Source of the DNA: Rhodopirellula sp. P2
Lineage (GTDB): Bacteria > Planctomycetota > Planctomycetia > Pirellulales > Pirellulaceae
Length of the DNA: 64,000 bases
Assembly (NCBI RefSeq): GCF_028768465.1
Contig: NZ_CP118225.1
Coordinates: 5,499,001 to 5,563,000, forward strand
Direction: 5' to 3'
In this document: positions 1 to 64,000 of the stretch, piece by piece
Numbering within the stretch: the first letter of the stretch is position 1
Layout of the letters: every line of letters starts with the position of its first letter
Position numbers and translations under genes: made by a program
The notes under the pieces: generated by a model
What the model saw: the letters and a program-made list of their open reading frames with translations, nothing else
What the model was told of the DNA's origin: nothing
The model's database searches: none

Positions 1-833
1 AAAGGTTCAGCCGATTCCCCCCCGCGATCGCCGAACGATTCCAACAATTGCGATTGTTCGATCAAGGTCTTCCACGGGGTCGTTTCTTCGTCGGGACTCG
101 CATGTTGCAATTGCAAACGTCCTTCCGTCAAGCGAGCGATCACCTTGTCGTTGTCAGGTGCGGGAACCCCTGCGGTCCAATCCCCCTCGCTTCGAAAATC
201 GCGACGTCGGCGTCCACGGCGTTCCGGTTCGGCCTGAGTCGCTACCGCGGGCTTGGAAACTTCCAATCGTGTCGGTTCGATGTCCGCAACGAAGTATCCC
301 AATTTGGTTTTGTCTTTGCCAATGACTTCCCAGACATGACCGGCAAAGGTCGTGCGGACAAAGGTCTCGCCCACTGGGATCGATTCGTATGGGACACGCT
401 TGCCACCGCTGTCCACCCAGAACAACTGCAACGCCTGCCCGGTTTGGTTGACAAACGTGATCTCGGTGTGGGCCTCGGACGATCCACCTGATCGCGGCGT
501 GCGACCGCCCTTCAGCGTCACTTCGCGAACATTGGATTTGTCACCCGGTTCGACTTCCGTCATCTCGCCGGTCGTGGCATCCACCCGAATGCCGGTGAAC
601 GAACCATCGGCGTTCTGACGCCGGAACCAGAACGAATCGTCACTGGTCCAATGTGGCGTCAATGTCTGCTGGATGACGCGTGGACGCTGCGCCGTTGCCT
701 CCAGTGCGTTCGCTGTCGATCCAAGCGTCACGAAGACGCCCCCAAGCAACAAGGCGGCAAGGTGAAGGCCAGCGTCCGCAGGCAGTCGCTCGACCAAAAT
801 TCCGCGCATCCAATTGTGAAACGGCAATTTCAT
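1..833 (-). CDS. N-terminal part of a secreted protein with a VHL-like beta domain, probably a DPP-IV-type (S9) peptidase (partial)
   Basis: An open frame with no stop runs leftward from an ATG at 833 off the window edge (277 codons visible). Residues 22-43 form a hydrophobic signal segment ending in a small-residue cleavage region (TANALEA). Residues about 122-182 (from TEITFVNQ through VPYESIPVGETFVRTTF to GHVWEVIG) match the layout of the von Hippel-Lindau beta domain, which in planctomycetes is often placed in the N-terminal half of secreted dipeptidyl-peptidase-IV-like enzymes. The catalytic part would lie outside the window, so the peptidase call is inference; the secreted VHL-like domain is what the sequence shows. 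It is divergent from the epimerase at 1044, with about 210 bp of shared upstream DNA. Confidence 0.7.
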   Translation of the reverse strand, partial: MKLPFHNWMRGILVERLPADAGLHLAALLLGGVFVTLGSTANALEATAQRPRVIQQTLTPHWTSDDSFWFRRQNADGSFTGIRVDATTGEMTEVEPGDKSNVREVTLKGGRTPRSGGSSEAHTEITFVNQTGQALQLFWVDSGGKRVPYESIPVGETFVRTTFAGHVWEVIGKDKTKLGYFVADIEPTRLEVSKPAVATQAEPERRGRRRRDFRSEGDWTAGVPAPDNDKVIARLTEGRLQLQHASPDEETTPWKTLIEQSQLLESFGDRGGESAEP

Positions 834-1043
834 GTTTATATGTTCTGTGGAATCGTGCGTGTCAGTGGGCGACGCCCCCGCAAATCGGGCTCTTCATTGC
901 CCCCACTCCATTGAGCCTTTGAAATCCATTGATCTCGCAGGATGCGATCCACTTTAGTCAAGCAGATGACGGCAATGCGGGTTGTCGATTGATTCACCGC
1001 ACAATGGCGAAATCTTGCACCTACTCTCTTTGATTTGGGAACG

Positions 1044-1979
1044 ATGATGCTGCCTGCACGTGTACGGGTGTTGGATTCTCACACCGGTGGGGAACCGACG
1101 CGAATGGTGATTGGTTTGGAAGACACGCTGGTCGGCCCAACGATGGCGGACCGTCGTCTGCACCTCCGGCAGAAATTCGCAACGCTGGGAGCTCCGATCG
1201 TCAACGAACCTCGCGGCAACGACATCATCGTTGGTGCGTGGATCTGCCAACCAATCGACCCGAGTTGTTTCGCGGGGGTGGTGTTTTTCAACAACGTGGG
1301 TGTGTTGCAGATGTGCGGGCACGCAACGATCGGGGTGGTCGCGACGCTGGCGTGGCAAGGCAAACTGACGCCGGGCATCCATCGAATGGAAACTCCCGTC
1401 GGGATCATCGAAGTCGAATTGCATGCGGACGGCAAAACGGTCTCGTTCGAAAACGTCCCAAGCAAATGCTATCAAGCAGCTGCTCGCGTCGAGGTTCCTG
1501 GTTCGACGTCACTGGCCAACCGCTTTGTCACCGGCGACATCGCCTACGGAGGCAACTGGTTTTACTTGGTCGACGATCACGGGTTGGATCTCGAACTCAG
1601 CAACGTCGATCAGTTGATGGCAGCCACTCTGAGCATCAAAGCTGCACTCCGCGATCAAGGAGTCACCGGCGAAGACGGGGCAGAGATCGACCACGTCGAA
1701 TTGGTCGGCCCCTCGGATCACGCCGATGCGAAGAACTTTGTGCTGTGCCCTGGCAACGCCTACGACCGATCGCCATGTGGCACCGGAACCAGTGCCAAGG
1801 TGGCTTGTTTAGCAGCGGCCGGCAAACTCGAAGTCGGCCAAACGTTTCGCCAGGAATCGATCACGGGCAGTTGTTTTGATGCCAGCTATCGATCGGACGA
1901 GTCCGGGAACGTGATCGCTCGCCTCACCGGATCAGCAGCAGTCATCGCTGAAACAACGCTGCTCTTCGAGCGTGATTGA
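1044..1979 (+). CDS. 4-hydroxyproline epimerase / proline racemase family protein
   Basis: About 311 residues, the usual length for this family. Both catalytic cysteines are present: Cys91 in LQMCGHATIG and Cys245 in DRSPCGTGTSAK. The family N-terminus (RVLDSHTGGEPTR) is intact. These enzymes interconvert trans-4-hydroxy-L-proline and cis-4-hydroxy-D-proline by a two-base mechanism, usually as the first step of hydroxyproline catabolism. An upstream TTG at 1035 is in frame, but the paired ATGs at 1044 and 1047, behind a GGGAA stretch, are better starts. Specificity (hydroxyproline versus proline, or a 3-hydroxyproline dehydratase) cannot be fixed by eye, although two intact Cys argue against the dehydratase. 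No other hydroxyproline-pathway gene is adjacent. Confidence 0.88.
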   Translation: MMLPARVRVLDSHTGGEPTRMVIGLEDTLVGPTMADRRLHLRQKFATLGAPIVNEPRGNDIIVGAWICQPIDPSCFAGVVFFNNVGVLQMCGHATIGVVATLAWQGKLTPGIHRMETPVGIIEVELHADGKTVSFENVPSKCYQAAARVEVPGSTSLANRFVTGDIAYGGNWFYLVDDHGLDLELSNVDQLMAATLSIKAALRDQGVTGEDGAEIDHVELVGPSDHADAKNFVLCPGNAYDRSPCGTGTSAKVACLAAAGKLEVGQTFRQESITGSCFDASYRSDESGNVIARLTGSAAVIAETTLLFERD

Positions 1980-2052
1980 AAGGTCTCGGTGAGCACTGCC
2001 AAAGCCAACGTACGAGTCGCAACGTAGGTGTAGCAACGAACGATGCCAGCTT

Positions 2053-2097
2053 AATTCACTGACACCCGATTCACTGACCCCCGATTCACTTGTCGCC
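2053..2097. repeat. Three tandem 15-bp repeats (GATTCACTGAC-type)
   Basis: Copies begin at 2053, 2068 and 2083 with the core ATTCACTGAC followed by C-rich sequence; the third is diverged and runs into the stop codon of the minus-strand gene ending at 2086. Function unknown; it may be a remnant of slippage. Confidence 0.7.
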
Positions 2098-2829
2098 TTC
2101 GTTGCCCCGACGCCGGTCTTCCAATTGCTTCGTTGCACCGCGGAGCGAGTCGAGCAAACGTGGGACTTGACCTGCTGCCAAGAACACGCGAGCACTGACG
2201 GCAGACTGAGGGAAGAAGCTGGTCAAAAAGTCCAGCCCAAACTCCGTCGCACCGTGACCAATCATGACTCCGTTGGCATAAGTTCCACTGAGCACTTCAT
2301 CGGGCAGCTTCAGGTCATCATAGATTTCTTGCGGTGATGGTCGGCGTTGTTCCGCATTCGGATTGGGCGTCGGCGTTGGCATCACGGGATCGCCAAACCG
2401 GCCTTTGTACAAATCCAGGTTTTTCTGCAAAGCATCGACAAACTGTGGCATCACAGCGTGCGGGATGACCACACGAACCGCGACCCGGTGCGGACGCCCG
2501 ACGGTTTGCAAAAAGTCGACGATGAACTCACTGGGGCCGGTCATCACGATCGCACCCGTGCTGAAACAACCGCCCGCCACGTGATCGGGAACCCGAGCCC
2601 GAACGGCAGGGTTCTCAGCAGCCGGATTCTCAGCGGGGTTGTTCGCCGGATTGGGAGATCCCGGTTGACCTTCCTCGGGTTGGTCACCGGTCGGTTGGCC
2701 GCCATCTGGCAGTCCATCGCCCCATTGCCCGCCACCAGGCTGGCCTTCGCCGGGTGGTTTTCCCCCGGACCCGTTTTCGTCGTTGGGAGGACCGTCAAAA
2801 GGTGGTTCAGAAGGCGTGTCAGAATTCAT
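2086..2829 (-). CDS. DUF3467-like protein with two related modules and a Pro/Gly-rich N-terminus
   Basis: From the ATG at 2829 the protein is 247 residues. The first 80 are low complexity (Pro, Gly, Asn, Glu, with repeated EGQPG-like turns) and probably disordered. Two similar modules follow: about 85-145 (STGAIVMTGPSEFIVDFLQT, then VVIPHAVMPQFVDAL) and about 180-240 (YANGVMIGHGATEFGLDFLT, then VFLAAGQVPRLLDSL). Each has the pattern of DUF3467, a planctomycete-rich family of unknown function: N-G-hydrophobic-G-x-EF-x-hydrophobic-DF, then a helix. A longer in-frame start at 3003 exists, but the extra sequence looks unlike the rest, so I start at MNSD. No signal peptide; cytoplasmic. Family call is by recall, not search. 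Confidence 0.72.
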   Translation of the reverse strand: MNSDTPSEPPFDGPPNDENGSGGKPPGEGQPGGGQWGDGLPDGGQPTGDQPEEGQPGSPNPANNPAENPAAENPAVRARVPDHVAGGCFSTGAIVMTGPSEFIVDFLQTVGRPHRVAVRVVIPHAVMPQFVDALQKNLDLYKGRFGDPVMPTPTPNPNAEQRRPSPQEIYDDLKLPDEVLSGTYANGVMIGHGATEFGLDFLTSFFPQSAVSARVFLAAGQVPRLLDSLRGATKQLEDRRRGNEGDK

Positions 2830-3060
2830 CGGGACCGCTATTGCAGAGAAGTGAAACGAGACAACCACCCCCATTCTATCGGGCGAGGGTTCATCTGTCG
2901 TCGGGACTGGATGCATCCAATGCCCCTGCCGCGGGGGAACGGATGATTCCCGTCCAAGTTCGAAGTCCAAGGTTTGTTTGCACTTGCGATCACTTCCTGC
3001 CATCTTAAGATGGACGTTTCATTCCCCATTTCCCGCTTCCCCGTTTGAGGTCCCCCCGCC

Positions 3061-3243
3061 GTGTTAACTGAAGCCACCATCGAACGAATGTTTCGTGAAC
3101 TCGTCAACGACCCCAAAAAGTGCACGGAAGACACCTTTGAGCAAGCAGAAGAACTGCTCGAACGTGAACTGCGTGACGAGAGCCCTCTGCGTCACCGTTT
3201 GACTGTCGAACTGGAAGAACTTCGCACTCTGGCCGCTAAGTAA
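3061..3243 (+). CDS. Small conserved-looking helical protein (60 aa), function unknown
   Basis: Sixty residues from a GTG at 3061; an internal ATG at 3088 is the alternative. The protein is charged and amphipathic (EEFVQ-type heptads, EQAEELLERELRDES, VELEELRTL), consistent with a short two-helix bundle, and codon use looks coding. It faces the DUF3467-like gene divergently across about 230 bp. No function can be assigned; small acidic proteins like this are common in Rhodopirellula genomes. Confidence 0.55.
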   Translation: MLTEATIERMFRELVNDPKKCTEDTFEQAEELLERELRDESPLRHRLTVELEELRTLAAK

Positions 3244-3878
3244 TTCAGCTGAGTCGAGCGGACGCTCCACGGATCGACGACGCTCGACTCGCTTTACCTC
3301 CATCGCCAAAGCCTCCTGGCGAACGACGACCAACCTCCTGCCCAGGTTGGCCGCTGACAATCAAAATGAAATGAATGGCGCGGTTGACAACAACCGCCCC
3401 TTTCTTTGCTCTCGGTCTCATCTCCCGAGTCCCCCAGGTCGCCCAATCCCGCGGCGTCCCAGCCTGAACGCAAACGCTTCGGTGCCAAGCCACCCACAGC
3501 TCGCGACGAGTTGCTCTCGGTTTCCTGGGTTCAATGCCCGCTCGCATGCTGTCTCTTACTGAGCGTCGATGTTGCCAATGTCACGGTGGCCTTCGATTCC
3601 GATCTCACCGCGTCCCGCTTGCGATCCACTGGCGAAGAACTCTCGCCCAACAATCGCAAGCAGTCATGAAGCGTCATCGACATCGGATCCATTTCACGAG
3701 GATCAGCGGTTTCGAACAAGCATTCTCGGAACGCACTTACTAACGAACGCAACATCACTCGCCTCTTTCAACGAAGTGTTTTAGAAACCGCTTCGAAACG
3801 GTGAACGCCAGCGTAGTGCCAACGTCTGAAAGAAGTATCGTGCCGTCGGGTAAGAGATACCTGAAGCCAATCTAAACT
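3244..3878. other. 635-bp spacer without a convincing gene
   Basis: Frames of 60-100 codons exist on both strands, but they are Arg/Ser/Pro-rich, lack ribosome sites and show no family motif. I see no strong terminator, tRNA or palindromic repeat here. Confidence 0.5.
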
Positions 3879-5351
3879 TCAGTTCATCAAGCCGGATTTC
3901 TCGCTCGAGGCGGGCTGCGACTTTGGCAGACGCAGTGTGAAGCAGCTTCCGCTCCCCGGAGTGCTCACACATTCCAGCTTGCCACCCAGCGTGGTTGCGA
4001 TTCGACTGGCGATCGCCAATCCCAATCCGGTGCCGGCAATCCCACGACGACGAGCATCACTGGAGCGGAAAAACGGATCGAATAACTTTGGAACTTCGTC
4101 GGCACGGATCCCGGCTCCTGAATCAACCACTTGAATCAGCGTCTCGTCATTTTCCTGCAACGCTCGAACAACGATCGGCGTTCCTGGCTGGCTGTACTTG
4201 ACCGCGTTGCCTACCAGATTGTCGACGACGCGGGCCAGCAAGGCCGGCGTCGCACGGACCGAGGCATGTTCCGGCAACGCGATTTCCAGCTGAACATCGT
4301 CTCTTCGTGCCTCGACCGGCCACGTCGTCCGTTGAGATTCCAGCCAGCATGGAAGCTCAAAACAACGCAGCGTTGGCGTCGAAGAATCGCGGTCATTGCG
4401 AGCGAGAAACAACAGCGATTCGACGATCTCTTGCAAGGTGTGCGTTTTGTTTCGCAACGTCGACAATGTCGACTGATACTCGCTTTCGCTGCGTGGACGA
4501 CGCAGCGTCACATCGATTTCGCCTCGCAACACCGTCAGCGGGGTACGCAACTCGTGAGCGGCTTCCCCTGCGAATCGACGCTGCTGATCGAATGCCTCCT
4601 GTTGCCGACCAAGCAATCGATTGAAAGCCGTCGCCAACTCAGCCAGTTCGTCCCCTGAATGCGTGTGCGTCAAACGCGAATCGAAATCGGTTCCGGAGAT
4701 CGCCTGCGCCTGTTCCGCCATCGCCGCGACCGGACGAAGCGCCTTTCGAACCATCCACTGCCCCAGCAACGCGGCAATTGACCAAGCCAGCAAAGGCAAG
4801 AGTGTGACCAACAACATCAACCGAAACAGGATCGCATCTCGCGGGGCCGTCGACCGTCCCACCACCACCTTCAACTGATCAAACTCATCCAATTCCCGCA
4901 GCAAGCGAACTGGCCGTGGTGCGGACACTTGCCGGCTCATCATCGCCCAGCCATCGGACAAAGTCGTCTCCGCAGCAACATCGGTTTCCACGTACGGCCC
5001 CAGCGGGATCGATGTGAACGCCGTCAGGCCAGCGACCCGCGACATGAACTCCTGATCAATCGCTCGCGAGCGTTCGACGATCACGCCATCGTCCCCAATC
5101 ACCACCCAGTGGACCGCACCGAACTCATCGTGCACGCCAAAGTCGATCGAGTGTTCCAACGGCTGCCATTTGACTTCCGTTTCCTCGACTTCGGCGGCCG
5201 CGATCAGTGATTTCAGCACGCCCCCCAATTCGTCGTCGAAGCGAGAACGTACGTGCTCGCTGGTGATCGAATAGAACACCAACGAATACCCCGCCAGGAT
5301 GATTCCCAAAGCAGCCAAGAAGAAAACGCAAACGCGATTGGTAAGACTCAT
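3879..5351 (-). CDS. Membrane sensor histidine kinase (HAMP-HisKA-HATPase)
   Basis: Start chosen at ATG 5351 (MSLTNRV), 4 nt after the stop of the response regulator at 5356; a further upstream in-frame ATG would lie inside that gene. 490 residues. TM1 about 4-28, an extracytoplasmic sensor of about 145 residues, TM2 about 176-199, HAMP, then the H box FAGEAAHELRTPLTVLRGE with phospho-acceptor His266, an N box (VDNLVGNAVKYS), and G boxes (VDSGAGI, GTGLGLAIA). Full length and apparently active. It is co-transcribed behind its OmpR-type partner and is likely to phosphorylate it. The signal sensed cannot be read from the periplasmic domain. Confidence 0.93.
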   Translation of the reverse strand: MSLTNRVCVFFLAALGIILAGYSLVFYSITSEHVRSRFDDELGGVLKSLIAAAEVEETEVKWQPLEHSIDFGVHDEFGAVHWVVIGDDGVIVERSRAIDQEFMSRVAGLTAFTSIPLGPYVETDVAAETTLSDGWAMMSRQVSAPRPVRLLRELDEFDQLKVVVGRSTAPRDAILFRLMLLVTLLPLLAWSIAALLGQWMVRKALRPVAAMAEQAQAISGTDFDSRLTHTHSGDELAELATAFNRLLGRQQEAFDQQRRFAGEAAHELRTPLTVLRGEIDVTLRRPRSESEYQSTLSTLRNKTHTLQEIVESLLFLARNDRDSSTPTLRCFELPCWLESQRTTWPVEARRDDVQLEIALPEHASVRATPALLARVVDNLVGNAVKYSQPGTPIVVRALQENDETLIQVVDSGAGIRADEVPKLFDPFFRSSDARRRGIAGTGLGLAIASRIATTLGGKLECVSTPGSGSCFTLRLPKSQPASSEKSGLMN

Positions 5352-5355
5352 GCGT

Positions 5356-6033
5356 TCACGGCGATGATTCCAGAATGTATCCCTGCCCACGACGAGTCTG
5401 GATCACTCGCGGACCGGCCTTTTCCAACTTGCGACGCAGGTCCTTCACATGCACTTCCAACGTGTTGGACAGCCCATCAAAGTTTTCGTCCCAAACGGTT
5501 TCGTAAATTCGAGTGCGCGACAACACGCGACCTGGGTTTCGCACAAACATCGTCAACAACGACAATTCCTTGGCCGTCAAATCCAACGGCACCTCGCTTC
5601 GGGTGGCGCGTTGTTGAGCCAGATCGATTCGAATGTCCTGGTATTCCAAGTGCAGCGAATCAGATTGGCCTTGGCGTCGAAGAAGCGAACGCACTCGGGC
5701 CAGCAATTCTTCGAAGGCAAACGGCTTGGTCAGGTAATCGTCCGCCCCCGCGTCCAATCCCGTGACCCGCTCGCTAACGCCATCGCGTGCGGTCAAAAAC
5801 AACACCGGAGTGGAGCGGTTCTTCTGACGAAACCGCCGCAGGATCTGCAGCCCATCTTCGCCTGGCAACCACCAATCCAAGATGACCAAGTCCCAGGTCT
5901 CGGACTGCAATCGCAACCAAGCGTGACCGCCGTCCTCGCAATGGACCACGGAATAGCCTTCTTCGCTCAGACCTCGAACGAGAAAATCTGCTATCCCCGG
6001 CTCATCCTCGACCACCAGCACCCGCACGCTCAT
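5356..6033 (-). CDS. OmpR/PhoB-family response regulator
   Basis: 225 residues: receiver domain with acidic pocket Asp10/Glu11, phospho-acceptor Asp53 (ILDWWLPGEDG), Thr81 and Lys103 (LTKPF), then a winged-helix Trans_reg_C domain (about 128-222) ending in RRGQGYILE. It leads the two-gene operon with the histidine kinase starting 4 nt downstream. The upstream region (6034-6329) contains an 11-bp-phased direct repeat and a 14-bp palindrome of the kind bound by this class of regulator, so autoregulation and control of the divergent small gene are plausible inferences. Confidence 0.94.
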   Translation of the reverse strand: MSVRVLVVEDEPGIADFLVRGLSEEGYSVVHCEDGGHAWLRLQSETWDLVILDWWLPGEDGLQILRRFRQKNRSTPVLFLTARDGVSERVTGLDAGADDYLTKPFAFEELLARVRSLLRRQGQSDSLHLEYQDIRIDLAQQRATRSEVPLDLTAKELSLLTMFVRNPGRVLSRTRIYETVWDENFDGLSNTLEVHVKDLRRKLEKAGPRVIQTRRGQGYILESSP

Positions 6034-6236
6034 TCAATTGCTCGCTGCATTTCAATTCACCGCATTTCAATTTGATTCAAAGCCCACACGATGTGCTTCG
6101 AAAAACGTTCCCGCCAGACACGCACACCAGTCTGGTCATCCAGATAAGCCGGCCATGAACTCAAGATGAAGAATTCTTTATCCTGGCCGCCAGGAGGCAA
6201 CCACGGGCCAGCCAAAGAAAAACTTTGCCTCAGACT

Positions 6237-6250
6237 TAAAGCATGCTTTA
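6237..6250. promoter_or_regulatory. 14-bp perfect palindrome, candidate operator
   Basis: TAAAGCATGCTTTA is a perfect dyad located between the divergent response-regulator gene and the 29-codon gene, 5 bp before the direct repeats. Binding partner unknown. Confidence 0.5.
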
Positions 6251-6254
6251 GGTT

Positions 6255-6276
6255 CTCTTCAGAGACTCTTCAGCGA
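6255..6276. promoter_or_regulatory. Direct repeat CTCTTCAG with 11-bp spacing, candidate OmpR-type regulator site
   Basis: CTCTTCAG occurs at 6255-6262 and again at 6266-6273, exactly 11 bp apart (one helical turn). OmpR/PhoB-family regulators bind such tandem half-sites head-to-tail. It lies about 55 bp upstream of the 29-codon gene at 6330 and about 220 bp upstream of the regulator gene. Confidence 0.5.
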
Positions 6277-6329
6277 CACCCGGCATATTGAGATGAACTT
6301 GCAAACAACCTCCATTCACAGGAGCGAAC

Positions 6330-6419
6330 ATGGTCAGCCTCATCATCGTCGTCCAGTCCACCGCCGCCATCACTTCCGGCATTTTGTTGTTGGTCGGACT
6401 GACCGGGTACATCAAATGA
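6330..6419 (+). CDS. 29-residue single-span membrane protein
   Basis: ATG at 6330 is preceded by a strong ribosome site (AGGAG, about 6 nt away), and the frame of 29 sense codons ends in TGA at 6417. The product is almost entirely hydrophobic (starting MVSLIIVV, later SGILLLVGLTGYIK) with one C-terminal Lys, i.e. one transmembrane helix and no soluble domain. It is transcribed divergently from the two-component operon and ends 10 bp before the convergent operon at 6429. Candidate operator repeats sit just upstream. Small membrane proteins placed this way can feed back on histidine kinases or assist transporters, but nothing in the sequence proves a target. It is too short for most gene callers. 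Confidence 0.6.
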   Translation: MVSLIIVVQSTAAITSGILLLVGLTGYIK

Positions 6420-6428
6420 GCCGTGGAA

Positions 6429-8678
6429 TCAGAGTTCCGGGCCGACGATCTTTGGCAATTGGCGATAGAGAAATCTCGGCATCACGGCCAAGAAACCGTC
6501 CGACACCGGATCGTGTTCGATGGCCAAACCAACCCCAACCAGGCGAGCGGATTCGCGAATTCGGTGCAGCACGTCGTCGCGTCGAGGCCCCAATGGTGCA
6601 CTTCGAACGACGACCGGCAGTCGATCATACGTGGCCGATGTTCCAACCCACCAATGCGATGAATCGACCTCGCGAATTTGCAATCCCATCGGATCCAGCG
6701 TCCGGTTGAGCATCTTGCCCGCCGGGACTTCGTTGCCGGGTTCCCCCGCATACGCCATCACCAACTGCCCCGGTGACAAACGGCGCCGTTGAGCATCCGT
6801 CCAGTTGATGATGCAGGTTGCACCGTTGACGCGAGCGGTTCGTCGCAACAATCCCGCCATCGCGATCGCCGTGTCCAACTGCGATCCCGGTTCGCCCTTG
6901 ACGAGTTCCGGCCAAGCGGGCGGCAAGCCTGCATCGACCAAAGCCTCGGTGGGCTGATGAACGTAGGCCGCAGTCCAGCGAGCCATCACATCGTCACTCA
7001 GCATCGACTCATTTTGCCGCATCCGACGCAGTGACTCCGTCGTCAAACAACGCAGGTGCAACGCGTCACGAGGCTCCAGTTCCACGGCGGACGTGAGCCG
7101 ATCCAACAGTGTTTCTGCTGAACCGCGTTCATCGCCAAAATCATCCAGCCCGACCAGAGTTTTGGTTTTCGCTTGCAACGTTTCGATTGGCAACGACAAA
7201 TCCAGCCGGTTCTCTTCCACTTCGATCTTCAGACCAGCAGAACGTGCCGCATCACCGAGCAATTGCCCCATTGTCGTCCACCCCTTTGCGTTGGTCGCAA
7301 CGGGCTGCCGCAAATTCGTGCCAGCCAAATCCATCGACACCCAGTCCAACTGAATCGGAATCAGCGTGGCTTCGCCGATGAACAGGATCAAATCCGACAA
7401 CGGGTATCCCTTGGTGCTGATCGCCAACCGCATCTTCAGCGCCGTCTCGATGTCGACTTCCTCTGGCGGAGTCGCGATCAACATCGGATCCACAAATTCA
7501 TTCGCGGCCACATCCAGCACAACGTCTTCTAGCACCGGAGCCTCCGACATCGGAGGCGCGTCGGGGGCTTGTCCCGGCATCTCCAACAGCATCTGAAACT
7601 GAGCAAATTCTGGAGGCAACTCCATCACCGGATCTGGTTCCGTTTCCTTTGCAGGCGGCTGAGCCACCGGCCCCGTGGATGGCTGGTCGCGACCGAGCAC
7701 GGCAGGCGATCCATCCAGCGGACTGCTCGGCATCAGATCATTCGGAATCATTGCCTGGGAATCACTGCCGGCAACCGTTGCTCCATCCGTCGCCGGGACG
7801 GCGGGCGTTGCCTCCGAAATGCCACCGTTCCCGAAAGTGGTGTCCTCCGGCGAATTCACTTCGTCCCCAGGAGGCACTGAATCGGTTGGCAACAAACCGG
7901 GGTCCTTCGAGCCTGGCTGCAAATCGGACTCGGTTTCCAGTCTCGGATCCTGGCTCGCTGGATCATTCGCGGTGTCCACGGGCGAGCCAGGGCCCGTTGA
8001 ACCAACTCCCGCTGCCACCACTCCAGCCGTTGAATCTGGTTGTCGCAGCCACCAAACCACCCCCGCCATCAGTGTGACGCTGAGCAACGATCCCACGATC
8101 CACATCGCAACGGACTTGGACGTCCCACGGCGCCGTGCTTCGTAAAGCTCGTTGGGGTCGACACCACCATTCAGTTCACTCGCAACCGCGGCGTTTTCCG
8201 CGACGGTAGAGGCCGCTGCACTGGTTCCGCCTTCGCTTTGGAAAGCCACGCCCGCTTCGGTCTGGGGTGGGGGAGTGTTGAGCCGACGAGCCTCTCCCTC
8301 GCCGCTGAGATCTCTCCTGCCGGACGGAGGCACAAGGCCTGGATCGTCGGGGTTCTCATTCGCGAAATCCCCCGGCAGATCACCGACGGACATGCCGGCT
8401 TCCGTCATCGCCTCGCTACCAATCGACTCGTCCCCAAGCGTGACTTGCGGAACCGTCGACGCCCGTGCGGGCGCAGGAGGAACTGGTGGTGGAGATGGCC
8501 GCGTCTTCCCCACGTTTTCAGAATCAGGCGAATCAATTTGGACAAATGAATTGCACTTGGGGCAATTCACGATCGTGCCAATCAGCGCAGGGTTGCTGAC
8601 CTTCAATCGAGATTGGCAACTGACGCACTGAACTGCGAAAGGTCTGAAATCGCCTTCGGAAGATGCCGCGTCAACCAA
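6429..8678 (-). CDS. Zinc-ribbon, single-span membrane protein with a large extracytoplasmic region
   Basis: 749 residues from a TTG at 8678; the upstream gene's TGA is two codons earlier in the same frame, so no earlier start is possible and the next ATG is about 90 codons in. Order: zinc ribbon with Cys18, Cys21, Cys39, Cys42 (CVSC...CPKC), a disordered Pro/Ser/Glu-rich stretch, one TM helix at about 189-211, another acidic linker to about 370, then a folded C-terminal region of about 350 residues with no motif I recognise. It is the last gene of the operon with the two HtrA-like genes. A role as membrane partner or substrate adaptor of those proteases is inference. Confidence 0.75.
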   Translation of the reverse strand: MVDAASSEGDFRPFAVQCVSCQSRLKVSNPALIGTIVNCPKCNSFVQIDSPDSENVGKTRPSPPPVPPAPARASTVPQVTLGDESIGSEAMTEAGMSVGDLPGDFANENPDDPGLVPPSGRRDLSGEGEARRLNTPPPQTEAGVAFQSEGGTSAAASTVAENAAVASELNGGVDPNELYEARRRGTSKSVAMWIVGSLLSVTLMAGVVWWLRQPDSTAGVVAAGVGSTGPGSPVDTANDPASQDPRLETESDLQPGSKDPGLLPTDSVPPGDEVNSPEDTTFGNGGISEATPAVPATDGATVAGSDSQAMIPNDLMPSSPLDGSPAVLGRDQPSTGPVAQPPAKETEPDPVMELPPEFAQFQMLLEMPGQAPDAPPMSEAPVLEDVVLDVAANEFVDPMLIATPPEEVDIETALKMRLAISTKGYPLSDLILFIGEATLIPIQLDWVSMDLAGTNLRQPVATNAKGWTTMGQLLGDAARSAGLKIEVEENRLDLSLPIETLQAKTKTLVGLDDFGDERGSAETLLDRLTSAVELEPRDALHLRCLTTESLRRMRQNESMLSDDVMARWTAAYVHQPTEALVDAGLPPAWPELVKGEPGSQLDTAIAMAGLLRRTARVNGATCIINWTDAQRRRLSPGQLVMAYAGEPGNEVPAGKMLNRTLDPMGLQIREVDSSHWWVGTSATYDRLPVVVRSAPLGPRRDDVLHRIRESARLVGVGLAIEHDPVSDGFLAVMPRFLYRQLPKIVGPEL

Positions 8679-8681
8679 TGA

Positions 8682-9791
8682 TCACTTCCCACCCGCTTCC
8701 GCGATCATGCTGGACACTTCCACCGAGACCAACGAGGAAGGCAGCGCGTAGCTGACCACTCGACCGGCGCGAGCGATGTTGATTCCGATGACCTGGCCGT
8801 CACTGTTGAGCAACGGCCCGCCACATTGGTCGGGGTTCAACACCGTGTCGTGCTGCAAGACCTCTTCGAACCCAGACAGCCGAATGTTGCGGGCTCCATT
8901 CACGCGAGCGTCGTTTTCTGATTCGGTGACAATCGATGCTTCCCGCATCTTCGCGGACAACTCCTTGGTGTCACCGTCGCGAACAATGGTCAACTGAACG
9001 ATCTCGCCAGGGAACATCCTTCGCAAAGTCGACATCACCGCGTCTTTGTTGTTTTGCATTTGCCCGTTGATCGCAATGATCCGGTCCCCCGATTCCAATC
9101 CGGCTTCCGACGCACTGCTGTTGGGAAGGATCTGTTCGACTTGTGCGCCTGCGGTGGAGGCATTGGGGTTCAACTGCACGCCCAGCATCCCGCGATGTTC
9201 GACGCGGCGTGGTCCCGCCCCCATGACGCCCAAACCGATGACTCGATTGGTTCGATCCGGGCTAATCAAAAAGCTGCCGACGACAGGAACCGAGGAGGTC
9301 AACGTCACCGGGCGAAGCATCGGCAACGTGCCCGTGTGGTCGCGTTCGATCACCAGCAACGCCAAATCGCTTCGCCGTCTGACCGCGGCAACTCGCGCCG
9401 GAAACATTCGGCCGTCACGCAGTCGAACACGAATCGGGTCGTTGGACAATTCGCTGCGTTTGGTGATCACGTAGGCATCGGTCGTTGCCACCGCCGCACC
9501 GCCCATCAAGCTGGATTTTGCGACCACGGTTCCCAGCGAAACCGGACGCCCACCGCAGATCACGCCGACCACGCCATCTGCCGCACGCTCGGCGATCGGA
9601 CGCACCAACTGCATCATCTCACCATTGTCACGGCGGTGCATGACGCGTTCGACCAAGCGTTCTTGCAACCAAGCCGGCACGGACGCTTCTTCTTGCGCTG
9701 ACGCAGGCCCTGTGATCGACGCGGCAACGATCGCCACCGTCGCCAGAGACGTGAGCGCTTGCTTCAGTGACTTTCGAGCTGTGTTCTGCAT
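8682..9791 (-). CDS. Degenerate HtrA-like protein (pseudo-protease) with PDZ between the Asp and Ser-site segments
   Basis: Start taken at ATG 9791, 1 nt after the previous gene's stop; 369 residues. A signal peptide (about 1-33, cut near PASAQEE) is followed by a chymotrypsin-like first barrel. At the catalytic His position the sequence reads AYVITKRSEL instead of the usual NHV/AAHV, so the His is missing. Asp is retained (RRSDLALLVIE). The PDZ (about 200-282, MLGVQLNP to VQLTIVRDGD) comes before the Ser-site segment, not after it, and that segment reads NPDQCGGPLLNSDG: Ser is replaced by Cys322. Proteolysis by the normal mechanism is therefore unlikely. It may be a peptide-binding or scaffolding partner of the intact protease encoded just upstream. 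Confidence 0.85.
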   Translation of the reverse strand: MQNTARKSLKQALTSLATVAIVAASITGPASAQEEASVPAWLQERLVERVMHRRDNGEMMQLVRPIAERAADGVVGVICGGRPVSLGTVVAKSSLMGGAAVATTDAYVITKRSELSNDPIRVRLRDGRMFPARVAAVRRRSDLALLVIERDHTGTLPMLRPVTLTSSVPVVGSFLISPDRTNRVIGLGVMGAGPRRVEHRGMLGVQLNPNASTAGAQVEQILPNSSASEAGLESGDRIIAINGQMQNNKDAVMSTLRRMFPGEIVQLTIVRDGDTKELSAKMREASIVTESENDARVNGARNIRLSGFEEVLQHDTVLNPDQCGGPLLNSDGQVIGINIARAGRVVSYALPSSLVSVEVSSMIAEAGGK

Positions 9792-9792
9792 G

Positions 9793-11019
9793 TCAATCTC
9801 CACGGCCAATCTCCACAATCACTTTGACAGGTTGGCCATCACGTCGCAGCCAAATTTTCACTCGTTCGCCGGGCATTGTGTCGGACACCGCGGACTTCAA
9901 TGATTCAAAATCGGTGATGTCCACTTCGCCAAAGGTCACCACTTGGTCCCCCTCGCGAATGCCACCCTGATCCGCGGGCGATCCCGGACCGACTCGCACC
10001 ACGTTGGCGATTCCGCCTTCGCTGTTGCCCCGGATCCCCAGCACCGGACGAAAGCCCGGCAAGAATCCCCAAGCGTTGCCGCCCTGCATCTTGTCCCAGT
10101 GCTCATTGTAGTGGTCCACGGGAACGTGCAAGTTGTCGGCGACATCGTTTCCGATCCGGCTGTGCACCGCAATCAGTTTGCCCGACAAATCGAACAGCGG
10201 CCCGCCGGAGTCGCCACCGATCAACGCACAATCCGTCACCAATCGGTCGGGATAGACGGCCAAGATTCGGCCCACCCGTGTCACCATGCCGCGGTCGGCT
10301 TCGTAGCCGCCGGGATGCCCGGTTGCGATGCACCACATGCCAGACTTGAGATTCTCGCTGGTTCCCAACGAAGCATGTGGCCAACCGATTTCACGACCAG
10401 TCGCATCGCGAGCGTTCTGGCCGGGATCAATCTTCATCAGCCCCGCGTCGACGCTGCGGTTCATTCCCAACGTTTTCGCGGTGACCGTTCGACCGTCGTT
10501 GAGCGTCAGCATGGCGGACTTGCCAGGACGCATCGCCACGTGAGCTGCCGTCAAGACATAGCCGGTGGAAGTGATGATCACGCCACAACCTTGGGCGGGC
10601 CCAATTTGAACGCTGACGGTGCAAGCTTCCGCGGCGGCGGCGACGCGTTGCTGTTGCCGCTGCAACAAACGCAACTGATCCAATGATGTCGGAATCCCCC
10701 CCGCTTCCACCAACCGTTCCAATTCGAACGGGGGCTCAGTGAAGGTGCCACCCGTTTGATCCGTCAAAGCCCCGGAACCAGAATTTTGGGCGAACGCGTT
10801 TTGCGTGACCGGACCTGACGGGACCACTCGGGGGACGCTTTGTGCCGGCGGCACCAAAATCGCCCCAGGTGGCAGAGGCGGCGCACCGCCAAAGGTCGAG
10901 GGCACTCCCGAAACAATCTGCGCAGAACTCACCGAGTGAGGCATCGCCAGAGCGAACAAAAAGCAACTGGCAAACAGCCTCAGTCCGAGCGTGTCGTGAA
11001 ATGGCATCGCGTGATTCAT
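9793..11019 (-). CDS. HtrA-like secreted serine protease with C-terminal PDZ
   Basis: 408 residues from ATG 11019 (MNHAMPFH); an in-frame ATG at 11055 and one at 11007 are alternatives, none with a clear ribosome site. Signal peptide to about residue 33 (HSVSSAQ), a Pro/Gly-rich linker, then a trypsin-like domain with an intact triad: His160 (VLTAAHVAM), Asp191 (SVDAGLMKI), Ser271 (GGDSGGPLF). One PDZ follows at about 325-405. This is the usual HtrA/Deg order, unlike the next gene. First gene of a tight operon (1-nt and 3-nt gaps) with the pseudo-protease and the zinc-ribbon membrane protein, so the three probably act together at the cell envelope. Confidence 0.9.
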   Translation of the reverse strand: MNHAMPFHDTLGLRLFASCFLFALAMPHSVSSAQIVSGVPSTFGGAPPLPPGAILVPPAQSVPRVVPSGPVTQNAFAQNSGSGALTDQTGGTFTEPPFELERLVEAGGIPTSLDQLRLLQRQQQRVAAAAEACTVSVQIGPAQGCGVIITSTGYVLTAAHVAMRPGKSAMLTLNDGRTVTAKTLGMNRSVDAGLMKIDPGQNARDATGREIGWPHASLGTSENLKSGMWCIATGHPGGYEADRGMVTRVGRILAVYPDRLVTDCALIGGDSGGPLFDLSGKLIAVHSRIGNDVADNLHVPVDHYNEHWDKMQGGNAWGFLPGFRPVLGIRGNSEGGIANVVRVGPGSPADQGGIREGDQVVTFGEVDITDFESLKSAVSDTMPGERVKIWLRRDGQPVKVIVEIGRGD

Positions 11020-11426
11020 CAGGAGGAAAGACGGACGGTTCCCATTGTACCCCACCGACCAGGACTTGGTTCAAGGTCTCGCCGCTCGCGACAACGTCGT
11101 TCAGTCGATAAAGTGCCGTTGCAACACCTTCCATCCGGCCAACCCCCGGAATCGTTGCAATTGCACCATTGGGCGGAGGCGTGGCGGGGATCGCTCTTCG
11201 GGGCATCCGCTCGCCTTGGATGCCAGGGCCCAACAAAACGTTCACGCCCGCTCCTATTTCGTTGCGGTTTTCTCACGAATCCGCCATTTTTTTTGTCCCT
11301 TTGGTCGCCACTCCGCCCATCCCCTTCTGATTTCAAGCTCGGAGGACAAGCCAATCCGATCTCGCTTCGGTTGACCTGCCCTCGGATCTCACCGTTCCTA
11401 CTTCCTCCGCGGTTGCCAGTTCTGCC

Positions 11427-12329
11427 ATGTCAAAATCGTTGCTCATCGTCGGTTGCGGGTACCTCGGTTTGCGAGTCGGACGACTGGCCCAACAATTGGG
11501 ATGGCACGTCGCCGCGACCACCCGAACGCGGTTCGAGACGCTCGCCGCCGAAGGATTCACCCCCATCGCCTTTGATTGGAACGATTCGCGGACGCTGCAG
11601 CATTTACCAGCGGCGACCCACGTTCTGATCGCGGTGGCGTACGACCGAAACAGTCGCGTGGAACGGTTTGCGTCTCAAGTTGACGGGTTGGCACGCTTGG
11701 TTCGCCACTTGGACCAAGGCCGATCGCCGGATCAGTCGCCCGATGTTTGCTACATCAGCACAACCGGGGTCTACCATCAATCCGGTGGCATGTGGGTCGA
11801 CGAAACATCGCCCACCCAACCTTCGCGAGAGGGCGGCAAAGCTCACTTGGCCGCGGAAGCCCAACTCCGATCGCTTCGATTCGGTCGCCCAACGACGACC
11901 TTGCGTTTAGCGGGAATCTATGGCCCCGGACGAGTCCCGCGGGCAGCCGATGTGATCGCTGGTCGCCCGATCGCCTCTCCAGCGAGCGGGCACCTGAACC
12001 TGATCCATGTCGACGACGCTGCAACCGCTGTCATGAACAACTTTGACAGCCAACGCTTCGATGAGCGTTCACGCTGCCCGCTGTACGTGGTCAGCGACGA
12101 TGAACCGGTCGTGCGACGCGAGTTCTATCGCCAGATCGCTCGAGACACACGATCCCCCAAGCCAACCTTTGTCGAGCCGGATGCGGATTCAGGAGTTCGT
12201 TTCCGTAGCGAAACCGACAAACGCATTTGGAACCGTCGCGTTCGCCGCGACTTGATTCCGGCGATGAAGTTCCCAACTTATCGTCAGGGACTCCACGACG
12301 TTCTCGCCGATCTCACGCCAACTCGTTGA
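11427..12329 (+). CDS. NAD(P)-dependent epimerase/dehydratase-like SDR protein
   Basis: 300 residues. N-terminal Rossmann fold with nucleotide-binding motif LLIVGCGYLGLRVGRLAQ (residues about 5-22), where GCGYLG replaces the classical GxxGxxG of extended SDRs as in the YeeZ-like group. The STTGVYHQSGG segment corresponds to the catalytic Ser/Tyr region, but a clear YxxxK is not obvious, so it may be an atypical SDR. Cytoplasmic, no TM. It stands alone between two convergent minus-strand groups. Substrate unknown. Confidence 0.82.
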   Translation: MSKSLLIVGCGYLGLRVGRLAQQLGWHVAATTRTRFETLAAEGFTPIAFDWNDSRTLQHLPAATHVLIAVAYDRNSRVERFASQVDGLARLVRHLDQGRSPDQSPDVCYISTTGVYHQSGGMWVDETSPTQPSREGGKAHLAAEAQLRSLRFGRPTTTLRLAGIYGPGRVPRAADVIAGRPIASPASGHLNLIHVDDAATAVMNNFDSQRFDERSRCPLYVVSDDEPVVRREFYRQIARDTRSPKPTFVEPDADSGVRFRSETDKRIWNRRVRRDLIPAMKFPTYRQGLHDVLADLTPTR

Positions 12330-12417
12330 CCCGAAAGTCAGGACGGCATCGCAAGGAAACCGTTGAGCTGACGTTGATTTCCCACGATCCGTCTCGCCGA
12401 TCCCAACCGCCCGCAAC

Positions 12418-13086
12418 TTACAACAACGGCGGTGGCGGTGGTTCAGGCTCTGGTTCGGGCTCCGGTTCAGGCTCCGGTTCGGGCTCCGGTTCGGGCTCTG
12501 GTTCAGGCTCTGGTTCAGGCTCTGGTTCAGGCTCTGGTTCAGGCTCTGGTTCAGGCTCTGGTTCGGGCTCCGGTGGTGGTGGTGGCGGCGGAGTCGGGAT
12601 GGTTCGGCTCATCACCATTGCGGCACGCTCGGTGAGCAATCTTGCTCGGCCAGTCAGACTCTCGCCAAACAACCCTGGACTGATCCAAGTGTTCTGAAGC
12701 AGTGGGACACCGACTCGAACCTCGACCTCCGAGGTGTCTTCCACGATTTCGTCCGGGATCACAGTCACGGCAGCATTGCGAATGCCAACCGCCCGCATGT
12801 GCGTTTGAACGACTTCTCGGACCTCTTCCGAGGTGGCGCCTGTGATGATCCCACGCCGCGCACCAATGTAGGCCCCATGGTCCGCAGAATGCCGGAGCAT
12901 TGCGACGCGAGTCAGCTCGATGCCAGACACCAAAATGGTGAACAGCACGGTGGAAACGATCGCCATTTCAACCACCGTCGCTCCTACGCGAGCGTTAGTC
13001 GTCAAGGGTGGCCGCTGAAGCTGGGTGTGAATCATGATGCGAAACCGCGAGGCGGAGAACAAACGAAAGAAGGTAAATGGGCTCAT
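12418..13086 (-). CDS. TadE-like pseudopilin with a C-terminal 22x(Glu-Pro) tail
   Basis: Begins at ATG 13086, overlapping the stop of the vWA gene by 4 nt (ATGA), so translation is coupled; an internal ATG at 13035 would also keep the domain. The TadE signature RVGATVVEMAIVSTVLFTILV gives a prepilin-peptidase-like G/ATVVE site with Glu at +5 followed by the hydrophobic helix. The C-terminus carries Pro7, then 22 consecutive Glu-Pro dipeptides, then Pro5-Leu-Leu. Such a tail is a stiff polyproline-type rod that could span periplasm or wall. Third gene of the Tad-like cluster 12418-14634. Confidence 0.85.
   Translation of the reverse strand: MSPFTFFRLFSASRFRIMIHTQLQRPPLTTNARVGATVVEMAIVSTVLFTILVSGIELTRVAMLRHSADHGAYIGARRGIITGATSEEVREVVQTHMRAVGIRNAAVTVIPDEIVEDTSEVEVRVGVPLLQNTWISPGLFGESLTGRARLLTERAAMVMSRTIPTPPPPPPPEPEPEPEPEPEPEPEPEPEPEPEPEPEPEPEPEPEPEPEPEPEPPPPPLL
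12440..12571. repeat. 22-copy hexanucleotide repeat encoding Glu-Pro
   Basis: Twenty-two successive hexamers of GGTTCA/GGTTCG alternating with GGCTCT/GGCTCC. Each hexamer encodes one Glu-Pro on the minus strand, so slippage changes length by whole dipeptides without frameshift. The array is coding, inside the TadE-like gene. Confidence 0.95.
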
Positions 13087-14216
13087 TGGGTCATCAACGA
13101 CGGAAGCTTCTTCGCAATTTGCTCAAACGCGTTTTGCAACTGGGTCGCATCCGATGCATGAAAGTGCTCTCCGCCGCACTCATTCGCCAGACTCGCCATC
13201 CGCCACTGATCAGCATCGTCGCTGAACGTGATCGTGAACAAGGTCACGCCAGAACCCTTCAAAGCGTATGTCATGCTCTCGGGACTCCTCCCCGTGTTGT
13301 GGTGCCCATCGGACATCAACACCATGGTGCGGACGGCATAGGGTCGAGCATGCGTGGCATCGGTCAGTGCCGCCAAACCACTTTCCAACCCATATCCGAC
13401 ACTGGTCCCACCCCCATCAAACTGGTACGAGATCCCGTCGAGCTGATCAGAGATGTACGAATAGGTGTGAGTCAAATCACAATTTCGAGTCCCGCTGTCG
13501 GCATAGGTCGTCAGACAAAGTTTTTCTGACTGCGGCGAATCCTCAAGAAACCCGCTGAACGCATTGACCGAGGCGACCAAATCCAACCAACGTGAATTGG
13601 GAGGCACGGGGGCACCGTAAGTCCACTCGGGCGGCGCAGCAGCCGGGTTGACGTAAGGATCCGGCGTTTCATCGCTCGCGTACGCCATCGAACCGCTGCG
13701 GTCGATCACCAACGCCACGTCCATGGTGCTCTGAGTGCTGACGGCAACCCGGCGTGGACGGATCTCAATGTTGGTTCCCAGAGTCGGGAACAAAGGTGAG
13801 AAAACCGCGTTCGGTGCGTTCGCCAATGACAGCGTTGTCAATCGAACCGCATTTCCGAGTTGGTTTTCATTGGTCAACGGTTCAAAGCTGTAGCTCTCCT
13901 CGAGACTTTCACGAACGCTGATCCCAAATTCGAGATCACCCATGCTGATCGGCACGACTTGCCCCGCAACGGGATTCCGCGCCGCGGCGTCTTGAGCGGC
14001 GGCCAGCGCGGCGGCCTTGTCCCCGGTTTGAACGTACATCCGTCCCGCGGCACACACCGCTGCGTCGGTGACGACTTGGCTGTCCGCCGTGACCGCTTCG
14101 ACGTAAGCGATGTTGATTGCATAGGCCGCCATGATCAGCAACACGGGCAACATGATGACGAGCAGCACAATGACTGCCCCTTCGCTTTGCCTGGATTGGC
14201 TTCTCAATCGATTCAT
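13083..14216 (-). CDS. TadG-like protein with von Willebrand A domain
   Basis: 377 residues from ATG 14216 (MNRLRSQ), 16 nt after the preceding TadE stop. N-terminal Tad helix (about 13-40, EGAVIVLLVIMLPVLLIMAA), a linker, then a vWA domain with a MIDAS motif DRSGS at about 172-176 (ALVIDRSGSMAYASDE), plus downstream Thr and Asp positions (GGTSVGYG, LMSDGHHNTG). TadG proteins sit at the membrane in Flp-pilus clusters, and vWA domains bind ligands through a metal ion. The ATPase, secretin and prepilin peptidase of a complete Tad system are not nearby, so this is a satellite cluster. Confidence 0.9.
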   Translation of the reverse strand: MNRLRSQSRQSEGAVIVLLVIMLPVLLIMAAYAINIAYVEAVTADSQVVTDAAVCAAGRMYVQTGDKAAALAAAQDAAARNPVAGQVVPISMGDLEFGISVRESLEESYSFEPLTNENQLGNAVRLTTLSLANAPNAVFSPLFPTLGTNIEIRPRRVAVSTQSTMDVALVIDRSGSMAYASDETPDPYVNPAAAPPEWTYGAPVPPNSRWLDLVASVNAFSGFLEDSPQSEKLCLTTYADSGTRNCDLTHTYSYISDQLDGISYQFDGGGTSVGYGLESGLAALTDATHARPYAVRTMVLMSDGHHNTGRSPESMTYALKGSGVTLFTITFSDDADQWRMASLANECGGEHFHASDATQLQNAFEQIAKKLPSLMTQ

Positions 14217-14232
14217 CGCTGTTGATTCCCAA

Positions 14233-14634
14233 TCACGGTTTTTGAAGAGTGACCGACTCGGCCAAGTCATAGTTTCCGAATCCCCATCCACCCATCAAAG
14301 CATTCGAAGAGAACGGTGCGCGGACTTCGACTGTGAACCAGTCACCGGAATCCAACGTCCGCGGGTCAACGGGATCCAAGACGACGACGATGTCATTCAA
14401 TCGCTGATCGGCGCTCAACGTCTCGCATTGCCATTCCACGTTGTCCGCCATGGCTTCAGGCAACAGCCCAACGCGTGCGCCCTCGTAGGCAACCATTTTC
14501 ATTTTTTGCTGCAAGCGAATCATCGTGCACGCTTCGACCGTGCCCATCATGACCACCAGCAACAACGGCAACCCCACGGCCAATTCCGTGACGGCGATCC
14601 CGTTGCGATGCGATGGTTTGTTTCGAGTGACCAT
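14233..14634 (-). CDS. TadE-like pseudopilin
   Basis: About 133 residues from ATG 14634 (MVTRNKPSH); in-frame starts at 14664 and 14679 are possible. The TadE pattern is clear: RNGIAVTELAVGLPLLLVVM, with the processing site G/IAVTE (Glu at +5), then a globular part of about 90 residues. First gene of the three-gene Tad-like cluster. Its short C-terminus contrasts with the Glu-Pro tail on its paralogue. Confidence 0.85.
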   Translation of the reverse strand: MVTRNKPSHRNGIAVTELAVGLPLLLVVMMGTVEACTMIRLQQKMKMVAYEGARVGLLPEAMADNVEWQCETLSADQRLNDIVVVLDPVDPRTLDSGDWFTVEVRAPFSSNALMGGWGFGNYDLAESVTLQKP

Positions 14635-15017
14635 GGAGATTGGTTCCCGCGTAGGTGGTGTCATGGGTCCGCAACTCAAGCGAACAGATGCAGCCTACGT
14701 CACAAAAAGCCACCACTCCGCGATCATTCCGACGGAAGGCATCCTTCTCCGTGGGCAATCGCCCGTTCAGCCAAACAGTCCAATCGAATCTTCCGATTGC
14801 AACGGTGCCAACGAATGGTCCACTCGGCAGGATTGCCCGGCAGGCTTGCCCGGTCAGATCGCCCCAATGGACGAACAGGTAGCAGGGGCACAGAAAGGCC
14901 CCAAGCAGAAAAGCCCACGGAGAATCGCCCGCCAGATTGGGCGGGAAGACATCTCACGGCTCACTCAAACTCACGCCGCAGCTCCCACGTCCGCTGCGAA
15001 CGGAGTCTCGACGGAGC

Positions 15018-16127
15018 TCAGAACTTGTAAAGCAGCAACGCGGAGTAGTAGAAGTCGTTCTTCAGCGCACCTTGAGGCGTGCTGTCATATCGGTCCGTGA
15101 GCGACAATCGCAACGAGAAGTTGTCGGAGTCACTGAGCAGGGTCTCCCACGCAACGTCCGTTACCAAACGGTAATCGCTGAAGTCATCCCAGGCCGGGAA
15201 GAAATCCAACTTCGCTTTCACCTTCTGGCGAGACGTCAGCTGATGATCCGCTTCGATGCCCAACACAGCTTCCGGAATCCAGGAATCATCTGGTGACCCA
15301 ATCTCCTTGGACGCACCAGCACCAAAGCGAGTGACCAAGTTCGTTGTGTCGTTTCGAATCCAGTAGTAGCCCAAACCTGAATTCAAATTCAAACGCAGAT
15401 CAAAGGATTTGAACTTGTCAAATTCCATCCCGAACTTCCCAAACACCGACCAATTGGAATCGTTGATCAAACGGTCGTAATCCAGATTGAATCGACCGTT
15501 GTCCTCGGTGATGACGTCGCTGGCACTGGCCTGCCGATAATCAAAATCCAACGCCAAGGTGTACTTGTCGGTTTTGCGTTTCATCTCCAACCCAGTCTGC
15601 AGAGCCAACGTGTCTGCGTTGCCCGAACTGCCATCCAAACCAAACTCCGCATGATTCTTCCAACCCTTGGTCATCCAAACCCAAGGTCGCTGGTACCAAC
15701 TGACCACCTCTTCCTGCAAAGGAGGGGACTCGATCACATGGCCTGATGCAACCACATCGGAATAGCTGGTTGACTGAATCACGCTGTCAGGCAACGGAGC
15801 ATCCAGGACCGGCGACTCCAACTGGGCAGGCGACAAACCAAACGCCTCGTTCCATCCCGATGGCAATTCGTTCCAGTTCATCGAGGCTTCCTGCCCCGAC
15901 GCATCCGCTGGCAAGTCCAAGGAGTCCGTGGCGGTCGACGGGGCACTCTCGGCCGCAGGAACCGCCGCCGGAGCGGGAAGTGGTTGAGGCAAATCGTACC
16001 CCGAGCCATTGAAAGTCGATTGCCCCATCTGCCAGCCAGGGCTGGACTGCGCGTGCACACAAGTTGTGAGTGCGAGCCATCCGGCAAACGCGAACAAGAT
16101 TCTTTGAAGGGGATGAATCGAACGCAT
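15018..16127 (-). CDS. DUF481-family outer-membrane beta-barrel protein
   Basis: About 369 residues from ATG 16127 (MRSIHPLQRILFAFAGW), which gives a proper signal peptide ending at CVHAQSS; longer in-frame starts at 16142 and 16280 would bury it. A Pro/Ala/Ser linker is followed from about residue 155 by regularly spaced beta strands (KYTLALDFDYRQ, NWSVFGKFGMEFD, LRLNLNSGLGYYW) ending in aromatic-terminated LLLYKF, the usual last strand of a barrel. This matches the DUF481/YdiY-type outer-membrane proteins. Ligand unknown. Confidence 0.87.
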   Translation of the reverse strand: MRSIHPLQRILFAFAGWLALTTCVHAQSSPGWQMGQSTFNGSGYDLPQPLPAPAAVPAAESAPSTATDSLDLPADASGQEASMNWNELPSGWNEAFGLSPAQLESPVLDAPLPDSVIQSTSYSDVVASGHVIESPPLQEEVVSWYQRPWVWMTKGWKNHAEFGLDGSSGNADTLALQTGLEMKRKTDKYTLALDFDYRQASASDVITEDNGRFNLDYDRLINDSNWSVFGKFGMEFDKFKSFDLRLNLNSGLGYYWIRNDTTNLVTRFGAGASKEIGSPDDSWIPEAVLGIEADHQLTSRQKVKAKLDFFPAWDDFSDYRLVTDVAWETLLSDSDNFSLRLSLTDRYDSTPQGALKNDFYYSALLLYKF

Positions 16128-16304
16128 GAGTTGAAAATGCATGAATATGAATTGCACGGCGATGAAATGCATTGCGTGAACAAGGCAGCGATAATGTTGT
16201 TGCGTCGCAAACAACTGCTGGACAAACCTTCCTCTAACGCCTGTACAGAAGTTGCCTCTTTCAGGAAAAGGGCGAATCATGAATCGAGTGATTCTTGAAG
16301 CTTG

Positions 16305-17315
16305 TCAACGGACCTTCTTGTCCTTCGGTTTCGGCTCCACCGCAATTTTCGCAGCCGGTTTGGATTCCTTTGATTCAGGTGTGTCAGTGCCTGTGTCGGC
16401 CCCCCCCGCTTCGCCGGCTGCTTCTCCATCCGCGATCATCTCGGACGAAACCCCGACGCCTGGCAACGGTTCCCCCGGCAACAACCCGCCACCAATCATG
16501 CTTCCGTTGTCACCACCCAATACCGGCCAACCGTTGTCGAACCGCGTTTCGGCCGTGTAATCGACTGGTGGACGAGAGAATTGAGTGGGAGGTGATCCGG
16601 TGGAGCGGCGTCCAAAGTGAATCAACTTGCTCCCAGCCAAACGAGTTTCGTCACGAATCGAGCCACCTTGAAACGGTCCCACGCCCAAAACCCAAGTGTC
16701 TCGTGCGGTGGATCGCGACTGACTGATTCCAGATTGCCAAACGGCTTCGCGAGTCTTTCGGTCGTAAGCAAACGCGGCCACTTTCGCGGCCCCTTCGCGA
16801 GCGTCGCGACGGGCGATGGCAATTTCCGGGATCTGAGGAACCGATGGAGTGCTGGGCAGCAACGAAACCGTCGAGTTGATTGCATTGTTCTCCGGAACAC
16901 CCAACGTCACGCGGTGGTCGTCATACCCCAACGTTCCAATCCGAGCCTCGATGATGATGTCCGCGTCTGTCGCAGCATCCTGCATGTAACAGCCTGCCGC
17001 CATGACTTGTTGACGCAGTGCACTTGTGACGTAATCCGCATTCACAATCGTGGGCACCTTCGCCGAACGAAGATAGCTTGTGTCAAGGTAAACCTTCTCA
17101 CCTGACAAAGGTCGAAAGTCAATCGTCGAAACGCTGCGGTCAACGGCGTCCGACAACAACAATTGCTCGGTCGCTTGCCGTTCTTGGGTCGTGCCGCAAC
17201 CTGACAACAAACACACCATCAACCCGAACGCGGCGATGGAAGCAAACGATCGCGGGGAGAACCAGCGAACAGATTGACATGCATTCGGTTTTTGAATCGT
17301 TCGCAAACTGAACAC
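16305..17315 (-). CDS. Outer-membrane or periplasmic lipoprotein, function unknown
   Basis: A lipobox LLSGC is preceded by a hydrophobic segment (FASIAAFGLMVC). To place it as a signal peptide the start must be close; a GTG at 17315 puts the Cys at residue 40. ATGs farther upstream (17405, 17597) give implausibly long leaders. After the Cys, about 200 residues look folded (VYLDTSYLRSAKVPTIVNAD, DADIIIEARIGTLGYDDHR), and the last 90 are Pro/Gly/Glu-rich and end in a basic KPKDKKVR. This resembles a planctomycete lipoprotein family (DUF6655-like by recall, unverified). Minus strand, about 180 bp downstream of the DUF481 gene. Confidence 0.75.
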   Translation of the reverse strand: MFSLRTIQKPNACQSVRWFSPRSFASIAAFGLMVCLLSGCGTTQERQATEQLLLSDAVDRSVSTIDFRPLSGEKVYLDTSYLRSAKVPTIVNADYVTSALRQQVMAAGCYMQDAATDADIIIEARIGTLGYDDHRVTLGVPENNAINSTVSLLPSTPSVPQIPEIAIARRDAREGAAKVAAFAYDRKTREAVWQSGISQSRSTARDTWVLGVGPFQGGSIRDETRLAGSKLIHFGRRSTGSPPTQFSRPPVDYTAETRFDNGWPVLGGDNGSMIGGGLLPGEPLPGVGVSSEMIADGEAAGEAGGADTGTDTPESKESKPAAKIAVEPKPKDKKVR

Positions 17316-18324
17316 TTGCCGTGAAGATGAGTCCCGGCACCAATTTGCGCAGCGGTGACCAAGGTATTGGGGGAGCAGGCGATGATGCAGCGGTTTCCGA
17401 AACATCGGACGCGCGTTCTGGTGATTGCAAGGTGGGTGGTCAGGGAAGGCGGTTTCGGCATGAAACCGGTCGAGGCTCTGCTCAACTCTCAAGGGCTTAG
17501 CAAAGCAACGCCAACAATCGCAACTGAGGTTCTGTATCAACGGCGACGATCCGCAGGCAACCAGGAACATGTGAAACACCTTGGAGACAAAGTACATTCA
17601 GTCAGAACACCTCCTCCGCCTTCGCTCATCACCTTCAACGACGATAGGCGAGGGGACTTCCGCCGAAGGTGCAAAAACCGAACAGAGATTCAACGCAAAC
17701 ATGCCGTTTTCTGAAAAAGAAGGCAGGAGCACGCCACCAAGTTGATGTTTGGCGAACCGCTCAACACCGCCTGCTCTACCTGGACCTCCCAGCGTCACAG
17801 CTTGGACGGATGCAAACCGAGCGTCGGGTGATCTCGGACGGGCTCCATTGTGCGGCCGACAAATTTTCTTTCCACATCCAATCACGACTGGGGCAATCAA
17901 AATCCCCGCCAATTTGACAGCCCGATGAAATCGCAAGCACGACCTCCGAGTGAGATGCGGACCGCAAAACCAAGCCGCCGGAAACGTCAAAACGTCGAGA
18001 TTGACTTCTCTCAACGCTTCCGATCGTACTCCCGCCGACCGGCCAGAATTCACGCGAATCAATTTGAGCCGAATCCCGCCAGGCACCGTCGGCAGGCAAC
18101 CAAGCCCAAAATGATTGATTGGTCTTGCCGCAGTTTCACGAAATCGGCCTTTCCACAAAATTGCCGATTCGTCTAAAGTCTGCCCGAGTTCACCCATTCC
18201 AGTGGTGAACACAGGATCCGGCAAAGGTTCCCGCGAGTGGGCAGGATGGCCCACTTTTCTTTGCCAAGGACCTTGGACCCTCACAGGGCGTGATCACGCG
18301 CAGCCACGGAAGGAGCGTTTTGCG
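17316..18324. other. About 1 kb spacer before the giant ATPase gene, no convincing gene
   Basis: A 228-codon minus-strand frame (17598-18284) and several plus-strand frames exist but have no ribosome site, no hydrophobic or domain pattern and odd composition. The only clear element is the AGGAG ribosome site at 18310-18314 for the gene at 18325. It may contain a leader or an ncRNA I cannot recognise. Confidence 0.45.
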
Positions 18325-21300
18325 ATGTTGTTGGATCGAATCGAAATCGACAATCATGGCCCATTGAACCGGGTCGAACTTGGACCGCTATCTCACCATT
18401 TGAACGTGGTGCTCGGCCCCATCGGATCGGGGAAAACCGCGATCAGCCGCTTCATTCGCGACTCCTTGGTTTCCCGAAACTATCCCACCGGGATGCTCAG
18501 CGGATCGACTGGGCGAGTCGTCTGGGTCGACAACAATGGCTGGGTGCATTGCCGCCGCGAAGCGGATGGCACTTCGCAGGGCCGTCGCACTGTGGAATTT
18601 GAACCACGCAGCGAAACCACCACCGCTTGGGAAGGCTATCACGACGGCTGGTTTGGTGATTCCAGCGACGCCTCTCCTTCCAAATCCAACACGACTCTGG
18701 CCGCCCGCGCTCTTCGCAGCGTGCAAATGCCAGAATCCATCGTTGACGGCGTGATGGTCGACACGACCGTGACCAACGTTTCTCGGGTGGTCGCCGCTTG
18801 CATCCAATCGGGATTGGATCACGAAGGATTGGCAACCTTGCCCTACGAATCAGAAACGGCTCGCTACACCCACAGCCACCCCGCCTACAGCAACTCCGTT
18901 CACTCCGGTGAATCGACTCATTCCTTCACAGAAAACGATGACCGTCGCCGGCGTGCGTTGCGATCGGAACTCGCTGACATCGAAGCCCAATTGGCGAGCT
19001 TGCCAACCCAAGACTTCGACTCGTCGGACTGGCAGGACAACTCGCTGGAACACGACGCCCAGTGGACCAACGCCACTCGGCGTGCCGAGCAAATCCAACG
19101 TGAACTGGCTGACATCGAACGCCAACGCGTCGAGACCCTGCGTTTGCGTGAATCGCTGACCGCTCGCCGCCAGGCCATCCACGCACAGCGTTCACGTGCG
19201 ACTCGGTACGACAGCATTCACGCCGAACGCCGTCGTCAACACACGCAACGCTTGCACGAATTGCACACGCAAGCCGACTCCTTGCGTGCCCGTGCGGCTG
19301 GCCTGAAACGCTGGATCGCCGACCTGGATGCGAAAGCCTACTCGACGCCGCGTTCGACTTACACCAACCAGCCGTTCAGCTACGGCACCGATCCACTGGC
19401 GTATGCCCCGGATCATCGCGATCACTACGCTGGCAGCGACTACCGGACCTCTGACCTGCGTTACGCCGCCAAGTTGTCAGCCACGGAACTGCGAGACCAA
19501 CTGCGTCACGCGGACACGGAAATCATTCAACTGCGTCGCACGTTGGCCGAAATCCGTGGGCTGCGAGATTCCATCGCCACCGCCCGTCAACACACTGCGT
19601 CCGTCGACATCGACGGAATTCGAGGTCGCCGTTACGACCACTTCATCCACGCCATTGACCGCTACTCGGTCGATCACGCGTGGGATGACTTCTATCGCGA
19701 CGCGTATCGCCCTCTGCACCAGATCGACGACATTGACTTGCGAATCAATTCCGCCACTCAGCAAATCGATTGGTTGCTAGGTCGGATCGAACGCGAATCG
19801 ACTGACCTCGGAACCGTCCCGGTCGCCCCGGCCCCGTTTGAGCCGCTGCGTGGTGCTTGGAACCGCCAAAGTTCATTGGCTGCGACGCTGCGTCAGATTC
19901 GCTCGGAACTTCGACGTTCGCCATACGTCGTGGCCGATCACGTCGACAATGTCACTCGCCAACTCGCCGACACCCTGGATCAGTTGCTGATCGACCGAGC
20001 CCGGATTGTCGAAGAATTGGCTGCCTCGCGGAGCGAGCTGCACGACTTTGCCACCCTCACCGGCCATCACCCGGACTGGGTCGCCGAGCGAAACGCTCGC
20101 TTGAGCGAACTGAACCAAACGGAAACTCAACTGCGGAGCGTGCTGGACGAAACGGCTCGCGTTCGCCGCAGCCTTCGTTCGCTGCCGATCGTGGATGTCG
20201 ACTACCCGATCGGGATGCCGGAATCGGCACTCGATGTGAATTCGGTCGATGACCGTCTGCACCGGATCGATCGGGAACTACAAGTCCTGGCCGCGCGTCA
20301 GCACGAACTGGAACGGATTCCCCGAGACATTCCAGTTCGCCCCGCACCTCGTCCAGTGATTCGCAACACGCGTCGCGCTGAATTGCTTCGCCGCCGTGAC
20401 GAACTGATCACCGAACTGAACCGCTATCGTCCGGCCACACGAGCCGAATCGTCGCTGGTGGAACTTGCCAGCCGCTGGTTGGTTCGTTTGTCCGGTGGAC
20501 GCCATCGCCGCGTGACCTGGACCACTTCAGTCGTCAACGTCGACCCACACACGTTGGGCCACAGCCATGCCGAACAGCGATTCACCAACACTCGAGCGAT
20601 GGCGGCGGGACGACAAGTCCACGTCCGAATCGACGACCAGGACGAAACAAACCTGCCCGGCGTCACCCGTGCGATTGCCGCCATGGCCGTTCGCATGGCC
20701 GCTGGTGAATTGATGGATCGCACCGGACGTGCGGTGCCGTTGGTCTTGGAAACGCATCGCGAAATGTTTGCAGCCGTGGACAGTCGCACCGACATGCATG
20801 GGCTCAACGATGCATTCCGTCCTTGGACCGCCGAAGGCGTGACGGGCGACGCGATTGCATCGGCGTTGTCCGACTACGCTTCGTCTGGTCGACAAATTGT
20901 GTTGCTGACCAGCCACGAACCACTCGCATCGTCGCTCTCACGCAGCGGCGCGAGAACCTTCCGCTTGCACGCCTCGCGAGTCGTTCACGCTCACCAACCG
21001 GTTTGGCGAAACGGACGTCGGCACGATCGCTACGTTGGTCCTCACGGACTGGACAGCCAAACGGAACTTGGAACAGGCGATCGCTCGCGTTGGGCCCACG
21101 GTGCCTCCGCCGACGTGAACCATGAGTTCGAAGCTGCCTACCGCGAAACAGCTGGACTGGACGAAGACCAATGGGTCAGTGGTCCAGCCCCGATCCGCGG
21201 ATCACGACCAACCCACGAACAAGCTTCCGTTTACCCTGCGGCTCCGGTGCACACCACCGCTCAGGGCCACTCACCCAACGGAAGCTCGCACAACGGCTTC

Positions 21301-22986
21301 GTCCCCAGCCACTCCGCATCGGCAACCGACCACGCTCCTTCGGGAACCGAGTATCGCGATGGATACTACTACGCCGACCAAACGTCGTCGACGATTCCAA
21401 TGAATGGCAACGCGACCACCGAACATGGTGTTCTCGCAAATGGGCACGCCGCTGAAACACAAGTCAACGAGACGCCGTTCTTCTTGACCGTCGACAGCCC
21501 CATCGATTCGGCACCGTCGATCGATGGAGTCGCGGCAGCTCGCCTTCGCCGGATCGGCATCTCGCACATCACTCACTTGATGAACCAAGACAGCAACCGA
21601 TTGGCCGACACACTCGGACTGGCCGGTGTTGACGCTCGCACGATTCGTCGTTGGCAATCCGAATGCCGATTGATGTGCCGTGTGCCCCAATTGCGTGGCT
21701 TCGACGCTCGCGTTCTGGTGGGTTGCGGGGTCAATGATCCCGCCCAGTTGGCCGCGATTCACCCCAGCGATTTGTTGGACCAAGTCAAAACGTTCCTGGC
21801 AACCGAACGCGGCCAACGCATTTTGCTCAGCGGAACCAGCTACGAACTTTCCCGTATCACCAGCTGGATCGCATCGGCCAATCAATCCACGCAAAGCCGA
21901 ACTCGAACCCGAACCGTTGATGGTCGCACGTTGAACTCCAGTTCGCGACGTGCACACTCGCTCAACGGCCGTTCGGTTGGCGGACGCCATGCAATCGATC
22001 GCGAACTGGACCTTCGAGACGATGACGCGTTCGACCAAGAACGCTATGAAGTCGAATCAGCCCGTCGCAGTCGCCAACTGGCAAACGAGATGCAATCGCT
22101 GCGTGAAAGCAAACGACGCGAAAGTGAACGCACCCGCTCACGAACAACGTCCAGCCGTGACAGCGAAAGCGGTCGCTCCGGACGCACTCGCACCTCGGTC
22201 ACCAGCAAGTCGAACAGCCGCACTCGCACCAACCCAGCGAACGGCAACGGCTCAGGGAACGGAAACGGGAACGGAAACGGCTCCGGCCACGGCTCAGCAA
22301 ACGGCTCCGGTTCTGGCAGCGGCCATGGAAATGGCTCCGGAAACGGCAACGGTTCCGCGAATCGGACCCAAGGCGTGGTTTCGATGCGTGAGCATGAATC
22401 CAGCCGCGGCCAACGCAGCTCCCGCAGCGAACGCGATTCGCGTGGTGAACGGGAACCACGGGCGGAACGCGAAGCCCGTGGCGAACGCTACGAGCGAGCT
22501 GAACGGTCAGAACGCTCAAGCTCACGCAGCTCCAGCAACGAAACCGAATTGCGTTTCTACTTGGAACGAGCCAGCGACGTCGTCGACGCCCCTTCGATCG
22601 GACCTCGAATGGCCGAGCGACTCAACGAAATTGGCATTTACACCGTCGATGACCTGCTGAAATCGACTCCTGAAAAGGTCGCCGAGCAGCTGAACCACCG
22701 TCGGGTCGACGCCGAAACCGTGCTCACCTGGCAACAACAAACCACCCTCGTATGCCGCGTGCCAATGATGCGAGGCCATGACGCTCAGTTCCTGGTCGCC
22801 GCCGGAGTCACCTCCGCGGAAGAGCTGGCGGATCAAAACCCGGTGACGCTGTTTGGCGAAGTCGACGCGATCTCCCATTCTCGAGAAGGAAAGCGAATCG
22901 CTCGCGGCGGCAAACTGCCCGACCTCGAAGAAGTCACCGAATGGGTGACCTACGCGAGCCAGCATCGATCGTTGCAAGCCGCTTAA
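18325..22986 (+). CDS. 1553-residue SMC/YhaN-like ATPase with two DUF4332 modules
   Basis: Start at ATG 18325, behind AGGAG and immediately followed by the RecF/YhaN-type opening MLLDRIEIDNHGPL; longer in-frame starts only add unrelated sequence. Walker A GPIGSGKT at 31-38. Residues about 200-740 are long helical, Arg/Glu/Gln-rich coiled coil. The second ATPase half begins near 715 with RLSGGRHRRVTW. The Walker B position reads PLVLETH, so the expected Asp-Glu is Glu-Thr; the His switch is present (VLLTSHEPL). A DUF4332 helix-hairpin-helix-type module follows at about 1062-1185, then an Arg/Ser/Glu-rich and Asn-Gly/Ser-Gly-repeat linker (about 1225-1405), then a second DUF4332 at about 1422-1550. 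Likely a DNA- or nucleoid-associated structural ATPase; the modules and motifs are seen, the role is inferred. Confidence 0.85.
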   Translation: MLLDRIEIDNHGPLNRVELGPLSHHLNVVLGPIGSGKTAISRFIRDSLVSRNYPTGMLSGSTGRVVWVDNNGWVHCRREADGTSQGRRTVEFEPRSETTTAWEGYHDGWFGDSSDASPSKSNTTLAARALRSVQMPESIVDGVMVDTTVTNVSRVVAACIQSGLDHEGLATLPYESETARYTHSHPAYSNSVHSGESTHSFTENDDRRRRALRSELADIEAQLASLPTQDFDSSDWQDNSLEHDAQWTNATRRAEQIQRELADIERQRVETLRLRESLTARRQAIHAQRSRATRYDSIHAERRRQHTQRLHELHTQADSLRARAAGLKRWIADLDAKAYSTPRSTYTNQPFSYGTDPLAYAPDHRDHYAGSDYRTSDLRYAAKLSATELRDQLRHADTEIIQLRRTLAEIRGLRDSIATARQHTASVDIDGIRGRRYDHFIHAIDRYSVDHAWDDFYRDAYRPLHQIDDIDLRINSATQQIDWLLGRIERESTDLGTVPVAPAPFEPLRGAWNRQSSLAATLRQIRSELRRSPYVVADHVDNVTRQLADTLDQLLIDRARIVEELAASRSELHDFATLTGHHPDWVAERNARLSELNQTETQLRSVLDETARVRRSLRSLPIVDVDYPIGMPESALDVNSVDDRLHRIDRELQVLAARQHELERIPRDIPVRPAPRPVIRNTRRAELLRRRDELITELNRYRPATRAESSLVELASRWLVRLSGGRHRRVTWTTSVVNVDPHTLGHSHAEQRFTNTRAMAAGRQVHVRIDDQDETNLPGVTRAIAAMAVRMAAGELMDRTGRAVPLVLETHREMFAAVDSRTDMHGLNDAFRPWTAEGVTGDAIASALSDYASSGRQIVLLTSHEPLASSLSRSGARTFRLHASRVVHAHQPVWRNGRRHDRYVGPHGLDSQTELGTGDRSRWAHGASADVNHEFEAAYRETAGLDEDQWVSGPAPIRGSRPTHEQASVYPAAPVHTTAQGHSPNGSSHNGFVPSHSASATDHAPSGTEYRDGYYYADQTSSTIPMNGNATTEHGVLANGHAAETQVNETPFFLTVDSPIDSAPSIDGVAAARLRRIGISHITHLMNQDSNRLADTLGLAGVDARTIRRWQSECRLMCRVPQLRGFDARVLVGCGVNDPAQLAAIHPSDLLDQVKTFLATERGQRILLSGTSYELSRITSWIASANQSTQSRTRTRTVDGRTLNSSSRRAHSLNGRSVGGRHAIDRELDLRDDDAFDQERYEVESARRSRQLANEMQSLRESKRRESERTRSRTTSSRDSESGRSGRTRTSVTSKSNSRTRTNPANGNGSGNGNGNGNGSGHGSANGSGSGSGHGNGSGNGNGSANRTQGVVSMREHESSRGQRSSRSERDSRGEREPRAEREARGERYERAERSERSSSRSSSNETELRFYLERASDVVDAPSIGPRMAERLNEIGIYTVDDLLKSTPEKVAEQLNHRRVDAETVLTWQQQTTLVCRVPMMRGHDAQFLVAAGVTSAEELADQNPVTLFGEVDAISHSREGKRIARGGKLPDLEEVTEWVTYASQHRSLQAA
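22240..22370. repeat. Asn-Gly/Ser-Gly coding repeat
   Basis: An imperfect array of GGNAACGGN and GGCTCCGG-type codons encoding about 40 residues of alternating Gly with Asn, Ser or His, inside the linker between the two DUF4332 modules of the giant ATPase. Low-complexity flexible tether. Confidence 0.85.
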
Positions 22987-23169
22987 TCTGGCATTGGATC
23001 CAGCGAGCCCCTGATTTCACTCGTGATTTCGGGGGCCGACCGGTAAATTTCGCCGATTGTGACTGGACACCCGACAACCGCTGGACTTACGACTTGCCAG
23101 CAAATCAAACTGTCGATAACCTGTTCGACTTGAACGTCCGCTTTCCCCTCGATTTTGACACATTTCGCC

Positions 23170-23388
23170 ATGACCATGGATCGCAGCCTCAAGGTGCAAG
23201 CCGGGGCCATTAAGAGTCGCAACGTCCTGACGCGTGCTGAACGTGTTGAGCGTATGAAGGATCTCGACAAGTTCAACGAAGAATCAAGCATCATCGGCAT
23301 GCCGAAGACACGTGTTCTGAAAGTCTCGTTGAAGAAAAAGAAGAAGGTCAAAAAGGCCGATGAAGCCGACGACAAGAAGAAAAAGTAG
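23170..23388 (+). CDS. Small basic protein (TIGR04137-like)
   Basis: 72 residues from ATG 23170 (MTMDRSLKVQ), with ATG 23176 as alternative. The body (RSLKVQAGAIKSRNVLTRAERVERM..., IIGMPKTRVLKVSLKKKKK) fits the small basic protein family of planctomycetes, chlamydiae and verrucomicrobia (TIGR04137) and ends in a Lys-rich tail. These proteins are presumed to bind nucleic acid or ribosomes; function is not established. A strong terminator follows at 23431. Confidence 0.85.
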   Translation: MTMDRSLKVQAGAIKSRNVLTRAERVERMKDLDKFNEESSIIGMPKTRVLKVSLKKKKKVKKADEADDKKKK

Positions 23389-23430
23389 TCGTGGCGGGAG
23401 CATTTGGCTCCTTTCCTCCAAAAACAAGCG

Positions 23431-23466
23431 AAGGCGATGCATCTCAATGGATGCGTCGCCTTTTTG
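23431..23466 (+). terminator. Rho-independent terminator of the small basic protein gene
   Basis: A 13-bp stem (23431-23443 with 23450-23462, one G-T wobble), loop TCAATG, and a T tract from 23461. Excellent intrinsic terminator. Confidence 0.9.
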
Positions 23467-23839
23467 CGTTCAGCGACGGTCTGGTGGACCGAGACCTGCC
23501 TGCTGCGAAAGCCACCCGATCGCCAGAATCCAGGAGCCACGACTCGGCACGGATCCCCGTGGCGTGGCCACCGGTGGGGCCGAGAAGGATGGTCGTCCCC
23601 CAAGGCAATGTCCGCACGTCACGCGTTGCCCACTTCACGCGTTGATTGACACCGGCTGCGGAGGGACGGGTTCCAAAACAGGCTTTTTTTTGGGCGCATA
23701 GGCTGGTTGTGCGGGATTTGTTGCCAATCACCCTCCCGAGCGGTTCCAAAGCTAGCTAGCATGGGCCCGAAACAGTCGCCCAATCCGCGGATTTTGATTC
23801 CTTTTGGGCCATGAATTCCAATTCACCCTGGTTCTGACG
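23467..23839. other. Gene-free spacer between terminator and desaturase
   Basis: About 370 bp with only short frames lacking motifs. An octamer palindrome (GCTAGCTAGC) lies near 23752-23761. No gene seen. Confidence 0.5.
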
Positions 23840-24895
23840 ATGTCGACTTCCGAAGCCCCCGCACCACCTGAATCTGCCAAACGGGACACTCTGGTCTGCG
23901 ACGAATCCAATGATTTCGGTTCGGGAGCCGTTCCCACCGAAGCCATGGCGATCGACGAAACCGGTCGCGATCCTCAGCGGATCCCTCGCCCCGAGGAAAC
24001 CGAGCCCCTGCGGATCATGTGGCGATACGTGATCGTGCTGTCGCTGGTCCACCTGGTCGCACTGGCCGCCTTCGTCCCGATGTGGTTTTCCTACCTGTTC
24101 ACTTGGTCGGGCCTCATCGCTGGGATCGCCGGTCACTTCGTGTTTGGAATGCTGGGAATCACGATTGGCTACCACCGCCTGCTGACCCACCGAGGCTTCA
24201 AGTGCCCCAAGTGGATGGAACACACGCTGGCGATTCTTGGAATGTGCAATCTCCAGGACAGCCCGGCTCGTTGGGTTGCCATTCACCGCATGCACCATCA
24301 ACACAGCGACCACCAACCCGACCCGCACTCGCCATTGGTCAACTTCCTTTGGGGACACATGGGCTGGGTCGTTTGCCGACACAAAGACCTGGACAAAACC
24401 AGCCACTACGAACGTTACGTTCGCGATCTACTCCGAGACCGTTTCTACTTGAAACTGGAACGCAAGGACGGATGGTTCTTCGTCTTCCTGATTCACGCAA
24501 TCATGATTTCGCTGGTCGGCGGCTTGGTGGGCTACTTGGTCAGCGGTGGAAACTGGGCCGAATCCTATCGCTACCTGCTTTCTTGGACCGTGTGGGGAGT
24601 GGCGATGCGAACCGTGTTCGTGCTGCACGGAACATGGTCCGTCAATTCACTCGGTCACGTGTTTGGCTATCGCAACTACGAGACTCGCGATCACAGCACC
24701 AACAACTGGTTGGTGGCCTTGATCAGCCACGGCGAAGGCTGGCACAACAACCACCACGCGACCCCACGATCCGCTCGCCACGGTCACAAGTGGTACGAGT
24801 TTGACATGTCCTGGGGCGTCATCCGAACCTGGGAAATGATGGGACTGATCTCCGACGTCCAGCGTCCCACCAAAGCCAGCGTCGCTGGCAAATAG
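23840..24895 (+). CDS. Acyl-CoA/acyl-lipid desaturase (delta-9 type, membrane di-iron)
   Basis: 351 residues from ATG 23840 (MSTSEAP). All three histidine boxes of membrane fatty-acid desaturases are present: HRLLTH in YHRLLTHRGF, HRMHH in IHRMHHQHSD, and HNNHH in GWHNNHHATP. Two hydrophobic pairs (about residues 60-105 and 210-265) anchor it in the membrane. Likely introduces a cis double bond in saturated acyl chains, adjusting membrane fluidity. The N-terminal 55 residues are acidic and disordered. Single gene; the minus-strand neighbour converges. Confidence 0.94.
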   Translation: MSTSEAPAPPESAKRDTLVCDESNDFGSGAVPTEAMAIDETGRDPQRIPRPEETEPLRIMWRYVIVLSLVHLVALAAFVPMWFSYLFTWSGLIAGIAGHFVFGMLGITIGYHRLLTHRGFKCPKWMEHTLAILGMCNLQDSPARWVAIHRMHHQHSDHQPDPHSPLVNFLWGHMGWVVCRHKDLDKTSHYERYVRDLLRDRFYLKLERKDGWFFVFLIHAIMISLVGGLVGYLVSGGNWAESYRYLLSWTVWGVAMRTVFVLHGTWSVNSLGHVFGYRNYETRDHSTNNWLVALISHGEGWHNNHHATPRSARHGHKWYEFDMSWGVIRTWEMMGLISDVQRPTKASVAGK

Positions 24896-24933
24896 TGCGA
24901 GGTCATCCGAGCTGACTGGACCGATTCGCTTTC

Positions 24934-24961
24934 GCAGCCGGATTCGCCAAGAATTCGGTTT
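24934..24961. repeat. Dispersed GCCGGATTCGCC...GAATTCGG element, single arm
   Basis: Contains GCCGGATTCGCCAAGAATTC, the same short sequence as the inverted repeats at 47277-47361 and the copy near 54294-54319. Part of a dispersed intergenic repeat family. Confidence 0.75.
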
Positions 24962-24969
24962 CCAAGCAG

Positions 24970-25497
24970 TCAGCTGACGTTCATCAGCCATTGCCACTCG
25001 GTCCACTGGACTTGCTGGCATGCCTGGACGTCTTCGCCGGTTCGAACCGCCCGTGCGACTCGATCGACAAATTCATCGGCGTCGGAATGCAGTTCCGGGT
25101 ACATGCCCGACAGGTCGCTCAGAATGGAATGCCGGCCAACCCGGTGAAACCAATACTTGGCATTGCCAAAATCACCTTCGCGGCGGTGCATGATCCCGTG
25201 CCAAAAGCTTCCTTCGGGCGATTTTTCGTTTTGGCTGATCGAGTGGGACCGATCCAAGTCCCCGGCCAACAACCACAGACCGCTACGCTGCAGCGGCGTG
25301 AACGACTTCGACGAATCCCCCTGCAGAAGCCCCACCAACTCTTGATTGACGGGGCCTTCCCCCAAACCTGGCAAATCAGCGGCTTGGATCGCCGCGAACC
25401 AAGGTTCAGCGACGCTCGGGGCCAAATCGGTCAACCAGGATGGCAAATCGTTCGAATTTGATGCGGAAGAAGACGTGCAATCGTCAAAGTTAGGCAT
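24970..25497 (-). CDS. Hypothetical protein, Trp/His-rich, function unknown
   Basis: About 175 residues from ATG 25497 (MPNFDDC); a longer start at 25539 is possible. Soluble and acidic, without signal or TM. Sequence features: a Trp/Pro-rich beginning (LPSWLTDLAPSVAEPWFAAI), LQRSGLWLLAGDLDRSH, GSFWHGIMHRREGDFGNAKYW with clustered His and Trp, and a C-terminal helical stretch ending QWTEWQWLMNVS. I recognise no family. It faces the desaturase convergently and the S1 gene divergently. The aromatic, well-mixed composition supports a real gene. Confidence 0.65.
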   Translation of the reverse strand: MPNFDDCTSSSASNSNDLPSWLTDLAPSVAEPWFAAIQAADLPGLGEGPVNQELVGLLQGDSSKSFTPLQRSGLWLLAGDLDRSHSISQNEKSPEGSFWHGIMHRREGDFGNAKYWFHRVGRHSILSDLSGMYPELHSDADEFVDRVARAVRTGEDVQACQQVQWTEWQWLMNVS

Positions 25498-25634
25498 GGT
25501 CTCGAAGGTTGTCGGCGGATTGTGCGAGGACAGATCCACCGAAGGCTACCGAGTGGCCCTCCTGATTGCTAGACTGCGGGACGCCTCTGGCGCGATTGCC
25601 ATTCCACTCTTTCTCAGATCCCCCCTGACTGTCC

Positions 25635-27332
25635 ATGAGCAGCGGCGAACCATCCACCGACGCAACGGCCGAGAACCCATCCTCGGACGCCCCGACCCCG
25701 GAAGCCTCCGCATCAGGGACGCCCGCCTCGCAAGAGTCGGCTCCTGCTGAGTTGCCTCCTGCTGAGTCGACGGCGCAAATTCCGGCGGAACAGGCTCCAC
25801 CAAGCCCTTCCAAACCGAGCGGCCCCAAAAAATCCAAAGCCCCGCTGCCCCGAATCGGCGGCGGCCCGTTGGCGGCACGCGGACTGGGTGTTGCCAAACC
25901 AGTTTCTCCCGCTGCGGTTTCGACCGAACAGCTGGAGGGCGGCAAGGTCAAACACAAAGGGAAACGAGGCGGCAAACCCGGCGAAGGAAAACCGGGCGGG
26001 AAAGACGCCCCATTGCCACGCCTGGCCGGCGAAAAGAATCGTGAGAAAGGCGACAAGCCCTACGTCCCGCAACACAAGAAAACGGCGGTCCCCAACGTTC
26101 GCGATGAACTCAGCGACGACCTCCTAGCCGAACTGGATGCGACCCTGGCGGAAGCCGACTTGGACACCATCCTCGGCGGCAACGCGGGATTGCCAGATCG
26201 ACGCGAACCACTTTCCGAAGGCGCTCGCGTTCACGCCCAGGTGATCAAAACCCACCAGGACAACGTGTTCGTCAGCCTTGGCGGCCCCGACGAGGGCACC
26301 GTCGCTTTCGAACAATTCACCGAGGAAGAACCGGTTCCCGGTCAATCGATCGAAGTCATCGTTCGCGGGATCAATTCCGAGGACGGACTGTATTCGTGCA
26401 GCCTGCCCGGCAAAGCGACCGAGGTCTCGGACTGGGACGACATTGACGAAGGCAGCGTTGTCGAAGCCACCATCACCGGCCACAACAACGGTGGTTTGGA
26501 ATGCAAAGTCGGCAGCGTTCGCGGATTCATGCCGATCAGCCAAATCTCGGAATACCGAGTCGAAGACTGCAGCGAGTTCGTCGACCAGAAAATGGTCTGC
26601 TTGGTCACCGAAGCCAACGCTCGCCGTGGCAACCTGGTCCTCTCACGACGTGCGATTCTGGAACGAGAACGCGAAGTCAAACGCCAAGAACAACTCGAAA
26701 AGATTGAACCCGGCGACATCCTCGAAGGTGTCGTTCGCAGCGTCCGCGACTTTGGCGCATTCGTCGACGTCGGCGGACTCGATGGTTTGATCCACGTCAG
26801 CAAACTCAGCTGGGAACGCATCAAGCACCCCAGCGAAGTCATCGAAGAAGGCCAAAACGTCAAGGTTCGCGTCGACAAAATCGACAAGCAAACGGGCAAG
26901 ATGTCCCTGACCTATCGCGACTTGCTCGAGAACCCTTGGGACACGGCCGAATCCATGTTCGCCGTCGGTTCGGTGCACAAGGGCGAAGTCACCCGGACCG
27001 CCGAATTCGGTGCGTTCGTGCGTCTGACAGCAGGTGTCGAAGGGCTTTGCCACATCAGCGAATTGGCAACGCACCGTGTGTCGCGAGTCAGCTCCGTGGT
27101 CAACGTGGGCGACGAAGTCGACGTGAAAATCATGAGCTTCGATCGCGACTCCCAAAAGGTTGGGTTGTCGATCAAAGCCGCCACTGCCAAACCCGCCGCC
27201 GAAGGTGCCACGCAGGAAGACGAAGTCATCGAACCACCACGTGAATTGGCGGTCAAAGCTTCGCATTCCGGCCCACTCAAAGGCGGCAACGATCGCCCCA
27301 GTGGCGGCGAACGTTTCGGCCTTCGTTGGTAG
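25635..27332 (+). CDS. Four-S1-domain RNA-binding protein (ribosomal protein S1-like)
   Basis: 565 residues from ATG 25635. N-terminal 150 residues are Pro/Ala/Glu then Lys/Gly-rich and disordered. Four S1 (OB-fold) domains at about 195-260, 272-340, 359-427 and 444-515; the third and fourth carry canonical cores (RDFGAFVDVGGLDGLIHVSK and TAEFGAFVRLTAGVEGLCHI). The first two are more divergent. Likely binds mRNA or assists the 30S subunit; it differs from the six-domain S1 of proteobacteria and may be the planctomycete equivalent or a paralogue. A hairpin at 27356-27378 follows. Confidence 0.88.
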   Translation: MSSGEPSTDATAENPSSDAPTPEASASGTPASQESAPAELPPAESTAQIPAEQAPPSPSKPSGPKKSKAPLPRIGGGPLAARGLGVAKPVSPAAVSTEQLEGGKVKHKGKRGGKPGEGKPGGKDAPLPRLAGEKNREKGDKPYVPQHKKTAVPNVRDELSDDLLAELDATLAEADLDTILGGNAGLPDRREPLSEGARVHAQVIKTHQDNVFVSLGGPDEGTVAFEQFTEEEPVPGQSIEVIVRGINSEDGLYSCSLPGKATEVSDWDDIDEGSVVEATITGHNNGGLECKVGSVRGFMPISQISEYRVEDCSEFVDQKMVCLVTEANARRGNLVLSRRAILEREREVKRQEQLEKIEPGDILEGVVRSVRDFGAFVDVGGLDGLIHVSKLSWERIKHPSEVIEEGQNVKVRVDKIDKQTGKMSLTYRDLLENPWDTAESMFAVGSVHKGEVTRTAEFGAFVRLTAGVEGLCHISELATHRVSRVSSVVNVGDEVDVKIMSFDRDSQKVGLSIKAATAKPAAEGATQEDEVIEPPRELAVKASHSGPLKGGNDRPSGGERFGLRW

Positions 27333-27355
27333 GCCTCTGAAGCACGCCATTGATA

Positions 27356-27380
27356 GCACGCTCACTTCGTGGGCGTGCAT
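27356..27380 (+). terminator. Possible weak terminator or attenuator hairpin
   Basis: Stem GCACGCTCAC with GTGGGCGTGC (one T-G wobble), loop TTC, followed by ATTTTGG, between the S1 gene and the GTG start at 27413. The short T run makes it weak. Confidence 0.45.
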
Positions 27381-27412
27381 TTTGGCAACGCCTTTCCTCG
27401 CAAGGACTCCGT

Positions 27413-28195
27413 GTGCGATTTTTGTTTCTCGGCGATGTCGTCGGCAAACCCGGCTACTCCGGCGTGCTCGCGCGGACCGGGGAACTCCGCAAGCAACACC
27501 GCCTCGATGCGGTGGTCATCAACGCGGAAAACGCTGCCGATGGCGCGGGGCTGATGCCTCGTCAGTATCGCCGGCTGTTGGAAGCTGGCGTGGACGCGAT
27601 GACGATGGGCGATCACTTGTATCGCCGCAAAGAAATCATCCCCATCCTGCAAACCAGTCAACGGATTGTGCGACCGGCCAACTACCCCGAAAGCTCTTCG
27701 GGAAAGTCTTGGACGGTCGTGCAAACTCCCGCTGGAAAACTGGGAGTGATCTCGCTGCTGGGACGCGTCTTCATGCGTCCAGTCGACTGCCCGTTTGCCG
27801 CGGTTGACGCGGCGCTGGCGGAAATGGCCGCTGAAAATCCGCGTTGCATCTTGGTGGATGTGCACGCCGAAGCGACCAGTGACAAACAAGTCCTGGGACG
27901 TTACCTCGACGGCCGGGTCACCGCAGTCCTGGGAACCCACACGCACGTCCCCACCGCAGACAGTTGTGTGCTGCCAGGCGGAACCGCGTTTCAATGCGAC
28001 GTGGGAATGAGCGGCCCCTACGACAGCATCATTGGTCGCGACATCAAACGCGTGACCAACACCACGATCAGCTTTGAACCGTGCCACTTTCACGTCGCCA
28101 CGCGAGACGTGCGGCTGTGCGGGGCGATCATCGAAGCCGACGCCGACGGCAAAGCGATCTCGATCGAACGCCTGGAAGACCGCCTGGAGTCTTGA
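27413..28195 (+). CDS. YmdB-family metallophosphoesterase (TIGR00282-like)
   Basis: 260 residues from GTG 27413, preceded by AAGGA; an upstream in-frame start at 27350 would lie before a hairpin. Metal-binding motifs of the family are present: FLGDVVGKPG at the start, INAENAADG, a GDH where GNH is usual, DVHAEATSDKQ, and GTHTHVPT near the C-terminus. YmdB-type enzymes hydrolyse 2',3'-cyclic or cyclic dinucleotides and affect RNA turnover in Bacillus; the substrate here is inferred only. The change from Asn to Asp in MGDHLY is worth noting. Probably co-oriented with the S1 gene. Confidence 0.9.
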   Translation: MRFLFLGDVVGKPGYSGVLARTGELRKQHRLDAVVINAENAADGAGLMPRQYRRLLEAGVDAMTMGDHLYRRKEIIPILQTSQRIVRPANYPESSSGKSWTVVQTPAGKLGVISLLGRVFMRPVDCPFAAVDAALAEMAAENPRCILVDVHAEATSDKQVLGRYLDGRVTAVLGTHTHVPTADSCVLPGGTAFQCDVGMSGPYDSIIGRDIKRVTNTTISFEPCHFHVATRDVRLCGAIIEADADGKAISIERLEDRLES

Positions 28196-28261
28196 CCGTG
28201 TCTGTCACCGAATGAGCATGCGTGCTCGTGCTCGTGCGACCAGAAAAAATGGAACCCGGAC

Positions 28262-29017
28262 GCGTGAGCGAGGCACCACACCGCACCCCACGCCGGCCCC
28301 CTCCGGGGCGACCCGCCAATTCTCGCCATGGATCTCGGGGCTTCCGCCCCGAGCTACCGAAGACGGCCCCATCCGGGGCGATCGCGGCAATGCACCAAAG
28401 GTGCAATCGGATACCCGACGCGTGAGCGAGGCACCACACCGCACCCCACGCCGGCCCCCTCCGGGGCGACCCGCCGATTCTCGCCATGGATCTCGGGGCT
28501 TCCGCCCCGAGCTACCGAAGACGGCCCCATGCGGGGCGATCGCGGCAACGCACCAAAGGTGCAATCGGAAACCCGACGCGTGAGCGAGGCACCATACCGC
28601 ACCCCACGCCGGCCCCCTCCGGGGCGACCCGCCGATTCTCGCCATGGATCTCGGGGCTTCCGCCCCGAGCTACCCAAGGCGGCCCCATCCGGGGCGATCG
28701 CGGCAATGCAACAAAGGTGCAATCGGATACCCGACGCGTGAGCGAGGCACCACACCGCACCCCACGCCGGCCCCCTCCGGGGCGACCCGCCGATTCTCGC
28801 CATGGATCTCGGGGCTTCCGCCCCGAGCTACCCAAGGCGGCCCCATCCGGGGCGATCGCGGCAATGCAACAAAGGTGCAATCGGATACCCGACGCGTGAG
28901 CGAGGCACCACACCGCACCCCACGCCGGTCCCCTCCGGGGCGACCCGCCGATTCTCGCCATGGATCTCGGGGCGTCTGCCCCGAGCTACCGAAGACGGCC
29001 CCCTCCGGGGCGATGGT
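28262..29017. repeat. 158-bp tandem repeat array, 4.8 copies
   Basis: Units begin (GCGTGAGCGAGGCACCA) at 28262, 28420, 28578, 28736 and 28894, exactly 158 bp apart; the last is truncated and diverged. Each unit has three strong hairpins: CTCGGGGC-TTCC-GCCCCGAG, GCCCC-ATCC-GGGGC and TGCACC-AAA-GGTGCA (some copies altered to TGCAACAAAGGTGCA). 158 is not a multiple of 3 and no frame shows protein character, so the long overlapping frames here are artefacts. Part of the unit recurs inverted near 57578-57620. Confidence 0.95.
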
Positions 29018-29047
29018 GCGGGGCCGCTTGCATCGGGCGACGGAAGC

Positions 29048-31156
<2,109 letters not shown>

Positions 31157-31420
31157 CGAGCGGGCCAACGAAAGAAAAGCGATGCAAAGAATTACCATTT
31201 TTACGCACGAGATCGCACGCAGAGCGACCTCCAATCGCCGTGAAACACCATTTTATCTGGCTTTCAGGGAAGATAGCGAACTTGTACCACGCCCGAGGTT
31301 CAAAACAGGCAATCTGCGTCGGCTGTTCCAAGCGTAGGGCTGGTTCTGAATGGTCCGCTGATTCTGGTCGAAACAGTTAACCAGATGAATCCCGTGTTCC
31401 CGGACTACACGAGAGTACCA

Positions 31421-32932
31421 ATGGAAACGAAAAAAACGACGAAATGGAAGTTGCTCGCGTTGGCAGCCATGCTGTCAGCAGGATCCGCCTCGGCGGCGGA
31501 TCAAGGCAACTCGGACATGACTCAATACTACACCGGTGCTGCACCGGTGTCCGCAGAGGAAGGCGACATCGTTTATGACGACGTCGACTATTCCGCCGAC
31601 AACATGGCGGCGTCCTTCTACGGTAACGAAGGACAATCGCTTCAGCCGGTTGCCTTTGTTGGTGACCAACAACTAGGCAGCGGTGTTCCAACCCCGTCTC
31701 CGATGATGGACGATTCTTACATCGTCAGCAACGGCGGCGGCTGCAGCACAGGCGATTGTGGCAACGGCTACGAAATGGCCAGCAGCTGCGGCTCAGCTTG
31801 CGGCGGCAACTGTGGCAAATGCCGCAAACGCCCGATCCGCAAGATGATGCAAAAGCACGACGTGTGGATGACCGCGGAAGCGTTGCTGTGGTTCACCCAA
31901 GCACGCTCGACCACGCCTTTGATCACTCAAAACGCTGCGGGCGTCGATCCTGAACTGGATGTCGCTGGCACCTCCACCCTCTTTGGTGGTGACGAGTCAA
32001 TCGGTGGCGACATGACTGCCGGATTCCGCTTGGACTTCGGTAAAAACCTCAGCGACGACTTCGGTGTCGGTGGCCGCTTCTGGTGGCTTAGCGAAAGCAG
32101 CGAAGACGCCAGCTCTGGTGGCCTCGTCAACGGCAATGCTCAGACCTACGGTCGCCCGTTCTATGACACGAACATCGCGTCGGACAACAGCACTCTGATT
32201 GCCAGCACCGGAGTTCCCGGCAATGACAACTTTGAAGGCTCGTTCTCCGCAGAGAGCTCGCTCGACATCTACGCCGCGGAAGCTTATGCCCGCATGAAGA
32301 TGCTCAGTGGTTCGGGATTCCGTACCGACTTGATCGGTGGTTTCTCGCACTTCGGAATCGACGACAGCTTGACGGTGAACAGCACCAGCATCCAAACCAC
32401 CGATGCAATCGCTGGCAGCATTGGCGACACGACGGTTCTGTACGACAACATCGAAACGGAAAACCGTTTCTACGGTGGTCAGATCGGTTTTGAAACCATG
32501 CTCAACCGCGGCAAGTGGAGCTTCAAGGCGTTGACCAAGGTTCACTTGGGCAACATGGAGCAAATCTATCGCGGCACGGGCTTGCGAACCTTCACGGACG
32601 CTGGTTTTGTTACCACCACGTCGACCGACGGTGGTGTGCTCGCCCTGGGCGACACCTTCAACACGACCGCACTGGACCAAGACAAATTCACCTTCGCCCC
32701 TGAAGCGAACGTGAAATTGGGCTACAAGTTCCGCCCGAACGTTTCGATGTCCGTCGGCTACAGCTTCATCTACTGGGATGACGTTTTGCTGTCAGGCGAC
32801 AACATCAACAACGTTTACAACGGTGACGGAATCACGTTCCCACCAGCACCATTGGCCCAGCCCGCGTCAGAACGCAAGGACAGCTCCTTGTACACGCACG
32901 GCATCGACTTGGGCTGTGTCATCGACTTCTAA
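31421..32932 (+). CDS. BBP7-family outer-membrane beta-barrel protein
   Basis: 503 residues from ATG 31421 (METKKTTKWKLLALAAM), giving a signal peptide ending at SASAAD. A Gly/Cys-rich segment with nine Cys (GGGCSTGDCGNGYEMASSC, then GGNCGKC) precedes a basic patch and the BBP7 opening (VWMTAEALLWFTQARSTTPL). The rest is alternating beta strands (MTAGFRLDFGK, FGVGGRFWWLSESSE, YKFRPNVSMSVGYSFIYWDD) ending in aromatic-final CVIDF. These barrels are abundant in planctomycetes. The Cys cluster may cross-link or bind metal at the surface. It is followed by a terminator at 33052. Confidence 0.9.
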   Translation: METKKTTKWKLLALAAMLSAGSASAADQGNSDMTQYYTGAAPVSAEEGDIVYDDVDYSADNMAASFYGNEGQSLQPVAFVGDQQLGSGVPTPSPMMDDSYIVSNGGGCSTGDCGNGYEMASSCGSACGGNCGKCRKRPIRKMMQKHDVWMTAEALLWFTQARSTTPLITQNAAGVDPELDVAGTSTLFGGDESIGGDMTAGFRLDFGKNLSDDFGVGGRFWWLSESSEDASSGGLVNGNAQTYGRPFYDTNIASDNSTLIASTGVPGNDNFEGSFSAESSLDIYAAEAYARMKMLSGSGFRTDLIGGFSHFGIDDSLTVNSTSIQTTDAIAGSIGDTTVLYDNIETENRFYGGQIGFETMLNRGKWSFKALTKVHLGNMEQIYRGTGLRTFTDAGFVTTTSTDGGVLALGDTFNTTALDQDKFTFAPEANVKLGYKFRPNVSMSVGYSFIYWDDVLLSGDNINNVYNGDGITFPPAPLAQPASERKDSSLYTHGIDLGCVIDF

Positions 32933-32945
32933 GCTGAACTTAGCG

Positions 32946-32959
32946 GGAACAATTGTTCC
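32946..32959. repeat. Perfect palindrome GGAACAATTGTTCC
   Basis: Fourteen-bp perfect dyad just after the BBP7 stop codon. The same arms (GGAACAAT, ATTGTTCC) occur in each unit of the 188-bp repeats at 47393-47768. Confidence 0.7.
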
Positions 32960-33051
32960 TGATAGGCGGTAAGTTCTGCCGGGTGGACTCCGGTTTGATA
33001 ACTGTCCGGGGTTCCAAGTCGGAGACTGCTCGGCGAAAGCAAACAAGACGT

Positions 33052-33081
33052 GCGAGGATTCAAATCCTCGCGCGTTTTTTT
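33052..33081 (+). terminator. Rho-independent terminator after the BBP7 gene
   Basis: GCGAGGAT (33052-33059), loop TCAA, ATCCTCGC (33064-33071), then GCG and seven Ts (33075-33081). Confidence 0.9.
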
Positions 33082-33123
33082 GTGCGCTGATTCAACAGGG
33101 AGACTCCTCCCGTGCAGCGGACA

Positions 33124-33867
33124 TCAGTCATCCAAATCGACGGTGACGTCCACAAAGTCCTCTTCTGACAAGAACTGGATGCCGTCCAACGTGGCACCGT
33201 GTTCTCTCGCAATCTTCATGACTTGATTGTGGGCACCGGCCAAGCGTTCTTCATCGTTGCTGCCTTCCTGAAACACGAAGACGCCAAATCGACCGGCTTC
33301 ATCGGGATCGTCGTCGGCTTGACTGTTTGGGAAACCGCCTTCGATCAAAGCTGCCGCCAGCTTTTGCATTTGCTCCAGCGTTTCCCCCATCAGCAGAAAC
33401 ACCCAAGGCAGCTCTTCGCCAGGATTCAATCCGCTGTCACTGAAATGCCGAAGTCGCCACACCGCTTCGTCCAAACTCAGCCAATCGAACAGCTCGTCAT
33501 CATCGATGGCGTCGAACACTTCCACGCCTTCGTACTCGATGCCAGTGCGTTCGGCGATCTGTTGCATTCGGTCCGCGATCTTCTTCACTTCGCTGGGCAC
33601 CAGCGCGCCGGTCTTGACCACACTCAACATGGGCCGTCCGAGCGACAACCTTCCCTTTTCATCGATCTCTTCGACCGACTCTTCCAGCTCACACAGGTAA
33701 TCGCCCAGCGTCTCGGCAATCGAGCGCAACTGCCCGATCTCGGCGCCTCGCAAGGTGAACGTCCAATCCATCGGCACAGACAACTCAACCCCTTGCTCTT
33801 CCACGAGATGCGAAAAGAGGGCGTCGATGTCAAATGCCAAATCGGGTTCGTCAGAGGATGCGTTCAT
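33124..33867 (-). CDS. Acidic protein with two RraB-like domains
   Basis: 247 residues from ATG 33867, very acidic, no signal. Two similar alpha/beta units: about 34-118 (DWTFTLRGAEIGQLRSIAET...IGIEYEGVEVFDAI-like end, here RTGIEYEGVEVFD) and about 152-240 (LPWVFLLMGETLEQMQKLAA to EHGATLDGIQFL). Each ends in an aromatic/acidic G-x-Y/L-x-G-hydrophobic segment reminiscent of RraB, the regulator of RNase E (GxYDGWE-type end). The family assignment is tentative; no search was run. Confidence 0.6.
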   Translation of the reverse strand: MNASSDEPDLAFDIDALFSHLVEEQGVELSVPMDWTFTLRGAEIGQLRSIAETLGDYLCELEESVEEIDEKGRLSLGRPMLSVVKTGALVPSEVKKIADRMQQIAERTGIEYEGVEVFDAIDDDELFDWLSLDEAVWRLRHFSDSGLNPGEELPWVFLLMGETLEQMQKLAAALIEGGFPNSQADDDPDEAGRFGVFVFQEGSNDEERLAGAHNQVMKIAREHGATLDGIQFLSEEDFVDVTVDLDD

Positions 33868-33962
33868 GACGCCAGATTACCAGATTCGGTGGTCACCGCC
33901 AGAACCGACGACCGGAACGCCAGAGCCCCCTGCCACTCCGGCTTTGTGCTACATTTTCAGCC

Positions 33963-35207
33963 ATGACGACGGACATTGAAAAACAACTGATCGAAACGAA
34001 CCTTCGCTTTCGAATTGCGACGCGAACGGCAAAGCTCGGCTATTGGGTGTTTGAAGTCGAGACGTCCGAGGTGGAGGTCTCGGAAGAGTTGCTTCACCAA
34101 CTTGGCCTGCCAGCGGATTTCACCTGGTCACTCCAGAGCTGGAAAGACCGCCTGCACCCAGACGACTACGATCGCGCCATCACACAGCTCGCGACCGTCA
34201 CCGAAGGAAACCCCTCCGCGTATTTCAACGTTTTTCGCCTGCGACATTCCGATGGTGGCTTTCGCTGGATCGAATCGATCGGCGATTTCATCCACGACAG
34301 CGATGGAAAACTGGTCCGGATGATCGGGACCCACCAAGACATCAGTCGTCGGATCGAGATCGAACAGGCGCTGGACGCGGCTCTGGAAAACAGCATCCAG
34401 ACCAACGAGGCGCTGCAACGCAGCAATCAAGAACTGGAACAATTCGCCTACGTCGCTTCGCACGACCTGCGTTCACCGCTTCGAGGCCTGCAGAACCTGG
34501 CAACGTGGATCACCGAGGACATTGAAGAATCGGGGAAAGAAGTCCCTGAATCCGTCCGGGAACATTGCTCGACCATGAGCAAACAAATCGAACGCATGCA
34601 AGCGTTGCTGGATGGCCTGCTGGCTTACGCGAGAATCGACCAAAGCTACACATCGACCGAACCTGTCGACCTGAATCAAATCGTGTCGGAAGCCATCGCG
34701 TTCGTCGAAGCCGACTCGAATTTTGAGGTGCGACTGGAGTCCGACCTGCCCACCGTCATCGGCAACTCATCCCCGATGATGCGTGTGATGGTGAATTTGA
34801 TTGACAATGCCATCAAACACCATCCGGGGCCTTCCGGAAAAATCATCATTCGCGGCGGGATGGTGGAGGACGGAACCGCGGAGGTGATCGTCGAGGACGA
34901 TGGCAACGGCATTCCCCCCGAACACCGCGAACGTGTCTTCCGAATGTTCGAAACGCTGGGCAGAAATCGCCAGAGCGGGAAAGGCGGAATGGGATTGGCC
35001 ATGGTCCGCAAACTCGTGCTTTCTTGTGGAGGCACGATCCGTTTCGACGCCTCGCCACTGGGCGGCGCCGCTGCGATCACGCGGTGGCCCACCGATGCGT
35101 CGCGGCCTGCCAACAAAAAATCGCCCGAACTGACCCACCGCTTGCTGGAAGCCATCACCGGATCCAGCGACCTCACGGATGCCGATCCCGACGCGGCTGC
35201 CGAATAG
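33963..35207 (+). CDS. Soluble PAS sensor histidine kinase
   Basis: 414 residues from ATG 33963, with no TM. PAS fold of the PAS_3 type at about 20-130 (LHPDDYDRA, then SDGGFRWIESIGDFI and GTHQDISRRIEIE), a short coil, then HisKA with H box FAYVASHDLRSPLRGLQN (His at about 165), and HATPase motifs (MVNLIDNAIKHH, VEDDGNGIPPEHRERVFRMF, GKGGMGLAMVRKL). Cytosolic kinases of this form sense small molecules or redox state. No response regulator is adjacent, so it is an orphan. The divergent RraB-like gene starts about 95 bp upstream. Confidence 0.93.
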   Translation: MTTDIEKQLIETNLRFRIATRTAKLGYWVFEVETSEVEVSEELLHQLGLPADFTWSLQSWKDRLHPDDYDRAITQLATVTEGNPSAYFNVFRLRHSDGGFRWIESIGDFIHDSDGKLVRMIGTHQDISRRIEIEQALDAALENSIQTNEALQRSNQELEQFAYVASHDLRSPLRGLQNLATWITEDIEESGKEVPESVREHCSTMSKQIERMQALLDGLLAYARIDQSYTSTEPVDLNQIVSEAIAFVEADSNFEVRLESDLPTVIGNSSPMMRVMVNLIDNAIKHHPGPSGKIIIRGGMVEDGTAEVIVEDDGNGIPPEHRERVFRMFETLGRNRQSGKGGMGLAMVRKLVLSCGGTIRFDASPLGGAAAITRWPTDASRPANKKSPELTHRLLEAITGSSDLTDADPDAAAE

Positions 35208-35471
35208 CTGAACGGGGCCATCTTGGGACCTCAGCCTTCTGAGTGACCGATTTGAGCGTGCTAGTCTGCGGAGGCCGAATGAAGGAGGCTTTGCGACGCA
35301 CATCCCGCAACACTCGCCTGAACGTGTCGGCTCACCTGCCGGAGCAGCGTCGCAGCGGCTTGATCCGGCCTACCTGAGAAATCGATCACTTCTAAAATCG
35401 ACGTCCTGCGGTGATTCCGAAACGGGCAATCTTGGCTATGGGCGGAAGGAAATGCTACGCATCTATGAAAA
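35208..35471. other. Spacer between convergent genes, no gene seen
   Basis: About 260 bp with short frames only, adjacent to the terminator at 35472-35494. No tandem repeats. Confidence 0.5.
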
Positions 35472-35494
35472 CACCCAGACACGAGGTCTGGGTG
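35472..35494 (-). terminator. Terminator of the minus-strand pair at 35523-36543
   Basis: Read on the minus strand: CACCCAGAC, loop CTCGT, GTCTGGGTG, followed by TTTTC. Nine-bp perfect stem, short T run. Confidence 0.75.
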
Positions 35495-35522
35495 CGATGA
35501 TTTCAGTCGTTGCTGGTGTGGA

Positions 35523-35729
35523 TCAGCCCAGGAAGGGACTGTTCGTTGTCAGCATCACGGTCGGACGAGCCGTGTTGGTTTTGTAGTAGTCGGGTCCCCA
35601 GCGATTCAGTTCCACGAACATCGCGATGACCGCGATCAACATGAACAACATCGCCAGCAACAACATCACCGTGTAAACACTCGGTGGTTGCTTGCCCGTC
35701 GGAGCATCATTCGATGGAAGTGTCGACAC
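35523..35729 (-). CDS. Small single-span membrane protein (68 aa)
   Basis: 68 residues from ATG 35729, overlapping the end of the preceding coiled-coil gene by 23 nt, which implies translational coupling. One TM helix at about 20-42 (VMLLLAMLFMLIAVIAMFVEL), cytoplasmic N-terminus, then an extracytoplasmic RWGPDYYKTNTARP tail. Its pairing with the upstream membrane coiled-coil gene suggests a small complex; no function known. Confidence 0.75.
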   Translation of the reverse strand: MSTLPSNDAPTGKQPPSVYTVMLLLAMLFMLIAVIAMFVELNRWGPDYYKTNTARPTVMLTTNSPFLG

Positions 35730-36543
35730 GATCGCCCTCCTCCACTACGCCTTCACTGTAGTCCCGCATGATTTCAGCAACCGCACGATCCGGTTCTGTC
35801 TCACGCACTTTCAAACGCGTCACATAGCGGCCACCACGGGTGACTTCTAAGTAGTGACCGTTGCGAAGCCCGTCGTCGTAGCCGATCGAAACTTCGACCA
35901 ACTTGCGAGGTCGGTTGACGACCAACACGGTTCCGTTGCGTTCCGGCGGAGCACCGTCGAGCGGGTCGTTCATGTTCAACCCGGCGGCGTCGACGACTTC
36001 TTTGTATCGCGTCACCTGAGTCAACATTTGATCGTAGCGGTCTTGTTGCAACTGAACCGTGCCGCGAAGGCTGTTCATCTGGTCGGTCAATTCCAACGTG
36101 CGTGCGAACAAGGTGTCACGATCTTGCTGCTCGGTGCGAATTTGCTCACGCAATCGAGTGTTGTCCGCGGTGATCTTTTCCAACTCTTCCGCGCGAGCCC
36201 GGTCGATCTGGGCCAGCTCGGTGCTTTTAGCTTGCAGCTGCTGCACGGTCGATTCGCTCTCACGCAACTGCGATTCCAACTGGTCCAGCTGGGTTTGCAG
36301 AGCGGCCAAGGCGGTTCGACGAGCGGCTTGTTCGCGATCCAAGGACGATTGGGTACGTGCTCTTGAATCACGAAGCTGTTCGTTCGTGCGTGCGACGGTT
36401 TCGATCTGGGCCTTCAAACCCTGAGGTCCGAGCACGACATCACGCCAATTGCGATGAGACGCGTTGACGGCGAGCGCCAAAACCATAAAAACCCCGCTCA
36501 AGAGCAGGATTATGACCGAAAAGGATTTCCCGAGTAGGGTCAT
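35707..36543 (-). CDS. Membrane-anchored coiled-coil protein
   Basis: 278 residues from ATG 36543. One N-terminal TM anchor (about 7-27, SVIILLLSGVFMVLALAV), then a coiled coil of about 130 residues (about 45-175, Gln/Glu/Arg heptads), then a compact C-terminal domain (about 195-278) with strands such as NGTVLVVNRPRKLVEVSIGY, GLRNGHYLEVTRGGRYVTRL and DRAVAEIMR. Conserved-looking but of unknown function; the C-terminal fold could be an SH3-like or OB-like domain. Operon with the 68-residue membrane protein. Confidence 0.8.
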   Translation of the reverse strand: MTLLGKSFSVIILLLSGVFMVLALAVNASHRNWRDVVLGPQGLKAQIETVARTNEQLRDSRARTQSSLDREQAARRTALAALQTQLDQLESQLRESESTVQQLQAKSTELAQIDRARAEELEKITADNTRLREQIRTEQQDRDTLFARTLELTDQMNSLRGTVQLQQDRYDQMLTQVTRYKEVVDAAGLNMNDPLDGAPPERNGTVLVVNRPRKLVEVSIGYDDGLRNGHYLEVTRGGRYVTRLKVRETEPDRAVAEIMRDYSEGVVEEGDRVDTSIE

Positions 36544-36842
36544 GGGTGGTCGGTTCCGGATGGAGAAAAGAGGTCGGGAATTTCATTTCAAAGTATAGTT
36601 ACGGCCAAAAATGAGTGTCAACAAAATTGCTTGAAACACATCGCAAATGACGACACCCGCCGAAACGTAGGAAAGTGTAACGATTGTACGGGTTCCCACG
36701 GCCCTCGTTCCGCAACCCTCCCCCCTCCGCAGACGAGAATTCAGCCCTGTTGCGAGATCGCCTCCAAGGTTGACTGGTAGCCTCGCAAGATGCCCCCACC
36801 CGATCAGCGTGGGCTCGTTGCCACGGAAGGACCTGCCAACCC
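36544..36842. other. Spacer, no gene seen
   Basis: About 300 bp between two minus-strand genes. Short frames without motifs; AT-richer just upstream of 36600, consistent with the promoter region of the 36543 gene. Confidence 0.5.
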
Positions 36843-38156
36843 TCACGTTCCCGCTCGCAGCAACAGCTCGCTGATCCGATCCACCGCAGCACTCAGACCA
36901 TGGTTCTCCCGGACCAATTGGCTCGCATTGGCAACGTGCCGATGACGTTGATCGGCTTGCCCGGCGAATTCTCGAATCGCCTGAGCCAAGGAGGCTGGGT
37001 TGTTGGGTTCCGCCCAGTGGCAAGTGGGAGCATCCTCCGAAATTTGCAGCTCGACGGTCCCCCCGGCTCGCGTCGCAACGACGGGCGTTTGCAAAACGAA
37101 CGCTTCCAGCACAACGTTGGGCAACCCCTCGAAATGCGACGGCAACACCAACCCGTCCGCCCCTGCGATTTCAGCGGAAGCCGGTTGCACCGCCCCCACG
37201 AACTCCACCCGATGCAGCGTGTCCTTGGGCCCCGCCGCCAAAACCATGTCTTTCCAACGAGATTCCAAATCGGCTCGCCGGGGCCCCTCCCCAATGAATC
37301 GAAATTCCAGCGGAGGTAGCGAAGCGGGCCACTCCTTCATCAACCATCCGATCGCGTCGAGCAGCGTCGCATGCCCTTTTTCTTCGGTCATCCTGCCAAC
37401 GACCACCAGTCGCAGCGCATCCCTTGGATCGCCGGCCATGCTGCTTGCACGACTCAAGCCTTCCGCTTCCCCCGGGGTGTTCGGGTTGGCCTCGATCGTC
37501 TCGGCGCCAGCGGCAGCCCGAATCGCATCCGCATCGACGGGGTTGCGAATCGTTTCCACCAGCGTTTCCGGCAACCCGTAGTACTGAATCGCGGATTGGC
37601 GAGCAGCCTCACTGACCGCGATCACCGCGGCGCTCCGTCGGTAAGCCCGGGCCAATCGCCGCCGCTTCAACCACACGAATCGCTTTTCAACCAGCGGCAG
37701 CGCCACCTCAGGCGGACTGACAATCGTCGACACTCGCGGACGACGATTCGCAGACGATCCACGCTCGACCGTGGGATGACCGGCGATCAAGGTCATGTGA
37801 AAGGTGCGGTCATAAATGACATCGACTTGCGCCCTGCCAACCAATTCACGAAACCATTCGGCCTGTCGGCGGAGCAGCCCACCGGGAATCCGATCCCAGA
37901 GTTGAGGCGGAAACGACTCAGGAGGATGGTGCACGACAACGTCCCCGGGAATGGTGGTGAGCAAATCACCAACCGCTTGGGTCAGATACAAATGCACCTC
38001 GAAACGCTCGCGATCCAGGTGCCGAGCCAACATGGCGGTTTGCAGCTCACTGCCGCCGCCGCGCATCGAACTGGCCATCAAAAGGACTCGGCGGCGTGGC
38101 ATGGCGGACTGGTTGGGATGGAGAGTTGTTAGCCGGCGTCCGTGCTGGGTCACCAT
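36843..38156 (-). CDS. GT4-type glycosyltransferase
   Basis: 437 residues from ATG 38156; ATG 38102 (MPRRRVLLMASSMRGGGSE) is a good alternative because that is where the family's first strand begins. GT-B fold: N-terminal Rossmann with the donor-loop GGGSELQ, C-terminal domain with LVVVGRMTEEKGHATLLDAI, FIGEGPRRADLE and the E-x7-E motif in SHFEGLPNVVLEAF. Retaining glycosyltransferase on nucleotide sugars, probably envelope or exopolysaccharide. Single gene without other polysaccharide genes nearby. Confidence 0.9.
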   Translation of the reverse strand: MVTQHGRRLTTLHPNQSAMPRRRVLLMASSMRGGGSELQTAMLARHLDRERFEVHLYLTQAVGDLLTTIPGDVVVHHPPESFPPQLWDRIPGGLLRRQAEWFRELVGRAQVDVIYDRTFHMTLIAGHPTVERGSSANRRPRVSTIVSPPEVALPLVEKRFVWLKRRRLARAYRRSAAVIAVSEAARQSAIQYYGLPETLVETIRNPVDADAIRAAAGAETIEANPNTPGEAEGLSRASSMAGDPRDALRLVVVGRMTEEKGHATLLDAIGWLMKEWPASLPPLEFRFIGEGPRRADLESRWKDMVLAAGPKDTLHRVEFVGAVQPASAEIAGADGLVLPSHFEGLPNVVLEAFVLQTPVVATRAGGTVELQISEDAPTCHWAEPNNPASLAQAIREFAGQADQRHRHVANASQLVRENHGLSAAVDRISELLLRAGT

Positions 38157-38159
38157 CTA

Positions 38160-38402
38160 GATTCTATGGTAACGCAGCCAGTCGGCCAGGTTCCACCTGG
38201 CAATGGTGACCAGCTGTAGGCCAGGTTCCACCTCGCGATCGAGCCGATGCTTCGAAAGAAGCGAGGCGAGCACACGAACAGATGCTCCCTCGCGAGCGTC
38301 GCTTGTCACGGCATTTCACCAATGCCATGTGAAACATGGCCTACGTGGATGGCATCAGGATTCTAGCGAACCCAAGCCATACCTGGCCTGCTGCCCAAGC
38401 AC
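38160..38402. repeat. Spacer with GCCAGGT-NNN-ACCTGGC palindromes
   Basis: GCCAGGTTCCACCTGGC at 38185-38201 is followed by a second, imperfect copy at about 38221-38238 (GCCAGGTTCCACCTCGC), and a palindromic stretch with ATGGCATTGGTGAAATGCC-type arms. These share the repeat seen at 53338-54168 and 47787. Confidence 0.7.
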
Positions 38403-38445
38403 AAAAAAAGGCCGCGAGGCGGAGGGCTTCTCCGGTCTCGCGGCC
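38403..38445 (-). terminator. Rho-independent terminator of ppdK
   Basis: On the minus strand GGCCGCGAG (complement of 38437-38445) pairs with CTCGCGGCC (complement of 38410-38418) over an 18-nt loop containing a small inner hairpin, followed by seven Ts (38403-38409). Confidence 0.9.
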
Positions 38446-38486
38446 CATTGATCATTCGTGGAATGGTGCCAGTTTGGCTCGATTCA

Positions 38487-41147
38487 CTACGCCTTCAGTG
38501 CAGCTTGAGCAGCGGCCAGACGTGCGATTGGCACGCGGAACGGGCTGCACGAAACGTAGTCCAGACCCACTGCGTTGCAGAACTCGATCGAGGCGGGATC
38601 ACCACCGTGCTCGCCACAGATACCCACCTTGAGTTTCTTCTTGACGCTACGGCCCTTGGCAACGCCCATTTCGACGAGTTGTCCCACACCGCTGGTGTCC
38701 AGCGACTGGAAGGGGTCGACGGGAACGATCTTGTGCTCGATGTAATCGGGCAAGAATCCGCCGACGTCATCGCGGGAATAACCGAACGTCATTTGCGTCA
38801 AGTCATTGGTGCCGAAGCTGAAGAAATCAGCGTACTCAGCCACTTCGTTGGCGGTCAAACAAGCACGAGGAATCTCGATCATGGTACCGATCAAGATGTT
38901 CAAGTCGCCTTCGAACTTCTTCGCGGTCTTGGTTGTTTCGATCGTTTCTTCCACCTTTTCACGCAAGATGCGAAGCTCAGCAGCGGTGCCGACCAACGGG
39001 ATCATGATCTCAGGCTGAGCGTCGATATTCTTCTTGGCACAGCTGATGGCTGCTTCGACGATTGCCTGGACCTGCATTTCCAAGATTTCGGGGTAGGTCA
39101 CGCTGAGACGGCAACCACGGTGGCCGAGCATTGGGTTGGACTCGTGAAGAGCCGCACCACGCTTTTTGATTTCGGCCAACTTGACGCCCAACTCTTCTGC
39201 CATTTGCTTTTGAGCAGCCGGTTCGTGTGGCAAGAACTCGTGCAATGGTGGATCCAGCAACCGAACGGTCACGGGGCAACCCTTCATGGCTTTGAAGATG
39301 CCTTCGAAGTCTTTGCGTTGGAATGGCAACAACTTCTTCAGGGCAGCACGGCGAGCGTCTTCGTTTTCGGCCAAGATCATGGCACGCATGTGAATGATGC
39401 GATCGGCTTCGAAGAACATGTGCTCGGTGCGGCACAGTCCGATGCCTTCGGCACCGAAGTCACGGGCACGTTTGCTGTCGGCAGGCGAATCCGCGTTGGT
39501 GCGGATCGAAAGGCGACGGTATTGATCGGCCCACTTCATCAACTTGGCGAAATCGCCAGACAACTTGGGCTCTTGGGTTTCAACTTCGCCTGCCATCACT
39601 TCGCCGGTCGTGCCGTCCAGGCTGATGGTGTCCTTGGCGGTGAACTTGCGTCCGCCAACCGTGATCGTCTTGGCCTTTTCGTTGATTTCCACTTCGCTGG
39701 CACCAGCGACGCAGCACTTGCCCCAACCGCGAGCCACCACAGCAGCGTGGCTGGTTGCTCCACCAGTGCTGGTCAAAATACCAACAGCAGCGGACATGCC
39801 TTCGACGTCTTCTGGGCTGGTCTCGCGACGAACCAAGATGACATTTTCGCCAGCTTCGAAACGCTCGCGAGCGTCCGTCGCGGTGAAGGCCAACTGGCCA
39901 ACCGCAGCACCTGGCGATGCATTCAAACCACGGCACAACACGTCGGCGGCGTTGCGAGCGGTGGGCTTGAACGAAGGCAACAAGCAGTGAGTCAAGTCCG
40001 AAGCAGGAACGCGAAGAACCGCTTCCTTTTCAGTGATCAAACCTTCTTTGACCATGTCGCAAGCGATCTTCACAGCTGCGATGCCGTTTCGCTTTCCGCT
40101 CCGAGTTTGCAGCATGAACAACTTGCCACGCTCAATCGTGAACTCGATGTCCTGCATGTCGGTGTAGTGGTCTTCCAGCTTCTTCTTGATTTCCATCAGC
40201 TCTTTGTGAGCCGCTTTGTCCCACTTCGCCATTTGAGCGACAGGTTGGGGTGTGCGGATACCAGCCACCACGTCTTCGCCCTGAGCGTTGATCAGGAATT
40301 CACCGTAGAACTTGTTCTGTCCGGTGTTGGGGTCGCGAGTGAAACCAACGCCCGTTCCCGAGTCGTCGCCCATGTTGCCATAAACCATGGCTTGGACGTT
40401 GACGGCGGTGCCGATCAAGTTGTTGATCTCGGTGTTGCCCTTGGCCGATTCGATGCGGCGATAGCTGATCGCACGGTCAGCGTTCCACGAACCGAAAACG
40501 GCTTCGATGGCCAACTGAAGTTGCTTGATCGGGTCTTGAGGGAAGTCTTCGCCGGTGCCCTTCTTGTAAACCGCTTTGTAGGCATCGCAAAGTTCACGCA
40601 AGCCTTCGGCGGGGACTTCGGTGTCTTCGGTGACGTTGTGTTTTTTCTTGACCTTGTCAAACGCAGCTTCGAACTGCTCGTGATGCAGGCCCATCACGAC
40701 GTCGCCGTACATGTTGATCAGACGGCGGTAAGCGTCGAAAGCGAAACGCTCGTTCTTGGTCGCTTTGGCCAGACCTTCGGTCGCTTCGTCGTTCAGTCCG
40801 AGGTTCAAAATGGTGTTCATCATCCCGGGCATCGAGACGGCGGCACCCGAGCGGACGCTGACCAGCAACGGGTTTTCGTTGTCGCCGAAGTTCTTGCCGA
40901 GTTCCGTTTCCAGGATTTTGACGGCATCCTGAATTTCGTCCATCAATCCCTTGGGAAGCTTCTTGCCAGCTTTGTAGTAACCGTCGCAAACTTCGGTGGT
41001 GATCGTGAACCCGGGAGGGACCGGCAGTCCGATGGAAGTCATTTCGGCCAAGTTCAGGCCTTTACCGCCCAGGATGGCTTTGCTTCCGCCTTTTCCTTCG
41101 GTCTTCGTTTTGCCGAAGTAGTAAACCATCTTGTCTTTTTTTGCCAT
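38487..41147 (-). CDS. ppdK: Pyruvate, phosphate dikinase
   Basis: About 886 residues from ATG 41147 (MAKKDKMVYYFG); the ATG at 41159 adds four residues. Full-length PPDK: N-terminal ATP-grasp (GGKGLNLAEMTSIGLPVPPG, VSVRSGAAVSMPGMMNT), phosphohistidine domain with GGATSHAAVVARGWGK near residue 455, and C-terminal TIM barrel with Cys in LDYVSCSPFRVP and GEHGGDPASI. Interconverts pyruvate + ATP + Pi with PEP + AMP + PPi, giving PPi-linked glycolysis/gluconeogenesis. Single gene, closed by a strong terminator. A long antisense frame here is an artefact of codon bias. Confidence 0.97.
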   Translation of the reverse strand: MAKKDKMVYYFGKTKTEGKGGSKAILGGKGLNLAEMTSIGLPVPPGFTITTEVCDGYYKAGKKLPKGLMDEIQDAVKILETELGKNFGDNENPLLVSVRSGAAVSMPGMMNTILNLGLNDEATEGLAKATKNERFAFDAYRRLINMYGDVVMGLHHEQFEAAFDKVKKKHNVTEDTEVPAEGLRELCDAYKAVYKKGTGEDFPQDPIKQLQLAIEAVFGSWNADRAISYRRIESAKGNTEINNLIGTAVNVQAMVYGNMGDDSGTGVGFTRDPNTGQNKFYGEFLINAQGEDVVAGIRTPQPVAQMAKWDKAAHKELMEIKKKLEDHYTDMQDIEFTIERGKLFMLQTRSGKRNGIAAVKIACDMVKEGLITEKEAVLRVPASDLTHCLLPSFKPTARNAADVLCRGLNASPGAAVGQLAFTATDARERFEAGENVILVRRETSPEDVEGMSAAVGILTSTGGATSHAAVVARGWGKCCVAGASEVEINEKAKTITVGGRKFTAKDTISLDGTTGEVMAGEVETQEPKLSGDFAKLMKWADQYRRLSIRTNADSPADSKRARDFGAEGIGLCRTEHMFFEADRIIHMRAMILAENEDARRAALKKLLPFQRKDFEGIFKAMKGCPVTVRLLDPPLHEFLPHEPAAQKQMAEELGVKLAEIKKRGAALHESNPMLGHRGCRLSVTYPEILEMQVQAIVEAAISCAKKNIDAQPEIMIPLVGTAAELRILREKVEETIETTKTAKKFEGDLNILIGTMIEIPRACLTANEVAEYADFFSFGTNDLTQMTFGYSRDDVGGFLPDYIEHKIVPVDPFQSLDTSGVGQLVEMGVAKGRSVKKKLKVGICGEHGGDPASIEFCNAVGLDYVSCSPFRVPIARLAAAQAALKA

Positions 41148-41344
41148 CGTCGCTGTCAATCCCTGTGTGGGGTTTGGAAATCAAAAGAACGTTTGGCCGC
41201 AAAGGGTATTTGGCACGCGTAGTTAGGTCAATCAGTCAAGACAGGTGAAACCGGCAAAATCACGGGGTTTCCGCACCGTTTGGGCCTTCATTCGGACTCT
41301 TCGTCGCGTCTGCTGATCGACACGCTCAACAAACCTCTCGGCGG

Positions 41345-41782
41345 TCAGTCGTGGCGGCGTAAGTGACCGGCGCTGGTTTGGAACATTCGCCGACGCCGCG
41401 ACGCCGCCTCTTCCGCTGATCGGCCGCGCGCCAATTGCTGGTTCAAATCATCAAAATTGGCGCGGCAAACACGGCATCCAATTTCCGTCAGGTGAAACAG
41501 AACATAGTCCGCCATCTCGGGTTCCAACTGATTGGCGACGTAGGCCTGCAGCACCGATCGATCGGGGCACGAAAGCTGCTGCCGACGCCAAATCGCACCA
41601 ATTGTGTGCAATCCTGCGACATCCTGCCCACGCAAATGGATCAGTCGTTGACGCAGTTTTTCGTCTTCCCGCACCGCTTGTTCGATGGCGGATGACCGCG
41701 ACGGTTCGAGCTGTTCGTCCAAAAACGCGACCAGCTCGGCGTCCGTGAATCGATCGGGCGAGGAAGCAAATTCAGCAGACAC
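41345..41782 (-). CDS. Zinc-finger, anti-sigma-factor-like protein
   Basis: About 145 residues from GTG 41782; longer frames overlap the CCA enzyme's start. Contains FTDAELVAFLDEQLEPSRSS, a helical part, and near the C-terminus a His-x4-Cys-x2-Cys group (LFHLTEIGCRVCRANF), similar to the HCC zinc site of zf-HC2 anti-sigma proteins. No TM, so it would be a cytosolic version. No sigma gene is adjacent. Divergent from the CCA-adding enzyme. Confidence 0.55.
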   Translation of the reverse strand: MSAEFASSPDRFTDAELVAFLDEQLEPSRSSAIEQAVREDEKLRQRLIHLRGQDVAGLHTIGAIWRRQQLSCPDRSVLQAYVANQLEPEMADYVLFHLTEIGCRVCRANFDDLNQQLARGRSAEEAASRRRRMFQTSAGHLRRHD

Positions 41783-41822
41783 CAGAGAATTCAAACGTGT
41801 GAGAAAATGGAAAGGAGCGACG

Positions 41823-43214
41823 ATGGTCGGAAGATTCAAACGACTCGGTATGGTAGCGTCTTTTCGAAACTCGGGCGGAACGACGCTCCGTGAAATCGTC
41901 GCACCAAAAAACTCGACTTCTCACTCACCGATGCCTGACTTCCCGACCAAAATCCTGAATTCACCCGAAGCCGCCGAAGCGGTTCGGATCATCACCGAAC
42001 TGAAGAAGGCTGGTTTTGTGGCCGTCCTGGCAGGCGGTTGTGTCCGCGACGCGCTGCTCGGCCGCACACCCAAGGACTTCGATGTCGCCACCGATGCGAC
42101 TCCCGAATCGGTCCGCGATGTCTTTGGAAAACGCAACACGTTGGCGTTTGGGGAATCCTTCGGCGTGATCGGCGTGCTGCCGCCACGCCCCGCGACGGCG
42201 GAGAATCCCGCCAGCCCCCCCCAGGAATCGGCGGGCAAATGGATGCCGACGGAAGTGGCCACGTTCCGCGCCGATGGAAGTTATTCCGATGGCCGCCGGC
42301 CCGACAGCGTCACCTACGGCGATGCGGAAGCCGATGCCCTCCGCCGCGACTTCACGATCAACGGGATGTTCTACGACGTCTTCGAATCACGGATCATCGA
42401 CCACGTCGGCGGAATCGATGACCTCGCCAAGGGCCATCTGCGCACAATCGGCGAAGCCATCCAGCGGTTCGAAGAAGACAAACTTCGGATGCTTCGAGCC
42501 GTTCGATTCGCGACCACACTCGGGTTCTCGATCGAACACAAAACCTTTGCCGCCATCCAAAATCATGCCAGCGATATCAGCGTGGTCAGCGGTGAACGCA
42601 TCGGAGCCGAGATGCGCCGCGTCATGACCGCCCCCGCAGTCGACTTTGGTTTGGAAACCTTGGTCGACACGGGACTTTCGCTCCATATCTGGCCGCAATT
42701 GCAAACGATGAACTGGACCGAATTCTCGAAGTCGATCCAGGCTTGCAAACATCCCTCGTTCGAAGTCGCGATGGCAATCGCCTTGTTTCACCTGCCCGGT
42801 GATTCCACGCACACCCTGCGTTTGATCTTCAACGACTGGAAACTTTCCGTCGCCGAACGCCGTGCCATCGAAGCCGCACTCACTCACGCTGAAACGATCA
42901 CTCAGTGCGACGGATTGGCTTGGTCCAGGTTGCAGCCGATCTTGGTCGATGCCGATGCACCGACGATCGTGGGCACCGCGCGTGCCCTGGCCCCAAAATC
43001 TCGCGGCGTCGCCCGCGCCGGCCGAGCTTTGTCGGGCGACCCGATCGAACTCGATCCGCCGCCGTTGGTCACCGGAGCCGATCTGATCGCCAATGGGATG
43101 CGTCCTGGCCCCGATTTCAAAGCCATCCTGCAATCCATTCGCGACGATCAGCTCGACGGAAAACTCAACTCCCGAGAAGAAGCCCTGCAACGAATCCCGC
43201 CGAGTGACGATTGA
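41823..43214 (+). CDS. CCA tRNA nucleotidyltransferase / poly(A) polymerase family
   Basis: About 463 residues from ATG 41823, behind the ribosome site AAAGGAG; later ATGs at 41850 and 41931 are possible. Class II nucleotidyltransferase motifs: GGCVRDALLGRTPKDFDVAT (metal-binding DxD is DFD), RRDFTINGMFYD, HLRTIGEAIQRFEEDKLRML and RFEED. C-terminal helical part shows EALQRI. Adds CCA to tRNA 3' ends, or a poly(A)-polymerase variant; activity cannot be decided by eye. The N-terminal 40 residues up to MPDFPT are unusual and may be a later start. Confidence 0.9.
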   Translation: MVGRFKRLGMVASFRNSGGTTLREIVAPKNSTSHSPMPDFPTKILNSPEAAEAVRIITELKKAGFVAVLAGGCVRDALLGRTPKDFDVATDATPESVRDVFGKRNTLAFGESFGVIGVLPPRPATAENPASPPQESAGKWMPTEVATFRADGSYSDGRRPDSVTYGDAEADALRRDFTINGMFYDVFESRIIDHVGGIDDLAKGHLRTIGEAIQRFEEDKLRMLRAVRFATTLGFSIEHKTFAAIQNHASDISVVSGERIGAEMRRVMTAPAVDFGLETLVDTGLSLHIWPQLQTMNWTEFSKSIQACKHPSFEVAMAIALFHLPGDSTHTLRLIFNDWKLSVAERRAIEAALTHAETITQCDGLAWSRLQPILVDADAPTIVGTARALAPKSRGVARAGRALSGDPIELDPPPLVTGADLIANGMRPGPDFKAILQSIRDDQLDGKLNSREEALQRIPPSDD

Positions 43215-43659
43215 CGACGCTTTCCGACACGTTTCCACGCAATACCCCTCACCCGAAACGAAGTTTTTGGGGAGAGTGGCCGTGCAGTCTTTAAACGCGG
43301 TGTTTGTTGCGTCCTGCGAAGCCCGCCCGAGGAAGGAGGTCGTGCAGTTTTGAAGTGCAGTGTTCCTGACGTCTTGCAAACCCCGCCCGTGAAACGGGAG
43401 GGGTCGGAAAGCGAGCGTTCAGCGAGATTTCCGGGGGAGGGCAGTCCGCGCCCATTCCCTGCTCGGCCCTCACCCTCGCGTACGCCTGAACGGCGTCGCT
43501 CGACCTCTCCCCAAACTGCGTTTCAGGAGAGGTGCGCCGCGTGAAAACCCGCTAAAACGCGGCCTCGATAAACGCCACGACCTTGCAACGGGCGGGGTTG
43601 CTAAGACGTTCCGAGCACGCCTCAAATGGCCAACGTCCCAATCCATCCCTTCGACAGAC
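43215..43659. other. Spacer with two 60-bp imperfect repeat copies
   Basis: GTGCAGTnTTnAA begins at 43282 and recurs at 43342 (period 60), each followed by GGTGTTTGTTGCGTCCTGC-like sequence and a CCCGCCC stretch. No protein motif in any frame. Confidence 0.65.
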
Positions 43660-45210
43660 CTACTTCAATTCGCGAATTTGGATGTCACGCCAGCGGACTT
43701 CGAACGGGCCGGTGCCGGCCTTGATGCCGTGAACCTGCAACCCGAGGAATCCGTTGGTGGAGGACTCGGGGTCTTGGATGTCGCTGATCTTTTGATCGCC
43801 GATCCAAACTTGAATCCGGTTGCCTTGGGCTCGCACGAGATAGCGATTGAACTGATTGTTCTTGTACGCGTCCTTGATCGGCTGCTCCTTCGTGATCCAT
43901 CCGCGTCCGGTGGCTTCGGAGTAGATGTAACCGGCTTCACCAGGAGCGGATTCAATTTCGACCTGGGGACCGTAGACTCGTCCGCCCTTTTCGCGAGACT
44001 GGGAACGAATTTGAACACCGCTGTTGAGACCTTCGTCCACGTTGACTTCGAACGTCAGCTCAAAGTTGCCGTAGTTCTCGTTGCTGCACAAGAACGAGTT
44101 CGGGCTGCCTTCTGAGGTCGTGCCGACAACCGCGCCGTCTTCGACTCGGTACTTGGCGGTTCCGTTCTTGCGGTTCCATCCGTCCAGGCTCTTTCCATCG
44201 AACAACGACTTCCAACCGTCCGCTTTCAAATCAGGTGCGGCATCAAAGTTGACGTTGCCGTTCGATGTGGCAGCTTTTCCATCGCCCTCGACTTCGGATG
44301 CCTGGGCGGGATCGCCTGTCGCGGCTTCGTCGCTGCCCATTTTGGCAGCGGAAACGGCAGGCAGGGTAACGTTGCCGGTGGCGGCCCACTCCGTGCCGCG
44401 ACGCAGCGAGGTTTGAAACGCCAGCCCCTTGATGGCAGGAACATCGTGTCCGAGCGTCGTGTGGAAGACACGGCCCTTTCCAAATTCGATCGTCATCAGG
44501 ATGGGCTCATGCTCTCCCGTGCCGCCCGTTGCAGGGTTGCTGTAAGCGGTCGCCAACACGTTCATGTTCTCGGCCGGGCCGCGCAGTTTGCCGTACAGTT
44601 CATCGGCGACTTGCAGGAACGACTTGGGCAATCCAGCAGTGATGGGGTGCGAAGCATCGCGGACAACCATCATGAACGGCACGCGTTTGCCGTGCTGGCC
44701 GCCGCCGCCCTTGGACATGTCCCGCGTGAATTTCTTTTGGTCTTCTTTCCAACGGACATACGGACCATCCTTTTCGTTCCGACCGCCCCAGCCGCCCACG
44801 CCGATCATGCGGTTGTAGGCATCCCAGTGGGGGAATGAATTGTCGGCCGCGTGAACGGTCACGAATCCGCCGCCGTCACCGACGTAGGCCTCGAAGGCCT
44901 TTTCGGTTTCGCTCGACCAAGCTTCGCCGTTGTAGTTCGACACCACAACGTCGTAGTCAGCGAACTTCGGTGCAAAACCGGACTTGTCTTCGCCTTTGCC
45001 CGGCGCAGTCGCGACGGTGACCTGGGCGAAGTCACCCGATTCCAAGGTGGCTTGGATCAGAGGCGTGGTCTCTTGCCACTTGTGATTGTTTTGGCCGTCG
45101 ATCAGCAACACGTTCAGCGGTTTGGACTCCGCTGAATCTTGTGCGGTGGCAACCGCGGACGAGGCGAGCACCGCGAAGGCGGCGAGCAAGGTGCAAAGTC
45201 GAAATTTCAT
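43660..45210 (-). CDS. Secreted ThuA-domain + DUF1080 protein
   Basis: 516 residues from ATG 45210 (MKFRLCTLLAAFAVLASS), signal peptide ending ATAQD. ThuA-like domain at about 32-270 (VLLIDGQNNHKWQETTPLIQ, YDVVVSNYNGEAW, GGGFVTVHAADNSF, with catalytic-type Ser/His in EFGKGRVFHTTLGHD), then a beta-sandwich DUF1080 domain at about 330-514 (WKSLFDGKSLDGWNRKNG, VGTTSEGSPNSFL, SGVQIRSQSREKGGRVYGPQ). The pair is very common in planctomycetes and is linked to 3-keto-disaccharide hydrolysis/trehalose utilisation. Extracytoplasmic sugar handling is likely; exact activity unknown. Confidence 0.93.
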   Translation of the reverse strand: MKFRLCTLLAAFAVLASSAVATAQDSAESKPLNVLLIDGQNNHKWQETTPLIQATLESGDFAQVTVATAPGKGEDKSGFAPKFADYDVVVSNYNGEAWSSETEKAFEAYVGDGGGFVTVHAADNSFPHWDAYNRMIGVGGWGGRNEKDGPYVRWKEDQKKFTRDMSKGGGGQHGKRVPFMMVVRDASHPITAGLPKSFLQVADELYGKLRGPAENMNVLATAYSNPATGGTGEHEPILMTIEFGKGRVFHTTLGHDVPAIKGLAFQTSLRRGTEWAATGNVTLPAVSAAKMGSDEAATGDPAQASEVEGDGKAATSNGNVNFDAAPDLKADGWKSLFDGKSLDGWNRKNGTAKYRVEDGAVVGTTSEGSPNSFLCSNENYGNFELTFEVNVDEGLNSGVQIRSQSREKGGRVYGPQVEIESAPGEAGYIYSEATGRGWITKEQPIKDAYKNNQFNRYLVRAQGNRIQVWIGDQKISDIQDPESSTNGFLGLQVHGIKAGTGPFEVRWRDIQIRELK

Positions 45211-45296
45211 CGGCGTTGTATCTGTGGGGTGGGTGGGGCAAGGTGAAATTCGAAAACGTCCCTTTCGAGACGTGATTGAGCGGGGAATCAGTTTAG

Positions 45297-46436
<1,140 letters not shown>

Positions 46437-46454
46437 TCTCGCTCAACAACGTTC

Positions 46455-46550
46455 TCGTAGGATGGTCTTCCAAGACCATCCTGGAAATTCCGCAAGTCCG
46501 CCTGCCCAGACCGCCCATGTCGAACGCGACGGTCTTGGAAGACCATCGTA
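46455..46550. repeat. Palindromic repeat, ATGGTCTTCCAAGACCAT type
   Basis: GGATGGTCTT (46460-46469) and AAGACCATCC (46472-46481) form a 10-bp hairpin with loop CC; a related palindrome, GACGGTCTTGGAAGACCATC, lies at 46528-46547. The pair can also form one larger cruciform. Intergenic between hemB and the methyltransferase. Confidence 0.8.
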
Positions 46551-46602
46551 CGGGCGACAAACCGCTTCTCTCTTCATCCGATCTTTCACGAACGCATTCA
46601 AC

Positions 46603-47256
46603 ATGGCCGACTCGCTTTCATTCGCTTGGCACTGGGAAGACACCTTGATCGCTGGCAAAGAACGGCCGCTGGCGGTCGCCTCGGATCCCGATGCGATGTT
46701 GATCGAAGCATGCGAACGCCAGGACGCAGGCGAAGAAGGCGTGATCGATCCGTTCTGGGCAACGACCTGGCGGGCCGCTTCGGGACTGGACCGCTTCTTG
46801 GATCGCGTTCCCATTCACAACCAAGATGTCTTGGAAGTCGGCTGCGGAACCGGACACGCCGGCATCGCCGCTTTGCTGCGTGGGGCTCGCGTGACCTTGA
46901 CCGACGGTGTGGAAGACCCGCTGCAATTGGTGCGGCTCAGTTTGTCTCGTCTGGGATTGCACACGGACGTGCAAGTCTTCCGATTGGGCGAGGATTCGCT
47001 GGCCCCCAAGAAGTTCCCGTTCATCCTGGGCAGTGATGTCACGTACCTCCGCACGCTGTGGCCAGAACTGTTGCAGTCGGCCGCGGAACATTTGACCGAC
47101 GACGGGCAATTGATCTTGAGCGATCCGCAACGGCTGATCGCGACGGAGTTCTCCCAATGGGTGAAGGACCAACCCTGGGACTACACCGAGCACACCGTGG
47201 AAATGGACGACGACCCCGAGCACCCCATCCGCATCATGGTGTTGACGCAGGATTAG
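46603..47256 (+). CDS. Class I SAM-dependent methyltransferase (Methyltransf_16-like)
   Basis: 217 residues from ATG 46603 (MADSLSFAWHWEDT), which drops a 47-codon Arg-rich in-frame extension that reads through repeat DNA. SAM motif VLEVGCGTGHAGIAALLRG at about 79-97, acidic motif TLTDGVEDPLQ, and SDVTYLRTLWPELL. Reminiscent of METTL21/lysine-methyltransferase-like families (nicotinamide/lysine N-methyltransferases), but substrate unknown. Cytosolic. Single gene flanked by palindromic repeats. Confidence 0.85.
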   Translation: MADSLSFAWHWEDTLIAGKERPLAVASDPDAMLIEACERQDAGEEGVIDPFWATTWRAASGLDRFLDRVPIHNQDVLEVGCGTGHAGIAALLRGARVTLTDGVEDPLQLVRLSLSRLGLHTDVQVFRLGEDSLAPKKFPFILGSDVTYLRTLWPELLQSAAEHLTDDGQLILSDPQRLIATEFSQWVKDQPWDYTEHTVEMDDDPEHPIRIMVLTQD

Positions 47257-47276
47257 CGAGCCGCCTCCGACTCGGA

Positions 47277-47361
47277 GTAGCCGGATTCGCCAGAATTCGG
47301 AGTCACCAAGTCGTCGGATTTTGCGAGTCGTTAAGATCCGAATTCTGGCGAATCCGGCTAC
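47277..47361. repeat. Perfect 25-bp inverted repeat around a 35-bp spacer
   Basis: Arms at 47277-47301 (GTAGCCGGATTCGCCAGAAT and 5 more bases) and 47337-47361 are exact reverse complements. Single arms recur near 24934 and 54294, so this is a dispersed element. The arrangement resembles a small non-autonomous palindromic element; no transposase is near. Confidence 0.9.
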
Positions 47362-47392
47362 GAAGAAACGAGCAACGTCCTGCGTTTTTCTG

Positions 47393-47768
47393 CACAGCAA
47401 CAAAGTAGAACAGTTGTCCCCAACTGTTTGCGTGCCAGGGATGGAAGCTTCGAGTCGCGCAAAGCGAACACGGTGAATCTTCGAAGTGGGGTGTGGCCCC
47501 GCGATGTCATCCTTCGCGGCGGAACAATGGGGCACAATTGTTCCACTCTGGTGATGGCTCGTGCGTGCCTCGCTTTGTCGCACAGCAACAGAGTAGAACA
47601 GTTGTCCCCAACTGTTTGCGTGCCAGGGATGGAAGCTTCGAGTCGCGCAAAGCGAACGCGGTGAATCTTCGAAGTGGGGTGTGGCCCCGCGATGTCATCC
47701 TCCGCGGCGGAACAATGGGGGACAATTGTTCCACTCTGGTGATGGCTCGTGCGTGCCTCGCTTTGTCG
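47393..47768. repeat. Two 188-bp tandem repeats, plus a truncated third
   Basis: CACAGCAAC begins at 47393, 47581 and 47769 (188 bp apart). Each unit has AACAGTTGTCCCCAACTGTT and GGAACAAT...ATTGTTCC hairpins. The third copy breaks off into GCCAGGTACAACCTGGC (47787-47803), a different repeat family. Confidence 0.9.
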
Positions 47769-47842
47769 CACAGCAACGGCGTGGTCGCCAGGTACAACCT
47801 GGCCTACCGATTGTTTGGCCAAATTTTCTTTGCAAAAATCGC

Positions 47843-47871
47843 TTGACCCCACTGCCGCACCGCTGTACCGT
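47843..47871 (+). promoter_or_regulatory. Candidate sigma-70 promoter of the GntR operon
   Basis: TTGACC at 47843-47848, 17-bp spacer, TACCGT at 47866-47871. Good -35, imperfect -10. Located 45 bp before the GntR start at 47916. Confidence 0.5.
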
Positions 47872-47895
47872 TTAACCAGTACACCAGTTAACCAG
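47872..47895. promoter_or_regulatory. Direct repeats TTAACCAG, candidate GntR operator
   Basis: TTAACCAG at 47872-47879 and 47888-47895 (16-bp phase) with ACACCAG between. Directly downstream of the promoter, as expected for an autorepressing YtrA-type regulator. Confidence 0.5.
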
Positions 47896-47915
47896 CTTTG
47901 GGCATCGGTGCGAAC

Positions 47916-48323
47916 ATGTTTTTTACAGTCGACCCTTCCAACGGTGTGGCGATCTATTCTCAGATCGTTCGCCAAGTGAAATTCGCCGTCGCGGAGCAAA
48001 CCTTGCGTCCGGGACAACTTCTCCCCAGCGTTCGGCAACTCAGCCAGCAATTGGCGGTCAACCCGAACACCGTGGCTCGGGCCTTTCAAGACCTGCAATC
48101 CGAGGGCGTGATCGAAACGCTTCGCGGACGCGGCGTCGTGGTTTGCAAGGGCGCCGTCGAGCGTTGTCGCAAACAGCGGCAATCGATTCTCGCCGCACGC
48201 TTGTCGGCGGTGCTGACCGAGGCTTTGCAGGCCGGACTGTCAGCCAAGGAGGTCCGCAAACTCGTTGACGAGCAACTGCGGACCCTCGACGGAACCATCG
48301 AAGCGATTGCCGAGTTGCAATGA
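47916..48323 (+). CDS. GntR-family (YtrA-type) transcriptional regulator
   Basis: About 135 residues from ATG 47916 (MFFTVDPSNGVAIYSQ). N-terminal winged helix-turn-helix (about 20-75: AVAEQTLRPGQLLPSVRQLS, NPNTVARAFQDLQSEGVIET, RGRGVVV), followed by a short, ligand-free C-terminal helix, which is the YtrA subfamily layout. These usually repress a downstream ABC transporter operon, and here an ABC ATPase and permease follow directly. The upstream promoter and TTAACCAG repeats fit autoregulation. Confidence 0.92.
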   Translation: MFFTVDPSNGVAIYSQIVRQVKFAVAEQTLRPGQLLPSVRQLSQQLAVNPNTVARAFQDLQSEGVIETLRGRGVVVCKGAVERCRKQRQSILAARLSAVLTEALQAGLSAKEVRKLVDEQLRTLDGTIEAIAELQ

Positions 48324-48409
48324 GCTTGCCGTGCGGGCGAGCCAGATGGCTCGAACGCGTTTGATTCGACGCACACTGACCACCATCTCATCGAAGCAGG
48401 ATCGTCATC

Positions 48410-49417
48410 ATGAACCCCGTCATCTCGACCGATCAACTGACCATGCGTTTTCGAGGCTGCGATGCCTTGCTGGGCGTGGATCTGACCATCCAGCCCGGAA
48501 CCGTGTTTGCCTTGCTGGGCGAAAACGGTGCCGGCAAGACCACACTGATCCGAATCCTCACCGGGTTCCAAAAACCGACGTCTGGTTCGGCCTCCGTTTG
48601 CGACTTCGATCCACTGAAACAACCGCTGGAGGTTCGTCGCCGGGTTGGCTACGTCTCAGACAATCCCGCCTTGTACGACTGGATGACGGTGGGCCAAATC
48701 GGTTGGTTCACGGCCTCGTTCTACCCGGAGGGCTTCTACGAAAACTACCGCGAATCGATTGCGAAGTACGAGATCCCCGAGGACCGCAAAATTCGCGTGC
48801 TGAGCAAAGGCCAGCGAGCCAAGGTCGCCTTGTCGTTGGCTCTCGCACACGACCCAGAACTGCTGATCCTGGATGAACCGACGTCGGGTCTGGATCCGAT
48901 GGTTCGCCGTGAGTTTCTGGAAAGCATGATTGGCCGGGCCGCATCGGGCCGAACCGTGTTCCTTTCCAGTCATCAAATCAACGAAGTCGAACGGGTCGCC
49001 GACACGATCGGAATCCTCCACAACGGGAAACTCCAAGCCTGCGAACCGCTGAACGATCTGAAGGGATCGATGACGGAACTGACCGTGTCGCTAGACGATT
49101 CGTTGGTGGAACTCCCGACGCTTCCCGAGCCAGCCCAAACGCTACTCGAAGAAAACCAAGGCCGCCAACGCCGGGTGCTGGTGCGGAACTTTGAGCCGTC
49201 CATGATCCCGGTGATCGAATCGGCCACCGGCGTCGTCGCGGTGAAGGATCGCACAATGACGCTGGAGGAGATCTTCATCGCCCACACTCGAAAAGGCTTT
49301 GCGGGCCCGCCCGGACCGCCTCCTGAAACATCTCGCGGCCCGTCTCCATCGCCGGAGCCACCAGCCGGCGACGGCGGACGAGAATCCGAGGTGGTCACGT
49401 CGGGAGAGCAATCATGA
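48410..49417 (+). CDS. ABC transporter ATP-binding protein
   Basis: 335 residues from ATG 48410. Walker A GENGAGKTT (37-45), signature LSKGQRAKVALS (LSKGQ), Walker B ELLILDEPTSGLDP, and H-loop in FLSSHQINEVERVAD. The C-terminal 80 residues contain a permease-interaction-like region and end in a Pro/Ser/Gly-rich linker. The stop overlaps the permease start by 4 nt (ATGA). Likely energises ABC-2-type export of a drug, lipid or peptide, since YtrA-type operons often respond to cell-wall stress. Confidence 0.94.
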   Translation: MNPVISTDQLTMRFRGCDALLGVDLTIQPGTVFALLGENGAGKTTLIRILTGFQKPTSGSASVCDFDPLKQPLEVRRRVGYVSDNPALYDWMTVGQIGWFTASFYPEGFYENYRESIAKYEIPEDRKIRVLSKGQRAKVALSLALAHDPELLILDEPTSGLDPMVRREFLESMIGRAASGRTVFLSSHQINEVERVADTIGILHNGKLQACEPLNDLKGSMTELTVSLDDSLVELPTLPEPAQTLLEENQGRQRRVLVRNFEPSMIPVIESATGVVAVKDRTMTLEEIFIAHTRKGFAGPPGPPPETSRGPSPSPEPPAGDGGRESEVVTSGEQS

Positions 49418-51930
49418 ATGACACACGCGTTTGGCAAGGTTTGCTCTGGAAAGAGGCCAAGCAAATCGTTCCGTTGATAGGCATGCTGCTGGGAGTGACA
49501 GCGTTCCTGTTCATCGTCTGGGCCGCCATGTCCCAAAACCTCAATGTCACGCTGAGTGCGGCGGGAAATATCGTCCCCCTGATCATGCCGGCGCTGTTTG
49601 CCGCGGGTGCGGGAGCGATCTTGATCAGCCATGAAAAAGAAACCCGCACACTGAACTGGCTGGCATCCTTGCCGATCCCCGTCCGGCCCATCGTGGCCGC
49701 CAAATTGCTCGTTGCGATCGTTGGCCTGCTTTTGATGTGGGTGGGATGCGTCGTGCTGGCTTTCCTCGCTGGACTGGAACAAAGCCCCACGCAATCGGGA
49801 ACCTTCGAACTCAGCCAAGTGCACCCCGCATTTTGGTTTGTGCATTCGTTCTATGTGCTGCTGTGCGGGTTCTACACCTCCTGGCGGAACAAGAACGCCT
49901 TCCCGGCTTTGGTTTGGATCATTCCTCTGGCGCTGCTGCCGTTTTTCGTGGCGGAGATTTGGACCTCACTGTTTCAAAGTTCAACGGGGCAGTTCACCGA
50001 CGTGAATCAAAAAACCTGGGTGCTGGGAATCATCACCAGCCTGTTTCTCCCCGCCATCGGCTGGCTGGCGTATCGCGCCGGCACCACTGCTTTGCAAGCC
50101 GATGAACCGGACGACCTGCGGCCTCGTGATTCGCTGACTTCGGTGGATGCGTGGCGTCCACCCGAAATGGCGACTCCTTCCCGCCAACCGTTCCGCGACA
50201 GTTATGCGACCATGGTTTGGCAGACCGTCCACGCTTCGCCTTGGATGTCACTGGGACTGCTGGTGCCGCTGGCTGCAGGAGCCATCGCCTGGCTGGTTGC
50301 CACCAACATGCACGACTCCCTGCAAAGCTGGATCGGAACCTCCATTCAAACCACCATCGGATTGGCATTGCTGGCCGTATCGTGGCTGGGCGTGGGTGTG
50401 TTCACCGGTGACGGGGCAGCGGTCCGGCTGAAGTTCTTGGCCGACCGCGGTGTCTCGCCGTCACGAGTTTGGCTCGGCCGGCATTGGTTTGGACTCAGCT
50501 CCCTGGCGGCGACCGCCCTGCTGATCTTGGCAGTGCAAGTCCTGATCGGATCCCCCGATCCGATCGAGCATCAGAGAGCCCCGATCCCGGAAATGTCGCT
50601 GCTGACAATCGCCTCGGTGCTCCTGGTCATCTACGGAGTTTCGCAGTGGGTCAGCCAAGTGGTGCCGATGCTGGCCGCTTCAGCGTTTCTGGCCCCCGTG
50701 TTGTCGCTGGTTGCCCTGGCCGCTTTGGCCGACGCCGGGATCGGAAATGGGGTCCGGTTTGGCTGGTTGCTGTCGATTGCGTTTCTGCCTTTTATCGCAA
50801 CTTGGTGGACCATGCGAACGTTCATGGATGGCAACCGAGGGCTGGGATACTGGGCGTTCAACGTGGTGGCAGGACTCGCATTCATGTTCCTGCCAACCGT
50901 TCCAGTTTCAATTGCCCGTTCACAACTGCCACAAATGTCGGCAGAGCGTGTGGCAGAACTCCTACCAGAAGCACAAAAACTGGACCGCCAGCATTCATTC
51001 AATGCCATCTCAATGCGTTATGGCGACCTGGAATTGCAAGATGATCTCAGCGTCTATGCAGGTGTGGAAATCGATGGTGAAACAGCCGTCGATCGAATGC
51101 GTCGCCGAGAACTCTTGTCTCCTGATGCTTGGATTGTGATTGGAGACATGGATGACGCTCCACTCCGAGGGGACCAGGGGATCATCAAAAGTGCACTGGA
51201 TGCCGCCTCACTCGTGAAGATTCGATGGCAGCAAAACCCGGACGACCAAGCCGAGAAAGAACGCCTCGGCGCATTCTTCAGTCGCCTGACAACTGTGGTT
51301 CGCCGCCTGCGGATGAGCACACGCTGGATCGACCAAGAAATCGCCGACCAGACCGAGATTTGGCTGGTTGCCAACTTGATGGACCCGACGCTGCAACCAC
51401 TTCAATCGGAGCCTTTCTACCAAGAGGCCGTGGCCTTGGTCGGCGATTTTGAAGCCCGCCAAGAAGCACGGCGAATGGCGTTGCTGGTGTGCTGGATTCG
51501 CGACCGGAAATCGCCGTCGCTCCTCAGAAGAACAAACGACGGAGTGGGCCCCTCCGATCACTGGCTAGAAAAAATCCCGGCAGGGTGGCGTCACTCGGTT
51601 TTGCACCGGAAATTCGGAGCGGTCGTTGATCGCTGCTTGAGCTTGATCGAAAAGTCAAACTCCAAGGCCGCGATGGAAGCAGACTTTCGTGCTTTGGACC
51701 TACTCGTCGGCCAACCCGGTGGCGAATTCGAAACGGGGCCGTACGGAGACCTTTATCGAGATGGCCAGGACTCCAACGCCCTGACCAAGAACTTTTCTTA
51801 TCTCGGCTACCCGGCCACGAACTGGTTCGAAACCTGGGAATACGACGCACAGCAATTAGCGATGACGCCCCAGGTCCCGAAGGAAGATTCCGCAACCCCG
51901 CAAATCCCATCGGTGGAGGAAATTCAATGA
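49414..51930 (+). CDS. ABC-2-type permease fused to a long soluble C-terminal region
   Basis: 838 residues. Multiple TM helices to about residue 500 (LIGMLLGVTAFLFIVWAAMS, LLVAIVGLLLMWVGCVVLAF, WAFNVVAGLAFMFLPTVPVS). The last 330 residues (from about 510, RSQLPQMSAERVAELLPEA) are hydrophilic, with Arg/Glu/Trp-rich helices, and have no TM: unusual for a permease, which normally ends soon after its last helix. The stop codon overlaps the next gene by 4 nt. Partners the ATPase at 48410. Confidence 0.88.
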   Translation: MNDTRVWQGLLWKEAKQIVPLIGMLLGVTAFLFIVWAAMSQNLNVTLSAAGNIVPLIMPALFAAGAGAILISHEKETRTLNWLASLPIPVRPIVAAKLLVAIVGLLLMWVGCVVLAFLAGLEQSPTQSGTFELSQVHPAFWFVHSFYVLLCGFYTSWRNKNAFPALVWIIPLALLPFFVAEIWTSLFQSSTGQFTDVNQKTWVLGIITSLFLPAIGWLAYRAGTTALQADEPDDLRPRDSLTSVDAWRPPEMATPSRQPFRDSYATMVWQTVHASPWMSLGLLVPLAAGAIAWLVATNMHDSLQSWIGTSIQTTIGLALLAVSWLGVGVFTGDGAAVRLKFLADRGVSPSRVWLGRHWFGLSSLAATALLILAVQVLIGSPDPIEHQRAPIPEMSLLTIASVLLVIYGVSQWVSQVVPMLAASAFLAPVLSLVALAALADAGIGNGVRFGWLLSIAFLPFIATWWTMRTFMDGNRGLGYWAFNVVAGLAFMFLPTVPVSIARSQLPQMSAERVAELLPEAQKLDRQHSFNAISMRYGDLELQDDLSVYAGVEIDGETAVDRMRRRELLSPDAWIVIGDMDDAPLRGDQGIIKSALDAASLVKIRWQQNPDDQAEKERLGAFFSRLTTVVRRLRMSTRWIDQEIADQTEIWLVANLMDPTLQPLQSEPFYQEAVALVGDFEARQEARRMALLVCWIRDRKSPSLLRRTNDGVGPSDHWLEKIPAGWRHSVLHRKFGAVVDRCLSLIEKSNSKAAMEADFRALDLLVGQPGGEFETGPYGDLYRDGQDSNALTKNFSYLGYPATNWFETWEYDAQQLAMTPQVPKEDSATPQIPSVEEIQ

Positions 51931-53324
51931 GCAATCGAATGTCCGAGAGAACGTTTCGTGCGGCAATGTGGGCCCCACCAGTCCTGTTGATTGCTTTGCT
52001 CGCCTGGGGATTTACGTGTGAGCGATGGGCGACTTCCCTGTATCACGAACGCGTGACGGCACTCGCGAAGGACGGCGTGCCGGTGACTTCCACCGCGATG
52101 CTCAAAAAATACAACACTGACGTGTCGGCTGATCATGCATTGCAGTGGAAACAACTACTCGACGCAGCGAGTCATGTGCAAGCAATGAACCGTGATTCCG
52201 TGGCTGAGATGGAAGACATTGTTCCTGAATCGGAGCCTTGGCAGGCTGAACTGTTTGCAGAAGCAATCAGCGAACAGGCAAGGCCGGTGCTGAGCCAACT
52301 GAGGGAGTTGCTCGAGTCAGATCAGCCCGTCTGGCAGGATGCTCACCTGGAAAGGCGGCACTGGTCCACTGGCTACGAAATCCGTTCGTTGCGATGGTTG
52401 CTGGACAACGAGTTTCGGCTCGCATTTCATGCAGGGGACTCACAACGAGCACTCGAAACGCTCCAGACAGTTGCCAAACTTCGAGATCGGATCGACCAAC
52501 AAAACGAGATACTCCAATCCGTTCGACGCGCACTATCGAACGAACTGAACAAAACGATTCGCCAATCGGTCAGGTTCCCCTTCTGGAGCGAACCAGAACT
52601 CGGTGAATTGCTGCGTTTGGTCCTGGCAACCAATAGCGATGTGAACGTGGAGGCGCTCAACCAAATCCGGCTGGAGAGGTTCGTGACCTCATACCCGTTG
52701 AAAGACACCGGTCGCTGGGTTCAGTTCGAAGATGACTACACCCGGGACGTGCTCCCCTTTGGAGCTTCCAGCGTCCATGCGTTGGCGGCGTTGGACTGGC
52801 TGAAGTCGTCCGCCGAAACGGCACGACCTCCACGCCAGAGCCGAACCCGCGGGCGCTCCACCGAGTCAAAGGAACGCGAGGCTCGCACCGAAACGATTGA
52901 TCAGTCTCGGAGCTTGGTCGCTATTCCAAACGCAACTTTGAATTCCAGATTGCAGAGTCACTGGAACGTGCCCGATCAGTGGTTTCGCAATCAGGCGGAC
53001 GCCTATCAGGATGAAAGACGTTGGACGTCAACGGGCGTCTACCTACGAAAATACCAAGTTGTCCATGGCGAATACCCAACACAATTGTCCTCGTTGCAGT
53101 CCGTCGGTGCCACGCCGGAATCCTGGACACACAGCACGGGAGAACAACTCGGCTATCGCGTCGATAGAGATGGGAAAGCGGCCGTCCTCTGGACCGACGC
53201 TCGCAACAACTACGCGGAAGACGAGAAAGGCGTCGGCAGCATCCCCTACAGCGAACGCAACTGGGGCGCCGGCCGAGCCGACCACTACGAGCTCTGGTTG
53301 CGGGGAGACGCCACCGATCAGTAG
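51927..53324 (+). CDS. Single-span membrane protein of the ABC operon, function unknown
   Basis: 465 residues from ATG 51927, overlapping the permease stop (ATGA). One TM at about 12-28 (AAMWAPPVLLIALLAWGF), then a helical extracytoplasmic region rich in Arg/Glu/Leu (LLDAASHVQAMNRDSVAEM, LRSLRWLLDNEFRLAFH) and a C-terminal part with GDYTRDVLPF-like segments and aromatic strands (EQLGYRVDRDGKAAVLWTD). Resembles the soluble tail of the permease in style, so the two may form a complex. Probably an accessory protein of the transporter. Confidence 0.8.
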   Translation: MSNRMSERTFRAAMWAPPVLLIALLAWGFTCERWATSLYHERVTALAKDGVPVTSTAMLKKYNTDVSADHALQWKQLLDAASHVQAMNRDSVAEMEDIVPESEPWQAELFAEAISEQARPVLSQLRELLESDQPVWQDAHLERRHWSTGYEIRSLRWLLDNEFRLAFHAGDSQRALETLQTVAKLRDRIDQQNEILQSVRRALSNELNKTIRQSVRFPFWSEPELGELLRLVLATNSDVNVEALNQIRLERFVTSYPLKDTGRWVQFEDDYTRDVLPFGASSVHALAALDWLKSSAETARPPRQSRTRGRSTESKEREARTETIDQSRSLVAIPNATLNSRLQSHWNVPDQWFRNQADAYQDERRWTSTGVYLRKYQVVHGEYPTQLSSLQSVGATPESWTHSTGEQLGYRVDRDGKAAVLWTDARNNYAEDEKGVGSIPYSERNWGAGRADHYELWLRGDATDQ

Positions 53325-53337
53325 CCAGAATTCAGCA

Positions 53338-54168
53338 GTAGGCCAGGTTCCACCTGGCGCTGGTGACTGGACGGCCCTCACTAAACTTGCCCCGCAAACG
53401 CTGCACGCCTCGCTTTGTTCCAAAGCATCGGCCAGGCTGCCAGGCACAACCTGGCCTACGCTTGCGAGCCAACCAAAGTAGGCCGGACCGAAGCGATAGC
53501 GGAGTTCCGGCCCCCCAGCAGAACAACCGCTGGCCCCCGACGCTCGCGTCCCATCACAAACCAAATCCGTAGGTAGGCCAGGTCCCACCTGGCGCTCGCG
53601 ACCGGACGGCCCCCACTGAACTTGCGTCACAAACACCGCACGCCTCGCTTTGTCCCAAAGCATCGGCAAGGCTGCCAGGTACAACCTGGCCTACGTTTGT
53701 ACGCCAGCCAAAGCAGGCCGGACCGAAGCGATAGCGGAGTTCCGGCACCCCAGCAGAACAACCGCTGGCCCCCGACGCTCGCGTCCCAGCACAAACGCAA
53801 ATCCGAAAGTAGGCCAGGTTCCACCTGGCACTGGTGACTGGACGGCCCTCACTGAACTTGCCCCGCAAACGCTGCACGCCTCGCTTTGTTCCAAAGCATC
53901 GGCAAGGCCGCCAGGTACAACCTGGCCTACGTTTGTACGCCAACGAAAGTAGGCCGGACCGAAGCGATAGCGGAGTTCCGGCACCCCAGCAAAACAACCG
54001 TCGGCCCTCAACGCTCGCGAGCCCAGCACAAACGCAAATCCGAAAGTAGGCCAGGTTCCACCTGGCGCTCGCGACCAGACAGCCCCCACTGAACTCGCGT
54101 TACAAACACCGCACGCCTCGCTTTGTTCCAAAGCATCGGCCAGGCTGCCAGGTACAACCTGGCCTACG
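53338..54168. repeat. 236-bp tandem repeat array, 3.5 copies
   Basis: GTAGGCCAGGT begins at 53338, 53573, 53809 and 54046 (235-237 bp apart); the last copy is cut. Each has GCCAGGT-NNN-ACCTGGC palindromes at both ends, so outward hairpins flank an internal 180-bp body. Long open frames here are artefacts of the repetition. Related palindromes: 38185, 47787. Confidence 0.93.
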
Positions 54169-54289
54169 CCTCTCAATCCTGACGCACCAGCGCCCCATCA
54201 CACTTCTCGGGCGACCCCATGCGTCTCTGCATCAAAAACGTTTCGACACTCGACGCCGCTCGAATTCATCCCACGCAAATCACTTGCAA

Positions 54290-54320
54290 CATTTGAATTC
54301 TTGGCGAATCCGGCTACCGA
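54290..54320. repeat. Dispersed GAATTC-GCGAATCCGGCTAC element
   Basis: GAATTCTTGGCGAATCCGGC is the reverse complement of the element at 24934 and one arm at 47277. It lies next to the Tgt stop. Confidence 0.75.
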
Positions 54321-54323
54321 GTG

Positions 54324-55448
54324 CTACGACGAAACCGATTCTCGATACGGCTCATGGCCCCAACCCGCGAGCTTGGCGTTTTTAAAGGACTCAAATTCGC
54401 CCGCTTCGATGGCGTCTCGAGTCGCCTGCATCAAACGGCCGTAGTACATCAGGTTGTGATGCGACAGCAAAATCGGACCAAGCATCTCGCCCGCAACAAA
54501 CAAATGCCGCAGATAACCGCGACTGTGCCGGCATGCGAGGCACGGGCAATCGTCCATCAGCGGCCGAGTGTCCAGCTTGTGGACTGCGTTGCGTAGCTTC
54601 AGCGGTCCTTCATCCGTGAACGCCAAAGCGTTCCTGCCGTTGCGAGTTGGCATCACGCAATCGAACAGATCAATTCCGCGAGCGATGTTTTCCAGCAGGT
54701 CACGTGGCGTGCCGACGCCCATCAGGTACCGAGGTTTGTCCGCCGGCAAATGCGGGGTCGTGAACCCCGTGGTCGTGTACATGTCTTCGGGAGGTTCCCC
54801 CACCGACAACCCGCCCACCGCGTAGCCCTCAAACGACATCGCCGCGAGTTCCGACGCGCATTGCTGACGAAGCGTCCGGTCCAGCCCACCTTGAACGATC
54901 GCGAACAGAGCCTGGTCCTCACGGTCCGCGGCGTCGCGACAACGAGCGGCCCAGCGAATCGAGCGGGCCAGCGCGTCCTCGACTTGCGTCATCGGAGCAG
55001 GCAAGGCGATGACGTGATCCAAGACCATCGCCACGTCGCTGCCGAGAGCTTGCTGGATTTCGATCGAATGCTCCGGCGTCAGCTCGATCTTGGCGCCGTC
55101 GATGTGTGAACGAAACGTCGCCGCATGTTCGGTGACCTTGTTGATCGCCCCCAGCGAGAAGACCTGAAAGCCACCCGAGTCGGTCAGAATGGGACCGTCC
55201 CAGCCACACATTTTATGCAGACCACCAAGAGCCGCGACCGTTTCGTGACCGGGTCGCAGACGCAAGTGGTAGGTGTTGCCCAGGATCATGTCCGCGCCGG
55301 TGGCGGCGACTTGATCAATCGTCAGGCCTTTGACCGTTCCAAGCGTTCCGACCGGCATGAAGCCGGGCGTGCGAACGGGTCCTCGCGGCGTGTGAAAAAC
55401 GCCGCGTCGGGCACCTCCATCGGTGCCAATCAATTCGTAGCGGAACAA
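54324..55448 (-). CDS. tgt: tRNA-guanine transglycosylase
   Basis: 374 residues from TTG 55448, 5 nt after the preceding stop; no ATG is available nearby. Nucleophile/active-site Asp90 in [13 protein letters not shown], second Asp in [15 protein letters not shown], and the Zn site [17 protein letters not shown]...HHNL (Cys-x-Cys-x2-Cys then His). Exchanges guanine-34 for preQ1 in tRNAs for Asp, Asn, His and Tyr (queuosine pathway). Full length. Operon-like with the TPR/alpha-CTD gene upstream. Confidence 0.96.
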
Positions 55449-55453
55449 GCGGG

Positions 55454-56785
55454 TCAGTCGCCCCGCATCTTCAATCCGAGGTCAGCCAACTTCTCACGCA
55501 CTTCGTTCAAGCTGGTCACACCAAAGTTCTTGCACTCCAGCATGTCGTCACCCGATTTACGGATCAGCTCACCGATGGAGTTGATCTGCAAACGAGTCAT
55601 GCACTTGCGAGCACGAACAGACAGGTTGAGATCAGCAATCGGCCGTTCCAGCAACGCTTGTTCGTCAGGCGACATGTGCGAAGTGTCGACAGGCGGGTCG
55701 CTGGATTTCTTTTCGCCAGCGAACTGGCCAAGCGACAAACCTTTTTGCGAAAGCATTTCGCGAATTTCGACCAAGCTGGTTTCGCCGAAGTTCTTGCTCG
55801 AAAGCAATTCTTGTTCGCTGTGGCGGGTCAGGTCGCCAATCGTTTCGATGCCCATCTTTTGCAAGCAGTTGCGGCTTCGAACGCTGAGTTCAAAGTTTGC
55901 AACGGGCATGTTCAACGTTTGGGCCAAACGATCGTTGCGACGCTGAGCTTCTTCGTCGTACAGCATGTTGCCGGTCGCCGAAGCGTCCTTCATGTACAGC
56001 TGTGTGCGAGGGTGATCGGGATGACAATCCAGGATTCGCTTGTAGCACAACTGGGCTTTGTCGTATTGCCCGTTGTCTTCGTACATGACGCCCAAGTTGA
56101 TCAGGGCACCGATGCCAGTGGGGAACGCCTTGGCAGCACGTTCATACAACCGCAGGGCTTCGTCATCGTTGCCCAAACGGTCGTTTTCAAGAGCCAATCC
56201 GAACAAGGCACCCGCGTGATTTTCGTCGGTCGAAACCGCACGCTGGTACAGGTTGATGGCTTCTTCCATGCGACCACCGATTTGAGCAGCGGTTGCCGCA
56301 CGCTGGTACATGTAGTCCGCGGTTTGTTCAGCGGGACCAAAGATATCGTCCAAAATCGCCATCGCTTCTTCGATCTTGCCTTGATATCGCTTGGCTTCCG
56401 CGATGCCAATTTTGCATTGGTCTTCGTTGTAGCCGGACGTCTTGGCTTGTTCGTAGCCCTCGATCGCACCGTCGAAGCTCGACAGTTCGAATTGGCAACG
56501 AGCATTGTAGAACAGCGCCATCGCACTGCCATCGGCTGCCGAGAGTGTTTGAGAGGCGTCCTTGAATCGGCCCAGCAAGAACTGACAAACACCCATCTTG
56601 GTTTTGCCGGCAGGAGTCAGGGCGTCGTCCTGCTCCATTTCGTTGACCGCGTCGCGCAGTTCACCAAAATGTCCGTAGTTTTCGGTGATCGCCTGCCGAA
56701 TCTCGGCGACGTCGCTGGGGCCGAACGAGTTGCTCGCCAGAACCATTTGCTTCAGGTCGAGAACTTCGAGTTCGACTTCGCTCAT
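55454..56785 (-). CDS. TPR protein with two RNA-polymerase alpha-CTD-like modules
   Basis: 443 residues from ATG 56785. About 50-280 are TPR-type helix pairs (e.g. [40 protein letters not shown]). Two C-terminal modules follow: about 292-356 ([37 protein letters not shown]) and about 380-443 ([36 protein letters not shown]). The pattern hydrophobic-S-x-R-x-x-NCL...GI-x-T-I-GDL...NFG-x-x-S-L-x-EI is that of the alpha-subunit C-terminal domain, which binds UP elements and activators. A protein with two such domains but no alpha N-terminus may act as a transcription adaptor. Genuine alpha is expected elsewhere. Confidence 0.88.
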
Positions 56786-57020
56786 CTTCGTTTTGTCCGG
56801 GGCTAACTTCGGCTCGCTCGCACAGCGATCCGAAAGGAGGGAAAAGAGTCAGGTGGCGCTCAGGATCCTGCAAGCCATGTGCTCGGCAGGAACGCTATGT
56901 TTCTACGTTCTACTGAGTGTCTACGTTTCTACTGAAATTCTGCCGAGAGACCGGCCCGCAAAAATGCGACGCCCAAAAGTCCCCAACAGTGAATGACAAA
57001 AATATTTTTTTGCCGATCTA

Positions 57021-57094
57021 AGCCAGCGGCCGGATTTGAACCGGCAACCCTCGCATTACGAATGCGATGCTCTGCCAATTGAAGCTACGCTGGC
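57021..57094 (-). tRNA. tRNA-Thr (anticodon CGT)
   Basis: Read on the minus strand it folds as a cloverleaf: acceptor GCCAGCG/CGCTGGC, D arm GCTTCAATTGGCAGAGC, anticodon arm TCGCA-TTCGTAA-TGCGA with anticodon CGT (reads ACG, Thr), variable GGGTT, T arm GCCGG-TTCAAAT-CCGGC. CCA is not encoded. Confidence 0.93.
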
Positions 57095-58034
57095 GACTTT
57101 TCCAGAGAATACGTGTCTTTGGGCTAAAACGTCAAGGGCCGTCGGGACAGCGACCGACCACCCGAGAGAGCTCGGAAGTCATCCCAATGCGTAAAAAATT
57201 CCACATTTTTTTGCGAGGACGGGAAAAAAATTCCTAAAATTCTAAAAAAGTTTCCCGAAAATTTCCCACCGCACGTCACCACACGTCGGTCACCCATGCC
57301 CACCGACCTGGCACCCCGACGCGTCAGGGCTGTCTGATTGAATCCGAACCTGAAGCGTGAGCGAGGGACCACGTGCCATTGCAACGAGCCTGTGGGTCCC
57401 TCGCTCACGCGTCCGGTTGTGAACTCGAGTCAATCAACAAGCCGGTCAGCGAGGCACGCGCAGCGAAACTCCGATCGAACGTCGATGACGATCACCGCTT
57501 CGCTGAGCACGAGCGCGACAAAGAGCCAGAACAGCACGAATTGCCAACCACCTTCCCAGCCACAACCCGCGTGATCTTCGCCCCGGACGGGGCCGACTTC
57601 CGTAGCTCGGGGCGGAAGCCGAATGGCACTTACTTCACCCTCCCTCAGGGAGGGTCGGCCCGCTTCGGGCCGGGGAGGGCGAACCTGAAACCCGGTGTGT
57701 AGCCCTCCCCTCGCTTCGCTCGACCCTCCCAGGGGGAGGGTGAATTGGTAAAGTAAGTGCCATTCGGCGGAATCGCCGAGACCGATCACGAGAAATCAAA
57801 AGTCCGCCCCGGATGGGACCAGCGAGGTGATAGAATCACGGGTCATTCGAATGACGACACTTTTTGCGTTGCGGAAATCGGAGACCGAAGTGGCCGACGG
57901 ACGGCACTGAAACGAGACGACGCAAATCAGCGGTCGCCGCGTCCCTGACAAAAGGATGCCGACGGCGGTCGCAAGAATCTGTCGACACGAGCAAATGGAA
58001 TCGTTCGCGAAATCAATGGGAAGGTCTTTCGAAA
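57095..58034. repeat. Repeat-rich spacer before the UBact/Pup-like locus
   Basis: Two inverted repeats. (1) GCGTGAGCGAGGGACC at 57355-57370 and its complement at 57395-57410; its start equals the 158-bp unit at 28262. (2) A large hairpin, arms about 57619-57644 and 57734-57777 (GAATGGCACTTACTT and AAGTAAGTGCCATTC), with CCCTCCC/GGGAGGG next to it. Between them 57578-57620 matches the reverse complement of part of the 158-bp repeats. No gene is convincing in the first 700 bp. Confidence 0.8.
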
Positions 58035-58274
58035 ATGAATGCCACACAAACACAACTTCAAAACGCAGACCAACAATCGGTTGCTGCGACGGCAAATGAG
58101 CTGGGCACGGAAATGCGTGATCGGCAGCCACCTTTGCATCCGGAGCCCCCGACTCCTTCCAACACGCCGCGCAAGGATTCACTGAACCAGTTTGCATCGT
58201 GGCTGCGACGGGACGCTCGAGACGAAGCGACGACTTACCTTCATCGAGCCAACACGCACCACGACGGCGAATGA
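58035..58274 (+). CDS. Pup/UBact-like small modifier protein ending in Gly-Glu
   Basis: 79 residues from ATG 58035 ([10 protein letters not shown]), weak AAGG upstream. Very hydrophilic (Gln, Glu, Asn, Thr, Pro), hence largely disordered, with a C-terminal helical stretch ([20 protein letters not shown]) and the end ...HHDGE. Pup and the UBact proteins of Gram-negative phyla are short, disordered and end in Gly-Gln/Glu, the residue the ligase couples to lysines. The next gene, overlapping by 4 bp, is a PafA/Dop-family enzyme. The identification rests on position, size and ending; sequence identity to any known Pup was not tested. Confidence 0.75.
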
Positions 58275-60163
58275 AATCGCCAGTGGCGAAACTGGCCATC
58301 CGCCAACGCCTGTGCCGGCGACTGATGGGAATGGAGACCGAGTACGCGACCTTCATCGATCCGCGAGACGGGGCGTTGCAGGCGGATGTCTCGGCTCGTG
58401 AAGTTTACGTTGCCTTGCGAGATGCGATTTGCCGCCAGATGCCAGCGGTGGAAGGCTTGGACGGCGGGGACCGTCGGTTTCTGGCCAATGGCTCGGCACT
58501 CAATCTCGAAACCCACCTGGCTCTCCGCGACGGCCCCGGTGGACTGGTCGAGATGGCCACGCCGGAAGTTTACCGGCCCAGTGACTTGGTGGCGTGCCAG
58601 CGCGCGATCGATGAAATCATGCGTGACGCATCCGGCGAGGCTCGCTGGTCAGCGAAACAAAACGTGGGGCGAGTTCGCGTCCTGAAGAACAGTTGCGACG
58701 CGGCCGGTCACCTGTACGGCTGCCAAGAGAACTACGAAACCGAGGTGGCAACGGGCGTTGGATTGCTGATGTATCGGATCGCCATTTGCTTGGTGTGGGC
58801 GACGCAGGTCGCTTGCGTCCTGTTCTCATTCCCCGTCGTGATGATGATCGTCGCCGCCTCGATGATTCAACAATCGAGCCAGCACGCCTCGTCAGTGATC
58901 CAGCGTCGCGGTGATCGGCACCGCTCTGATCACCCCAGCGGTCAAACGGACGCTGCCGAGCGAAATGACGAACCTGACGGGGAAGAACAGTCCGACACAA
59001 ATGAATCAGAAGAGAGCTTTGTAGCCCTGCCCAAATGGTTCCAGTGGCTTTCGATCGCTTCCTTGCGTGCACTGCACCTGCCGTTGGTAATGGCACTGCG
59101 TGTGGTCGGGTCTCACTTTGCGTTTCGATCTCAACGCCGCCATCTGACGGGATTGTTGGTGTCGCGAGTCGCAATCATGGGAACCGGTCACCTGGACCAC
59201 GACGGTTGCTTCTTTTTGTCAGGCAAAGCGATGGGGGTGGACCGAGTCGCAGACATGGGCGGCTTCAACGGCGAGCGTCCAATTTACGTTTACGGTCACT
59301 GGTTGACCAAGTTGTGCGGTCGTTCGTGGCGTTCGCTCGCGGAAACTCGTCAGCTTCTCAAGCGTCGCCAGCGATTGCAGATTGGATTGTCGGATTCCAA
59401 CCTCAGCGACCTGGCTCAATGGGCCAAGGTCGGCAGCGTGGCGTTGGTCCTGGACATGATCGAAGCCAAGCGAACCAAAGACTTGCCGCGGCTTCGACAC
59501 CCAATCCAATCGCTGCATGTTTTCAATCGCGATTGGAATCTGCTCCGGCGGGTTCCGACCAGCCACGGTGAAATGACGTCGCTGGAGATTCAAACCAAGT
59601 ACTACCGGGCCGCGGAACAGTTCGTGCGGGAACAGAGCCAGCGTTCCGGTCGCGAATCGGAATGGGACGAAGCCCAGCGTGCCCTGCAGCACTGGGCGGA
59701 ATCGATTCGCTTGGTCCGTCAATTCCGCAAAGACGGTGAGCAAACCGCTCAGGGACTGGGCCGAATCGACTGGTTGGGCAAACGTTGGATGCTCGATCAA
59801 GCGGTCGGTGAGGAGCCCGGCGAGCCTGCCGCCTGGATCACTCGCAAGAAAATCGATCTGCGGTACCACGAACTGTCGGAGGACGGGTACTTCGCCCGCT
59901 TCATCGCCAATCATCAAGAACGAGAGCTGATCGCTGACGTCGACATTGAGCTGCGGCGGCGGAACGCACCAGCGGATTCACCGGCGGCGCACCGCGGATG
60001 GATGATTCGCGAATTCGCCGGCGAGGTTTCGGTGGCAGGTGGCCCGACCATGCGAACGGATTGGGAACGAGCCCTGGTCGACCACAACCGTGCTGTTCGC
60101 ACCGTGTTCTATAGCGATCGGACGGAAGGCAACCGGGGGGCACGTCGGCAGCACCCGTCCTAG
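58271..60163 (+). CDS. PafA/Dop-family ligase (Pup/UBact ligase or depupylase), membrane-anchored variant
   Basis: 630 residues from ATG 58271, overlapping the small modifier stop by 4 nt (ATGA). The glutamine-synthetase-like motif [10 protein letters not shown] (Glu22/Glu24) opens the enzyme, with [17 protein letters not shown] and [10 protein letters not shown] in the place of the NG...D...E-TPE segment. A core motif follows: [30 protein letters not shown] and [12 protein letters not shown] (iDWvaKr). An insert at about 163-199 is strongly hydrophobic (two TM-like segments) followed by an acidic linker (about 215-250) absent in actinobacterial forms. Ligates the modifier to protein lysines or removes it; which is undecided. 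No proteasome or Mpa gene is in the window. Confidence 0.92.
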
Positions 60164-60346
60164 CACGGCGACGCAGAAATCCCCGTTGGCTTGGATGCCA
60201 TCGGTCATCCAGATCGTGATTCGCCCCATGCCGTGAGCCCCGTGTCGTGATTCGCCGCCCACCGCGAAACGCTGCGATAGGCTGGCCCGTGGATCGTTGG
60301 TAGGATGGAACTCACGGACACACGCACGAATTGAATTGGGAATCGG
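60164..60346. other. Spacer, probable promoter of the DUF4175-like gene
   Basis: 180 bp; no gene. A GTAGGATGG trace resembling the palindrome at 46460 occurs at 60300-60308. Confidence 0.45.
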
Positions 60347-62902
60347 ATGGGTCGTACTGAATCGTTGGATCCGGAGCTTCGTGATTTGTTATCACGGTTG
60401 CGCGAACGGGTGCGACGCTACATCGTTTGGGATTCGTTGCTTGCGATCGCCGCGTTGGTGTTGGTCGTCTTTTGGGTGGCGCTCGCGGTGGACTATTTGC
60501 CGGTTCGAATCGGCGGCAGTGAGATGCCACGGTCGGCGCGTGCGGTCGTGCTGTTCGTCGTGGCCGCGCTCGCGGTCCTGATCCTGGCCAAGTGGTTGTG
60601 GGGCAGGCTCAACCGTGAGTTGCCCGATGACTCGTTGGCACTGTTGATCGAACGACATCACCCGAGCCTGGGTGGGCGACTGGTCACCGCGGTTCAGCTG
60701 ACACAAGAAAACCGGTCGCATGATTCACACAGCCCCGTGTTGTTGCGACACGTTCACCAAGAAGCCGCCGCGGCGGTGGACCAAGTCGACTTCGGACGCG
60801 TGTTTCGCTGGGAACCGATCCGCCGCAAGTTGATGCTGGTCGTTCCGTTGTTGTTGGCAGCCTTGGTGATGGCCATCGCCAGCCCGCAAACGTTCGCCCG
60901 GGCGATCGGAAGATTGTCGTTGCTGTCGGACTCACCCTGGCCTCGCAAAGCCTCCTTGGAAATGATCGGGGTCGAATCGCCGATCATCACCGCCGACGAA
61001 ACCGAAGAGGTCGGCACCGAGTTGCTGGCGTTTGAAAACAAAGTCCTGCGATTGGCTCGCGGCAGCAGCACCACGCTGCGAATCCGTGCGGCAACGGAAG
61101 AGCTGGGACACGTCGTCCCTGAAGTCTGCACCGTGTCGTTTGTCGATGACGCGGGCAACCGAGGCCAAAGCAACCTCCGCCGGGTCGGCCGAATCCAAGA
61201 CGGATACCAATCCTTCGTGTTGGACGGGCCGCCGCTGGCGACCCTTTCCGAATCGGTGACGATGACCATTCGCGGATTGGACGACCGCCTGCTGGATTAC
61301 CGCATTGAAGCCGTCGACCCGCCCGCGATTGCCGACATGGAACTGGCGATTCGTTACCCCGACTACTTGCGGATCTTCGATGACAAAGAGGCCGCAACCG
61401 GTTCCGCAGACCAAATCCTGAAGTACCAAGCGGGATTCCGAATTCGCGAAGGCAGCTCCCTGACTCTTCGCGGAACCAGCAGCAAACCGCTGGGCGCCGT
61501 GGATGTCGCAACGTCATCCGAGGACGCAGGTGCAGCGGCCGAAAAAGATGCCAGCGAACCGGTCGTCAAAATCGCCGAGGACCGCCTGTCGTTTGAGTGG
61601 TCCGTGACGGATCTGCGAGAACCAACGTCAGTGCGTTTGGTGCCACGAGACGAAACGGGGATCTCCGCACAAGCTTCTTACCGTTACTTCATTGGCGTGG
61701 TCCGTGACCAAGTTCCTGAAACGACTATGACGATGAAAGGCATCGGATCTTCCATCACCCCGATTGCGATGCTGCCGATCCAAACGAACGCGAAAGACGA
61801 CTATGGAGTTGAATCGCTCAGCCTGACCATGGCAGTTCGTGGCTCCGATGATGCGGAAGCCAACGCTGCCAGCCAAGGTGACAGTGCCATTGGCGACGAT
61901 GCCATTGGCGACGATGCCGAAAGCGGCGAGCCAAGCTCCCGTGAAAAAGGTTTGCAACAGCACACCGTCCAACCTGAAATGGATCGCGACGGCAACGCTG
62001 CCTGGACATTTGACTTGCGAGACTTGTCGGACGACGGCACCGTGAACGGGTTGGCTCCCGGAGCAAGCGTGCAGATTTTCACAACTGCCAAGGACGGCTT
62101 TGATCTCGGGAAACCACATGTGGTCCGTGGCGAAGTGGTGCGTCTGGAAGTCGTGACCCCGGAAACATTGCTGGCAACCTTGGAACGTCGCGAACTGGAA
62201 TTCCGCTCGCGATTGGAACAAGCGATCGACGAGACGCAACGCCTGCGTCAAAGCTTGGTCGCCGTTCAAAACGATGCGATCGATGTGCTGCAGTTTGCGG
62301 AACAGGAAACCGGTTCCGAATCAGAAGGTGAGGCGGTTGATTCGGACGAGGCTGAGTCCCCAGACGAATCCGGTGCTGCGGACGATGCCAGCGAAGAAAC
62401 GGATGGCGAAGAAAACGCCCGAGCACGCCAACGCGTTCAATTGCGAATCCGCCAAGCCGAACTGCAGGCCACCAAGTCGACGGAAGAGTTGGCTGGGATT
62501 GTCATCGGTCTAGAAGATCTGTTGCTCGAAATGGTCCAGAACCGAGTGGACTCGGTCGACCGACGCGAACGATTGGAAGATGGCGTTCGCAATCCCTTGT
62601 CCAAGGTGGTGACGGAACCCTTGCCGCTTTTGCAGCGTCAAATCACTTCGATGGAGCAGGTTTTGATGGCGGAGGAGGCGACGGAATCGCCTGCTGCGGA
62701 AATGACGGACGCAGCGACAGCGGCAATTGCGACGACGGACGAAGTGCTTTTGTCACTCAACGCCGTCTTGGAAAAGATGCTGGACCTAGAAAGTTTCAAC
62801 GAAATTCTGGATTTGGTCCGAGGCTTGATCAGCGATCAGGAAGAATTGATCGAGCAAACCGAAGAAACTCGAAACCAGCAGGTCCAGGATCTGTTCAAGT
62901 AA
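60347..62902 (+). CDS. Large DUF4175-like membrane protein
   Basis: 851 residues from ATG 60347. Two N-terminal TM helices (about 27-49 IVWDSLLAIAALVLVVFWVALA; about 65-84 AVVLFVVAALAVLILAKWLW) plus one near 165-180 (RRKLMLVVPLLLAALVMAIAS), then a long extracytoplasmic part with beta-like strands, Ala/Glu/Asp-rich coil, and a C-terminal helical region. The family (DUF4175) is found in alphaproteobacteria and planctomycetes near MoxR/DUF58 genes and is linked to envelope integrity, but function is not known. The next gene is likely in the same operon. Confidence 0.85.
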   Translation: MGRTESLDPELRDLLSRLRERVRRYIVWDSLLAIAALVLVVFWVALAVDYLPVRIGGSEMPRSARAVVLFVVAALAVLILAKWLWGRLNRELPDDSLALLIERHHPSLGGRLVTAVQLTQENRSHDSHSPVLLRHVHQEAAAAVDQVDFGRVFRWEPIRRKLMLVVPLLLAALVMAIASPQTFARAIGRLSLLSDSPWPRKASLEMIGVESPIITADETEEVGTELLAFENKVLRLARGSSTTLRIRAATEELGHVVPEVCTVSFVDDAGNRGQSNLRRVGRIQDGYQSFVLDGPPLATLSESVTMTIRGLDDRLLDYRIEAVDPPAIADMELAIRYPDYLRIFDDKEAATGSADQILKYQAGFRIREGSSLTLRGTSSKPLGAVDVATSSEDAGAAAEKDASEPVVKIAEDRLSFEWSVTDLREPTSVRLVPRDETGISAQASYRYFIGVVRDQVPETTMTMKGIGSSITPIAMLPIQTNAKDDYGVESLSLTMAVRGSDDAEANAASQGDSAIGDDAIGDDAESGEPSSREKGLQQHTVQPEMDRDGNAAWTFDLRDLSDDGTVNGLAPGASVQIFTTAKDGFDLGKPHVVRGEVVRLEVVTPETLLATLERRELEFRSRLEQAIDETQRLRQSLVAVQNDAIDVLQFAEQETGSESEGEAVDSDEAESPDESGAADDASEETDGEENARARQRVQLRIRQAELQATKSTEELAGIVIGLEDLLLEMVQNRVDSVDRRERLEDGVRNPLSKVVTEPLPLLQRQITSMEQVLMAEEATESPAAEMTDAATAAIATTDEVLLSLNAVLEKMLDLESFNEILDLVRGLISDQEELIEQTEETRNQQVQDLFK

Positions 62903-63005
62903 GAACGCAGTCGTCGGGAAATCGGTGTCTGGCACCCTGTCCCCGTGCCACCCTGTCCCCGAACCTTGCCCAGCGACGATCCCCGCGGATGGAAACTCCA
63001 ATCCT

Positions 63006-64000
63006 ATGAACAACGATTGCATGAACCAGGCTGACCGCACGCACCGCTTCGTTCCTACGCTTGGAAGTGTTCGGATCTGGCCCGTTTGTCAGTCCGCCTG
63101 CTTGCTGGGGTTGGTTGCGACCATCGTGGCCCTGTCGATCCCGGCGCCCCCGGCCTCGGCTCAATCGTCCACGGGCGACGAAGTCACCACGCTGGCATCG
63201 CGCCAGTCCAGCGTCGCCACCCGCTACGAGCGTCTCGAAGAACTGCTGCTGCGATTGGCGGACATGGAAGCCAGCGAGAACCCGGAACGCTCCGCGTTGC
63301 TCCGCCGCGTTGCCAAACAATCTCGCGAACGCTTCGTGCTGGAGAAACTTCGTGGCGCCGGCAAGATGATCGGCGACGGCCAACTGTCCAAAGCAATGAC
63401 AGATCAAAAATCCGCCACCGATGAACTGCAATCGATCCTGAAACTGCTGATGAGTGAAGATCGCAGTTCGCGAATTCGAGATGAGAAGAAACGCATCTCT
63501 GATTTGATCAAACAACTTCGCTTGACCGAACGCAATGAACGCAGCGTTCGGGCTCGAACCGAAAACGGTGTCGAGATGAGCGAAGTCGAAAAGGAGCAAA
63601 AGGCGATTGCGGAACGAGCCGAGCAACTCCGCAAAGAACTGGAGGACGAATTGCCCGCGTCGGAAGCCGAGGCTTCGGACAGCGAATCGCAAGCAGACCA
63701 AGAAAAGGGGGCCGAAAGCGAGCCGGACAACAAGAGCGTCCCGAAACCGGGTGAGCAAGAACCGGGTGAACCGCAACCGACGGAACAAGAATCAGGCAAA
63801 CAAGAACCGGGAACAGAAAGCAGCAGCGATCAACCCCGTCAAAGCGACCAGCCAAACGAAGGTTCCGAGAAGCCACCTGAAACCGGTGGCGAACCCCAGG
63901 ATGCGTCCGAACAAGGGGAACAACCCGAAGGCGAAAAGGGATCCCCCGAGGGCGAACCCTCCCCAGAGGAGTCTGCCGACGAAGACTCGGAGGCCGAGAA
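63006..64000 (+). CDS. N-terminal part of a secreted acidic coiled-coil protein (partial)
   Basis: Open frame from ATG 63006 (MNNDCMNQADRTHRF) through the right window edge, 331 codons visible. Signal segment about 26-52 (CQSACLLGLVATIVALSIP) ending PASAQSS. Coiled coil at about 70-200 (RYERLEELLLRLADMEAS, EKEQKAIAERAEQLRKELED), then Glu/Pro/Gly/Ser-rich acidic disordered sequence with repeated EPGE and QPEGE units. About 100 bp after the DUF4175-like gene, same strand, so probably co-transcribed. Function unknown; length beyond the window unknown. Confidence 0.8.
   Translation, partial: MNNDCMNQADRTHRFVPTLGSVRIWPVCQSACLLGLVATIVALSIPAPPASAQSSTGDEVTTLASRQSSVATRYERLEELLLRLADMEASENPERSALLRRVAKQSRERFVLEKLRGAGKMIGDGQLSKAMTDQKSATDELQSILKLLMSEDRSSRIRDEKKRISDLIKQLRLTERNERSVRARTENGVEMSEVEKEQKAIAERAEQLRKELEDELPASEAEASDSESQADQEKGAESEPDNKSVPKPGEQEPGEPQPTEQESGKQEPGTESSSDQPRQSDQPNEGSEKPPETGGEPQDASEQGEQPEGEKGSPEGEPSPEESADEDSEAE

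Follow-up and report, generated by a model that had tools for sequence, protein, structure and literature searches.

The window, a 64,000-nucleotide stretch of the genome of Rhodopirellula sp. P2, carries on its forward strand a gene for a 79-residue candidate modifier (58035..58274, +; an open reading frame with homologues) and, joined to it, a gene for a 630-residue PafA/Dop-family enzyme (58271..60163, +), the only PF03136 protein in this one-contig genome of 7.29 Mb. The end of the modifier and the start of the ligase share the ATGA at 58271-58274. The earlier note had placed both frames and the overlap correctly; the overlap carries little weight as evidence, because the stop context GAA-TGA inevitably yields ATGA and because its ATG lies in the ligase frame in only 4 of 18 pairs (the window, G009, G011 and G023).

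The enzyme matches PF03136 (Pup_ligase) with an E value of 1.4e-77 over profile positions 1-435 of 441, and it matches the PafA/Dop chains of the PDB, and with them their fold, far better than glutamine synthetase, gamma-GCS or YbdK, which bears out the family assignment made in the earlier note; the nearest folds after PafA/Dop are relatives of glutamate-amine ligases. It stays below the NCBIfam equivalog cut-offs for both PafA (131.7 of 551.3 bits) and Dop (107.5 of 492.3 bits), and its fold and profile score lie nearer Dop than PafA. By alignment, GMETEY at residues 20-25 (58328..58345, +), with E22 and E24, corresponds to the ATP-binding motif GhExE of the superfamily, as named in the part of PMC7947786 that deals with it. 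Residues 96-98 (A-T-P) form a mosaic, with the A as in PafA (4b0t) and the P as in Dop (4b0r), and the best-scoring stretch against PafA/Dop, residues 366-613 (59366..60109, +), holds the remaining catalytic fold and the C-terminal domain. PafA and Dop carry an Asp after NGxxxYx, which we take to be the catalytic one, and at this position the alignment places E80 of the window's ligase (58508..58510, +). A catalytic role of the Asp fits Table 1 of PMC7947786. Glu occupies the position in 93 of 94 ligases from one-enzyme loci ("one-enzyme" being a property of the locus, not a PF03136 count per named genome), and Asp in 4b0t and in all nine enzymes of two-enzyme loci. The spacing between E24 and E80 is 49-68 in the 94 one-enzyme rows and 48-110 in the two-enzyme rows; a spacing of 49-68 leaves no room for a 37-residue Dop-loop on top of the PafA spacing. 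Dop that lacks its Dop-loop and has its alpha-loop replaced shows some ligase activity, according to the relevant passages of PMC7947786.

Between Y155 and R289, the ligase has an insert (58736..59134, +) that is missing from the solved PafA/Dop chains, which have just a few residues at this site. Two strongly hydrophobic windows (Kyte-Doolittle; residues 159-177 and 181-199) fill residues 159-199 (58745..58867, +), mostly inside a predicted helix at 162-218. In the predicted structure, a low-confidence and probably disordered linker follows (residues 219-241; 58925..58993, +), and then a further helix (residues 255-283; 59033..59119, +) with a weaker hydrophobic window at 262-280 (1.49); a linker at residues ~232-250 is acidic. 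Both the hydrophobic insert and the acidic linker had been noticed before from the letters of the window. AlphaFold thus gives one 57-residue helix plus helix 255-283, versus the four segments counted in the pertinent passage of Iyer 2008 (PMC2588565). The hydrophobic insert is present in all 94 compared ligases of one-enzyme loci, 11 of them with a single hydrophobic window, and absent from the nine enzymes of two-enzyme loci. Its hydrophobicity suggests that residues 156-288 would anchor the enzyme to a membrane.

The N-terminal two thirds of the modifier show hardly any conservation. The conserved part preceding the tail, residues ~50-68 (58182..58238, +), is probably helical and has D60 and Y68 nearly invariant, and in the C-terminal tail (58236..58271, +; RANTHHDGE in the window) G78 and E79 are invariant in both alignments, whose rows were picked by that ending; the modifier may otherwise be disordered. 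Alignment A1 (18 rows, a set biased by the choice of its modifiers by their ending) has M1, D60, G78 and E79 invariant and Y68 nearly so, and dN/dS over the last 28 codons is 0.05-0.43 in all 15 genus pairs, which are not independent of one another. The modifier alone falls in no database family and, as the earlier note had said, is not recognisable as Pup: profile searches gave no Pup match among 18 modifiers nor among 53, modifier profiles did not match Pup in Pfam, NCBIfam or the PDB, and no UBact-named family appeared among the Pfam and NCBIfam matches (the presence of such a model there being unconfirmed). The window's genome gave no PF05639 (Pup) match at a cut-off that Corynebacterium glutamicum passes. 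What the modifier does share with Pup is a G-[EQ] C-terminus and a PafA-family gene as its neighbour, the first set having been picked by this kind of ending. The modifier profiles also matched 7xkx, a large cyclase-like PDB chain (E 0.0012 and 0.0018), but the match does not reach the final Glu and was taken as chance.

Pairing across relatives and ligase clades

A ligase was found in 19 of the 60 relatives searched, with 20 full ligases in total, and a small Glu-ending frame lies 5' of 19 of these 20: in the window, in 17 further complete cases, and in G015, where ten codons stand at a contig end. G025 is the sole ligase without such a frame. Within the genus, six of the 13 genomes searched have the ligase and seven do not, and the modifier frame adjoins it in all six, so that the small frame is indeed kept beside the ligase in relatives, the point on which the earlier note had staked its proposal. 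None of the 15 ligase-less relatives gave a modifier match below E 0.115, and six gave weaker matches, with E under 1.

Scanning with the ligase alignment yielded 102 named loci, the best 80 of which were analysed (10 of these 80 share their contig with a locus of the first set). In 55 of these best 80 a profile match adjoins the ligase, and in L124 and L130 the modifier was recognised by its ending; two further loci are at the end of a contig, and the other 21 showed no modifier next to the ligase. Of the 78 informative loci, 57 thus have modifier and ligase side by side. Twenty of the 21 exceptions (L082-L101) belong to Stieleria, Rubripirellula, Roseiconus and their kin, a clade neighbouring that of the window, and whole-genome searches with A1 recovered a modifier at another place in 15 of the 17 genomes searched from it (6 of 6 and 9 of 11). 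None of these unlinked modifiers has a ligase within its ~3-kb locus, and the distance from ligase to modifier reaches ~1.3 Mb in TBK1r and ~1.8 Mb in K23_9. All 15 end in DGE, with tails of the SNTxxDGE type (e.g., RSNTSHDGE, set beside RANTHHDGE in the window), and two that are weak by score alone (E 0.006 and 0.015) rest on this tail. In G455 and G464, two MAGs of this neighbouring clade, a whole-genome search found no modifier. The remaining exception is L142, whose genome likewise encodes a modifier, with the tail VVPEGGE, at a site other than the ligase locus. The loci without an adjacent modifier support the pairing, and adjacency, co-occurrence and homologues together bear out the modifier-ligase pair that had been proposed. 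As a separate observation, the unlinked modifier of G448, G449 and G452 lies 5' of a conserved, apparently coiled-coil protein whose start is hydrophobic (L183 6771-10993), and also 5' of a gene that encodes a protein kinase in G449 and has homologues in G448 and G452; a functional link of these neighbours to the modifier is possible.

The ligase tree, a quick one without bootstrap, has 103 rows, 94 from one-enzyme and nine from two-enzyme loci. A sweep of the phylum gave 38 genomes with a PF03136 match, and the longer stretches analysed for 20 of them supplied 11 one-enzyme and nine two-enzyme enzymes, after the divergent G078, G323, G249 and G295 and a 303-aa fragment of G377 had been dropped; 73 of the 80 named loci (best 80 of 102) entered alignment A3, from which L101, L110, L136, L145, L153, L159 and L160 were left out for want of a clean start motif or frame, and L101 is absent from the tree. 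A branch (97, a non-bootstrap value like those below) splits the 94 one-enzyme rows from both two-enzyme clades, PafA and Dop, to which a long-branch warning applies, and the window's ligase falls inside neither. Nineteen exception ligases and G025 form one clade (98) within a 27-row clade (100) that also holds the Rhodopirellula ligases and G023; the tree does not settle in which order the genus clade, G023 and the 20-row clade branched. The named row nearest to the window's ligase is Rhodopirellula europaea.

The residue at position -3 of the modifier tracks the ligase clade. GGE occurs in none of the 28 tabulated tails of the 48-row clade that holds the window and in 41 of 43 other one-enzyme rows with a known tail, the rows being related and these counts not independent events; the two non-GGE rows outside the 48-row clade are G060 (DGE) and G363 (GAE). 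L142, outside that clade, retains its GGE tail despite its unlinked modifier, and G018 and Roseiconus nitratireducens each have two ligases, one per side, and each ligase goes with the tail type found on its own side. The tail type changes together with the ligase clade. Tails also vary among genomes absent from the tree (G191 GAE, G082 HGE, G120 GAE).

Proteasome components and neighbouring genes

The locus had been filed with UBact-type systems, and prcAB/mpa had been named as genes to look for. UBact, which is proteasome-linked, shares with the window's pair a small modifier with a C-terminal G-E and an occurrence in Gram-negative phyla. The filing did not hold in the window's genome, which has one PafA/Dop enzyme, in which PF16450 (the proteasomal-ATPase OB domain of Mpa/ARC) was not found, and in which the search for a 20S core (PrcA/PrcB) brought up a single weak PF00227 frame (L032 1270-2876, -), which adjoins a transglutaminase gene ~2.4 Mb from the modifier-ligase pair and which we read as Anbu. 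PF16450 was absent from all nine genomes tested that have one-enzyme loci and lay close to the enzymes in all three tested that have two-enzyme loci. PF00227 matches, present in 9 of 23 genomes, did not separate the groups: they are strong in G018, G166, G033, G140 and G204, where our guess is HslV; G003, of the same genus and with the pair, has none; the match of the two-enzyme G110 is on another contig; and the two-enzyme genomes G075, G072 and G109 (L200, L201 and L202) gave no PF00227 core, although the ATPase OB domain is close by.

Neighbouring genes were set aside as a functional clue: in the loci of 19 genomes, clusters adjoining the pair are common only within the genus, the few clusters of two or three genomes that reach beyond it are not placed beside the pair, and the unlinked modifiers adjoin other genes. 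The window's flanks encode a TPR/RNA-polymerase-alpha-CTD protein, a tRNA-guanine transglycosylase and an 851-aa protein without a Pfam match. The first of these (55454-56785, -; 443 aa) has TPR repeats and matches the RNA polymerase alpha C-terminal domain in two places, and its cluster and that of the neighbouring transglycosylase recur in four of the six loci of the genus that have the pair; the 851-aa gene (60347-62902, +) lies 3' of the ligase in all six. A simple empty site was rejected, as the 851-aa gene is kept (58-60% identity) in all seven pairless genus genomes and the window's other flank went unmatched in the stretch compared. Elsewhere in the window, two long frames of 924 and 890 aa overlap antisense to each other (38448-41222, +, and 38487-41159, -), of which probably only one is coding.

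Interpretation and relation to known systems

We consider it likely, from comparison of sequences and predicted structure, that the pair is a membrane-anchored, one-enzyme, proteasome-independent pupylation-like conjugation system. Going by its fold and conserved residues, the enzyme would bind ATP/Mg through the GMETEY strand and phosphorylate the gamma-carboxylate of Glu79, and no deamidation would be needed, because the modifier ends in Glu rather than Gln. A target lysine would then attack the acyl-phosphate, with E80 replacing the PafA/Dop aspartate, to give an isopeptide-linked modifier. If the hydrophobic insert anchors the catalytic fold to the membrane, the targets would be membrane or membrane-near proteins. 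With one enzyme per modifier and no proteasomal ATPase detected, the mark would more likely be regulatory, or be read by another protease, than serve as a proteasome tag. More speculatively, the same enzyme may also remove the modifier; as the sole enzyme, with a modifier ending in Glu, it must be capable of ligation for the system to work at all. Against this reading, the closeness to Dop in fold and profile and the mosaic at residues 96-98 keep a hydrolase activity compatible with the data.

A sub-case that overlaps this conjugation system is a degradation tag read by a membrane protease (e.g., FtsH) or by Anbu. Known pupylation serves degradation, as set out in part of PMC2588565, and the window's genome does have an Anbu-like frame. 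Since that frame is ~2.4 Mb off beside a transglutaminase gene and G003 has the pair without a PF00227 match, we regard the sub-case as conceivable though rather unlikely. In LysW, the C-terminal Glu receives an amino acid, and the modifier might similarly be an amino-group carrier whose terminal Glu the enzyme loads with a small amine for biosynthesis. The fold could perform the same chemistry, the next folds after PafA/Dop being glutamate-amine ligase relatives; yet conserved biosynthetic neighbours are missing, unlinked modifiers stand beside other genes, the membrane insert is hard to explain, and PafA/Dop are far closer than YbdK or gamma-GCS, which makes a carrier improbable. Less probable still is a purely Dop-like hydrolase or deamidase with the true ligase elsewhere: the structure and profile scores lean towards Dop, but the one-contig genome encodes a single PF03136 protein, the modifier already ends in Glu, and the E24-E80 spacing would not admit a Dop-loop, even if two-enzyme rows vary widely too. 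That the 79-residue frame is a chance one and the enzyme acts alone, as the poorly conserved N-terminal two thirds and the lack of a database family might hint, deserves almost no credence, since it is already contradicted by the conserved tail, by dN/dS, by co-occurrence and by unlinked copies whose tails match, all of which argue that the modifier is real.

The preferred conjugation system shares with actinobacterial pupylation (Pup, PafA, Dop, Mpa/ARC and the 20S proteasome) the enzyme fold, the GxETEY motif, the C-terminal G-E of the modifier and a modifier gene adjoining the enzyme gene; it differs in its one enzyme, the membrane insert, the Glu instead of Asp, the ATPase not found and the lack of a Pup-profile match. 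The two-enzyme Planctomycetota loci (G075, G072, G109, G110 and G377) likewise have PF03136 enzymes, and in G075, G072 and G109 a small frame that ends in GGQ or GGE lies nearby, but their enzymes are paired, lack the insert and carry Asp, and an ATPase OB domain is close in all three tested. Divergent PF03136 genes have small frames nearby that end in NRSGQ (G323, L214) and NTSGE (G249, L215), presumably UBact-like ends.

The variant was foreseen in 2008: the passages concerned of Iyer, Burroughs and Aravind (PMC2588565) describe a Pup with an adjacent Pup ligase in Rhodopirellula and Plesiocystis, and agree with the present locus in the genus, in a small unannotated Pup beside the ligase, in a lack of proteasome linkage, in a trans-membrane insert after core strand 4, and in the tagging of membrane proteins that was proposed; the linked membrane-protein gene noted there may be the downstream gene at 60347-62902. 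Those passages do not mention the Glu for Asp, unlinked modifiers, the joint switch of tail and clade, or genomes with two pairs. The result is cited in part of PMC2837639. In the passages of PMC7947786 concerned, a single-copy Planctomycetes PafA/Dop homologue, probably of the same protein group as the window's ligase, serves as an outgroup outside the PafA-Dop split, as in our tree, and its modifier, insert and function are not discussed. Among the open-access papers listed, judged by titles and abstract starts, only PMC2588565 and PMC7947786 treat these proteins, and no later paper on the pair was found. What we add is the Glu for Asp, the tie of the insert to one-enzyme loci, the unlinked modifiers and the match of tail and clade.

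A bolder proposal, which we put forward tentatively, is that pupylation has a separate branch whose single membrane-anchored enzyme, with Glu as its catalytic residue, would both attach and remove a modifier ending in Glu; the modifier would act as a reversible signal on proteins of the membrane, with no proteasome involved; modifier and enzyme would co-evolve tightly, staying matched though their genes lie megabases apart, and some genomes (G018, Roseiconus) would run two separate pairs. The matched tail types offer a direct in vitro test of specificity, and a branch outside the PafA-Dop split is informative about the divergence of ligase and hydrolase. Known pupylation marks proteins for the proteasome, and a proteasome-free, membrane-based, one-enzyme branch would, if true, show its chemistry at work beyond degradation.
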